DNA from: Petrosia ficiformis
Taxonomy: Eukaryota; Porifera; Demospongiae; Haplosclerida; Petrosiidae
Direction: 5' to 3'
NCBI GenBank assembly: GCA_947044365.1
Contig: OX345639.1
Coordinates: 1,313,001-1,377,000 of the forward strand
DNA: 64,000 nucleotides
Shown here: positions 1-64,000 of the stretch, piece after piece
Numbering within the stretch: position 1 is the first letter of the stretch
Layout: the number at the start of each line of letters is the position of its first letter
Program-made: the position numbers and the translations under genes
The notes under the pieces: model-generated
What the model was told of the DNA's origin: nothing
What the model saw: the letters and a program-made list of their open reading frames with translations, nothing else
The model's database searches: none

Positions 1-50
1 AAATATAAATATACATGTACATGTAAATATACATGTACACATGCGCATAC

Positions 51-1977
51 CTCTTCAGTTAATTTTCTAATGTTTTCCTCAATATTATTGACTTCCGATT
101 CACTTCTGGCTTCCACATCAACGTCTATAGCATTAAAGGTTGTTACTCCATCAATGTTTTGTCTTCTCATTCGAATATTTCGAGTGAAAACATGTTTAAA
201 AATAATTTCTATACTCCCATCGGTATCAATAAACAAGAACAATATTCCTGAAACACGTTCCACAACAATACCCAATGCAACGGCAAACTGGCTTCTTATA
301 TCTGTTGCAATGTTTGTTCGATTTTGTGGTTCATTTGGTAAATCAGTTTCTGGAATACGTACTTCAATTCTTATTTCTTCAACAACAGTTGGTCGTGGAG
401 TGGTACTTGTACTGCGAGAGGAAGATGAAGTAGTAACTGTTGTAGATTGAGAAGAAGTGGTTGTAACTTGTGAGGAGGAAGAAGTCGTTGTAACTTGCGA
501 GGAGGAAGAAGTTGTTGTAACTAGTGAGGAGGAAGAAGTAGTTGTAACTCGTAAGGAGGAAGAAGTGGTTGTAATTCGTGAGGAGGAAGAAGTGGTTGTA
601 ACTCGTGAGGAGGAAGCAGCTGTGGGTGATGGTTGTACAAAAACTGATGTAACTGGTGAGGAGGAAGAAGTAGTTGTAACTCGTGAGGAGGAAGAAGTTG
701 TTGTAACTGGTGAGGAGGAAGAAGTTGTTGTAACTGGTAAGGAGGAAGAAGTGGTTGTAACTGGTGAGGAGGAAGAAGTGGTTGTAACTGGTGAGGACAA
801 AGAAGCTGTTGTAACTTGTGAGGAGGAAGAAGTCGTTGTAACTTGCGAGGAGGAAGAAGTTGTTGTAACTAGTGAGGAGGAAGAAGTAGTTGTAACTCGT
901 AAGGAGGAAGAAGTGGTTGTAATTCGTGAGGAGGAAGAAGTGGTTGTAACTCGTGAGGAGGAAGCAGCTGTGGGTGATGGTTGTACAAAAACTGATGTAA
1001 CTGGTGAGGAGGAAGAAGTAGTTGTAACTGGTGAGGAGGAAGAAGTTGTTGTAACTGGTGAGGAGGAAGAAGTGGTTGTAACTGGTGAGGAGGAAGAAGT
1101 GGTTGTAACTGGTGAGGAGGAGAAGGAAGAAGTTGTTGCAACTTGTGAGGACGAAGAAGCTGTTGTAACTGGTGAGGAGGAAGAAGTAGTTGTAACTGGT
1201 GAGGAGGAAGCAGCTGTTGGTGATGGCTGTGTAAAAACTGACGAAATGTCTATTTGAGAACTTGGAAGAAACTCTATCGGACTTGACGACAACTCTAGAG
1301 ACTCAGAAAAACTTTGTACTGGTGAGAAGGAACCAGTTGTTGGTGATGGTTGTGCAAAAACTGATGAAATTTCTACTCGAGAACTTGTAAGAAACTCTAT
1401 AGGACTTACACTGCGAGAGGAAGATGAAGTAGTAACTGTTGTAGATTGGGAAGAAGTGGTTGTAACTCGTGAGGAGGAAGAAGTTATTGTAACTGGTGAG
1501 GAGGAAGAAGTGGTTGTAACTCGTGAGGAGGAGAAGGAAGAAGTTGTTGCAACTTGTGAGGACAAAGAAGCTGTTGTAACTGGTGAGGAGGAAGAAGTAG
1601 TTGTAATTGGTGAGGAGGAAGAAGCTGTTGGTGATGGTTTTGCAAAATCTGATGACATTTCTGGAAGAAACTCCACTGTATATATTTCCAAATCCATAGT
1701 ATATGGTTCCAAGTCTAGACAGTGAAAGGAGGCATAAATGGTGAATATTTTTGGCAATCGTATAATATTCAGTAACAAAATCCTTGCTAAGCTATCAAAA
1801 TATACCAATACTAAATACACAATTACCAATGCTACATATAACAAAACTTCTAAACAAAGAACATACACAATACCAGGGTTTAGTAGTATACATGTGATTC
1901 ATTGATTTACCATCATCATCCATTGAAAATACGACACATATTCCTATAAAGATACACAATCCCTGCAATATCTTCAT
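51..1977 (-). CDS. Secreted mucin-like Ser/Thr-rich protein, 5' part (continues beyond left edge)
   Basis: Two exons are visible, 1977-1911 and 1714-51. Exon 1 starts with a signal peptide (MKILQGLCIFIGICVVFS) and ends in phase 1 at a GTAAAT donor. Exon 2 follows a pyrimidine-rich ...CTGTCTAG acceptor that keeps the frame. It is open for about 1660 nt and is mostly a nine-residue TTTSSSSPV-type repeat, as in heavily O-glycosylated mucin stalks. The C-terminal ~110 codons of exon 2 (from about position 390 down) are non-repetitive, with alternating hydrophobic strands and the motif LFLFIDTDGSIEIIF; this could be a SEA-like ferredoxin fold, but I cannot confirm that. The exon ends at GAG|GTATGC (position 51), so more exons lie outside the window. 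The start codon is 128 bp downstream of the FANCA stop. Inference: an extracellular or membrane-tethered mucin. The plus-strand Glu/Val-rich ORF over the same bases is a shadow. Confidence 0.72.
457..1660. repeat. 27-bp coding minisatellite in the mucin exon
   Basis: Units of 27 bp (nine codons on the minus strand) vary by multiples of 3 bp, so the frame stays open. A higher-order block of 348 bp (116 codons) is present twice: the same landmark with a non-repeat PSPTAA-type break occurs at about 621 and 969. This points to recent in-frame unequal exchange. Confidence 0.85.
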
Positions 1978-2104
1978 GTTGGTCCTCTTGCAAAATGAAA
2001 TCGCACCTCGATGTACACGTGTAATTTGTAAGAATGATATTATTAATTAATTTTATTATTATTAATTTTAATTAAACGATTTTGAATTAATTAAAGATCT
2101 GAAT

Positions 2105-5100
2105 TCAAGCTATAATAATGAAGTTTATGTGTTCGACAGAAATGGTTTCAAACTAACATGACAAAATGGAGACCAATCCTGTAGAAAGTAAAGATAAACA
2201 AGATGCCATCCTAATTTATAATTATAAAGAAAAAAAAAAGATGAAAGAACATGTGTAGGGATATCAAAATTGAAACGTACACAATGGGATGGTACATAAG
2301 CCAACTAAACCACTAACATAACCCTATACATAAGTACATACTAACCTGCAAAACGCCAGTAGGAACTACTTGTAGAATACATTGTGCGAGTGAAGAGCAG
2401 CTTTGTAAAAAATTTGAACTAAATATCTAATGGTTTATAATTTAAATGGAACTAGAATACATGTTATTATTGATTACTTCATAATGGTATTCTGTATCTT
2501 TGCTCAGTTCATCATCAAACACAAATTTATGAGTGTCAAAAAAAACATGTAGAAATCCTTTTTCATTTGTCAACTAAATTAATAATAGTCATGAATAATG
2601 ATTATATCTACATGTAATAGTGATGGGCAATTTTAATTTCAATATGATACCAAGTTGTTTGGAAATCAGTATTGATGGTATTGAGTCTAGATGAATACTA
2701 GATTGTTAAGCATATGCCACGACAATTAAATGCTAACTTGACTTATTTCTGATCAATAATATTTCAACTAAACCAAATTAAGGTGTAAATAGTCTCTCAA
2801 GGATATTGTTACAAACAAAACCTGCTGTTTATATTTGATTAAGGAAATACAACACAATTTATGTAGCAAAGAGAATATAATATATATATATAATATTATA
2901 ATTATATACCTATACACAATTATTATATATCCCAATATAGCGAAACATCAAAGTAAACCACAGGTTTATAAATCAGATGTAGTACCCTGTAGTCAGATAT
3001 AAAACCTGCCTCGTGCTATACCAGATTTATACTCACCTTGCCCTCGGTGATTACAAATCTGATATAGCTCTTATAGGCGTACTTTTAACATACATAGATA
3101 TATATATATATATATTAATACACACTCTCAATGGAATATAATATTAAGGTAAGGTCTGATGTGATATTCAATTTACAAAAAACATAGTTTCATGCATTAA
3201 TAAACAGTAATTATTAATAAAGAATGTTTAGTAGACAGTACTCTTCACATACCTTTTCCAGGAGTTGTTTATTACATGAAGTAAGAATACTATAAGAGTA
3301 TTGAAATTACTAGATATTGTATTGATATTTACAAGTACTTACATTAGCATTATGATTTTCATTTGTTGAATATTAATATTAGGAGGAAAGTCCTTCCTGT
3401 GGGATAATTTACATAGCTGCTATTAGCTTCATAAAAATAATTAAGCTATAATAATATTACATAATATTATATAATAATATTATAATAACAAAAAATCATT
3501 CCTATGGTAGTATGTGCTGTAACATGATTCAATAGGCACATTTGGATCATGTAGGATATCTGAATCCACATTTCCATTAATCCTAGGGGTACCACTCCCT
3601 TTATTCCAAGGATCTACAGGTATACATCCCTACTTCCAGGAAGGGAGGGGTAAATTTGAACAAGATTACTAGGTAATGATATACCAGTGTATGTGATTTC
3701 ATTTTCACATGAATTAGATATCCTACATGATCTCTATAATTCAATTATAATTATAATTTATAATGAAGTCCATTTCATCATTTTTAATTCTGTTTCCGGA
3801 AATTGTAAAAATGCATCATTTATATGCAGGAAGATGGATTAAGAGATGGTTGTATTATGTGATAATGTACCATAAAACCTATCTAAATTATAATGTTGAG
3901 AATCATGTGTTGTTCGTACCTGAATAGTTCAATTTGGTCACACATGTTTTTGTGTTGTAATCTCACACCATAAACTAAAAAAGTATAAATAATATTATAA
4001 TAATCAAATCAGTGAACAATCTTAAATCAACAGCTTGCTATTTGATCTTTCACTGCAACATGGTGAGTTATTGCAGGTGTGACATGAAAGGTCAAAGGTG
4101 AAAACTGCTGCATGCAAGCTAGTGTATGGTCTGCCTAAGGGATTCCTAGCTAAGGGGATTAATTAAATTAAGAGTATGGGGACACACCTTCTACACTGCT
4201 ATACAAACACAGTAATTAGAGGTCAATATAATACAGTAACTAATATGTCAATATACCTTAAGTGTACTTAAGTTTAGTGATTTTAGTGATTTTAGTAACA
4301 AATGGTAGTACACACCAAAACATATATTCTATGATCATTTTATAGGCATATTAGGCAAAGCTCAGAAATTCACTGAAATTAGTGGATGCAATTAATAGTC
4401 GGCTTAAGGTATGTGTTTTCATTAAAGTAGCCATTGAGATTTACTTACCTTCCTCAAAACTATCAAACTGCTTCTGATGGAGCAAAACTATCCACAAAGA
4501 AGTGTCCAGTGATAAACAGCACTAATTAAATAAAAGACTTCTATCATGTAATAATGACTATAGTGGTGATAAACCCTTTTAGTAATTTTAGTTAACTACT
4601 AAATTATACAAAAATTATATAATAAACAAAAATTGCCCGATAATGGTCAATTTCATTTGGTTAACTAAAACTATAATTACGTAAAACTCTTTCTGTAGGC
4701 AAAAAATGATAACTAAAATTTGGAGAAACTAGTCAAACTATAACTAAAAGTGCTATTCATCATTATTGTCAAACTAAAACAACACTAGATGGTTGATATA
4801 CCTTAACAATGTCCAACAACTGTCTATCAACAGGTTCATTAGATGACTAATGAAAGAGAACCAATATACATGATATATCAGGATGGTACATACTATATAA
4901 GGAGAACCAATATACATGATAAACAATATATATCAGGATGGTACATACTATATAAGGTGAACCAATATACATGATAAACAATATATATCAGGATAGTACA
5001 TACTATATAAAGAGAACCAATAATGTCATGCACTATTACATGTATGTGTTAAATGTTTATCAGAGGATGGTACTAATGAGTTAAATATAAATACAAAGTC

Positions 5101-8100
5101 TACAACTTTATATTAGATTATGAATGGCTGAGAGCCAAAACTACTGGGTCTAGTAACAGGTGTTTGGTGACTTGAGAAAACCTGTTAACATATACTATAT
5201 ATGGATTCTGCTTAGCTTACCACAAACAATAAACTGGATGAAGAATAGACAACCTCTCTAATACAACAATCAACAAGAATGGAGAGAAACTGTATAAATA
5301 ATAAACTCTGTTCACATTCATTGTGACCTCATAATCATGATGTAATGACTTCATATGTAATATAGTGTATAGTTTAATGTCATAAGATTAATACATGTTA
5401 TACCATAACTCAATAACCAAGATTGGATTGAAATTTTGCATACACAAAAAAGAACGGGAAGAATAATCATATGAAAATAGTAATATTAATAATAATAATA
5501 TTAATAATAATAATAATAATAATAATAATCCTCACCTGACGTTGTACTTCATTCAACTGATGACTAATGTTAGTAATAGCTCCTTCTATGGAAGAGCTAC
5601 TCCTCTCTCTATCCATTAATATTCTCATTAAACAGACAGCCATTGCCTTGTAATGAGGTAAGAGTAATGTTGTGTCTGGCAATGACTCACTGAATAAAGC
5701 AAACAGTTAGCAGACAATGAAATCATGGTATTATCATAATTTGATCTCACTTGTGTAGACAAGTGGCCATTATGTTTAGACTCCTCAAATAGTCATTATT
5801 TTTGTCACAAGAGTTAATCTGAGGCCACCAATACTGCAAGTATAAAATAATTACATTAATAACTAATAATAAATTGATAATTATAAATGTCTGTACAATA
5901 GTATATACTATAACATGCAAGGATCATACAGGTATGTATATGTTAAAGTGCAATTTAGCACTAATATATATACTATATAGAGTATGTTACTATTTCCTTT
6001 GAAATGTCTACACACATTTTGATTTGATTATATGGGGCGGGTACTATAGACAGTGGCAGGTACTGGCAGTAGGTAAATGGGGCAGGTACTATTTAGTAGG
6101 TAAATGGGGCAGGTACTATTTAGTAGGTAAATGGGGCAGGTACTAGATAGTAGATGAATGGCAGGTAATAGATATTAGGTAGATGGGGCAGGTACTATAA
6201 TATAGACAGTAATCTAACCAGTAAAGAAGCAAGAAACAGAGAAGATGATTCAATAAATGGATCGAACACTTTATCACTGTAATGAATAAAAGAAAATGTG
6301 TAATTATTTAGTAACAATATTCAATAAAAGGAATATATATTAAAGTGTGTTCACATTCTCGAAGATATGGATTTGTAGTGAACATGAATGACCTTTACAT
6401 TCAATAGAAAATATACAATAGTAAATCACATGTCAATCTAACCTCCATTTATCACAAGATTTTGTAAACAGTAGCAATCCCTATACAGGTATAAAATACA
6501 TGTACATACCACAATGAACCTACTGTTATAATAAACTTACTTTTAATAAGTGATGTGTGAAGTGAAGAGGTAATAAATTATGACAACATATAACACACTG
6601 TGTAAAATAAAATAGTATATGTAGTGACTGTAGTCTGCTTACTCAAGAAATGAGAGTTTTCATTATCGGCCATTTTGTTTGTTTTGGTTAGTTGTATCTA
6701 TTGCAATAGACCTGTAATTTAGTTATAGATTTGTTAACTTAGGTCACAATGTCTTTCAACACTAATCTGGAGCACCATTCATTGTTTTCAACACTGGTAT
6801 ATATATATAAATAAATAAAAAAACATTTTCAATAAAAATGGCAGAAAACAATGGGACGTCAAAGCCCAAAAAGTATGCAAACAAGGTCGGGAGGTTAACG
6901 TAGGACCCAAAATTAAACAAACCACTTCCATAATAACATACATAAGTACAGCTCTTTGCATTTTGTTTTATAGCAATGTAAGTACTTATGTAGGGTTGTA
7001 TGGAAGTGGTTTGCAATGTTGTTAGTTACAGTGGTTGTCACTTTATGTATTATTACTATAATTATGATAAATTATTTCATGACTGCTGATATGACTGCTG
7101 ATATGAATTAACAATCATTACAGCAACCTCACTAGTATGTAATATACAATTATAATTATGTTATAGGCAATTAAAAAAATGTTTGATGTACATATTATTT
7201 ACAATACCACAACAGTACTAATGTCTGTTCACATTCATGATGACCTCAAATTAGGATGTGATGACTTTATATGTACTATAGTGTATAGTTTAATGTCATA
7301 AGTTACTCAATAATGAAGCAGTAGATTGAAATTTAACATGCAGAATGGGATGGATAATTATATGAAATTGGTGAAGGTAAAATGGTTGCTGGGTCATTCA
7401 AAGCAATGAACAATATTCTGAGGTCACAGTGAATGTGAACAACCTTTAGTTACTAATACATGTAGTGAACAATATTCTGAGGTCACAGTGAATGTGAACA
7501 ACCTTTAGTTACTAATACATGTAGTGAACAATATTCTGAGGTCACAGTGAATGTGAACAACCTTTAGTTACTAATACATGTAGTGAACAATATTCTAAGG
7601 TCACAGTGAACCTGAAGTAGTTACTAATACATGTAGTTAGTATAATAGTACAACCAATACTATTACAGTATTACTGTACTGTAGTGTTGTTTTAGTTAAC
7701 TATACTAGTAAGGCATCATGACTTCTAGTTAACTAAACTATAACTAAATTACCAATAACTATAACTATAACTAACAGAAATGAAAATTGGCCAATAACGA
7801 GCACTTTTAGTTAGTTAACTAAAACTAAATCCTTTTAGTAAACTTAAAATTGTTTTAGTTATCAACTAAAACTATAACTAAAACTGTTAGAAAACCACCA
7901 TTCTATATTCTATAACTATAACTAAAAGTGGTCAATATTATCAAACCAAAACAACACAATTGTACTGTATCTTACATGCCGAATGCACATAAGATCAAAA
8001 TATGTGACTGAATCTGGAAAAAGGACGCATTTCATTGACTTCCTGTACAAAATGGTGGGAGAGCAAGCAGTTAACGATAGAGCATCCATTTTTGCAAACT

Positions 8101-11100
8101 TGGTCACATGATTATTATGTACATGTTAATAATTGTGTAGTATATACCATGTAATGTCTTATAAATTCAGCACTAGACATTAGTGTGTTATAAGAAGGGG
8201 CCTGAACAATACTATCACTGAACAAAAGATGAGGAGGTAGCATCAGCATACAACTATATAAATATATAAGAGAATAGTATATAACTATATGATGATATTA
8301 GACGATATTAGACAAAATTACATAAGCAATATACATACACACAAACATAAACACTAACAAATATATACAAACACACATACATACACAAATATACACATAA
8401 AACATATACATATACATATACACAAAAAATACTGTTACTATTACTAATACCTCCTACGTCAGTGTGATATATTTCTATTATTATTACTATTGCTAATACC
8501 TCCTAATTCAGTGTAATACATTACTATTGCTATTATCTTAAAACATCAGTGTATTACTCTAACTATTACTATTACTATTACCATTACTCAGTGTGGATTA
8601 CTATAGCACTGAGGTCTCTTTTAAATTTCTGTATATACACATGATACTCACTTCATACAAGCAGCAGCCAAACTTTCTTGTTGCTTTTCTCTCCCTTCTA
8701 TGTTAATTTGAAAACTTGCAGACAATTCCTAAACAGAGAGAGAAAGACTATTTGTGTTAACAATGTCATTAGAACAAGGATAATCCATTATAAGAGACAC
8801 ACATACTGTTATTGTGGCTTCAACAGATTCCAGCAGGCATGGAGATGTACCTGAAGGGTATGTCCCACCTGATGGGTTTATCCTACTTGTGAGGACTATC
8901 TCGCCTGAGGGAACTTTCCCACCTGAGGGGACTGTCCCAATAGCGGAGTATGTTGTAGATGTTTCCTACAAATAGAAAAAAAATGCTAACTTTAACACAA
9001 CCAAAATCGTATTATTGTTGTTATTATTATTATTATTATTGTGATAATATCTGAATCTAATACTTGTAACCCAGTACTATGGTCTACATACCCAATCTAT
9101 GGGTTAGGGATTCACTAGTAGATGTACTTAGCATTAGAGCTCAATTTAATTTCAATGAGACATAATTTTATGTACAATAGATAATTGTAGTGAATACATA
9201 GACAAGATAATCGGCTCATGATAATAATTATTATAGTATTATACACTATACAGTCATAATGAATTGGGTCACATGACAAGTATAATAGTGTACAATAAAA
9301 TAATAATAAACATTTTCTATAGAAACCCAGAAGTATGCAAACATGGTCGGGATGGGTAATAGCAGGATCAAAATTACACAAAACCACTTCCTTCTAAGTA
9401 AGACCTATGTCCCTAAAGAACAAGACAAAGTACGTAGTTGTACTTATATATAGTTATATGGAAGTGGTTTGTTTAATTTTGTTCCTGTTGTTACCCATTC
9501 CAACCATGTTTCCATACTTTTTGGGGTTTGACATCCCTACATTGAATAGAGTGCAAAAATGAGAGATTTTCTGCTAACCCCTCCCCTTCAATATGGGCCT
9601 AGCACTGGTATTTCTATTAGTAGTTGCATTCCTTCATTCCATCCACTTGTGAACATACTATCAAAAATTCATGAGGACTACAGCAACATGTATGATAACT
9701 AACCCAACCCCCTCAATATGGGCCTGGTGCCTGCATTACCATTAGTAGTTGCATTCCTTCATTCCATCCACTTGTGAACACACTGATCAATAATTCATGA
9801 GGACTACAGCAACATGTATGATAACTAACCCAACCCCCTCAATATGGGCCTGGTGCCTTCATTACCATTAGTAGTTGCATTCCTTCATTCCATCCACTTG
9901 TGAACACACTGATCAATAATTCATGATGACTACAGCAACATGTATGATAACTAACCCAACCCCCTCAATATGGGCCTAGTGCCTGCATTACCATTAGTAG
10001 TTGCATTCCTTCATTCCATCCACTTGTGAACACACTGATCAATAATTCATGAGGACTACAGCAACATGTATAATAACTAACCCAACCCCCTCAATATGGG
10101 CCTGGTGCCTGCATTACCATTAGTAGTTGCATTCCTTCATTCCATCCACTTGTGAACACACTGATCAATAATTCATGATGACTACAGCAACATGTACGAC
10201 AACTGCTCATCTTATCTTCACATAGTTTAACTAATACTAAACTAAATAACACAAGTTTGAAAGTATTTCTTGATTCACCCAGAGTATCAACAATAGTTCT
10301 TCTATATGCCTGTCTATAATAAAAGCAAATTCAATGTGCTTAATATTATTATATATATATATTATATACCTCATTAAAGGAGTAAAATAGTCACTAGGAA
10401 TGTGTACAGTCAGCTCCCATTGCAGCTTCTGTTTTGATGTTGGCTACAAAATAATAATTAGTGATTAAAATTATGTACTTGTTCAAGTTGCTAAGCAACT
10501 ACAATCAATCATACATTATCTATAATCATGTCTGTACAAGAGCTCCTGTAATTTGTATGACTGAATTTAAACTGGAATGAAGTTTGGTTCTGTTTATATT
10601 TTGAGTTTAACTATTGTCTGGTCTATTCTATTCTTTAAAGTGAACAGCAAGGTGAGGAACAACATGCACACACGCACACACGCACACACACACACACACA
10701 ATAGGGTACTCAATGAAAATTTTCAAAATCTGCAAAATCAAAACTGATAGTTAGAAGATGTTTCAAACGCTTTTGGTAAATGGAAGGTGGACTATATAAT
10801 TCTTGACTGTCAGTTTCAATTTTGCAGAAATTGAAAAATTTCAGTTGAATACCCTACATACTGTCACACAAGCTATCTTCCTATTTTTACAGAGTATATC
10901 TCAAATAATCTCAATCAATCAGAAATGTGAAGACTCCTATCATATGTTAATAAATAGTTTTGCAGCATCATGTACAGAGGCTTGGAGAAACGTGGAGGCC
11001 ATTTTAACTGATAGACAACCACGTGAAGTAGGGCTTGACATATGCAGTGTATATTGTCTGAATCCAGTGAAAACATCAACTGAAATGTGTCCAGAGCTAA

Positions 11101-14100
11101 AGCCAGTTTATGACTTCGTACTGAACTTGTGTTGTAAGAATGATAGAAATGAAAAGTAAGGATAAATAAACTATAGTACAATGGTTCTTCTTCGAAGTTA
11201 GCCTGCACCATTCATCAGTTAATTACATTTTTAGTGAACAATCAATCAGTCACTCTCTTATCTCTATAGCTGAATTCTTGTCTGTAACTCAATAAAACCT
11301 GGCATAATTACATAATAAAATATTATTATTATACTTTCTTGTCTCACAGCTGCCTTGGAACATTCTTATCATTGAACGAATCATTCCCTTCACCAACCTG
11401 CCCAAATAATACAGATAATTGTACCTCAAGCTGTTCTACATTCTTAAACACAACACTTAATACAATGGGATGTTGTTTCTCTATGTTAAACAACACGGCA
11501 TATCAAGACAGTAATATCACAGGACCCTATGATCCTAATTATTGGAACCAGTGTGAGGTTCCTCTACCAGAGACTTGTGAATGTTCTTATGATAAAGTGG
11601 ATGATAACAGTACTATTATATACTCAAATAATCTTACAATACTGTCATTGTGTTGTGTTGTACTAATGTCATATTATGTATTTACCTTTTAGGAGTAAAT
11701 GATTACTATCTGTAATTATATAATATCTTATAATACGTTTTCAATATACAGTACCTGACATTATTAAGTTTGCATACTGTCACTGTATTTCCATTGACTA
11801 CAGCGTACTTTGTGATTGAAGTACAATATACTGTACTACTATCATATACAAATGTAAAGGAATTCACACATTACAGTATAGAGTAGTACTACAGTTAGAA
11901 ATACAGTTGACTATCACCTTGTAGCTCCCATAAACTAAGTCAGGCACTGTAACTGTGACTAAATTTGTAACCAACTCTAAGAAGCTTTATTACAACTCCT
12001 CCTGGATATAAAATACAGGAATAGTGAGTGATTAAAGGTAAGCATTTGATGAAAACTATTTCCCTTTTTGCAAATTCAGTAACAATTATTATGAGAAATG
12101 AGAAGAGTAAATTAGTAATATTTATTGCCTCCAATTTTCTGAATTACTCACTGTCAAATAACTCATTTGTTAGCAATTAGTTTCCACGGAATAGTGTAGA
12201 TTCTCATTCAGGCTATATGCATACCAATGTCATAACAAAACACTTCATACCAATATCTGAAGTAATATAGTTGCTTTTATTACTAAATGACTTGTTACAT
12301 TTTGTGACATTCTTAGCAAGGATGTGTGTGACTTGAAATATGAGATATTGGGCAAAATAACAAACACTTCATTACTATTCTTTGATGTACTATAGTTATC
12401 TTTGTTACTTAGTAACTTGCTAAAATATTTTGTGACGTTTCTTGGCAAGGAATAAATTTAATATGCAGTTAATGGTTAATTTTACCAGCTTAAAATATAG
12501 TTACTCTTCAACAATTATTTTTACCAGTTTAAAATATACCATTGTCATAACAAACAATTTATATATTTGAAGTTACTATAGTTACTATAGTTACTACTAT
12601 AGTTACTATAGTTACTACTATAGTTACTATAGTTACCTTTGTTACCTGATAACTTGCTAAAACATTTTGTGATGTTTCTTAGCAAAGGAATAATGAAATT
12701 ATGCAGTTGGGGTATTCAACAATTAATTTACTACATAACACAGATAACTTGTACTTTCAAATAAGGTCTTATTTGTTATCTTGTCTAATATATCATAATT
12801 ATTTAATGTCACATATCAGTAGCTTTATGAAGTATCTGTATCAAAATAGTTGAAAACCAACCACATAATTGTGCTAACCAATCAGTTATAACTAAATATT
12901 TTTAGTAGTGAGTGACTCTATTCAGGCTACTAAAACTGGTATGTATCTACATGTATTAGAGTGCATGTACATGTATTAGTATGTATCTACATGTATTAGA
13001 GTGCATGTACATGTATTAGTATGTATCTACATGTATTAGTATGCATCTACATGTATTAGTATGTATCTACATGTATTAGTATGTATCTACATGTATTAGT
13101 ATGCATCTACATGTATTAGTATGTATCTACATGTATTAGAGTGCATGTACATGTATTAGTATGTATCTACATGTATTAGTATGCATCTACATGTATTAGT
13201 ATGTATCTACATGTATTAGTATGCATCTACATGTATTAGTATGTATCTACATGTATTAGTATGTATCTACATGTATTAGTATGCATCTACATGTATTAGT
13301 ATGCATCTACATGTATTAGTATGTATCTACATGTATTAGTATGTATCTACATGTATTAGTATGCATCTACATGTATTAGTATGCATCTACATGTATTAGT
13401 ATGTATCTACATGTATTAGTATGTATCTACATGTATTAGTATGCATGTACATGTATTAGTATGTATCTACATGTATTAGAGTGATTTCGTAACAAGTTAT
13501 CATTAGTATACAGTAAAGAATTCGTATGGAGTCTTAAATAGGTTGAAACTTTCTTATAATATATACTGTCACGTTATTAGGATAATATATGGAGAAAAAA
13601 GTATACATCTTATTGTGTTTTCATTATTCATTTAGGATATGCTATCTATCTCAAATCCAAGAATCATATAATAGGCTAGCTTTTTCATTCTTCCCTTTCA
13701 ATGGTTCCTTGCAATACCACACCAGTTTCTTCCTCCTCGTCTGTGCCTCAAGCAGGGTGTTTGATATGTTTTGAAAGCATGGGCCAAATTGGCTCAACAA
13801 TGGTGTTAGTGTGCGCGCCATTGGGAATGTATCTTGAGCCAATTAACAAACAGTTAATGCTGTTAGTGACAATATAATCATAATTAACTGCATCACTGGC
13901 CCAAAGAGAGAACTATGCAGTGGCAAATAAGAAGCTCTTTGGGCCAATGGTGTACCATACATACTTAATCAAAAACACTAGCTGGGCTCAAGCATTCTAC
14001 ATGTGCTACTCCTACTAATTACCAAAACCTCTTAGTACTATATACAACATATATCTGACACAAACATAATAATTAATACATGAACACAGTGTTCTGCCCA

Positions 14101-17100
14101 CACTGGTCAGGAATAACCATCACTTAGCATGAATTAACCACCACTCAGACGAATTAACCACCTCTCAGATAATACATATATAGGCTACTGAGACAGAATT
14201 AAATATAAACATGATAAACAGCACTAAATGCAATGTAGAACCCAACCACTGCTCTAAATATCATGCAGAACACTGTAAACATATACCCCCATGGAAAGGA
14301 GGATGGCCTTGCATGGAATAAAACATCAACATTACCTTAACATCTTTCATACCGAGATTCTCATACAATATGTCTATCATACTAATTAGTGAATCCACTA
14401 CAGAAAACAAGATGACATTGTTTTATATTGGGGTTTAGCAACTCACTCTCCGTTCTGGGTTTCTTAGGGTTTTTCCCATCATATGTACCACTATTTTGAA
14501 AGAACTTTATCCTCTCATAGAAATACTGCAGCTAAAATAATAATGAAAAAATTGTAGAACTGATTAAAATAATATGGAACTGATTTTAAAATAGATGCTA
14601 AAATAGATGCTAAAACAGTTGTAAGCTCTCATCTTTTAATTTACTGATGTAACACTGATATAATAACTCAGTATATTACACTACCTTGTGCAGTATAAAT
14701 ACTGGATCCATATTATCATCATCATCCAATTTACCACCAGCTGTCACAAATATATCTATTAGCATGAAATAGTCTTATAGTATAAAAATTTATAAAAATT
14801 TATTGATGTGGATTCAAACTTTGTCAAGCGATAATTACTAGCCATTAATTATAAGAAAAGAACAGTAGAGCAGAGCAGAAATGTTTGAATGCTCCTGCTA
14901 TTGCTACAGCTGTCATTGATTTGTTCGCTATTAAGGATATGTCATTTAGTAAATGGATTATGTTGACAACTGATGGTGCACCTGTTATGTGGCGTACAGG
15001 TACTGCTCAAAGAACATGCACCACAACATATCATGAGTAGACAAGGCTAAACTAACTGTACACACATCAGCAAATCAGTGTTTCTCCTGAAGGGTGGTAT
15101 TATGGTCCTCCCCCAAACTAAAGTTTATGCTGAAAAACGCTATTTTACAACACTGTTGACCTAATGTCATGTAACAGTAGATTATTAACAGTTTTGTAGT
15201 TTGTCCAAATAATGGGAAATCATAACATACAAGCTCATGCACGGAATGTACCTTGATGTCCAGTAGTAACCAAGTGTTGTATGAAATGACAAAATATTCT
15301 ACAACAAAGGAATAAAAATTACATTAATAACAAAACCCAATATGTAATATTTTGCACTGAATGTGAGGGTGAGGCTCAATAAAGGTCAAGATAAGATAAT
15401 GTATGAGCAAAGCATATGCATTGTCTAATTGAGACCTTTACTGCTCCATAGGAGTGACACATTGTAATACTTAATGCTCTGTAAAGAATGATTTAGTGTC
15501 TATCACTTGACATTTCTAGTGTGTTTGGTCACATTTTCACAGGTAACTGTATTAATAGCATTCTTAAGTATGCATTATGATGTTTAAAATATAATCAGGT
15601 GACTGGTATATGAAAATGTGATTGGCTCAATGTCACATGACATAAACATGTCACGTCAGGTAAGCAAGCTAAGTAAGTAAACACAAAATCTACATTAATT
15701 AGACAGGATGACAATTATATTTACATCAAAACACTACATAACATCATTTTTAACAATATTTCTCACGTTAACTACAAATAGTAGTCGAGAGAATATGTAT
15801 TGGAGTGTTGTTTTAGTACAACAACCTTTTAGTAATAGTTATAGTACAATGTATGGCTCTAGTTTATTAAAATTTATTTTGTTGTAGTTAATTAGCTAAA
15901 ACAATTTTAGGCTTACTAAAAGGGCTTAAAGTCACAATGCCTTACTAAAAGGGATTTTAGTTTATAGTTATAGTTAACTAAAGATTAGATAATGACTATT
16001 AAGTGTGTGTTACGTGTAATATACTTACTTGACAGTAATTGACATTCCTGAACTAGTATAATCCATTAGATGATGTAAAAGAAAGATGGCATATTCTGAG
16101 GAGCTCTAGAGACACATTTAAGTACATGTATATGTATTAAGGTAGTACTGAATACAGTTAAGTACATGTACATGTATTAAGGTAGTACTGAATACAGTTA
16201 AGTACATGTACATGTATTAAGGTAGTACTGAATACAGTAAGTACATGTACATGTATTAAGGTAGTACTGAATACAGTTAAGTACATGTACATGTATTAAG
16301 GTAGTACTGAATACAGTAAGTACATGTACATGTATTAAGGTAGTACTGAATACAGTAAGTACATGTACATGTATTAAGGTAGTACTGAATACAGTAAGTA
16401 CATGTACATGTATTAAAGTAGTACTGTATTACATACACTTAGTTTCTTATTAGTATTGTTTAATGAAGGAGTACAACATGTTTTGATGTTTAGAGATGTG
16501 TAAGTACATTTCGTTGAGTATAATTCAGCTAACAAAGTTGATAGGCATAATAATTCATTATCGGAGAGTTGTGCTACCTGTAATGACATGAAAGAATTTG
16601 CACGACAGAATGATAAATGAATAATGAAGGGAGATGGATGTATGTATGGATTATGGATGAAGGAATGGATGAACGAACGAATGGATGAACGAATGGATGC
16701 ACAAATAGATGTATGGATCTATGGATGGATGGATGGATGGATGGATGGATGGATGGATGGATGGATGGGGATGGATGGGGATGTGACAATTTGATGGTTA
16801 GATGATAGTTAAATGTTCATTATATCATAACAGATCAAAAGATCACACCTGAAGATGAAGTAATTCCCAAAGTCTAACTAGTAAGGGCCAGTGTAACTCA
16901 GAATGACCTGATAACAATTTTATACACATACTAATACACAAGAAACTGCATAGAAAAAGATTCAAACATGAAACTTGTTCATATACATGTAATAATACTT
17001 GATTGTATTCTTATGTCATTGCTTGACCTTCTGTTGCAGATGTGATAACAGGGTTGGGTAACAAATGTTATCAAGTATATCTGTGATAAATGAACAGGTC

Positions 17101-20100
17101 CTTTGACCTGATTATAATCATAGTCATACCCAACTCTGTTGTTCACTCACCTACAAATTGTTATAATTAATGACTCTGTTACTCTACAGTGTATTTTCAT
17201 AGTACAACATCAACTCACTGTTTCTCAGAACGAGATTCAGAATTAACAAGTTCAGAACATAGCTTCATTATACACTCCAATATATGATTAACGATATGAT
17301 CAATCATCTAATATATATATATCAATCTGTATCAAATCATGATCAATATCAGTATACACTATGATCAACCAGTCAGTTATTGTTCAAATCAGTCTGTATC
17401 AAATCATGATCAATATCAGTATACACTATGATCAACCAGTCAGTTATTGTTCAAATCAGTCTGTATCAAATCATGATCAATATCAGTATACACTATGATC
17501 AACCAGTCAGTTATTGTTCAAATCAGTCTGTATCAAATCATGATCAATATCAGTATACACTATGATCAACCAGTCAGTTAGTGTTCAAATCAGTCTGTAT
17601 CAAATCATGATCAATATCAGTATACACTATGATCAACCAGTCAGTTAGTGTTCAAATCAGTCTGTATCAAATCATGATCAATATCAGAATATAAAAGGAA
17701 TTGGTCAGTTAAGCGTATAAATCAGTCTGTATCTAATCATGGTCATTATTCTCAAACCTCAATCTGCCATTCTGCTAATCCTGGACAGGTGAGGTCAAAC
17801 GTATCATATCTCATATTTTGAGGAGCCTTTGGATATTGTCTCATCCCTTCATTAGTAACAGATGAGAGAGAGGCAGAAACTCGAGATAGCACTGAGTTCA
17901 GTTTACCTAATAAATAACAATCATTTTGTATGCATCGGATCAAGAATATACTCAAAGAATGGATGGATGTACTCACTCTCTTCAGAACTGCAATGTTGTA
18001 CCATTTTCTGTAAATCGATAACCAGTGGTTCTAACAGTAGAGAATAATTTCCAGCTTCAGAAATAGGACCTGTAATATTATAATGATCATCATATTTTCT
18101 TTTACAAATAAAATCATGCTGTTTTTACAGGATCGAAACCCATAAACCATTGAATATTTTAATGGGAGGGGCATCAATCTCAGGATTCAATATTTATTTC
18201 ATGGGATTAACACATTCAATAGTATAACCTATCCCTAAGCCAACGCAATGCTTTCAAGAGATAGGGTATTATGAACTTTAGGTCATGTATATTCACCTTG
18301 ACCTAACTTAGAAAAGAAAAATGTTTCATTATTTTAGACCAACAACCGTTTTCCTTGCACCATTTTCATGTAATTAACTATTTATCCTTCCCGTTCTTTT
18401 TCTGTGTATGTCAAAATTTCAATCCATTGCTTCATTATTGAGTTACAGTATAATCATTAATGACATTAAACTATACATCATGTTACATAGTCATCAGATC
18501 CTACTTCTAAAGGTAATCATGAATGTAAACAGATTTCATTATTATTATTATTATCATTATCATCATCATCTAGTGGAGATTAGGAATTTATTGTACAGTA
18601 GAACTAACCTTGTGTTGCAAGCTTCTTACACTCCTCTTTGTATTTCATCAAAAGTTTAGGAGGTATTTTGTCTTTGCTAATAATAAATAACACGAGAGTT
18701 TTGTATGACAAATATTTATAGTCTTACGCTGTCAATGCTGAAATTAGTTTCTCTCTAACATCAGATTGTGTAGGAATCTAATATTTCATGAAAAAATATC
18801 TGATTTTATAATATACTGTATAGATGTATAGATGAATCAGAGGATTAAAATTTATTATGATATTATCATCATTAGTATTAGCTGATCCAACAAAGACAGA
18901 AGTATACAATCATGAGATCAAAATCACATGACATGCTGATCGCATGACATGCTAATAACATGATATAAGTATCAGTAGTATAGTAATAAAAAAGTCATTG
19001 TTGAGGTTGAACCAAGCACAGCACTTGTACCTGACTGCCAATACTACTGTATTATTATTATTATTACTATTACTATTTTTATTACTATTATTATTATTAT
19101 TATCGTCAATCCTTACTATACGTGGAGACAAAAGAGCTTTGAGAAATCTTCCAACGAAATAAGGTTTGTTAAAAATACTATGCTCCAAGACTTTAGCAGG
19201 GATCACATGACAGTCAGTTGATGCATATACCTCTAATATCTCTTTCACTTCCTCTTCAGCCAGCGTGAGCTACAAAGAAATGAAAGAATTAATTGATGGA
19301 GTCATTAATTAGTCAAGTACGTACAAGTTATAAATTTATTAATTAAACGTGTGGGTGTGATGCTACCATCATGGTATGGAAAATCTCCATATCGCAGCAC
19401 AATGTGGGGGGCATGTAGACTACCTAACTAACCTCATGAATGTTAGTTATATTTGGTAAATGAGAAGAGGTGAAAAAGAGAGGTTCCTGTTGATAAAGAT
19501 GTCAAATAAAATCAAAATTACTTGAAAATTCAAAACTATATGTACATTATATGTACAGGTAATCATCTAGAGTGCTCATAAATTGTATATTGTGTCATAT
19601 GGTATATCGAAAATGCCATTGGAAGTTAATCCATGTGGGTATAATTAATGCATATTGCATGATAATTCAGAAGCTGTTCAACCTGCTGAGTTAGCATACA
19701 ATATACCCTCCATCATGAAGTACAGTGACACATAACAACCTCCCTGCAGAAAAGTTTGGCCAGGTTTAAGATCTCGTCAATAAAATGCTAAATAGGATTA
19801 AATGGTGCAAATGATGAATACTTACATTCATTTCAACAAGTCTTGTCTTCACTAGTTCAGTATATTCACTGACCATGTTGTGACATTTAGTCAATCTTCT
19901 AGGAGGATGTTGTAAATGTGCCTATATTGAAAATGAAACATGTGCTATTTATAAACACTGTCTTCATGACTTAATCCAAATGTCTTTCTGTAGAAACTGG
20001 TTACCCTTCACCCTGCCAATCATGCCAACTCTGCCCTCCTTCCATTAACACATCACTCCATTAACCTCATCACACCTCACACCTCCCACCTTGCATATCA

Positions 20101-23100
20101 TCCCTACCTCTCTCCGTTAACCTATCTCTCCATTAACCCCACCCCTTCCTTTCCTCCATTAACCTGTCAACCCTATAATTCCCTGTGCTAACCCTCACCC
20201 TCAGACAGTAAGGTGGTTCAAATGGAACCATTTCTGTCAGACATTGAAGCACAAAAGCCAGAATCTTCTTCGTTTGAACAACACTTCTTAAAGAATCTCC
20301 AAACATTTGCTGTATTCAAAGAAAATGGTATTTATATTGTGTACATGATGTATGAGTGTATGAAGTGTATGAGTGTATGAGTGTATGCGTTTATGCGTTC
20401 AGTACCTTAAACCATTCAGGATAACTAGGAAACATATGTGATCCTTCTAATGCTGCTTGTCTAGCAACAACCAAAGCTCCATACAAAGACACAGCAGATT
20501 CAGCCTGGTTCACTGATGAGGACACAGACTCAGCCCTGTTCACTGATGAGGACACAAGACCTAACACTAAAGCTAATGGTGAGAAAACCTGAGCTCATAT
20601 TATCACATGAAAACTGAAGTTAATTGTTGCCTTTAGTCTAAACAAATAATTTGTTTAGCAAAATAATTTTTTTCCTTCCCACCTAAATTTGGAAAATGCG
20701 GTGTACTAGTGGCCTATTGGTTAATGAACCCTACAGCCTAGGCTTATTTCACCCTGAGTATACTCAGCTCCACCCTCAAAATAAGGATGTGTTCGTCACT
20801 GCATCCTTCAGAGGGGATAAAAAGCCATCAGTCCTGGGGAGCTGGTTAATATTAGCTATTCCAGCTTCCTCATTAGGCACAATAAGAAAGACATTCTATA
20901 TGTATGAAGAATTGCAGATCCATTTTGATACCATCTGGAGTGAAATCAGGACTTATACAACCTTTTATAACTCACCTCTCAGATGTTCAACATTTGAATG
21001 AGTATGAATGTAGCTTGAAATAAAGCTAAGAACTACTTGCCAATTCATCTGGGAAACAAGACAAAATGGTCAGTACTTTAAATGAAGGGTCAGCAAGGAC
21101 TATCTGAATAGATTGTTTAACTACATGTACACAATTTAAGTGGATACTTCAACTGATTATAGTGATGAGTGGTGAATCAAAGGAAATACAGCACTCTCGG
21201 TACCTTTGATATACCCACACATCATAATATACATGTAAGTATCATTAATTTACTTTGTGATTCTGTAGTATTATTCCTTCAATGATTTTCCGACATGTAC
21301 TTGAACCAAGTTGATCAGAAATCTTTAAACATGTCAAGAGCTGAATGATATATACTATAATTCACTTACTGTATCATATAGTTTACTGGAGTGTGGTGAT
21401 AATGAAGAATATTTATAATCTTCTTGAAAAGTAAAGCATTCTAAAACTAAGAAAATAGGTACATCTATCTATCCTTCATCCAACCATCTATCTATCTATC
21501 TATCCTTCATCCAACCATCTATCCATCTGTCTATCTATCTATCTATCTATCCATCTATCCATCCATCCATCCATCCATCCATCTATCTATCCATCTATCC
21601 ATCTATCCATCTATCCATCCATCCATCCATCCATCCATCTATCCATCCATCCATCCATTCTGGCCTTACTACTGGTAAGAGGAGGTTGTGATGTAAAATA
21701 AGAGAGTATCATTTTAAATACTCTCTCTTTATAATCACTACTTAAAGCATCACACACACAAGCAGCATCCAATAATGAATAAAATGAATCAGTTATCACA
21801 TACTCATCTTTATAGCTCTCTATATAATAAGAGATTAAAGCTGGGTAATATAACATTAGTGTAATATCAATATCAGTACCATTAATTTATATTATATTTG
21901 TTAGGTATTGGCATGAAATTACAACTTGACTCAAAATTCTTTTATAAGATGTTTTTATCAATTAATTGGAAAATCTGATTCCATTTACTTAAATCAGAGG
22001 ATGTTACCTACTATATTAAAACGTGGCCTCCCAATAGGAGAGCCACAGGTCTCTGGCAGCAATGGTGGCGGCACAATGGTGAAGCAATGGTGAAGCAATA
22101 GTGAAGCAATGGTGAAGCAATAGTGAAGCAGTGAAGCAGTGAAGCAGTGAAGCAATGGCCTAGCAAGCTAGGGTTGACAGCCTAATCTTCTTTCCAAATC
22201 CATCTTTACTCAGATGGATCAGCAGACAGACAATTCGAAAATGAAATGACTTGTAACTATACCCAAGAATTAATTGAAGTTAGTAATGAGTGACTAACCT
22301 TTAATAACAGATAATAGAATATGTTTAGTTGTTTCAACTAATTGAGTATCACCAGTCAACACAATGTTAATTAATAGAGTAGCATAATCTCTCAATAATT
22401 GATCTCGATATAATGGAGGGTCGGAGGAACAAGAGAAATGAGTCAATTCCTGGATAATGAGCTCCTTCATTGAGCTATGATTCCAGCTGTTGGAACTATA
22501 TTAAAATAATAATTAATGAGGGAATTAGTCATTCTAGTACTAATCCATCAGGCTGCCCCCACATACGCACACACACAAACATGTCATCCCAGATGCTTAA
22601 ACACAAGGATGGACCAACAGATATCATCAATACAAGAGGAATGGCATGTTCAAACCTTGACAACAAATCTTCTATTTCAAGTATATTAGCTTGGTATAGT
22701 CTCCATATTACGTACAGTCCAATGTTTGAAAACGACTTATTAATGTAAGAGAGAGAAAGAAATAAGTTGACGAAGATGACGAGGATGACAAGGATGACAA
22801 GGATAACAAGGATGACAAGGAGAGGAAGAAGGAATAAGAAGGAATAAGAAAGAATAAGAAGAAAAGGAACAACAGATAGGTAAGATGAAGGAGAACAAAG
22901 AGCTAAAGAAGAATCACTTTCAGTTGAAACTGAACTCGTTACAAGTCCACAATTTTAACTACGGGTCTCTGCACTACTATGGGTTTGATCACCATGGTAA
23001 CCACACTGCATACATAGGCAGCATCTGAGAAGTGAGTTTGATTTGGGTAACTGCACTACATATGTACAAGAAGCTTTATTTGCATGTTTCCATAAATTTT

Positions 23101-24243
23101 ATGACAAGCTCAATTTCAACTTAATGTCATTCTACTCTAGTCTTTACTGAGGAGAGCGAAAGGTTAGTTGCATTACCTTTTGTATAGTCTCAGTTAAACA
23201 GCAATAATCAATCATTAGCTGGTTTTGAAAATCTTTAGCTATCAAGATAAGCTTTTCAATTTGCTAAAGAAATGTATATTTCTACATAATCATGGTAATA
23301 CCACAAACTCACTTGTTCTTCTTCTTCGGTTCTCTTTCCTGTGCCTCCTACAAACTGTATTCTCTTCATGAGAAACTGAGTAGCTAATAGTGAAGGAGGA
23401 AGACCTATACTATTAGAATAATGTCTGATAATATGAATCAAATCTTCAGTACAGCCTGCAGATAAAATATACAGAATTATAGATAATTCTTCATTAGTTG
23501 CATAAGACAGCCAAGTGAATGCCTATATGACTTAAGTGTATTTTACCCAATCCAAAAAATTTGATTGGTCTATACGATAGTGTTTGTGTAAACTTCCATC
23601 AACAAAAGTTTCCCTAAAAGGTACCTCCTCATCTAATGTCTGACCCCCTACTACAGAACACCAAACCATATACTCTAAATTTTAATCAAGAATGTGGTTG
23701 GTTTGGTTTAACTGTAATATACGACAGGGAATCAGGGGCACGCACAGCTGACAAATTAAACGGATGTTTATTTGCAGCCGCTTACCACTCTAGCTAGGGA
23801 CTATTGCAACGTATGACCCTTCTTGGGGTGCTTGGGAAGTATGACTACTCTAGGAGCCCTTGCAACATATGACCACTCACTCTAGGGGCCCTTGGAACGT
23901 ATGACCGCTAGGGGCACTTGAGATGCATGACCACTCTAAGTGCCCTTGTCATTAGGTAAACAATACTACAGTGCCCTGTCCGTATACAGTTGATCCATTG
24001 GTTCTGTAAGCCAATGCCTGCTTAATAGTGAACCAATTGTAGGTTCGCCAAATACATATTATGTTTATTACCTTGAAACAAGTCACATGACTTCTCAATA
24101 CTTCCAATCTATATGTACCAATCCAAAGTCAACCGTTAATAGTATACTTTAGAAATAAATACCAATTTTACCTCATAAAGAACAGATTCAATGTCCAGAT
24201 TCATTTCAATAAGTCGTTTTGCTCGTTTTATTGCATCTGCCAT
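2105..24243 (-). CDS. FANCA: Fanconi anaemia group A protein homologue (FANCA), about 39 exons, ~1200 aa
   Basis: FANCA is a scaffold of the nuclear Fanconi core complex, which ubiquitinates FANCD2-FANCI at DNA crosslinks. Exons read on the minus strand: 24243-24172, 24108-24072, 23455-23313, 23263-23177, 22735-22656, 22495-22299, 21840-21670, 21440-21370, 21322-21254, 21048-20976, 20572-20406, 20309-20199, 19921-19826, 19486-19433, 19269-19117, 18777-18728, 18676-18609, 18069-17977, 17906-17758, 17274-17219, 16907-16849, 16577-16437, 16105-16029, 15298-15252, 14740-14685, 14531-14447, 14397-14336, 10443-10370, 10313-10118, 8965-8807, 8728-8652, 6276-6219, 5833-5751, 5689-5536, 4521-4449, 3974-3920, 3289-3253, 2400-2346, 2152-2105. 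Phases agree at almost all junctions. Family hallmarks in the vertebrate order: [64 protein letters not shown] and YWWPQIN. The 17219/16907 and 3253/2400 junctions do not match in phase, so a small exon is probably missed at each. Human FANCA has 1455 aa. The start is the first ATG ([13 protein letters not shown]), which aligns with the vertebrate N-terminal helix. Confidence 0.9.
2880..3110. repeat. AT microsatellites in a 3' FANCA intron
   Basis: TA-dinucleotide runs occur at about 2878-2895 and 3095-3115 within the intron between the FANCA exons at 3253 and 2400. This ~850-bp intron probably also hides one short unrecognised exon, because the flanking exon phases do not match. I see no other feature in it. 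Confidence 0.5.
4555..4786. mobile_element. Inverted-repeat element, family B copy 1 (degenerate)
   Basis: The sequence is built from ...TTTTAGTTAACT... blocks and their complements, and it ends in ...AAACTAAAACAACACT. That end matches the terminus of the element at 7683-7959. It lies in a FANCA intron. The left end is degraded. It looks like a MITE-type non-autonomous DNA element. Confidence 0.5.
4853..5020. repeat. ~57-bp tandem repeat, 3 copies
   Basis: The unit contains GAGAACCAATATACATGATA and ATATCAGGATGGTACATACT and recurs three times with small differences. It is intronic in FANCA. Confidence 0.75.
6045..6200. repeat. ~30-bp GGGGCAGGTACTA minisatellite
   Basis: About five degenerate copies of GGTAAATGGGGCAGGTACTA lie directly downstream of the FANCA exon at 6219-6276, inside its donor-side intron. 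Confidence 0.7.
6853..7014. mobile_element. Inverted-repeat element, family A copy 1
   Basis: The inner arms CAAACCACTTCCAT... and ...ATGGAAGTGGTTTG are inverted copies. The outer left arm (GTATGCAAACAAGGTCGGGA) matches the element at 9322-9537; the outer right arm is missing here. No coding capacity. MITE-like, in a FANCA intron. Confidence 0.6.
7405..7640. repeat. 60-bp tandem repeat, ~4 copies
   Basis: The unit is GAACAATATTCTGAGGTCAC followed by AGTGAATGTGAACAACC and TTTAGTTACTAATACATGTAGT. Copies 1-3 are nearly identical and copy 4 is degenerate. It is intronic in FANCA. A related stretch occurs near 5310-5400 without tandem structure. Confidence 0.8.
7683..7959. mobile_element. Inverted-repeat element, family B copy 2 (best copy)
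   Basis: The 277-bp element begins AGTGTTGTTTTAGTTAAC and ends with the inverted form AAACCAAAACAACACA. Its interior is full of ACTATAACTAAA blocks and their complements, so the whole element can fold. No ORF. It is probably a MITE. Confidence 0.65.
9322..9537. mobile_element. Inverted-repeat element, family A copy 2
   Basis: The left arm (AAACCCAGAAGTATGCAAAC) and right arm (CCATACTTTTTGGGGTTTGA) are inverted matches. The internal AAACCACTTCC / GGAAGTGGTTTG pair is also present. About 216 bp, non-coding, in a FANCA intron. Confidence 0.65.
9575..10200. repeat. 126-bp tandem repeat derived from a FANCA exon end
   Basis: The landmark AACCCAACCCCCTCAATATG recurs at 9701, 9827, 9953 and 10079, exactly 126 bp apart; a further partial copy starts near 9575. 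The copy at the right end (10118-10200) is the functional 3' end of FANCA exon 29, reading ...[20 protein letters not shown] into a GTAATG donor. The other copies repeat this exon end, its donor and the first intron bases, so the array arose by duplication across an exon-intron boundary. Confidence 0.85.
10665..10702. repeat. (CA)n microsatellite
   Basis: ACACACGC/ACACAC run upstream of the nested plus-strand gene. Confidence 0.8.
10893..11692 (+). CDS. Nested small Cys-rich, N-glycosylated surface or secreted protein (5' exon not found)
   Basis: Two exons are visible, 10893-11154 and 11349-11692 (stop included), inside a large FANCA intron and on the opposite strand. Exon 1 is preceded by a strong acceptor (TCTTCCTATTTTTACAG) and ends at AA|GTAAGG. 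Exon 2 follows TTTCTTGTCTCACAG, and the junction keeps the frame (phase 2). The product has about 20 cysteines, including paired ones (LCCKN, MGCCFSM), many N-x-S/T sites and a C-terminal hydrophobic tail ([19 protein letters not shown]). Such a tail suggests a GPI anchor or a membrane-anchored end. An upstream exon with a signal peptide must exist but I could not identify it; the ATG at 10803 gives an open frame but would read through the acceptor. I do not recognise the family. Confidence 0.62.
12240..12680. repeat. Degenerate repeat with (TTACTATAG)n core
   Basis: Two to three diverged copies of a ~110-bp segment (ACTTGCTAAAACATTTTGTG, CTTAGCAAGGAATAA) flank a GTTACTATAGTTACTATAGT run at about 12570-12640. 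Within the large FANCA intron; no coding signal. Confidence 0.5.
12945..13485. repeat. 20-bp minisatellite, ~27 copies
   Basis: The unit is ATGTATCTACATGTATTAGT. Copies alternate between GTATCTAC, GCATCTAC and GCATGTAC variants. It is intronic in FANCA. Confidence 0.9.
13775..13970 (-). mobile_element. Dispersed element, family C copy 1
   Basis: This ~195-bp segment (GGGCCAAATTGGCTCAACAA ... TTTGGGCCAATGGTG) recurs in inverse orientation at 27690-27845 and 28712-28915. Its two ends, GGCCAAATTGGCTCAA and TTTGGGCCAATGG, are similar to each other. Non-coding MITE-like sequence. Confidence 0.55.
14888..15040 (+). pseudogene. hAT/DUF4371-like transposase fragment
   Basis: A 50-codon open stretch reads [13 protein letters not shown], then [19 protein letters not shown], and ends at a stop. 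A helix followed by W-x3-TTDGAPVM is the pattern I know from the RNase-H-like catalytic core of hAT-family and ZMYM/DUF4371 domesticated transposases, where the Asp is catalytic. It has no start, no continuation and lies in a FANCA intron, so it is a scrap of a dead element. Identification is from memory of the motif. Confidence 0.5.
15804..15990. mobile_element. Inverted-repeat element, family B copy 3 (partial)
   Basis: It begins AGTGTTGTTTTAGTACAAC, matching the terminus of 7683-7959, and ends in TTTATAGTTATAGTTAACTA. The right terminus is lost. In a FANCA intron. Confidence 0.5.
16115..16425. repeat. 38-40-bp tandem repeat, ~8 copies
   Basis: The unit is AAGTACATGTACATGTATTA followed by AGGTAGTACTGAATACAGT. 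It abuts the end of the FANCA exon at 16437-16577 (donor GTATGT at 16436), so it forms the start of that intron. Confidence 0.88.
16620..16785. repeat. (GGAT)n tetranucleotide repeat
   Basis: Degenerate and then perfect GGATGGAT units. Intronic in FANCA. The minus-strand Ser/His/Pro ORF here is low-complexity noise. Confidence 0.88.
17330..17735. repeat. ~66-bp tandem repeat, ~6 copies
   Basis: The unit contains TCAGTCTGTATCAAATCATG, ATCAATATCAGTATACACTA and TGATCAACCAGTCAGTTA. It ends about 20 bp before the FANCA exon at 17758-17906. Confidence 0.9.
19985..20185. repeat. Pyrimidine-rich low-complexity tract
   Basis: C/T-rich on the plus strand with repeated CCATTAACC motifs, in the FANCA intron between exons 20309-20199 and 19921-19826. 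It is purine-rich in the transcript. Confidence 0.6.
21460..21660. repeat. (ATCT/ATCC)n tetranucleotide repeat
   Basis: TATCTATC, CATCCATC and CATCTATC runs directly follow, in transcript order, the FANCA exon at 21840-21670. Confidence 0.9.
23750..23960. repeat. ~40-bp degenerate repeat (GGGCCCTTGGAACGTATGACC)
   Basis: Four to five diverged copies of a CTCTAGG(A/G)GCCCTTG(C/G)AAC(A/G)TATGACC-like unit lie in the FANCA intron between exons 24108-24072 and 23455-23313. Confidence 0.55.
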
Positions 24244-24738
24244 GTTGAACCATGTGGGTGGGTACACCCCTGGCCATCATCCAATGATAAATTAAGATCT
24301 ATTTATTAAGTGTGGGTGTTCCATGGTATATTTTTGGCAGAGACCAACAGTATTGATATACAGTTTTTATACTCTACAATGAAACCTAAAATTTATAGTA
24401 ATTGTACTTATGATAATTACAGTACAATAGGCTCGCTACATTAATAAATAACACACTACATGCAGTGATACAACAAGTAATTTCCTTATAGCTATATATA
24501 TACAAGTTCATATATCACATGACGCGAGTACAAGATGTACATGTATATCGTTTCCTTATATATATATATATATATGTATATATCTACACACACAAGCTCA
24601 TCATATGATACAAGTAAAAGCGTACGTATTATAACATACATCAACCAGTATACTAGTAGTACTATAGTGTGTATATACATGTAGGTAAGGATGGATGAGT
24701 GGATGGATTAATGGACAGATATAGCTATTATAGATATA
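24244..24738. other. 5' flank of FANCA
   Basis: No coding exon seen. It contains a CCAAT-like element (CATCCAATGATAA, near 24283) 40 bp upstream of the FANCA ATG, a TATATA run at about 24558-24575, and ACATGTA-rich sequence. The FANCA promoter should lie here, but no TATA box or initiator stands out. Confidence 0.4.
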
Positions 24739-25374
24739 CAGTGGAACCTCCGAATAATGAAACTTTTGGGACAGCCAAATTTTTTCATTATTAAGAGGTT
24801 TTCATTAAAGAGAGGTTTTAATATTACTTATCATGAAACAACAAAATTATTGACAATAAGGGTTGGTTACAGTGTCTGGCTTAGTTAATTAAAGAAATCA
24901 TCTAAAGTTGTTTATTTACTGTTGTCCAGCTGATTGTGGGTTACTATACTAGGAAAGTGACTCAACGTACAAGAATGACTTTCATTAATTAGTAACCTAT
25001 TTACTCCAGAAAGATTACAACAAGGGATTTGCCACAGTGACAGGAGACAAAGTTAATAGTGCTGGTTACGGTCTTGAAGTGTCAAGAAACTTAAAGAGCT
25101 ATTTGCCTCTCTCCACAATTCAAATTTTACTTTAGACTATTAACCATATGATAGGTAGTTGTGCGCATGCGTAGCCACACCTCTTTCGTTAAATGGTAGT
25201 GAAAATCGAACTTGGTGTAGTAAAGGCCTTTCGTTATTTCGTAACAGAGAAGTTTTCGTTAAAGGGAGGTTGCATTATCATCATTTAAATAGGAAAACAA
25301 GTCGGTACATTGCAATATTTTCAATATGCAGAGGTTTTTGTTAAAGAGAAGTTTCGTTATTAGAGGTTCCACTG
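24739..25374. mobile_element. Pogo/mariner-like non-autonomous DNA transposon (MITE)
   Basis: Terminal inverted repeats begin CAGTGGAACCTC and end GAGGTTCCACTG. The subterminal parts (AATAATGAAACTT / AAGTTTCGTTATT, GAGAGGTTTT / CAGAGGTTTTTG) also match. TA dinucleotides flank both ends (24737-24738 and 25375-25376), the target-site duplication of Tc1/mariner elements. The CAGTGGAACCTC(T)...AACGAA terminus is of the pogo/Tigger type. At 636 bp with no transposase ORF it depends on a partner in trans. Confidence 0.8.
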
Positions 25375-25376
25375 TA

Positions 25377-25990
25377 TACGTATACATTGTATATATGTGC
25401 GTGTGTGATATATTTTATTACACCTCCCTATTATGAGACATCATTTAATACAGCTTTGGAATGAGGATCTAAAGCTATTTCACAAATCAACAGATTTGAA
25501 TCTCCCTCTTCTTTGAGCTATTTCTGCTTTTGCTTCTCATTTTTTTCTAGTGATTTGTAGTTAGACAGTAAAAAAAATATAACGTAATATTAGGCCACTT
25601 CCATCATGTAACCTCTTCCTCCTCCTCGTATGTAAAACAAGAAATCACAAATTGTTCATCTACCCGCATCCTATAATTCTGATACAAGACTCATTGCCTA
25701 AAAATCCATAGAAAATTTTATTACTCCTGGCCAGATGACTTGAGCACTTGATAGTTCAGTCAATCAACAGCAGCTAAACAAACCTAAAAAGGGGATTTGA
25801 AGCAATATTATACACATATACTATTCTATAGTTCTATAGTTCTATTAATATCCAAAACATTTTCATAATAGTTAGATCGAATTATAATTATAATAATATA
25901 TATACAAATGTATATAATACCTTCTATCTTTCTGTATATACATATACACACATACGTACAGGATTACCTGTTAATGTAGAGACTGATATT
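25377..25990. other. Intergenic, no gene seen
   Basis: AT-rich, with a few TATACA/ACATATA runs. Short open stretches only; nothing recognised. Confidence 0.4.
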
Positions 25991-26053
25991 CATGAAATCA
26001 GAGTAGTAAAAAGATGAACAGCCGGTAGAGAACAGTGAAGGTGATGGATGCTA

Positions 26054-29000
26054 TTATGATGACATCAATTCTGTTTTGTGGTTGAAACTTGTAAAACATA
26101 AACTGCTAAAATTCATATAAATAATAGTATTGAAAACAGTTGAAAACTTCCTATGCAATAACAAGAATTAGTATATGCTATAACGAAGATATTTATGGAT
26201 AAGTTAAGTAATGCCATGCCATCCAAATTTTGCTGCAGATTATTGTACATTTTAAATTGAAATATCAATCACCTCAAAGCTGGTATTTCACTGCAGTCAC
26301 TGTAAGAACACATTGATACACTCTCTAGAGCATTATTCCACTCCTGATATTCAACCACAAAATCTTCACTATGTCCATCTGAAAATCTAGACACAACAGT
26401 TCACTGAAGTTAATAAATGTTAGAGTGAAAAAGCTCCCCTATATCGTATTACTGTTGAAACAACAGGCTGTCTAGGTGTGACATTGATATATAAGCGTAC
26501 AGTTCACAACTGGCTACATTGAGCTAGAGTGAAAAAGCTCCCCTCTATTGTATTACTGTTGATACAACAAGCTGTCTAGAAGTGTGACAATGATATATAA
26601 GCATACAGTTCACAACTGGCTACATTGAGCTAGAGTGGAAAAGCTCCCCTCTATTGTAATACTGTTGATACAACAAGCTGTCTAGAAGTGTGACAATGAT
26701 ATATAAGCATACAGTTCACAACTGGCTACATTGAGCTAGAGTGAAAAAGCTCCCCTCTATTGTATTACTGTTGATACAACAAGCTGTCTAGAAGTGTGAC
26801 AATGATATATAAGCATACAGTTCACAACTGGCTACATTGAGCTAGAGTGAAAAAGCTCCCCTCTATCATATTACTGTTGAAACAACAGGCTGTCTAGGTG
26901 TGACATTGATATATAAGCGTACAGTTCACAACTGGCTACATTGAGCTAGAGTGAAAAAGCTCCCCTCTATTGTGATACAACAGGCTGTCTAGAAGTGTGA
27001 CAATGATATATAAGCATACAGTTCACAACTGGCTACATTGAGCTAGAGTGAAAAAGCTCCCCTCTATCGTATTACTGTTGAAACAACAGGCTGTCTAGAA
27101 GTGTGACATTGATATATAAGCATACAGTTCACAACTGGCTACGTTGAGCTAGAGTGAAAAAGCTCCCCTCTATCATATTACTGTTGAAACAATAGGCTGT
27201 CTAGAAGTGTGACATATTAATATACCCACACAGTTCACAACTGGCTACATTCAGCTATAGAGTGAAAAAGCTCCCCTCTATCGTATTACTGTTGAAGCAA
27301 CAGGCTGTCTAGAAGTGTTACATATTGATATATAAGCATACAGTTCACAACTGGCTACATTGAGCTAGAGTGAAAAAGCTCCCCTCTATCATATTACTGT
27401 TAAAAGGCTGTCTAAAACATTGATATACGTAATCACACAGTTCACTACTGGCTACATTCAGCTGTAGAATGAAAAAGCTCCCCTCTTATCATATTACTGT
27501 TGAAACAACAGGCTGTATAGAAGTGTTACATATTGATATATAAGCATACAGTTCACAACTGGCTACATTGAGCTAGAGTGAAAAAGCTCCCCTCTATCAT
27601 ATTACTGTTGATACAACAGGCTGTCTAGAAGTGTGACATATTCACAGTTCACAACAGGCTACATTCAGCTCAGCATTTTTGATAAGCTCATATGGCGCAC
27701 CATTAGCCCAAAAGGCTTTTTGTTTGTTTGGCACTGCACAGTTCTCTATTTGGGCCAGATGGTGCAGTTAACTGGCTCAAAATGTATTCCCGATGGCGCA
27801 CACATTAACCATTGTTGAGCCAATTTGACCATGCTTCAAAAGTTATCTAAATTCTAATTCAGCACTGGAGTGAAAAAGCACCCCTCTATCGTATTACTGT
27901 TGATACTAGAATTGTGGCATATTAATATAACCACACAGTTCACAACTGACTACATTCAGCTAGAGTGAAAAAGCGCCCCTCTATCGTATTACTGTTGAAG
28001 CAACAGGCTGTCTAGAAGTGTTACATATTGATATATAAGCATACAGTTCACAACTGGCTACATTGAGCTAGAGTGGAAAAGCTCCCCTCTATCGTATTAC
28101 TGTTGAAACAACGGGCTGTCTAGAAGTATGACATTGATATAGTCACACAGTTCACAACTGGCTACATTCAGCTGTAGAATGAAAAAAGCGCCCCTCTATC
28201 GTATTACTGTTGAAACAACAGGCTGTCTAGAAGTGTTACATATTGATATATAAGCATACAGTTCACAACTGGCTACATTGAGCTAGAGTGGAAAAGCTCC
28301 CCTCTATCGTATTACTGTTGAAACAACAGGCTGTCTAGAAGTATGACATTGATATAGTCACACAGTTCACAACTGGCTACATTCAGCTGTAGAATGAAAA
28401 AAGTGCCCCTCTATCGTATTACTGTTGAAACAACAGGCTGTCTAGAAGTGTTACATATTGATATATAAGCATACAGTTCACAACTGGCTACATTGAGCTA
28501 GAGTGGAAAAGCTCCCCTCTATCGTATTACTGTTGAAACAACAGGCTGTCTAGAAGTATGACACATTGATATAGTCACACAGTTCACAACTGGCTACTTT
28601 CAGCAAAAGAGTGAAAAAGCGCCCCTCTATCGTATTACTGTTGATACAACAGGCTGTCTAGAAGTGTGACATGATATAGTCACACAATTCACAACTGGCT
28701 ACATTCAGCTCAGCATTTTTGATAAGCTCATATGGCACACCAGTAGCCCAAAGAGCTTCTTGTTTAGCACAGCACAGTTCTCTATTTGGGGCAGATGGTG
28801 CAGTTAATTATGATTATCTTGTCATCAACTCTTATTATGTTATTTGGGTCAAAATGTATTCCCAATGGCGCACATACTAACCATTGTTGAGCCAATTTGG
28901 CCCATGCGTCGTCAAAAATTCTGATAATATAAGATATGTACTGATAACTGATCTGATATTAGATGTACCCTCTGGTTTCTTATTCTTTCAAATAATTATG

Positions 29001-30059
29001 AGTACAATAAAAGTGATTGTTGATGTTAGAAATGACATCATTAGTACACTTTTTACAATATCGGATATATTTTTCCGAAATAACTGATACCGATATAATG
29101 ACCGATATAATGACCAATATAATGACCAATTACTGACTGATCCAACATATTGGTGAATCACTATATTACAGTGACCATATAATTAATGATTGATTTCGTG
29201 AGTAGGTCAAGTATTATAGCTATTTGTTAGGTCACAGTGGTTACCTCCATTATTATATTGGTCACAATTTGACTCCCCCCCTCCAATTGTGTAGAAGGTA
29301 TTAAAAACCAATCACAGTTTTCAATAACTTCCTTTGCATGTACATTCTAAGAATAAGATCTTAATAATTTGGTTTTCCTCCATTATAATGGTCACAATTT
29401 GACTCCCTATCTAGTCTCTCCCTCATTGTGTAGAAGGTATTATAACCAATTACAGTTTCAATAACTTCCTTTGCATGTACATTCTAAGAATAAGATCTAA
29501 TAGTTAATTGGTTTGATATCCTCTATTATTATAATGATCACAATTTGACTCCCCTATCTAGTCTCTCCCCCATTCTCTACAAGGTATTAATAACTTCCTT
29601 TGCATGTACATTCTAAGAATAAGATCTTAATAGTTTGGTTTTCGTCCATTATAATGATCACAATTTGACTCCCTAGCTAGTCTCTTCCACATTGTCTAGA
29701 AGGTATTAATAACTTCCTTTGCATGCACATTCTAAGAATAAGATCTTAATAGTTTGGTTTTCCTCCATTATAATGATCACAATTTGACTCCCTAGCTAGT
29801 CTCTTCCACATTGTCTAGAAGGTATTAATAACTTCCTTTGCATGCACATTCTAAGAATAAGATCTTAATAGTTTGGTTTAGTCACCAACATGTCAACTAT
29901 CCTTCATCAGGGAATATTAGACATACAATTGCAGATACTGAGAACTGCATTGGCTTCAACAAAGTGTTATAGTATGGATAGGTCTATTAAACAAAGTATG
30001 TATCTCTCTATGTAATTACTTTATGAAATTAATTTTGAATGCTGGGCTAATTATCAATA

Positions 30060-30090
<31 letters not shown>

Positions 30091-33000
30091 ATATATATAA
30101 TGCTATAAAAATAAATACCTTAGCTATATTAACAGTCATTGAAAATACAAAACGCGAACCAATACCACATATTTGAAAGTCAAAAATGCTACGATATATA
30201 GCATACCAAAACGCCTTATTATTTGAACATGAATATTATTAATAATGAGATAGTTAGAGTTAGACAGAAGCCATTATAAATATAAACATCTCCTTTTAAT
30301 TTTCAGGTCATCATTGAAATGTCATAGATTCGTTAATTATAAAATTTTACTATTTCAATAAGAAAACTGGAATATCGTAAATTCATCAACTTGGTATTAA
30401 ATTAAAAAAACGTTGCAATCCTCGCTATTTAGGTGGATTTGTCAACTTGCTATTAATGTGACAATGTATCTCGTTACAAAAACTGGAATTTCATAAATTC
30501 GTCAAATTATAAAACGTTACAATATAGCTCATTGTGAAAACTGGAATATTATAGATTTGTCAACTCCGCATTCAGTTATAAAATGCTCATAAAAACACGT
30601 GAATAATAGAGAGATAAATACACATAATATTGAGAGAGAGAGAGAGAGAGAGAGAGATTCACATATAATATACAATATACAAATAAATAGGTAAATACAT
30701 ATAAATAGATAGACATACAAATTGAGATAGATAATGCAAAAGGACTATATATATATGGTTAAAAATGGTTTTTGTGGGTCCAGCAGGGCCTCAAACTTTC
30801 AACTTAGGAACTCTTAGTATGAATGTACTGTCAAACTTGGTATTTAGTTATAAAACGTTAAAATGTATCTCATTCAAAACTTGAATATCATAGATTTGTT
30901 AACTCGCTATTTGTCAACTCGGTGTTAATTATAAAACGTTACAATATATCTCGTTGTGAAAACTGGAATATTGAAACTTTCAATTAAGGAACTCTTAGTA
31001 TGAATGTAAAAAAACTGTAGTACAATTTTTTGAAAGGTCTGGAAATATTTTACATAAATGAATCACATGAGTTAGTCATATGATATAGATCAGCTATCAA
31101 GAATTGAAGTAACAATTGAATATTCAAAAGAAAAAAATAGTTGCTGTTTTTTTTTACTTCGGGAATACAAAAATAATTTGAAGTCAGTGCTAATGTTACT
31201 CTGAGCAATGATGGTGAGAATTATTTGCGGGTGTTATTGGGAAATTATCAGGAAAAGGAGTTCCATAAATATATGTTTATCGAAGGAATTGGAAAAATAA
31301 AGTGCGAACTCCATATAAAGCCTGCTGACCAATATGAAGTATTTTTTCCCATGTAAAGTATGAAGTTCCCCATGTTTTATTGACAGCCAGAGACTAGATG
31401 AAGCTTCGACCTTTAAAAATGGATATTTTAGACTAAGAACACTTCATATATGAGATATCTTAGAGTATGAAGAAGTGTTACAACAACAATGGAGGCAAAG
31501 TAGAGTGATTTATTTCAATTTATATGTATATATGTTGTTCTTTTGACAGGGTTGTTTCAGCAATAATGGTCTTCATCAACGCCCTTTGAATGTCTTTATT
31601 TCATTCCACATAGATTTTTTTTTATTATAGCTGTTAGATTTTAAAATAGTTGCCATGTTTTTTGTTAAGTGAACAGGAAAACTATTCTAGTTTAAAATGC
31701 TAAAGTCATTGTGAATAATGGTGATAAGGAGTACGTCCCTTGACGATGATCAGGTTAGGAAGAGACTGGATCAACAATGGAGGTAAAGAATAACGATATT
31801 AGAAATAGCTCCATAACAAGAGATCTATTTTTAGTTTAAGTCTACAAGGTCTGCCAAGCAGGAAAGTAGATGATGCTTCCTTACCATTGACCTTTTAAAA
31901 AACTTCATATTTATGACCAACTTTGGGTCAAGAACACTTCACAAATGAGACATCTCATAGAATATGAAGAAGTGTTAGCCAAATGTTTTATTCAGCCAAT
32001 TTTGAAATAGTAAATAATATATTTCTTTTCGTTTTTCGTTCTAATTATTATAATTAATACGCGTTGTAATAAAATTTGTGCGCCAATTTCTTAATTTACA
32101 TGTACGTATATTCTTTTGGCAGGGTTGTTACATCAGCAATGATGGTCTTCAGCAACACCCTTTGAATGTCACTCCAGCCATTCCATATAGATTTTTTATT
32201 ATAGCTGTTAGATTTTTAAAATAGTTGCTGTGTTGTTTTTTTTTCAACAATGGAGGCGAAGGAGAGTCATTTATTTCGATTTACATGTATATTCTTCTTT
32301 TGACAGGGTTGTTGTCTTCAGCAATAATGCTCTTCAGCAACGCCCTTTGAATGTCTTTATTTCACTCTAGCCATTCCAAAGAGATTTCCTGCAGCTGTTA
32401 GATTTTAAAATAGTTGCCATGCTTTTTTTTGTTTTTTTTGGTTAAGTGAACAGGAAAACTTAAAGTGCTAAAGTCATTGTGAATAATGGTGATAAGGAGT
32501 AGCTATGTCCCTTGACGATGATCAGGTTAGGAAGAGACTGGATCAAAAATGGAGGCAAAGGAGAGTCATTTATTTCGATTTACATGTATATTCTTCTTTT
32601 AAAATTTGACAGGGTTGTTATATCAGCAATGATGGTCTTCAGTAACATCCTTTGAATGTCTTTATATCACTCTAGATCTAGCCATACCAAAGAGATTTTT
32701 TATTATAGCTGTTAGATTTTAAAATACGTAGTTGCCATGTTGTTTTTTTTTTTTTTAAATGAACAGGCAAACGGTTTTAATTTAAAGTGCTAAAGTCATT
32801 GTGAATAATGGTGATAAGGAGTATATGTCCCTTGACGATGATCAGGTTAGGAAGAGACTGGATCAACAATGGAGGCAAAGAATAACGATATTAAAAATAG
32901 CTCCATAACAAGAGATCTATCTTTTAGTTTAAGTCTACAAGGTCTGCCAAGCAGGAAAGTACATGATGCTTCCTTACTATTGACCTTTTAAAAAACTTCA

Positions 33001-36000
33001 TTTTTTTGACCAACTATGTATGGGTCAAGAACACTTCACTAATGAGACCGGCATCTCAAATAATATGAAGAAGTGTTAGCCAAATGTTTTATTCAGCCAA
33101 TTTTGTTTCAAATCAAATTGTAAATAATATATTTCTTCATTTATAATTATTATAATTAATACGCGTTGTAATAAAATTTGTGCGCCAATTTCTTAATTTA
33201 CATGTATATTCTTTTGGCAGGGTTGTTACATCAGCAATTAATGATGGTCTTCAGCAACACCCTTTGAATGTCACTCCAGCCATTCCATATAGATTTTTTA
33301 TTATAGCTGTTAGATTTTTAAAATAGTTGCTGTGTTGTTTTTTTTTCAACAATGGAGGCGAAGGAGAGTCATTTATTTCGATTTACATGTATATTCTTCT
33401 TTTGACAGGGTTGTTGTCTTCAGCAATAATGCTCTTCAGCAACACCCTTTGAATGTCTTTATTTCACTCTAGCCATTCCAAAGAGATTTCCTGCAGCTGT
33501 TAGATTTTAAAATAGTTGCCATGTTGTTTTTTTTTGGTTAAGTTAACAGGAAACCTATTTTAATTTAAAGTGCTAAAGTCATTGTGAATAATGGTGATAA
33601 GGAGTACGTCCCTTGACGATGATCAGGTTAGGAAGCGACTGGATCAACAATGGAGGCAAAGAATAATGATATTAAAAATAGCTCCATAACAAGAGATCTA
33701 TTTTTAGTTTAAGTCCCCAAGGTCTTCCAAGCAGGAAAGTAGATGATGCTTCCTTACTTAAAAAACTTTTCATTTTTGACAAACTTTGGGTCAAGAACAC
33801 TTCACTAATGAGACCGGCATCTCAAATAATATGAAGAAGTGTTAGCCAAATGTTTTATTCAGCCAATTTTGTTTCAAATGAAATTGTAAATAATATATTT
33901 CTTTTTTTTTTTCATTTATAATTATTATAATTATTACGCGTTGTAATAAAATTTGTGCACCAAGTTTTAATTTGCATGTATATTCTTTTGGCAGGGTTGT
34001 TACATCAGCAATGATGGTCTTCAGCAACACCCTTTGAATGTCACTCTAGCAATTCCATATAGATTATTTATTATTGCTGTTAGATTTTTAAAATAGTGTT
34101 TTTTTTTCAACAATGGAGCCGTAGGAGAGTCATTTATTTTTTGACAGGGTTGTTGTCTTCAGCAATAATGCTCTTCAGCAACACTCTTTGAATGTCTTTA
34201 TTTCACTCTAACCATTCCAAAGAGATTTCCTGCAGCTGTTAGATTTAAAATAGTTGCCATGTTTTTTTTTGGTTAAGTTAACAGGAAAACTATTTTAATT
34301 TAAAGTGCTAAAGTCATTGTGAATAATGGTGATAGAGTACGTCCCTTGATGATGATCAGGTTAGGAAGCGACTGGATCAACAATGGAGGCAAAGAATAAT
34401 GATATTAAAAATAGCTCCATAACAAGAGATCTATTTTTAGTTTAAGTCCCCAAGGTCTGCCAAGCAGGAAAGTAGATGATGCTTCCTTACCATTGACCTT
34501 TTAAAAAACTTCACATTTTTGACCAACTTTGGGTCAAGAACACTTCACTAACGAGACATCTCAAATAATATGAAGAAGTGTTAGCCAAATGTTTTATTCA
34601 GCCAATTTTGTTTCAAATCAAATTGTAAATAATATATTTCTTTTTTTTTTCATTTATAATTATTATAATTATTACGCGTTGTAATAAAATTTGTGCGCCA
34701 AGTTTTAATTTGCATGTATATTCTTTTGGCAGGGTTGTTACATCAGCAATGATGGTCTTCAGCAACACCCTTTGAATGTCACTCCAGCCATTCCATATAG
34801 ATTTTTTATTATAGCTGTTACATTTTAAAATAGTTGCTGTGTTGTTTTTTTTTCTGTGAATAATGATGACTGGATACTGGTCAGGAACAGGAGCTTCACT
34901 ACAATGATAAAAAGTAATGTTTTTTTTATCTGAGCAAATGGAAAAAATAAAGTGATAATTTTTGGATGGCCATACAAAGTCTGCTGAGCAATATTAAAGT
35001 ATATACTTTCCAATGTTTTATTGACAGCCAGTGACTAGATAAAGCTTTCTCAAGATCAAACTTAAAAAACTGCATATTTTAGACCTGCTGTTACATGTTA
35101 AAATAGTTGCCATGTTGTTGTTTTTTTTTTCTTAAGTGAACAGGCAAACTATTTTAATTTAAAGTGCTAAAGTCATTGTGAATAATGGTGATAAGGAGTA
35201 CGTCCCTTTGCGATGGTCAGGTTAGGAAGAATCTGGATCAACAATGGAAGCAAAGAATAACGATATTAGAAATACCCGGTAGCTCCATAACAAGAGATCT
35301 ATCTTTTAGTTTTAAGTCTACAAGGTCTGCCAAGCAGGAAAGTAGATGATGCTTCCTTACCATTGACCTTTTAAAAAACTTCACATTTTTGACCAACTAT
35401 GGGTCAAGAACACTTCACTAATGAGACATCTCAAATAATATGAAGAAGTGTTAGCCAAATGTTTTATTCAGCCAATTTTGTTTCAAATCAAATTGTAAAT
35501 AATATATTTCTTTTTTTTTCATGATTATAATTATGCGAATTAATACGCGTTGTAATAAAATTATCCGCTTTATGCGTCAATTTCTTAATTTTCCTTCTCG
35601 CAGCTGCCATTATGTAAGATGAGGGAGAAAGGAGGAAAGCAGCTAGGAATGGTAGGATGTTTCTCCAAGAGCACAATGAAACCATGAGATTCAGTTATTA
35701 GTGCTAAAGTGTTGACAGCCATGTCTCTATCTATTTAACCTATCTATTCACTATTTGTAATAGCAAGTCAATAATAAGTAGAAGTTGGTATACTATTAAT
35801 TATTTGTTTATTGCTTTAGCGCTTAAAAAACACCATCATAAAATAGACATTCAATGACTGTTATTATAATTGTATTATAATATATCTTATTCCTATTACA
35901 ATAAATTCACTTTCACTTATCATTACATTATAAATTGTAATATTATACCATCCATACAAAGTCTCAATTAATCGTAACATTTAATAGTTCATTAATAATT

Positions 36001-37187
36001 GTTCATAAACATTTTTTCTCGCGGTGCTTAGGGTCATTTCAGTATCAACAGTCACAATTAATATTATTATTATTATTATTATTATTATAATTATTAGTAC
36101 ATTATTATAATTATTAGTACATTATTATATTACATGGGACTGTTGATACAGAAAAAAAGCTTTAAGCTTTAACTTATTTCGCGCAGTATGGATGGTATTA
36201 CATTATGTTTAGTTAGGAAAAGACAATTTTATATTATAATTACAATAGCAAATATTTAAACAATTTTTGTTCACCTTCCAACCATTTTAATTTTAGTAGC
36301 AATCATCACATTACAGGAAATCAAAACTCCTTTACAGGTTCTAGAGAGATACATATCATTCTGTGGAAAATACTAAATAAGATACCCTGAAGATAATTTA
36401 CCAGTTGACATGTTGGTGACTATAGTATTGTGAAATGCTAATCCCGTATCCTCAATCTCAAGCCAACACTTTGTCTCTCTCTCCCCTTGTCAGATGGCAT
36501 GCGCTCGACCTCCCTTTGAGATTTGTGTTCATTTTATTATGCTAAGGCCATAGTTGCTAAACGTCTCTATCCCCTTGGCCCGAGCCAGGCTGGGGTGTTT
36601 TTTTACAGCCCCATGCAAGAATAGAAGTCTTAACTGCACAACAATGGATCTAACGATTTGACATGTTTTCTATCATCAATCATTGATATTTGAAATTAAA
36701 TTGATCTGACTCTTCAAATCACGCATAGCCATAAGTGCATAAGCATTCACTACGTGAAGCATGAAGCATGAAGCATGAAGCATTATATGAAGCATGAAGC
36801 ATTAAGCATGAAGCATAAAGCATTAAACATTAAGCATGAAGCATTATATGAATCATTAAGCATGAAGCATTAAGCATGAAGCATTAAGCATGAAGCATGA
36901 AGCATAGAAGTCCTGGCTATAATAAGCACATAAGCATTCACCATGTGAAGCATGAACCATGAAGCATGAAGCATATTTATATAAGCATAAAAACATAAGC
37001 ATATAATCACACTAGATATACAATCGAAGTTACGTGTTTGAAGCTATGTGTTCGAAGCTGTGTCTTCAAAGCTCTCCGCATAAATTATGTAAATAGAAAG
37101 AAGAGTACAGATTTAATCATAGCACTCTCTAATTGAAAATAAAACATTGACAAATCACTGACCAGTGTGAGCTAAGTTAAGCATCAT
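26054..37187 (-). CDS. Possible three-exon gene for a ~61-aa protein (weak)
   Basis: Candidate exons on the minus strand are 37187-37163 (MMLNLAHT, phase 1 at GTCAGT), 26378-26273 (acceptor TTTTCAG, frame DGHSEDFVVEYQEWNNALES, phase 2 at GTGATT) and 26105-26054 (acceptor ATTTTAG, ends ...FNHKTELMSS stop). All phases agree, and a CCAAT/GC-box/CRE cluster lies upstream of exon 1. The intron would be 10.8 kb and consist almost wholly of tandem repeats. An alternative frame of the last exon encodes a hydrophobic span (RIDVIIIASITFTVLYRLF), but it does not fit the phase. No family recognised. The first and second exons may belong to different genes. Confidence 0.25.
26405..28710. repeat. ~105-115-bp tandem repeat, ~20 copies
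   Basis: The unit carries GAGTGAAAAAGCTCCCCTCT, TATTACTGTTGAAACAACAG, GCTGTCTAGAAGTGTGACA and CAGTTCACAACTGGCTACAT. Copies vary in length. Two copies of dispersed element C (27690-27845, 28712-28915) join the array at the same unit position. Confidence 0.9.
27690..27845 (+). mobile_element. Dispersed element, family C copy 2
   Basis: It interrupts the ~110-bp tandem array after GGCTACATTCAGCT. It reads CATATGGCGCACCATTAGCC ... GTTGAGCCAATTTG and is the reverse complement of the copy at 13775-13970. Confidence 0.55.
28712..28915 (+). mobile_element. Dispersed element, family C copy 3
   Basis: Same orientation and same flank (GGCTACATTCAGCTCAGCAT) as the copy at 27690. It closes the tandem array and carries a ~25-bp extra segment in the middle relative to copy 2. 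Confidence 0.55.
29235..29885. repeat. ~120-bp tandem repeat, ~5 copies
   Basis: The unit contains CACAATTTGACTCCCTAGCT, AAGGTATTAATAACTTCCTT and TGCATGTACATTCTAAGAAT. The last two copies are almost identical; the first is the most diverged and longest. Confidence 0.88.
29886..31100. repeat. AT-rich spacer with diverged ~120-bp repeat and (TA)n, (GA)n runs
   Basis: A (TA)n tract lies at about 30066-30100 and (GA)n at 30632-30657. Between about 30300 and 31000, AAACTGGAATATCATAGATT and AACTCGGTATTAATTATAAA motifs recur four to five times with heavy divergence. No gene seen. Confidence 0.6.
31100..35620. repeat. Complex macrosatellite-like repeat, units ~740-1100 bp
   Basis: The anchor ACGCGTTGTAATAAAATTTG occurs at 32059, 33161, 33936, 34674 and 35545 (spacings 1102, 775, 738, 871). 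A second anchor, GATGATCAGGTTAGGAAG, occurs six times, once as GATGGTCAGG. Units are mosaics of shared modules (TTTTGACAGGGTTGTTG..., AGTGCTAAAGTCATTGTGAA, CAAGGTCTGCCAAGCAGG) in variable order. Both strands are closed by stops, so it is not coding. The origin is unknown; it could be a satellite or an amplified non-coding transcript unit. Confidence 0.8.
35621..36740. other. AT-rich spacer, no gene seen
   Basis: It contains an (ATT)n run at about 36060-36090 and a short duplicated TTATTATAATTATTAGTACA. Around 36470-36600 the base composition is more even and a plus-strand acceptor-like CTCCCCTTGTCAG occurs, but no extended reading frame follows. Confidence 0.45.
36745..36990. repeat. GAAGCATGAAGCATTAAGCAT minisatellite
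   Basis: Runs of a 9-bp motif (GAAGCAT plus GA/TA) in two blocks separated by a short unique stretch that itself begins with a diverged copy. Confidence 0.88.
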
Positions 37188-37249
37188 TCTTGTCAGTGAC
37201 TGCACACCTTCCAGCTGACCTACCGAGGTGACATAGAGCGGAATAGAAA

Positions 37250-37335
37250 CAAGGCCGATAGCCAATCAATGAACGAAAATGTAACGTTAACACACTATGC
37301 AGAAGGCGGGGCTTGACATCTGACGTGACAGAGGG
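37250..37335. promoter_or_regulatory. Promoter-like cluster (CCAAT, GC box, CRE)
   Basis: GCCAATCAATG (37261), GGCGGGGC (37308) and TGACGTGA (37322) lie within 70 bp in one of the few moderately GC-rich patches of the repeat tract. It sits 60-150 bp upstream of the weak minus-strand exon at 37187-37163, but it could equally serve a plus-strand transcript. Confidence 0.4.
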
Positions 37336-37439
37336 GGAAAACATTTATTGTGTTCAATGTGTTGACTGAGCAATAAGTTTGGGGATAGCCTAGCTGTGAT
37401 CTGGAGGGAAAGAGAGGTTAATTTCTTTTTCATATTTAT

Positions 37440-38790
37440 TGCTACAGTATATAGCACCTTCTAGATATAATTACTCCCCCCTCCTACCCTTCTAACACTT
37501 CTCAATCAACATACCTTTGAGCAAGTAGAAGGGGAGAAGGGGGTGAGATATTTAGAGGGGGGGGGGGAAGAGCTAGATCATTAAGTGTGACCAATGTGGT
37601 GGATCGGAGAGTGTGACCAGTGATTAATACCTCCCCCTCTAGATATTAAGATAATCCTCCCCCCTCCTACCCTTCTAACACTTCTCAATCAACATACCTT
37701 TGTTGATTGAGAAAGTAGAAGAGGAGAAGGGGGTGAGATATTTAGAGGGGGAGAAGAGCTACATCATTAAGTGTGACCAATGTGGTGGATCGGAGAGTGT
37801 GACCAGTGATTAATACCTCCCCCTCTAGATATTAAGATAATCCTCCCCCCTCCTACCCTTCTAACACTTCTCAATCAACATACCTTTGTTGATTGAGAAA
37901 GTAGAAGAGGAGAAGGGGGTGAGATATTTAGAGGGGGAGAAGAGCTACATCATTAAGTGTGACCAATGTGGTGGATCGGAGAGTGTGACCAGTGATTAAT
38001 ACCTCCCCCTCTAGATATTAAGATAATCCTCCCCCCTCCTACCCTTCTAACACTTCTCAATCAACATACCTTTGTTGATTGAGAAAGTAGAAGAGGAGAA
38101 GGGGGTGAGATATTTAGAGGGGGAGAAGAGCTAGATCATTAAGTGTGACCAATGTGGTGGATCGGAGAGTGTGACCAGTGATTAATACCTCCCCCTCTAG
38201 ATATTAAGATAATACTCCCCCCTCCTACCCTTCTAACACTTCTCAATCAACATACCTTTGTTGATTGAGAAAGTAGAAGAGGAGAAAGGGGTGAGATATT
38301 TAGAGGGGGAGAAGAGCTAGATCATTAAGTGTGACCAATGAGGTGGAGTGGAGAGTGTGGGAGAGTGTGACCAGTGATTACTACCTCCCCCTCTAGATAT
38401 TAAGATAATCCTCCCCCCTCCTACCCTTCTAACCCTTCTCAATCAACATACCTTTGTAGATCAAGAAAGTAGAAGGGCAGAAGGGGGTGAGATATCTAGA
38501 GGGGGAGAAGAGCTACATCATTAAGTGTGACCAATGAGGTGGAGGGGAGAGTGTGGGAGAGTGTGACCAGTGATTACTACCTCCCCCTCTAGATATTGAG
38601 ATAATCCTCCCCCCTCCTACCCTTCTAACCTTTCTCATTGTTGATTGAGAAAGTAGAAGGGGAGAAGGGGTGAGATATCTAGAGGGGGAGCTAGATTATT
38701 AAGTGTGACCAATGGAGGTGGAGGGGGGAGCGTGGGACATTCTAAATACCTCCCCCTCTAGATATCAAGATAATGCCCTCTTACCTCTCT
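37440..38790. repeat. ~186-bp satellite whose every unit is an inverted repeat, ~7 copies
   Basis: TGATTAATACCTCCCC recurs every 184-188 bp. Each unit has a pyrimidine arm (CCTCCCCCTCTAGATATTAA ... CTTCTCAATCAAC), a loop ATACCTTT, and a purine arm (GTTGATTGAGAAAGTAGAAG ... ATATTTAGAGGGGGAG) that is its imperfect reverse complement over about 55 nt. The spacer between hairpins is AGTGTGACCAATGTGGTGGA-like. Copies become shorter and more diverged toward the right. Confidence 0.88.
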
Positions 38791-38929
38791 ACCTTTCTCC
38801 CCTTCTCAGTAAATCAACAGACTTCTTTTTGATAGAGGTAGCAGTGAAAGGGAAGCATGAGGGGGTTTATCTCTAACTAGAAGGGGAGTTAATTGTTCAC
38901 TTGACCGACTCACAAAATTGATGAATGGA

Positions 38930-40260
38930 TTGCTGCCTCAACCTCTACCCCCTTTTTGTTTTTACTTATTTAAGGGGGCCTTTTTTAGTATTTTTTGACT
39001 ATATTAAAATGTTGTACAGTTAAACACTTAGCATGAATCAATGTGAACAAACAAACATACAAGTACCTAATTTTTTTGGGTAAGGCCCCCTTTTATTTAA
39101 ACTATATTTATGACAAACAAACTAACAAACAAAACAACATAAAAACAGTAAATCAATGGGTGCATAACGAACATTTTTTTATGGGGGCCTCTTTTTGTTC
39201 TTTTTTAATATTTATTGTAACATATGTAGTACAGTTAAAAACACTTAGCATGAATCTTTGCGTAAATGTAGAACTATCTAATTTTTTTGGTGAGGCCCCT
39301 TTTTTTTTTTAATTAGTACGAACATAAATAAACAACACACACCACACAACAATGAGGTTTAGCGGGTAGGAAGGATAAGGTTTAGCGGTAGGGAGGATAA
39401 GGTGTAGTAGGTAGGGAGGATGAGGTGTAGAGGATAGTGAGGAGTAGGAGGTAGGGAGGATGAGGTGTAGGGATGAAGTGTAGGGGATAGGGATAGGGAT
39501 ATTGGATAGGGAGAGTGAGGGGTATTTAATAGGAGGATGATGTATAGGAACAAACTAACAAGCAAACTAATGAATAAAACAACCTAAAACAGTAAATCAA
39601 CAGTGCATTTGTTTGAAAGGGGCCTCTTTTTTTGTTTCTTTTTTTTTGTTTTTTTTTTTGTTTTTTTTTTGTTTTTTTTAAAAATATTTTTATTGTAACA
39701 TATGTAGTACAGTTAAAAACACTTAGCATGAATCTTTGCGTAAATGTAGAACTATCTAATTTTTTTGGTGAGGCCCCTTTTTTTTTTAATTAGTACAAAC
39801 ATAAATAAACAACACACACCACACAACAATGAGGTTTAGCGGGTAGGGAGGATAAGGTTTAGCGGTAGGGAGGATAAGGTGTAGTAGGTAGGGAGGATGA
39901 GGTGTAGAGGATAGTGAGGAGTAGGAGGTAGGGAGGATGAGGTGTAGGGATGAAGTGTAGGGGATAGGGATATTGGATAGGGAGAGTGAGGGGTTAATAG
40001 GAGGATGATGTATAGGAACAAACTAACAAGCAAACTAATGAATAAAACAACCTAAAACAGTAAATCAACAGTGCATTTGTTTGAAAGGGGCCTCTTTTTT
40101 TGTTTCTTTTTTTTTTGTTTTTTTTTTGTTTTTTTTTGTTTTTTTTAAAAATATTTTTATTGTAACATATGTAGTATAGTTAAACACTTAGCATGAGCAT
40201 GAATCTTTGTGTAAACATATTAAACTACCTAATTTTTTTGGTGAGGCCCCTTTTTTTATA
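38930..40260. repeat. ~480-bp repeat with T-rich and GGGAGGATGAGGTGTAG modules
   Basis: AGTAAATCAACAGTGCATTT-GTTTGAAAGGGGCCTC landmarks recur at about 39590 and 40065, and the intervening 478 bp are nearly identical. A shorter and older copy precedes them. ORFs seen here are low-complexity artefacts. Confidence 0.85.
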
Positions 40261-40900
40261 ATTATTACAAATAAACAACACACAACAATGAGGTTTAGGA
40301 GGTAGGGAGGACGAGGTTTAGGGAGGATGAGGTGTAGGGGGTAGGGAGGATGAGGTGTAGGAGGTAGGGAGGATGAGCTATAGAGAATGAGGTGTAGGGA
40401 TAGGGAGGGTGATGTGTAGAGGATTGAGGGGTTGTATGGTAGGGAGGATGATGTCTAGGACAGGGAGGATGAGGGTAAGGGATTGATAGGTTGTGGGGTA
40501 GGAAGGATTTAATACAATAAAAAAATAATTTTAAGGGAAAGTGGGGTATAAGGGCTGGGTGAAAGAGGGGTAGAGGTTGAGGTCAGCATGTATAGGGGGT
40601 GGGGGACAGGTAGCTAAAATTAATATGTAAAAAAATAAATGTAAAAATAGAGAGGCTCCCGAAGATTTTTTAAGGGGCTATAGGGATTATAGGTGCTATA
40701 GGGGCTAAAAAAATAATTTCATAAAAAATATATGTAAAAATAGGGGGCTATAGGGGTTATTGGGGCTAAAACAATTTTATAAAAAATTTATGTAAAAATA
40801 GGGGGGCTATAGGAGCTAAAAAAATAGTTTCATAAAACAATATATGATTTTTGAAGGGGCTATTGGGCTTTTGGGGCTGATTTAGCTAGCCCCAGCCACC
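40261..40900. repeat. G-rich minisatellites (GTAGGGAGGATGAGGTGTAG and GGGGGCTATAGGGGTTAT)
   Basis: Two consecutive families: ~20-bp GTAGGGAGGATGAGGTGTAG units to about 40560, then ~60-bp units with AAAAATAGGGGGGCTATAGG. Runs of 3-6 G spaced by a few bases could form G-quadruplexes on the plus strand. Confidence 0.75.
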
Positions 40901-41159
40901 TGGGTAGCAGGGCCCCCTCAAGGAAAATATTATTGAGGGGGACCACCAGATTCTCCATACAGTTGGAAGAAATGTGGACAGACTAATAATCCTGTATCAC
41001 AGTCTTACCAATCATGATCAAGTGTATGGTAGAGAGAGCCGAACATTAGTAGAGGACCATTGAATGATCTGGTGAGCCATTTGGAACAGAAGTGACTCTG
41101 ACTCCACAGGCGATACCCGAAGTAAGAGATATTTCAAACACACTCCTCGCAAGTGCACA

Positions 41160-41234
41160 TGTACACATAAACATACACACACACATACACACACACCCAC
41201 ATACATATACACACGACACACCTACACACCTACA

Positions 41235-41265
<31 letters not shown>

Positions 41266-41278
41266 GAACACACACAGA

Positions 41279-41312
<34 letters not shown>

Positions 41313-41320
41313 ACACAACA
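41160..41320. repeat. (CA)n/(CG)n microsatellite
   Basis: ACACACAC and CGCGCGCG runs. All overlapping ORFs are repeat artefacts. Confidence 0.92.
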
Positions 41321-41686
41321 AATACTGGACAAGACACAGAATGTGCACTTGTATGTGAAGATGGGAATACTGAACCAGAGATAAAGAAGTAATACACAGA
41401 GAAAAACACACAGAAATGGATAAGAAGGCAGTGATTTAGAAATGGGATCATGAGAGAGAGAAAAGGTTCAGAGATGAGGGAGTACAGTAGAGATCTATTG
41501 GTACAATTAAAACGTTTGAGATGAGAGCTGAATGCGTTTGCACGTAATGAAAAGAAGAAGAATACGATAAGAGAACAGCATAGGAATAGTTAGAAGAAAA
41601 AGGTTGATATCTGTAAGACTGGAAGAGAATCGATGGAAGGAATGATGGAAGGACTGAAGAAAAGAAAGCAATGAAAGGAGAGGAGT

Positions 41687-42175
41687 GTGAGGAAGATCAA
41701 CACAACAACAAGTTGGAAGACAGAGATGTTGGGAGCACTGCTAATGAGTGTCGGCAGGAAAGCTGTTGACAGCAAACTAGCACGCTTGTTGCCAGGACTA
41801 GAAGATCTACCTCACCTATTGGATGTTGAGAAGAGAGCAAGCAGGAGAGAAAATCAGACAGGCAACAACAGCATAAAAAGGAAAGGGGAGGACGCTGAAT
41901 GAAGCATATTGGATGTTGAGAAGAGAGCACGCAAAAGAGAAAATCAGACAGGTAACAACAGCATAAAAAGGAAAGGGGAGGACGCTAAATGAAGCATATT
42001 GGATGTTGAGAAGAGAGCTAGCAAGAGAGAGAATCAGACAGGTAGCAACAGCATAAAAAGGAAAAGGGAGGACGTTGAATGAAGCATACTGGATGTTGAG
42101 AAGAGAGCTAGCGAGAGAGAGAATCAGACAGGTAACAACAGCATAAAAAGGAAAGGGGAGGACGCTGAATGAAGA
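41687..42175 (+). other. Small plus-strand open stretch ending in a 90-bp tandem repeat
   Basis: A 71-codon plus ORF (41687-41902, e.g. GRKAVDSKLARLLPGLEDLP, then LLDVEKRASRRENQTG, stop) has non-repetitive, reasonably protein-like composition. Its last 90 bp are then repeated three more times (TTGGATGTTGAGAAGAGAGC at 41819, 41909, 41999 and 42089), each with the in-frame stop. The upstream sequence is purine-rich with many stops. It may be the last exon of a plus-strand gene or a degenerate transposon end. Not recognised. Confidence 0.3.
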
Positions 42176-42364
42176 ATAGGAGTTCCAGTGAAAGTTTCTG
42201 ATATAAGTTATGGTAACTACTAAAATATGATATTTATATTGTTGCTATGGATATAATAAGATCTGTAACATTATTCTAGTAGTTAAACAAAGCTATAATA
42301 TTACTATGGATACAGTAGTTACAAAGCTTTATTGCTATGGATATAATATGCTCTGTATGCTATT

Positions 42365-43795
42365 TAGTTATAATAGAAAATTAAAAATAGTATAAATAGC
42401 ATTAAAGCATTGATAGTATGCTATGTAGTAAGAAGGGTGATTGAATGTATAGATAGCATAAATAGCATGGTATTTAATTATAATAGTACATTAAAAATAG
42501 TATAAATAGCATTAAAGCATTGATAGTATGCTATGTAGTAAGAAGGGTGATTGAATGTATAAATAGCATAAATAGCATGGTATTTAATTATAATAGTACA
42601 TTAAAAATAGTATAAATAGCATTAAAGCATTGATAGTATGCTATGTAGTAAGAAAGGTGATTGAATGTATAAATAGCATAAATAGCATGGTATTTAATTA
42701 TAATAGTACATTAAAAATAGTATAAATAGCATTAAAGCATCGATAGTATGCTATGTAATAAGAAGGGTGATTGAATGTATAAATAGCATAAATAGCATGG
42801 TATTTAATTATAATAGTACATTAAAAATAGTATAAATAGCATTAAAGCATTGATAGTATGCTATGTAGTAAGAAAGGTGATTGAATGTATAAATAGCATA
42901 AATAGCATGGTATTTAATTATAATAGTACATTAAAAATAGTATAAATAGCATTAAAGCATTGATAGTATGCTATATAGTAAGAAGGGTGATTGAATGTAT
43001 AAATAGCATAAATAGCATGGTATTTAATTATAATAGTACATTAAAAATAGTATAAATAGCATTAAAGCATCGATAGTATGCTATGTAATAAGAAGGGTGA
43101 TTGAATGTATAAATAGCATAAATAGCATGGTATTTAATTATAATAGTACATTAAAAATAGTATAAATAGCATTAAAGCATTGATAGTATGCTATGTAGTA
43201 AGAAGGGTGATTGAATGTATAAATAGCATAAATAGCATGGTATTTAATTATAATAGTACATTAAAAATAGTATAAATAGCATTAAAGCATCGATAGTATG
43301 CTATGTAATAAGAAGGGTGATTGAATGTATAAATAGCATAAATAGCATGGTATTTAATTATAATAGTACATTAAAAATAGTATAAATAGCATTAAAGCAT
43401 TGATAGTATGCTATGTAGTAAGAAGGGTGATTGAATGTATAAATAGCATAAATAGCATGGTATTTAATTATAATAGTACATTAAAAATAGTATAAATAGC
43501 ATTAAAGCATTGATAGTATGCTATATAGTAAGAAGGGTGATTGAATGTATAAATAGCATAAATAGCATGGTATTTAATTATAATAGTACATTAAAAATAG
43601 TATAAATAGCATTAAAGCATCGATAGTATGCTATGTAATAAGAAGGGTGATTGAATGTATAAATAGCATAAATAGCATGGTATTTAATTATAATAGTACA
43701 TTAAAAATAGTATAAATAGCATTAAAGCATTGATAGTATGCTATGTAGTAAGAAGGGTGATTGAATGTATAAATAGCATAAATAGCATTAAAGCA
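42365..43795. repeat. 110-bp satellite, 13 copies with higher-order order
   Basis: GTACATTAAAAATAGTATAA recurs at 42486, 42596, 42706 and onward at exactly 110 bp. Diagnostic variants (TGATAGTATGCTATGTAGTA, CGATAGTATGCTATGTAATA, TGATAGTATGCTATATAGTA) recur in an ordered pattern. Confidence 0.95.
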
Positions 43796-44565
43796 TTGCA
43801 ATACTGCACTATATTGTTGCTATGGATATAAATAAGATCTGTAACATTATTTTAATAAAACTGTTAAACCAAGCTTTCTATTGTTGCTATGGATATAATA
43901 TGGCCAGTTTATAAGTGACTACTTCATAGTTAATACACTAAGTATTCAGTACAGTGTTAATACATGGTATAGTTTTTTGGAGTAATGTAATAATTTACAA
44001 AATTGCACAGAAGTTTAATATTATAATAAGTACATCCTTACAATCAGGTGATAAGCATTATAGAATACTAGGGTTTATTTTAGGGTGTTAGAGCTGGGTG
44101 AGTATTTGCCCTGTATTGAAAACTGTTTTCCACCCTCCTTTGTGCCAAATTTAAGAATCAAGATTGCTTGAGTGTCATGCTAGCACAACTAACCTCACAT
44201 CGACTCCTATGTAAAACATTTGTCAGTAAGTAACTATTGCAAGCTGCAACTCTTTATATAAAGTCATGCAACAAGAGTTGAAAATACGATTGGGATTGGG
44301 ACTTGTACTTCTCTAATGAAAGAAGATTACCAATCATAGAGGACCAGACGACGTAGTAGGTTGGGTCTGGTTCCAAGAGACTATTTATGGATTACCAAAT
44401 ATCACACAAATGACATTGGGATAGTACATTAGCAACAAAATTAAAATAAGTAATTACAAATACATGATGTATGGAAATGCTAATTTTGTTGCTGATTTAA
44501 GTAAATAATTTAAAAGGTAAGCAAATTATTCAGGCATAAAAGAATGTTTTTATAAATTAGAGTGA
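43796..44565. other. Intergenic, partial family A-like element
   Basis: Sequence at about 44395-44495 (GACATTGGGATAGTACATTA ... GCTAATTTTGTTGCTG) resembles the termini of the element at 51941-52150. The rest is AT-rich with GTTGCTATGGATATAATA repeats. No gene seen. Confidence 0.4.
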
Positions 44566-44574
44566 CAACTATGA

Positions 44575-44745
44575 TATTTATGATTATTTACAATTATTTA
44601 CAATTATTTACAATTATTTACAATTATTTACAATTATTTACGATTATTTACGATTATTTATGATTACTTACGATTATTTATGATTATTTATGATTATTTA
44701 CAATTATTTACAATTATTTATAATTATTCATAATTATTTATGATT
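44575..44745. repeat. 11-bp CAATTATTTAC minisatellite
   Basis: About 15 copies of (C/T)(A/G)ATTATTTA units just beyond the 3' end of the 2A gene. Confidence 0.88.
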
Positions 44746-44777
44746 ATTATAAATACGAGTAAACTATGCACATGAAA

Positions 44778-47700
44778 CTAACGACGTCTTAGTGCCCTTG
44801 CATCCCTTTCCAAGTTACTTTTGACTGTTGCAGTCTGTCTTTTGCGTTGTTCATCTCTCCTTTTCTCTTCTGGACCAGCTTCAACTAGGTAAGGTAGATA
44901 CTTTTCACTATCATTTGTATTGCTTATGTCTCTCCTAGCAACAAAGTCGTGCTTCATTTTCAGATGGCTTACATGAGCGTTTACTGTCACAGCCTTTCCT
45001 CGATAGTCATATTCACAAAACCGACACTTCATTTTGCAACGATCTGCGAATGTTTTACAGTGAACCTCTGCTAAACATCTCTGTCTCCATTCTGTGGCTG
45101 TGGTAATAGGTGGTCCTCTTGGCAAAGGAGGGATTGGAGAGGCACTTTGGCGAATAGCTCTTCTTCGCTTCGTTGCTGGGGCGATGTTGATCTTATCCTC
45201 GATTGCTTCAATAGCCTCCTGTACCTTTTGAAAACCCTCTACTAATCCCTTATTCATATTTATTACCTCCTTCGCTAATAACTTTTCTCGCAGCATTAAA
45301 CTTTCCACTCTATCGTCCACAATTAAAAGGGACTCGTTTAGTGTTGAATTTGAAGTAACAACTTTTTCTTCCACTTTCCTAACATCTGTAACTATTGTGT
45401 TTAGCGTTTGGCGCATTGCTTGCACTTCCCCATCTAAATTAGTGAACCTTCTCTCTATCCCACTCACCAATGTAGTGACCATTGTAATCAGTGCGTTCTT
45501 ATCCTTCTCGGTCTGCTCAAACTTCTCATGCAATGTTTGTACTTCTTTCCTCAAGAGTGCTATCTCTGAATCAGTACCACGATCTTCATGTTCTCCATGG
45601 AGTGTGGAAACATTTCTCACCATATATTGCTCTGTGAGCTCAGAACATCTGTTCTCTAAGAAGATGTGCACTTCACATAGACAACGAAGTGCAGCCACCT
45701 TCTCCTCCACAGACCATTCGTGGGACTCCACACACTATAGTGAAATAGTTAGGTACAGTATAATTAGGTATAGTACAATATTGTTAGACATAGTACATTA
45801 CAGTTAGGTACAGTTAGATACAGTATAGTACAGTATAGTACAGTACAGTATAGTTAAGTACAGTAAGTTAGGTACAGTATAATACAATATAGTACAATAT
45901 AGATAGGTTTAGTGCAGTGTTGTATAGTTAGGTATGGTACAGTGCAGTACAGTGCAATGAAGTTAGGCACAGTTAGGTATGGTATAGTACTGTACAGTAT
46001 GTACTGTACAGGTGGAGTTGTTACAGTACAACACAGTTAGGTGCAACATAGTGTAGTACGCTACACTGCTGAACAGTACAGTAAACGGTAGGTACAATAC
46101 AGAAGTACAGTACAGTATAGTATACAATATAGTACATTATGGTACTGCACAGATTTCTGGTATGTCTTTGCTGTTGTCTCTTCAAAGTAGCTTTTCACTA
46201 CCTTTGTTAGTGTAAACAGGCCCTCACTACTACTAAATTACTGTGTTCTATTGCATATATACAGTACTATTTTTAACTATAGTATTCTGTACATGTACAG
46301 AGCTGCACTGTAAGGTAATGCTGTATTTTATACTACTATTCCAGATAAACAAACCTTAAGGGCATTCTCCACCATGCATTTGATCACAACATATGGTGCT
46401 AGAACAGGACTACCAGTATCAGACATAACTCCATGTACTGCTTGGATGGCACTGATGGCATTGTTGTAATTACTGCTACCCAGTTGAACCAGAGTGGTGA
46501 TGAAGGAGCTGAAAATTTAAAAGAAAAACAAGTTGTAAATTATTAACATTACATATATAATACTATAATATATTCATTTATAAATGTATTTGTATAATTG
46601 TAGTATGATGCCTCAGCCCTCATGTATTTGCCAGTAAGAGCTATAGCTGGTTTAGTAGTTTGAATTGATGGATATTGCCAGAAATGACGAAGCCCTTCAT
46701 TTACTAAATAGGTTTTCCTAGTGCTATGAAATAAATAAATATAGCATTGGATGTAAAGTAGCTGTGGTGGCATCATACTATAATAATGTTGAGTGGGTGT
46801 ATCAAAAGAACAACCCCCACTGCTAAGTAATAAGTTTGGATCACATGGTTAAATAAATAATGGCAAGAAATCACTTTTACCCATTCCACATATACAAATT
46901 AGTTGATAACACTTCAACAACACTTCAATAATAATACATATAATAATAAGATTGAACACAAATGTGACTTACACTGTGGGATCGTACGAAGAAGTAGGAA
47001 TGAAGGGGCTGCTAACGGAAGCTTGAATGGGGCTGCTAACGGGAACTTGAATGGGGCTGGTAACCTGAATGATACTGGGACTGGGAACTTGAATTGGACT
47101 GGGAACTTGAATGGGAGAACGAGTATTTGCATCATCTATTGGATGGATACATAATATTTATGAAAGTAAGAACATATACCGGTAGTCTGTAAATGATGTA
47201 TATAATTGCGAACACTACTAGATTTTTGATAGATACAAACTATTTAATAACGTGACATCACCAACCAAAAAAGAATGCACCTGTCAACTATTGGAACTAT
47301 CTAAATTACTATCTATTATAAATACATGTATATATTAATATATATATAATGTATTTAGGACTTTTTTAAACCTTCACCCATCCACCTCTGTTGTACCATC
47401 ATTCTATACACCCATATAGAAAAGGAAATTATAAACTGTATCTATATAGTCATTCTAACTGAAGAAGGCCTTTGGGCCGAAACATTCCGATATATGTAAT
47501 AACCTTTATGGAATTATTTAATAACAATAGAAAGAATGGTTATCACAATGGATAATATACTATAGGAAAGATCAGTATAGAAATCTAATCACGACGATTT
47601 TAAAAATAATTAATTAATTTATATGTTATATACATGTAACAACTTACCATGACCGGCTAGCAGCGAAACATCGCTAGGTTGAGGTTGAGGTTGAGATTGA

Positions 47701-50700
47701 GGAGGAGGGGAATCCTGTCCTATAATAAATAGAAAGAATTAACAATATAAATAAACTTCTATGAATGATATAATATGAATTTTATTACAATAAACACATG
47801 TACCTCCGAAACCAAATTAATATTAAATTATTAATCAGCTAATCGAATATTGAGTTATATTCATCAATAAAAAAACTCACCTCTCCTTGATGGGGAAGAT
47901 GACGAGAAAGAGGTAGTTGCCTCCAGGGCGCGCCCTATGAATTAATAAACAAAGAATATTTATCTTTAAAAATTTTATGAAGGTATGGACATTAAATTAT
48001 TGAAAACTGTCACAATGCTTTCTTCAATATTGTGATTTGAGTATAATTATTATTAATACAAAGTACTTATAGAAAATGTTATTTCAAATAGCATTGTAAT
48101 ATATTCATATAAACCCAGTACTATTCAATAATCTATTATCATAAATCTTTAGCTAACTAAATTTAAAAATCATAAACAATACTAAATAATAATTATAATA
48201 GATATAAAATTATAATGTACGACTTACTCTTTGGAGAGGGTCCAGATTGAGGAAGGGAATCCTGTCCTAAAATATATAGAAAAAATAAACAATGTAAATG
48301 AACTTCCATGAATGATATTATAATATGAACATCATTACTTCAAAAGTAGAAACCAAATTATCTTAATATTAAATTTTTAAACAGCTAATTAATTCAGTTC
48401 ATCAAATATATTGAAATATATAAATGTTATATTAATAAAGTTTCTCCGAACAAAATATAATAATAATTACTAATGTAGTAAGGGTATCTGGCCTTCACTA
48501 ACTGCAAAGTCGAGTGAATCAGTATAAAATATTGCTTTTTAAAAGTGAACGAGAACAATATATGTTATATTATTCATCAATAGAAAAACTAGTGTTGTAT
48601 TATATTCATATAAACCCAGTACTATTCAATAATCTATTATCATAAACCTTTAGCTAACTAAATATAAAAATCATAAACAATACTAAATAATGATAATTAT
48701 AATAAATATAAAATTATAATGTATGACTTACTCTTCCTAGAAGGTCCAGCCTGAGAAGGTCCTGCCTGAGAAGGTCCTGCCTGAGAAGGAGGGGAATTCT
48801 GTCCTATAATATATAGAAACATAATGAACTATGGTATATATTATAATGATCTTTTATTTACAAGTGAAAACTTCAATAATTATTGAGAGAGTATATTATA
48901 TTATTATATTTTAGTTTGACAAACTAACGAGGTAATTAATTATGTTTATTAACATGTTATGTAGAATGCTACCTATACTACATTATGATACATAAATATG
49001 GTGTTATTGTGACTACTACACATAATTGTAATATTACAAAACTGTATTAAATGATGTCTCATAATAGGGAGACCAGTCTAGTGTAATAAGCTAGATATTT
49101 CACATATACTTGAGGCTTCATTAACGGCCGCTTCTTCATGTAAATGTCCAAAGTTTTAAATCACAGTACATGTATATAATACAGAATAGTAAAGAAAATT
49201 AAATGAAAGGGATCTGAGTTGATGTACATGTTTTTACTTTCTAAAGTAACATTTAAAATAATTTATGACAATTTTAAAGATTAATGACTAACCCAATCTT
49301 CGAGTACCGGAGCGGGTGACAGGAAGAGGTGGAAGAAAAAAACTGTGGGAGCAGGTGACAGGAGGAGCAGGAGAGACAGTGCCAGACTGCCCTATGGATA
49401 AAAAAGAATATTTAACAAAAATTTTAATAATTATATATAATTTTTACATATGAAATTTGAAAAGTGATTTCAATATGAATGATAAGTAGAGTAAGGTAGG
49501 TCATACATTTGTAACTTTGAAAATGCTATTTAATGAACTATAGAAATCATGTTACTCGAAAAACAAGATTTGGTTTATTATAATTATGAAAAGTGTAATA
49601 GACTAACTTAATTAAAATATTAGAAGTGGAAAGCAATAATTGCAAAAGTTTTAATAATAACGTCATTATAATTGTTTACTTGAGTTGTAATATTATTGAC
49701 TAAATCCAAAACAATGTATTTGCAATAATACATATAGAATTATTATTAATTGATTTTAATGACTCACTTTCCCCAGAAGGGCCGACCGGCGGTAGTTGTG
49801 GAGAAGAAGGGCCGACCGGCAGTTGTTGTTGAGGAGGGAGGTCCTGCCCTATATTATATTAAAAATAATTAATTAGTTATTGTATGAAGATATGAATGTT
49901 ATATGATATATATGAACATCGTTTCAATATAAAAACCTAAAAGCACAATAACAAATTGGGATGGTACCTTAGTAACAAAATTAAACTAACCACTTCCATA
50001 TAACAACCCTACATAAGTATAAGTTTCCTATGAACCAATAAACAAAGAATATTAATCTTTCAAGATTTAGTTAAGGTATGGACATTAAATTATTGAAAAC
50101 TGTCACAATGCTTTCTTCAATATTGTAATTTGAGTAGAATTATTATTAATACAAGGTACTTATAATATAGAAAATGTTATTTCAAATAGTGTTGTATTAT
50201 ATTCATATAAACCCAGTACTATTCAATAATATATTATCATAAACCTTTAGCTAACTAAATATAAAAACCATAAACAATACTAAATAAATAATAATAATTA
50301 TAATAAATATAAAATTATAATGTATGACTTACTCATTCTAGAAGGTCCGGCCTGAGAAGGTCCTACCTGAGAAGGTCCTGCCTGAGAAGGTCCTGCCTGA
50401 GAATGAGGGGAATCCTGTCCTATAATATATAGAAACGTAATGAACTATGATATATGAATGGTATATATTATAATGATCTTTTATTTACAAGTGAAAACTT
50501 CAATAATTATTGAGAGAGTATATTATATTATTATATTTTAGTTTGACAAACTAACGAGGTAATTAATTATGTTTATTAACATGTTATGTAGAATGCTACC
50601 TATACTACATTATGATACATAATTATGGTGTTATCATTATTTATAATATAATGTATAATTGTGACTACTATACATAATTGTAATATTACAAAACTGTATT

Positions 50701-53700
50701 AAATGATGTCTCATAATAGGGAGACCAGTCTAGTGTAATAAGCTAGTGTAATAAAATATATCACATATACATATATACATATATATGTGTATATGCACTG
50801 TGGTTTGAGGCTTCATTAAGGGCTGCTTCTTCATGGAACTGTTCACTAGATTACATCAAGGGCTGCTTCTTCATGTAACGATTCACTAGATTAAGGGCTG
50901 CTTTTTCATGGAACTGTTCACTAGATTACATCATGGACACAGTATAATTGTTAGGGTTGTATTACTATAAATAGTGGGTAAGTTGTGGTTTTGTTGCTGT
51001 TTATAATATACACGCCCAAATATACATATCGCCAAAACTTTTAAATCATAGTACATGTATATATACAAAATAGTAAAAAAAATTAAATGAAAGGGATCTG
51101 AATTAATGTACATGTTTTTACTTTCTACAGTAACACTTAAAATATGACAATTTTAAAGATTAATGACTAACCCAATCTTCGAGTGTGGGAGTGGGTGACA
51201 GGAAGAGGTGGAAGAAAGAAAGTGTGGGAGCTGGTGAAAGCAGGAGGTGGAGGAGAGACAGTGCCAGACTGCCCTATGGATGAAAAAGAATATTTATATA
51301 ATTAACAAAAATTTTAATAATTATATAATTTATAATAATAATTATATGAAATTTGAAAAGTGATTTCAATATATAAGTAGAGTAAGGTAGGTCATACATT
51401 TGTAACTTTGAAAATGCTATTTAATGAACTATAGAAATCATGTTACTTGAAAAACAAGATTTGGTTTATAATTATGAAAAGTGTAATAGACTAACTTAAT
51501 AATTAAAATATTAGAAGTGGAAAGCAAAAGTTTTAAACACACCACCATTATAATTATTTACTTGAGTTGTGTTATTATTGACTAAATCCAAAACAATGTA
51601 TTTGCAATACTACATATAGAATTATTATTAAATGATTTTAATGACTCACTCTCCCCAGAAGGACCGACTGGCGGTAGTTGTGGAGAAGGGCCGACCGGCG
51701 GTAGTTGTTGAAAAGGGCCGACCGGCGGTATTTGTGGAGAAGAAGTGCCGACCGGCGGTTGTTGAGGAGAAGGGCCGACTGGCGGTAGTTGTGGAGAAGA
51801 AGGGCCGACCGGCGGTTGTTGAGGAGAAGGGCCGACCAGCGGTAGTTGTTGAGGAGGGAGGTCCTGCCCTATATTATATTAAAAATAATTAGTTAGTTAT
51901 TCTATGAAGATATGAATGTTATATGATATATATGAACAATATATAAAAACCTAAAAGCACAATAACAAAATTGGGACGGTACCTTAGTAACAAAATTAAA
52001 CTAACCACTTCCATATAACAACTCTACATAAGTATAGCTTCCCTGTGTTTTATTTATTCTATTGTATTTTTATATTTGTGTAGGGTTTGTTAATTTTGTT
52101 GCTAAGGTACCATCCCAATCTTGTTCCTGCGCTTTTTCTGTTTTTATATCCTCATATACTCTTTCATTTAAAAAAAATGTTTTTGCTATTTGTACAATTG
52201 ACACTACTACATTACATACATAACTCTTCAAACATTATTGTATTGTAGTAGTCATATATATTGTATTTTGTTGTAGTAGTCATATTGTATTGTGTTGTAG
52301 TAGTCATACTGTATTGTGTTGTAGTAGGGGTGGCTACCCCGTACTGGCAGTAGACAATTAGATGTAGTTATACTAATTAGAATTAAATCTGTTCAGGGCT
52401 AAGTAGTCATACTGTATTGTGTTGTAGTAGTCATACTGTATTGTGTTGTAGTAGGGGTGGCTACCCCGTACTGGCAGTAGACAATTAGATGTAGTTATAC
52501 TAATTAGAATTAAATCTGTTCAGGGCTAAGTAGTCATACTGTATTGTGTTGTAGTAGTCATACTGTATTGTGTTGTAGTAGGGGTGGCTACCCCGTACTG
52601 GCAGTAGACAATTAGATATAGTTATACTAATTAGAATTAAATCTGTTCAGGGCTAAGTAGTCATACTGTATTGTGTTGTAGTAGTCATACTGTATTGTGT
52701 TGTAGTAGGGGTGGCTACCCTGTACTGGCAGTAGACAATTAGATGTAGTTATACTAATTAGAATTAAATCTGTTCAGGGCTAAGTAGTCATACTGTATTG
52801 TGTTGTAGTAGTCATACTGTATTGTGTTGTAGTAGGGGTGGCTACCCTGTACTGGCAGTAGACAATTAGATGTAGTTATACTAATTAGAATTAAATCTGT
52901 TCAGGGCTAAGTAGTCATACTGTATTGTGTTGTAGTAGTCATACTGTATTGTGTTGTAGTAATCATACTGTATTGTGTTGTAGTAGTCATACTGTATGCA
53001 TTGTGTTGTAGTAGTCATGTTGTAGTAGTCATACTGTATTGTGTTGTAGTAGTCATACTGTATGTATTGTGTTGTAGTAGTCATGTTGTAGTAGTCATAC
53101 TGTATTGTGTTGTAGTAGGGGTGGCTACCCCATACTGGCAGTAGACAATTAGGTGTAGTTTTATACTAATTACAATTAAATCTGTTCAGGGCTACAAATG
53201 CAACAAAATGTATAGTTTATACATGTAATATGCTACAAATACATTTATTTAACTATTAATTAATATAAATAGCACTAAATATTATATTTATAATAAGTGA
53301 AGACTTACTCCCTCCTGATGGGCCAGCCATTGGTAGTCCAGCTACAGATTGCACCCGAGGAGAGCCGGTTTGGATGGAATGAAGAGGTCCTATTATGAAA
53401 TAAAATAAAGAATTTTAATAACTCTTTATGAGTGCGTAAATAGCTAGCTAATCATGTGATAATCATATGATGCATTCACTTTACCAAACAAACAAAACAA
53501 GTTTTATAACAATAATTTTCAAAGACATAATGTATCGGTACAAATGTACTTAAAAGTATATTTTTTTCTTGTTGTGTTTCTACTTTGTATGTCAGATTTC
53601 AATCTATTGCATAATTGAGTTACATTAACCTTATCTATACACTATATTACATATAAAGTCATTACAATCTAATTTTGAGGTCACTAACAGTGATACATTA

Positions 53701-54773
53701 TATTATACTTTCTACTTGCACAGTTAATTACAAAGTTGAATAAGTTCGTAACTACATTCCGTTATACTTATGTGTATGAAAAGTATAAAATATCAAGAGA
53801 ATTTATATAATAGAGACTTACTCTCCTCGGGTAAACCACCCACAGGAGAAAGTCCAGGAGATAATAAGGTGGGACGACCACGAGGAGAGACAACAACCAT
53901 TGGAGTTGAGTGAAGTCCTGTAAGAATATAAAACTATAATTATTTGTGGAGAGATTAAATTTCTTCATTATTAGTTTTGTCTGTAGTAGAATAAGGCAGT
54001 GTTCTAAGTCCAAGTGTAATAATTGTAATTACAACAATTACAATATTATTTAATAATTATAAATACTTACTCTCCTCAGATGGCATCGTGGACTTTCTCC
54101 CGGGGTTGGTTTGCTTTGGTGCTATGAATAGTGGATAAACAGATTTTATAATCATTACACAATTACATGAATACATTCTACATACATGTATTATATTATA
54201 TATTATAGTAGTTATTGAACTTGATCCAAGGAGAGAGGCGATGAAATAAAGTTGGTTTAGGGTTTATGTTTATGGTCCAGGGTTTAGTATTTAGGGTGTA
54301 AAACTGATATTAGATGAATTTTAGTTCCCATATATTATATATATATATATAATTATATATATATATATATATCTAATATATATGTATTTTAACAGTCTCT
54401 TTCATCAAATCAGAGATACAATTAATATTATACTCACGAGGTCCGGGGTTGCTCTCCACATCTCCACAGAGAAGGAGAAGGAGAAGCAGGAAGAAAGAGC
54501 GGCTCAGCCGTGGAGAGGATGAAGTTGAAGAAGAACGGCGGGCAAGGTATCTTTGGTGACGGGGGGGTTTTGGGATAGGTGGAGGGGGTGAGAACAGCAT
54601 GGAAGAAACAGAAGAAGAACAAGGGTGGGAGATCCAGAGAGCAACCACCAGGACCAAGAAAGTAAGCTCTATAATAATAAAATAAAGAATAAAAGTTTCT
54701 GCAATTTTATTATAAATGCATGAAAAGTATATAAAAAATAATTGTATACATAATACTCACTGTAGCTGGACAT
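44778..54773 (-). CDS. Signal peptide-2A-Pro/Ser-rich-coiled coil-BED-like zinc finger protein, ~18 exons, ~900 aa
   Basis: Exons: 54773-54761, 54668-54438, 54121-54071, 53917-53822, 53389-53309, 51868-51650, 51273-51172, 50419-50333, 49848-49768, 49391-49293, 48803-48732, 48266-48228, 47934-47881, 47719-47648, 47135-46973, 46723-~46570, 46508-46355, 45734-44778. Exons 1-2 encode a signal peptide (MSSYKLTFLVLVVALW), a Ser/Pro segment, a poly-Leu stretch and CGDVESNPGP. The proline codon is the last full codon of exon 2. Exons 3-14 are all multiples of three with phase 1-1 ends and encode Pro/Ser/Gln-rich linkers. The last exon (318 codons) has a long coiled coil, a KRRR basic patch, and Cx2C followed by HxxHxxxxH, a BED-like zinc finger. 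The exon at 46723 has no donor that fits the next acceptor, so its 3' end is open. Inference: skipping at 2A releases a cytosolic or nuclear protein starting with Pro; failure to skip sends the whole chain to the ER. Confidence 0.72.
45735..46150. repeat. GTACAGTATAGTTAGGTACA low-complexity repeat
   Basis: Degenerate 5-10-bp TACAGTATAG/TTAGG units in the intron between exons 46508-46355 and 45734-44778 of the 2A gene. Confidence 0.7.
47459..47502 (+). ncRNA. Hammerhead-like core remnant (CTGAAGA...GAAAC)
   Basis: CTGAAGA (47459), a GGCC-TTTG-GGCC hairpin, then GAAAC and ACAT/ATGT pairing with TA follow the order core - stem II - core - stem III of a hammerhead ribozyme. Flanking bases do not pair to make stem I, so it is at best a degenerate copy. 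Similar CTGAAGAAGGCC...GCCGAAAC strings are common in retroelement-derived sequence, including Penelope-like elements. It lies in a 2A-gene intron on the antisense strand. Confidence 0.25.
48732..50030. repeat. Duplicated three-exon block, copy 2 (element + exons A2, B2, C2)
   Basis: Exons 49848-49768, 49391-49293 and 48803-48732, their introns, and a truncated inverted-repeat element (49927-50030) correspond in order to the block at 50333-52150. Intron strings such as CAAACTAACGAGGTAATTAA (about 48920 and 50548) and GATTTGGTTTATAATT-like runs are shared. Confidence 0.85.
50333..52150. repeat. Duplicated three-exon block, copy 1 (element + exons A1, B1, C1)
   Basis: Exons 51868-51650, 51273-51172 and 50419-50333 plus introns. 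Exon A1 is longer than A2 (219 vs 81 nt) because a nine-codon PPVGPSPQ-type repeat expanded to seven units. Confidence 0.85.
51941..52150. mobile_element. Inverted-repeat element, family A-like copy in the 2A gene
   Basis: Termini ATATAAAAACCTAAAAGCAC and GCGCTTTTTCTGTTTTTATA are inverted matches, and the inner arms (GACGGTACCTTAGTAACAAA / TTTTGTTGCTAAGGTACCAT) extend the stem. About 210 bp with no ORF. The truncated copy at 49927-50030 sits at the same place relative to exon A2. Confidence 0.7.
52225..53215. repeat. 127-bp tandem repeat with nested ~27-bp GTAGTCATACTGTATTGTGTT units
   Basis: GGGGTGGCTACCCCGTACTG recurs at 52327, 52454, 52581, 52708 and 52835 (127 bp apart) and once more, degenerate, near 53120. 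Between them are GTAGTCATACTGTATTGTGTT units whose number grows in the right part. It fills the intron between exons 53389-53309 and 51868-51650. Confidence 0.92.
54439..54468 (-). other. 2A ribosome-skipping peptide (CGDVESNPGP)
   Basis: Codons for C-G-D-V-E-S-N-P-G-P follow a run of leucines. The motif D(V/I)ExNPG|P is the complete 2A consensus, and the upstream LL..CG context also fits active 2As. The ribosome would fail to form the Gly-Pro bond, releasing an ~80-aa N-terminal piece. The exon ends one base after the final Pro codon, so the whole signal-plus-2A unit is one removable module. Confidence 0.85.
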
Positions 54774-54884
54774 TCTGACCAGTACAGCAACGAATGAACA
54801 ATATAACAGCAGCAAAGAAATGAACAAGTAAAATAACAACACCGAGGGAATAGTATAAACGAACGGCAATCAGTGATTGTGCGA

Positions 54885-54925
54885 ACTAGTTTATATAGCA
54901 CTTTCTGGGCATGCGCAGTGGCTTA
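54885..54925 (-). promoter_or_regulatory. Core promoter of the 2A gene (TATA box and NRF1-like site)
   Basis: On the minus strand a TATATAA box (54897-54891) and, just upstream, CACTGCGCATGCCC (54920-54907), which resembles an NRF1 site, precede the ATG at 54773. The spacing would give a 5' UTR of about 90 nt. Confidence 0.55.
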
Positions 54926-54954
54926 GTAGGTGTGTCTATTGAGGGGGGCCATGC

Positions 54955-55010
54955 GCCAATAATAATAGTACTAATAATAATAGTACTAATAATAATAGTA
55001 CTAATAGTAG
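54955..55010. repeat. (TAATAATAGTAC)n minisatellite, block 1
   Basis: Four units of AATAATAGTACT upstream of the 2A-gene promoter. Confidence 0.9.
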
Positions 55011-55214
55011 TTGTTGAGAGCTAAAATGAGTTTTGCATTATTGAGGGCTACAAATTTATGTTTACGTGGAACCAGGAGCAAGCTAAGATCTTTGCAAATT
55101 GAAGACGATGCTCCTATAAATCCTATCCTATTCTATTAACTCTTTTTATGTGACTATATTGTTTAATAATTAATTATTGTTATTTTTGTTTTTGTTTACT
55201 TTGACCGTACTTTT

Positions 55215-55480
55215 GTATAATAATAATATAATAGTACTAATAATAGTACTAATAATAGTACTAATAAATAATAGTACTAATAATAGTACTAATAATAATA
55301 GTACTAATAATAGTACTATTAATAGTACTAATAATAGTACTAATAATAGTACTAATAAATAATAGTACTAGTAATAGTACTAATAATAATAGTACTAATA
55401 ATAGTACTATTAATAGTACTAATAATAGTACTAATAACAGCACTAATAATATAGTACTAAAATTAATATTGTACTAATAA
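55215..55480. repeat. (TAATAATAGTAC)n minisatellite, block 2
   Basis: About 22 units of AATAATAGTACT with variants, with an internal ~120-bp duplication. TAGTAC is palindromic-like, so both strands show similar Asn/Ser/Thr or Val/Leu/Ile ORF artefacts. Confidence 0.9.
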
Positions 55481-55584
55481 TAGTAAGAAGAATATTATTA
55501 AAATGAATGCCATAATATTCAAATGTTCAAGAAGGGCAACTGATTTGATAGTTCAATCAATTAAAGATGATCAAGTTTTGAAAT

Positions 55585-56446
55585 AGGTGCTCATGTAAAT
55601 TGTTTAAAAGAAGTAAAAGCTGAAACACTTGAAAGCAAGACGCTATTAAATGTGGAGAAGTTTGAAACTGTCCTTAGTCATTTTGACCAGCCACGTCAAC
55701 TGGTTATTCTCCGTGCAATAAAGAAAAACATCATCTTGGTTAACAGTACTACCTCTTGTGAAAAATCATTTTGATTTGTCAGCAGGCGAGTTTCGAGACA
55801 GCTTGGCTATTAGATATAGGAAACCCTTGTTACATGTTCCAGATATTTGTGATGGTTGTTCAGCACCTTTCTCTCTATCACATGCCCTATCATGGCGGCC
55901 TCATTATCCGTAGACACAATGAAGTAAGGGATGCAGCAATAGGGGACCTTTCATCTCTTTTGTGGAATCAGATAAAAAAAAAGAACCAGTTATTAGAGAG
56001 GCGGATGACGTAATAGGATCACCAGCATTGATTGGTGACCTACCATGCCACAGGTTGAGGCATTGTTCGATGTCAGAATTATAGATACTGACGCCCAATC
56101 ATATAGCAAACATTCCCCAAGAGAAGTAATAAAAAGTGCAGAAAAGGATAAGAAAGATAAGTATGTTGAAGCATGTGAGGCAAGAAGATCTGTTTTTACA
56201 CCACTGTGTTGTTCGGTTGATGGAATGCTCTGAAAGGAAGCAGAAATCTTTATTAAGAGACTTGGTGAAGGGCTGGCTAACAAATGGGACAAGAGTTATA
56301 GTAATGTGGTTGGATGGATCAGAGCTAGACTCTCGTTTGCAATCTTAAGAGCAACAGTACTATGCTTGCGTGGCTCTCGTACAAAATGGCGAAGTATTGG
56401 TTTGGATGATAGAGCACCAATTCATGGTTTTAATGACAGATTCTAA
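55585..56446 (+). pseudogene. Decayed retrotransposon polyprotein, C-terminal part
   Basis: Successive frames encode LLNVEKFETVLSHFDQPRQL, then EFRDSLAIRYRKPLL, CDGCSAPFSLSHAL, IIRRHNEVRDAAIGDL, VEALFDVRIIDTDAQSY, FTPLCCSVDGML, and finally WIRARLSFAILRATVLCLRG. At least two frameshifts and one internal stop (TGA after GML) interrupt it. The RDAL..RY, C..C....H.L...GG...RHNE..D pattern is a conserved zinc-knuckle-like region seen downstream of the reverse transcriptase in many invertebrate non-LTR-type elements. No RT core motif is left. Element name not assigned. TAGTAC minisatellite lies on its left side and a scrap of it on the right (about 56540). Confidence 0.7.
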
Positions 56447-57004
56447 TTTCAATATATATTATATTATTTTCATCCTGTATTATTTTCACTTGAAATCTTG
56501 TTTACTCTTTATGTTTTATCATTGCTTTACTTATTAATAATAATAGTACTAACAATAGTATAATAATAACTAGTAACAATTATAGTACTATTATCATGCA
56601 TTGATTATAAAAAATGTTTTTTATTGATATTACGAAATAGCAAATTTACATAATTGTAATTAATATTAATAAACATAATATTATAATTATAATGAAACAG
56701 TAATGGATGATACCTGCCCCTCACTACTTATTAAATCCAATGTATTGGCAAGTATCATATGTTTGAATGATGAACTGTATCCTCTAATAACATTTATAGC
56801 TCATCTCAATAGTCAGAAACAAAGGCCATCACCAGACTGTTATTTCCTGCTATATAAAATTAACATTCATACCATTGTTAGTGCTATTATTAGCATAGGT
56901 GATGGAAGATGATTTTGAATGGAGGGAGGGTGCACAATAGTAAAAACGGATATTCATTGTTATTTTAATATCCTATTATAGTTAATTGTCTATGAACAGG
57001 AGTC
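56447..57004. other. Intergenic, no gene seen
   Basis: AT-rich. One 69-codon plus ORF (56703-56912) has no supporting features and is probably chance. Confidence 0.4.
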
Positions 57005-57037
57005 CATGATGGAGAGCGGTAACCGCTCTCCATCATG
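57005..57037. repeat. Perfect 16-bp palindrome with 1-nt centre
   Basis: CATGATGGAGAGCGGT, then A, then its exact reverse complement. It is followed by an AT-rich region 230 bp beyond the 3' end of the beta-helix gene. It would form a 16-bp hairpin in RNA or a cruciform in DNA. Confidence 0.85.
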
Positions 57038-57262
57038 TACCGATTTATTACTTTTGTCAATTTCTTGAATTAAAAATTATAGATTTATTATGACAAAGAA
57101 AATATTAATATTAAGCTTTAGCATTCTAAGATCATTTATTAATTATTAGTAGCCATTATTATACATTATTATACATAAATTATACAATACATATAATTAT
57201 GTATACGTATGTGTCAGTGTTTTGTGTTCACCTCTTCCCTGACCCAGAAGTACTGTCAAATA

Positions 57263-60200
57263 TTACGTATTAAATGATTTGTAGCTTCTTCGGTGATAAC
57301 TTGAGCTAATTGATGTGAGCTCCTCTCTTGACATGATCAGATCCGGAAGTTCATCTTCACTTCTTTGCTTCTTTCTCCAGCACTTGTGAGTAACACAAAT
57401 AGCAGTGACTAGGAATAATATGGCAATTGGAATGTATGCTAAGAACAGTTGGATGTATGTTGCAATTGAGAGTAGGTATGCAAATGGAGTACTCTGTGAT
57501 TCAAAATAACGAAAGTATGTCAATGTGTTTATAATCAACATGTTTGTGAATATTACCGTGTCTATATGATTGTGTATACTATTACGATATGGTTGTGCCC
57601 ATGTATGTAATGCCAACATGAATATCAGCAAAAATTGAACAATAGTAAAGACCTCCAGTCTGGAATTAACAATTGCAAATGTAAAGTCTGGAATTGAACG
57701 ATATATCAGATAAAATCCTGCAAAGTAACGATAGTTGTCTTTAAAACATCCTTGTAAACTATCCAGAAACGGCCTTATAGAATTAAATTTACTGCAGAAA
57801 TATCTCACCTTTCGCCAATCAAAAACGTTTTCTGGAAGCAATTTGTAGCTGATGGGTTCAATTATCAGAAAAAGTGGAGGGATAATAATTAACGTTGTGA
57901 GAAAAAACAGTGCAAGAAAAGCATACCCAATGTGTTCCTTACCCATGAATTCAAGATCTCCCATTCGAAAAACTCGTGGCGTTTTCATGTATCTGTCTCC
58001 TGCTCCATGTAACCATGCCATATTAAGGATCCTGTAACATGCCCGATTGCATTGTGAATAACAAAGAACAAGAAATGCAGACAACCCATTAATCAGGGAA
58101 GAAGACCTAGTGATTCGAGTTTGAAAGCATATTAGTTGTAACTTGTAACAACAGCTGCATCTCATTATGAAAACAAGTGTAATTACCAGAAAAAGTGCAT
58201 ACAAAAGCGTGACATACTTGATTGATGCTATTTGAAGGAAATTTGCATTCTGGAAAAGACAGAATGAAAGATTTTCCAAATGAAACAAATCCAGGTTAAA
58301 AGGGCTGTATACCAAATGTAATACATCCAACATGTAACTTTGTATTTCTGATATAATTAAAACTCCTCCATTAGCCGATAACGAAAGGGAATCAATCATT
58401 TGAGCAAACAGGACAAACCCGTTCAAATAACCTGAAGTAAAATTTACATGTAAAATAATAATGACTGTGAAGATAATGGTTAGGGGTATAATTTCTGAGA
58501 TGAGGTAAAACAGCAGGCCATATTTGCAGTTTTTGTTTGTGCCACATTTATAACGATAAGAATGATAAAAGACAGAATGACCTTTGATGCATCTTCCACA
58601 AAGAACTCCAGTGCGATTTTGCTCAAAACAAATTGTTTTGTCTAGTTGTTTGGGATCTTGTGGTAACGTTATGTGTAAGTTTTCATTGTCAGAGTGTTCT
58701 TTGCAAAATCCAAGTGGACAAGTGGCTGTAGTTAGGTGTGAAGCAGTATACTTAGATTTATCAGGATATCCAACCCAGAACCCAACATTAAGCCAAGCTT
58801 TAAACTCGTTGTTGTCACAAGCAAATATTGCATTGTAGTCAGAAGTTGCACTTGAAGCCGCACATGTGCAGTTTTTATGTGTCTTATCATAAAGAAATCC
58901 AGGAGGGCACTCAGACACAGTAATATTCAATTTAAGGCTGATGTTGTGAAAACTAACAGTCTCAATTTTTAGAGTAGCTGTATCACCTGGTTTCCCAAAA
59001 ATGTTTAAGTAATTATCAGCTGTTTGAGCAAACTCCAAATGAATGGAAGAGTTTTCATTATTCTGTACAAATGCTCTGAGCAGAGGATTATTTTGTTCAT
59101 TTCCAAGTTCATCTTTCATTGTTACCGGAAGTTTAAATGGCTTACCAGGGATAACATTCAGACATAGATGTGATTCTTTAGGGACAAATACAGTTCCTTC
59201 TGTTTCTACACTATCATTTAGTGACCTATTTGCAAAAGTAAAATTAGCTGTACAATTGAGGCTTTCGTTAACATATTTGTTTGATAAATCAGCCATGTTA
59301 CAATTTCGAACACAAGGTAATAAAGAGGAAACAAATATGGAATTTCCTCGTTCGTGGGCCTTATTTCCTTCAAAATAAAATGTTGAAGTGACTTTTCCAA
59401 AATCGGGATTTGTATCAATATATTGTATGAAGCACAGTCCAAATGTTGTTGATGATAGCTTATCTGTAGAAAAAGCATAAATAGCACCACCGTTACTGAA
59501 TGCACTGTTGTTAGTAAACTTTAATATGCTGTTGTTACCCACTTGGACAGCAGAAGCTCCTATTAGGGATACAGCACCACCAAAGATGCCTTCGTTTTCT
59601 ATAAACTCTACAGTTGTTTCATTTGTTACTCGTATTATGCTGTCCAAAACGTAGATACCAGAACCAAAATTGTTTTTAAAACTTACTGAAGATTTAAAAT
59701 TAACCGTGAATGATTTAATATACAATGTTCCAGCACCTTCTATCCCTTGCTTTAATTCACCAGTACCTCCATATGATTTTTCAATAATAGTGTTGTTTAT
59801 GAAAGAGCAATATGTGAATTCAGGTATTGGAAGAATATTTGATGAAGCCGCACCATAAGACTGAGGCCCTATCATTACAGCAGCACCAAAAACAGCATTA
59901 TTATTAATCCAAGTACAATTAATGAAATGGATTGTGTTGTTGACATAATCTTCACTTGAACTTGAAAAGAAAGTGACTCCTCCTCCAAAATATGCAGCAT
60001 TATGATCCATGAACACATTCATCAACATTATTGTATTGTTCTTAGGTTTTGGGGCATCTCTTGTCTGAATTGGAAATTCAAATCCTATGTCAAAGGCACC
60101 TCCTCCACTGTTCATTGCATTGTTGTGAGAAAAGGCTGAGTTTGTAAAACTAATATGATTTAGTTTTGGAGAATCTTGGAACTGTACAAGCACAGCACCG

Positions 60201-61249
60201 CCATAGCCATACTCATTTACTGAGTTATGCATGGCATGTATATTGTCTATATTGAACGTGTTGTTAAATGCATTACCCTTGATGAAGATACACAATGCTG
60301 CCCCACCTTTTCCTATGCCCCTAAAACTATTTCTCATATGTTGTTGACGTTTCGTATTATTAGGAAGTGGAAATGATGTAACTATGTTGTTACAGAAGGA
60401 ACAGTTATTTATATTATAATGGCTGTTATTAATACAGGTTGGACATACAAGAGGAGGTTTGAACCAATGCTTAGAACAATATGTGAATTCAATATATAAT
60501 CCCCCACCTCCAGAGTACTCCTTCACCTCTCGTTCAGGTACTCTATTTCCTATGAAAGACGTATTGACAATATTATTCGTACCAAAGCAGTCAAACATGG
60601 ACAACCCTTTTCCTATGCTTTCAAAAAACTTAGAATTCTTCACAGTCACATTATCGCAGTTTGACATATATACTGCAGATCTGAAAAGTTGAGGAGGATC
60701 TGCTAAACTTTCATTCATACTTGTACTGTTGTGAATAACTCCACAGTTAGCAAAAGTTATATCGGTAATCTGTAGACCTGACACCGATATGAAAGTCAAT
60801 CCAGAACTACTGCCTTTTGAGAAACTACTGCAGCTAATGACAGTTTCATATTTGTTTGAACGAAAAGCAATTCCCAGTTTATTCTTAACGATGATGTTTT
60901 CTTGAAGGTGGATTGTACTGTCAAACAAAAGAACAAGGGTATTATTAGTCAGATTTTGAACAGTTTCCTTACTAAGATTAGTAGCATTAAAATCGCAATG
61001 TGCCATTTTGTAGTCATTTTTATGATGTGTGGAAATACAAATGATTTCATTCCAGCCGGTTACGCCAATGATTAGACAAACTGCAATGCTTAGTAGCAAG
61101 TAAGACTGCATAGAAGGATTATACATCATGTTGTGTTGAACTCCAGTACAACTAGAACACGACTTCAGCACACCGATAATAGTGAAAGATGTTATCAACT
61201 GTAGAAAATTCCTTATATGGTGTGAATTTATAGCTAGTGTGTAATACAT
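57263..61249 (-). CDS. Large beta-helix ectodomain/multi-span membrane protein, intronless, 1328 codons
   Basis: One open frame. The more likely start is Met47 (MQSYLLLSIAVCLIIGVTG, signal peptide), although Met1 also leads a hydrophobic stretch. Residues ~70-660 carry repeats of the GGA(V/I/L)xx-F/I..N..-NNS type (GGGGLYIEF, GGAVLVQF, GGGAFDIGF, GGGVTFFSS, GGAVSLIG, GGAIYAFS), the signature of a right-handed parallel beta-helix like polymorphic outer membrane protein repeats, with many N-glycosylation sites. A Cys-rich segment follows (CPPGFLYDKTHKNCTC, ~775-790; GVLCGRCIKGH, ~885). Residues ~910-1300 contain seven to eight hydrophobic spans, with the motif HTWAQPYRN between two of them. The tail is short, basic and then acidic. 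Proteins of this layout are numerous in sponges and some protists; the function is unknown, and adhesion or sensing is inference. No frameshift or stop. Confidence 0.8.
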   Translation of the reverse strand: MYYTLAINSHHIRNFLQLITSFTIIGVLKSCSSCTGVQHNMMYNPSMQSYLLLSIAVCLIIGVTGWNEIICISTHHKNDYKMAHCDFNATNLSKETVQNLTNNTLVLLFDSTIHLQENIIVKNKLGIAFRSNKYETVISCSSFSKGSSSGLTFISVSGLQITDITFANCGVIHNSTSMNESLADPPQLFRSAVYMSNCDNVTVKNSKFFESIGKGLSMFDCFGTNNIVNTSFIGNRVPEREVKEYSGGGGLYIEFTYCSKHWFKPPLVCPTCINNSHYNINNCSFCNNIVTSFPLPNNTKRQQHMRNSFRGIGKGGAALCIFIKGNAFNNTFNIDNIHAMHNSVNEYGYGGAVLVQFQDSPKLNHISFTNSAFSHNNAMNSGGGAFDIGFEFPIQTRDAPKPKNNTIMLMNVFMDHNAAYFGGGVTFFSSSSEDYVNNTIHFINCTWINNNAVFGAAVMIGPQSYGAASSNILPIPEFTYCSFINNTIIEKSYGGTGELKQGIEGAGTLYIKSFTVNFKSSVSFKNNFGSGIYVLDSIIRVTNETTVEFIENEGIFGGAVSLIGASAVQVGNNSILKFTNNSAFSNGGAIYAFSTDKLSSTTFGLCFIQYIDTNPDFGKVTSTFYFEGNKAHERGNSIFVSSLLPCVRNCNMADLSNKYVNESLNCTANFTFANRSLNDSVETEGTVFVPKESHLCLNVIPGKPFKLPVTMKDELGNEQNNPLLRAFVQNNENSSIHLEFAQTADNYLNIFGKPGDTATLKIETVSFHNISLKLNITVSECPPGFLYDKTHKNCTCAASSATSDYNAIFACDNNEFKAWLNVGFWVGYPDKSKYTASHLTTATCPLGFCKEHSDNENLHITLPQDPKQLDKTICFEQNRTGVLCGRCIKGHSVFYHSYRYKCGTNKNCKYGLLFYLISEIIPLTIIFTVIIILHVNFTSGYLNGFVLFAQMIDSLSLSANGGVLIISEIQSYMLDVLHLVYSPFNLDLFHLENLSFCLFQNANFLQIASIKYVTLLYALFLVITLVFIMRCSCCYKLQLICFQTRITRSSSLINGLSAFLVLCYSQCNRACYRILNMAWLHGAGDRYMKTPRVFRMGDLEFMGKEHIGYAFLALFFLTTLIIIPPLFLIIEPISYKLLPENVFDWRKVRYFCSKFNSIRPFLDSLQGCFKDNYRYFAGFYLIYRSIPDFTFAIVNSRLEVFTIVQFLLIFMLALHTWAQPYRNSIHNHIDTVIFTNMLIINTLTYFRYFESQSTPFAYLLSIATYIQLFLAYIPIAILFLVTAICVTHKCWRKKQRSEDELPDLIMSREELTSISSSYHRRSYKSFNT

Positions 61250-62233
61250 TTGATAACACTTGTTGTGTAAATATTTTCTTTTAGTGAAACGATCATTGTA
61301 CTATACATAAAATACTAAGTTATTGTCACCATTTTGAAAACTGAGAAAATTGCAAGAAATGATATTAATATTGTTTATTGAAGATAATAATCATATTGAA
61401 ACAAATACTTTACTTGTTTTCTAAACAATAAGTTCCCAAAAGAAAACAATGAATTTGTGGTGACTGTAAAATAAACTTAATAATTATTAGTGGTTAATTA
61501 AATTTAATACTAACCAGGAAGGGAAATACCCAACCAGAAGTTAAACAGGAAATGTGGTCATAAAAATACTGTCCCTTTAAATTCCAAACAAGATTCAATT
61601 CCCTAGCTTTTCATTCCAGAAAATGTTAGTTTCCATGCACACATGTATACATTACATCGTCATGACGATTTCATGGGATTATTAAATGAATGTAATTAAC
61701 ATTTAGAGAAATAACCATGGTTTTCAGTATTACATATAAAAATCATTAAATATACCAGCTGGGGATGAAATTCTCGATACGTGAATCATCCACAAAAAAA
61801 TGTGAAGGATAACAAGATATAATTATAACATAAATACAATTTTCAAGCAAATGAATACACATAATTACATACTAAATGAGGTAAATATTTATTTTTAATT
61901 TTTCAAAGTTGTATACAGGATTTAATTATATTCTCATAAATACAATGTCATGTATGTGTTGTATACTTATAACGAGGGTACACCAGTTACTCTATCACCA
62001 CTTGTGGCATTTCAAAATACATTAAATCTGAACAAAAATTATATTAATACTATTATACACAAAAAAAGGAAAAAAACAATATAATTATATGAACAAAAAC
62101 TTTCGTCTACTGACTTTCACACGTTTATTTTGATATGAGGTAATGATATTCAGACAGATGGATCAATGGATAGACAGACAAATGAGACTAGACAATAGCA
62201 ACAGCATTCATATATATATATCATTAAATAACA
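61250..62233. other. Intergenic between beta-helix gene and coiled-coil gene
   Basis: AT-rich upstream region of the beta-helix gene and 3' flank of the next gene. No coding exon, tandem repeat or clear TATA/CCAAT element recognised. Confidence 0.45.
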
Positions 62234-63887
<1,654 letters not shown>

Positions 63888-64000
63888 CTAATAAGGAAGA
63901 AAATTGAAACCAGTAGTAATCTTGTTATCTGAAGTCATAACATCAACAAACTAATACCTTTCATAATAATATTATTTCATTGGTAACATGAAGTGATACA

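Follow-up and report, generated by a model that had tools for sequence, protein, structure and literature searches.

Why should a protein that looks nuclear begin with a signal-like sequence and a ribosome-skipping motif? The question arises from a locus on the minus strand of the window, by which we mean the whole 64,000-nucleotide stretch of DNA analysed here (C4:1313001-1377000 of the sponge Petrosia ficiformis). The initial annotation read a signal peptide and a 2A motif at the front of a zinc-finger protein, and held that such a protein makes sense only with a switch by which most ribosomes skip while unskipped chains enter the ER. Our follow-up, in which genome searches covered the 191.2-Mb assembly of 29 contigs, confirmed the observation and partly supported the interpretation. 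Its sequence-level basis consists of the leader itself, an in-phase model reaching to the finger exon, an intact 2A core with L-rich surroundings, and a resemblance to the leaders of retrotransposons.

The precedent invoked was the sea urchin. Passages of PMC4981915 report NLR proteins of Strongylocentrotus purpuratus with an N-terminal 2A-like signal of 26 residues, for which both skipping and targeting are reported; this N-terminal signal splits a reporter between the cytosol and the secretory pathway. According to part of PMC12846837, 2A in nature is used mostly by viruses and only rarely by cellular genes.

An intact 2A motif ends a spliced leader of 81 residues

Splicing 54773-54761 to 54668-54438 on the minus strand reproduced the signal-like start, Ser/Pro stretch, leucine run and terminal CGDVESNPGP that had been read there, in a stop-free frame of 81 residues with GTGAGT donors and a TTATAG acceptor. 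Exon 1 (54761..54773) provides the ATG start, M1-Y4 and one further base, ending in phase 1. The remainder of the leader is encoded by exon 2 (54438..54668), which is 231 nt long and in phase 1 at both ends. A TATATAA lies at 54897-54891, with no ATG between it and the start codon, which has A at -3.

From N to C terminus, the leader consists of a hydrophobic signal-like start, a Pro/Ser linker, a PPRH basic patch, a leucine run, and the 2A with its intact GDVESNPGP. The signal-type hydrophobic core, TFLVLVVALWI (residues 7-17; 54631..54663), has a mean Kyte-Doolittle hydropathy of 2.86, and judging from hydropathy and layout we regard the N terminus as a putative signal peptide. Use of an alternative in-frame acceptor at 54698 would add 10 residues to the hydrophobic part. 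The patch, KPPRHQRYLARR (residues 38-49; 54535..54570), resembles that of retrotransposon ORF1 leaders, and its PPRH occupies the positions 38-41 residues ahead of the skip Gly. The leader thus has two separate hydrophobic stretches, and its signal core ends 63 residues before G80.

The leucine run and the 2A together form LLLLLLLCGDVESNPGP (residues 65-81; 54439..54489), with the skip site at G80/P81. The octapeptide (54462-54439) reads DVESNPGP in the spliced frame; the D(V/I)ExNPGP consensus is complete, as had been claimed, and the sequence also fits the pattern (D/G/C/N)(V/I)ExNPGP. DVESNPGP is encoded just once in the six frames of the whole window. L-rich upstream motifs ending in (A/S/C)G are described in part of PMC12846837, and the LLLLLLLCG before the D fits that description. 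The first residues past the skip site are PPPK, and the three prolines might slow or stop the 'Go' step. A chance origin of the motif is ruled out by the genome-wide counts: D(V/I)ExNPGP is encoded 205 times (a complete list of 48+92+65 sites), while the reversed pattern is encoded 0 times.

The leader joins in phase to a predicted gene of 17 exons

That the leader fronts a nuclear-looking protein was borne out by an in-phase join over the full model. Together with 15 more GT-AG exons, the leader gives 17 exons, 16 introns and a product of 856 residues with a Pro-rich middle, a coiled-coil-like stretch, KRRR and a Cys/His finger. Exons 3-5 (53309..54121, comprising 54121-54071, 53917-53822 and 53389-53309) and exons 6-14 (47648..51868, Pro/Gln/Ser-rich) are symmetric in phase 1. 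The spliced model continues through exons 15-16 (46355..47135, comprising 47135-46973 and 46508-46355) to exon 17 (44778..45734), which carries the coiled-coil-like stretch, KRRR at residue 727, a CxxC/HxxHxxxxH finger and the stop; all are on the minus strand. Exons 3-14 are low-complexity and Pro/Ser/Gln-rich, and their phase agreement is partly by construction, because most of them were chosen by a rule requiring open, symmetric exons.

Within this series, exons 6-8 and 9-11 form a duplicated block (51868-48732, minus strand). Identity between its two halves is 91-93% in exons and 96-97% in introns, and exon lengths differ by multiples of three only (138, 3 and 15). The length differences and the exon/intron contrast hinted at coding and fast change; the contrast is unclean, because identity in the 200 bases ahead of exons 6 and 9 reaches just 89%.

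Three other features of the window may be recorded here. One tandem array lies within intron 5 (52275-52961; 127-bp unit, 5.4 copies, 99% matches) and another at 42357-43788 (110-bp unit, 13 copies, 97% matches). An intact frame of 1345 aa occupies 57263-61300 on the minus strand, with a Beta_helix match just at the cut-off and a C-terminal half that is hydrophobic by eye.

What kind of protein is it? At the cut-off, the whole 856-residue model matched no Pfam family, BED included, and PHD finger and endonuclease likewise gave 0 matches anywhere in it. NACHT and LRR were absent among its five sub-cut-off Pfam matches. Profile matches below the cut-off included WHIM1, DUF713 and DUF7310 among others, and PDB matches such as catenin were sub-threshold. 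The KRRR patch and the finger described initially stand, and the coiled coil does so by eye, but membership in the BED-type fingers was rejected: no BED profile matched, and the likeness is by eye only. The best finger profile was zf-WIZ, at 14.6 bits against a cut-off of 27.

A protein search with exon 17 returned two relatives besides its own record. P0006 and P0007 are 63% and 59% identical over 88% of the query (69% and 67% in a multi-protein alignment), and the Cys/His residues of the CxxC...HxxHxxxxH finger are invariant in all three proteins. Both relatives could belong to a different assembly, either of this sponge or of a related one. In the genome, exon 17 matches ten places, one being the window itself. 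The Ka/Ks of the finger region was 0.24-0.29 in five of five comparisons with copies (four on C3, one on C18; 80-93 codons), comparisons that are not independent because the copies are related to each other, and several of these copies carry frame breaks. Ratios for the leader were set aside, since they ran across the intron or left the reading frame. The finger ratios point to constraint on that region. Overall, we judge the leader to be real, and the gene that carries it appears to be real as well.

A proposed order of targeting and skipping

On balance, we favor the view that the 2A of this 17-exon gene should separate, at G80/P81, an 80-residue leader from a 776-residue protein that is Pro-rich and carries the coiled coil and finger, with targeting as follows. 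Part of PMC2978324 states that 30-40 residues occupy the ribosome exit tunnel. In a ribosome at G80, the nearest 30-40 residues would fill the tunnel, and residues 1 to ~40-50, the whole signal core among them, would already be outside. Given where the signal core ends, targeting could therefore begin before the skip: the exposed core could bind SRP, and the leader would then be delivered to the ER as a small product in its own right, either secreted or membrane-bound. Most of the finger protein would be synthesized apart from it, as a chain of the cytosol or nucleus.

Would skipping then be complete? According to passages of PMC2978324, 2A can be inhibited by the very translocation that a signal drives, and in signal-bearing chains the same effect can come from residues 28-48 ahead of the skip, which lie in the ribosome-translocon junction. 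In the window leader these residues are PPPIPKPPRHQRYLARRSSST. The PPRH/basic patch would be at the ribosome-translocon meeting point at the moment of the skip and is a candidate element for setting the skip ratio. Skipping may not succeed in a chain that the translocon holds, in which case a full-length fusion would enter the ER. The reported inhibition, taken with the early exit of the signal, is therefore why we propose a mostly separate finger chain and a minority of full-length ER protein.

The claim that most ribosomes skip and that the unskipped chains are those that enter the ER goes too far on this account. It was copied from a one-stretch module, in which, we infer, the signal would still be inside the tunnel at the skip; here the signal core ends far ahead of G80, and translocation can inhibit 2A (passages of PMC2978324).

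Perhaps the 2A simply strips the leader? In that case nearly all ribosomes would skip, the leader would be a by-product or a small secreted peptide, and there would be no meaningful ER form of the finger protein. Four upstream motif classes, one of them L-rich, were all active in reticulocyte lysate, at ~93% to almost 100% (in the part of PMC12846837 available), and for a downstream product with KRRR and a finger a nuclear fate is natural. However, signal-bearing chains can inhibit 2A in cells despite good cleavage in vitro (passages of PMC2978324). We consider simple stripping a possible but rather unlikely account.

The leader resembles the ORF1 leaders of retrotransposons

A search of the genome with the leader found 13 places: the window, six copies on C3, three leaders of retrotransposon family A (L003, L004 and C3:4736809, in L062) and three of family B (in L061, L063 and L064). 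Within family B the 2A core is kept in L063, and reads GDIESNAGP in L061 and GDIESNSGP in L064. In L004 and L063, the two family copies scanned for these domains, the leader frame runs on into a PHD finger and an endonuclease frame lies downstream. We take this arrangement to be that of APE-type non-LTR elements; work attributed to Odon in 2013 is said to place 2A sequences in ORF1 of such retrotransposons.

How close is the likeness? We compared middle parts, that is, leaders without the signal and without the last 20 residues. The window leader scored above all shuffles against family A (0/10000 for L003/L004, 0/10000 for P0003, and 0/5000 in an earlier run). Its match to family B was weak, the score being reached by 228/5000 shuffles, and its tie to that family thus rests on the order of elements. 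Families A and B did not match each other (520/5000 shuffles reached the score). The PPRH/PPHN motif that opens the basic patch starts 39-41 residues before the skip Gly, and the last residue of the motif lies 36-38 residues before it, in all five leaders measured: the window, three of family A and one of family B (four PPRH, one PPHN). The patch at this near-constant distance is a concrete site to mutate.

Six family copies share 26-27 of the 27 nt of the 2A stretch; in the exon immediately ahead of it, identity drops to 44-70%. We dropped this as proof of selection on the peptide: all six copies match the exact search pattern, silent sites of the stretch are equally unchanged in them, and the first 40 intron bases past the 2A are 88-95% identical in three of the six.

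These relatives weaken the argument that a signal peptide on a nuclear-looking protein makes sense only with a switch. A similar leader is found on retrotransposon ORF1 frames that encode PHD fingers, so the leader could instead have been inherited from a mobile element or exchanged with one. In its passive form, the leader would be a remnant of a retrotransposon ORF1 start turned 5' exons, with a 2A that maybe works chemically and has no selected role. The order of elements equals that of the ORF1 leaders of both families, and the middle match to one of them is significant. The C3 copies of the leader are also broken: all six, at C3:2.0-2.3 Mb, have either lost the 2A core or suffered a break in the leader frame, and two share the core GNVESNHEP. 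In the window gene, by contrast, signal core, linker, leucine run and 2A all stand in one frame with the finger exon, and we regard a passive remnant as unlikely.

Finger copies lie in the same part of C3 (1.95-2.30 Mb), rearranged and broken, with leader and finger pieces close together on the same strand. It is improbable that exons 1-2 form a short transcript or element of their own, with no splicing to the finger gene, a reading that the low complexity of the middle exons and the C18 finger copy (no 2A in the 18 kb analysed there) would suit, but that the agreement of phase and splice sites at 16 introns opposes, as do the adjoining leader and finger pieces on C3, though these possibly come from one duplicated block.

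2A motifs are common in the genome and often precede NLR-type genes

Within 6 kb downstream on the same strand, 67 of the 205 2A sites have a NACHT domain and 12 a Helitron_like_N domain; each count fell to 0 after a strand flip, and 126 sites have neither domain in that range. Counted by NACHT domain, 103 of 249 candidates were scored, and 67 of these 103 have a 2A site within 6 kb upstream on the same strand, again 0 after a strand flip. The 67 sites fall on C10 (38), C3 (18), C2 (5), C1 (4) and C9 (2). Because the motif occurs at 205 sites against 0 for its reverse, and two-thirds of the scored NACHT domains (67/103) have one upstream, we conclude that 2A leaders are common in Petrosia ficiformis, many of them ahead of NLR-type genes. 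The NLR-type genes with 2A motifs just upstream are possibly a bigger finding than the window leader. A separate NACHT cluster at C10:1.63-1.67 Mb (6 of the 103 rows) has 0 2A sites on that part of the contig.

Loci on C1 and C3 showed leaders that follow the pattern MIDxxQWRxxIGxW...GD(V/I)ExNPGP, and a 2A-NLR frame was read in L065:2111-3678. Beside the 2A-NLR genes, the frame at L065:284-1414 matches SEFIR weakly (19.0 bits against a cut-off of 23) and includes a hydrophobic segment. QWRxxIG leader loci continue into a Death match (five frames scanned, one above the cut-off), ankyrin repeats (L029) or NACHT (L065). Among the loci examined, other 2A frames are those of retrotransposon ORF1 and, in L018 and L021, frames with DUF6570. 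The QWRxxIG start is common to NLR/Death/ankyrin-type loci and to frames running into CxxC stretches, with 0-9 of 2000 pairwise shuffles reaching the score; the groups compared were L010, L012, L016, L020, L035 and L038 against L022-L024, L026-L029, L032, L033, L036 and L065. L021 is like L035 after the 2A, and has DUF6570 and, 2.5 kb downstream, a Helitron_like_N domain. By these alignments, the QWRxxIG leader is a second 2A leader common to host genes and mobile elements.

The window leader is not of this type. Hydropathy was profiled for one QWR leader, which, unlike the window leader, lacks a hydrophobic core at its N terminus. The middle part of the window leader scored 12-25 against four NLR/Death/ankyrin-type and two Helitron-type leaders. 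Five of these six scores were well within the shuffles, and the sixth was reached by 13/2000.

Taken at its widest, our reading would make the leader a mobile targeting switch that retrotransposons and host genes have traded with each other, in which the patch would set the skip rate, ER engagement would decide between one protein and two, and recruitment would be genome-wide, including at least 67 NLR-type genes. We offer this wider reading tentatively. A genome that has 205 core motifs, 67 of them a short way ahead of NACHT domains, together with a host gene whose leader is retrotransposon-like, would make the acquisition of skipping by cellular genes testable. The same sponge set makes it testable whether ER engagement regulates ribosome skipping.

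Comparison with known systems

In the parts available of the open-licence literature on 2A with sponges, NLRs, retrotransposons and cellular genes, no sponge 2A leader was found. The main text of a Dysidea NLR paper contains none of '2A-like', 'NPGP' or 'skipping', and '2A-like' in the sponge paper PMC5890393 is another protein's name, not ribosome skipping.

Viral StopGo sequences with an L-rich upstream motif, as described in part of PMC12846837, share with the sponge leader the canonical core octapeptide and an L-rich run ending in CG. The sponge 2A differs in that a signal-type core precedes it and in its setting, the front end of an animal gene with introns. The ORF1 leaders of L003, L004, L062 and L063 come closer: signal-type core, PPRH/PPHN patch, leucine-rich run and CGDIESNPGP follow in the same order. 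In L004 and L063, however, the leader reads in one open frame into the PHD finger, with the endonuclease downstream, whereas the window gene has introns and neither match.

The sea-urchin NLR signal (PMC4981915, in passages) was an apt parallel. There, too, an N-terminal D(V/I)ExNPGP and a targeting signal precede a protein expected to be cytosolic, and a dual fate is proposed. The sea-urchin signal and 2A are one stretch of 26 residues, whereas the sponge signal core is separate, in a leader of 80 residues; and the sea-urchin 2A stands on NLR genes, whereas the sponge protein has a coiled-coil-like stretch and a finger, without NACHT or LRR. Judged against open-licence papers, we provisionally regard the sponge leader as a new form of the N-terminal 2A signal idea.
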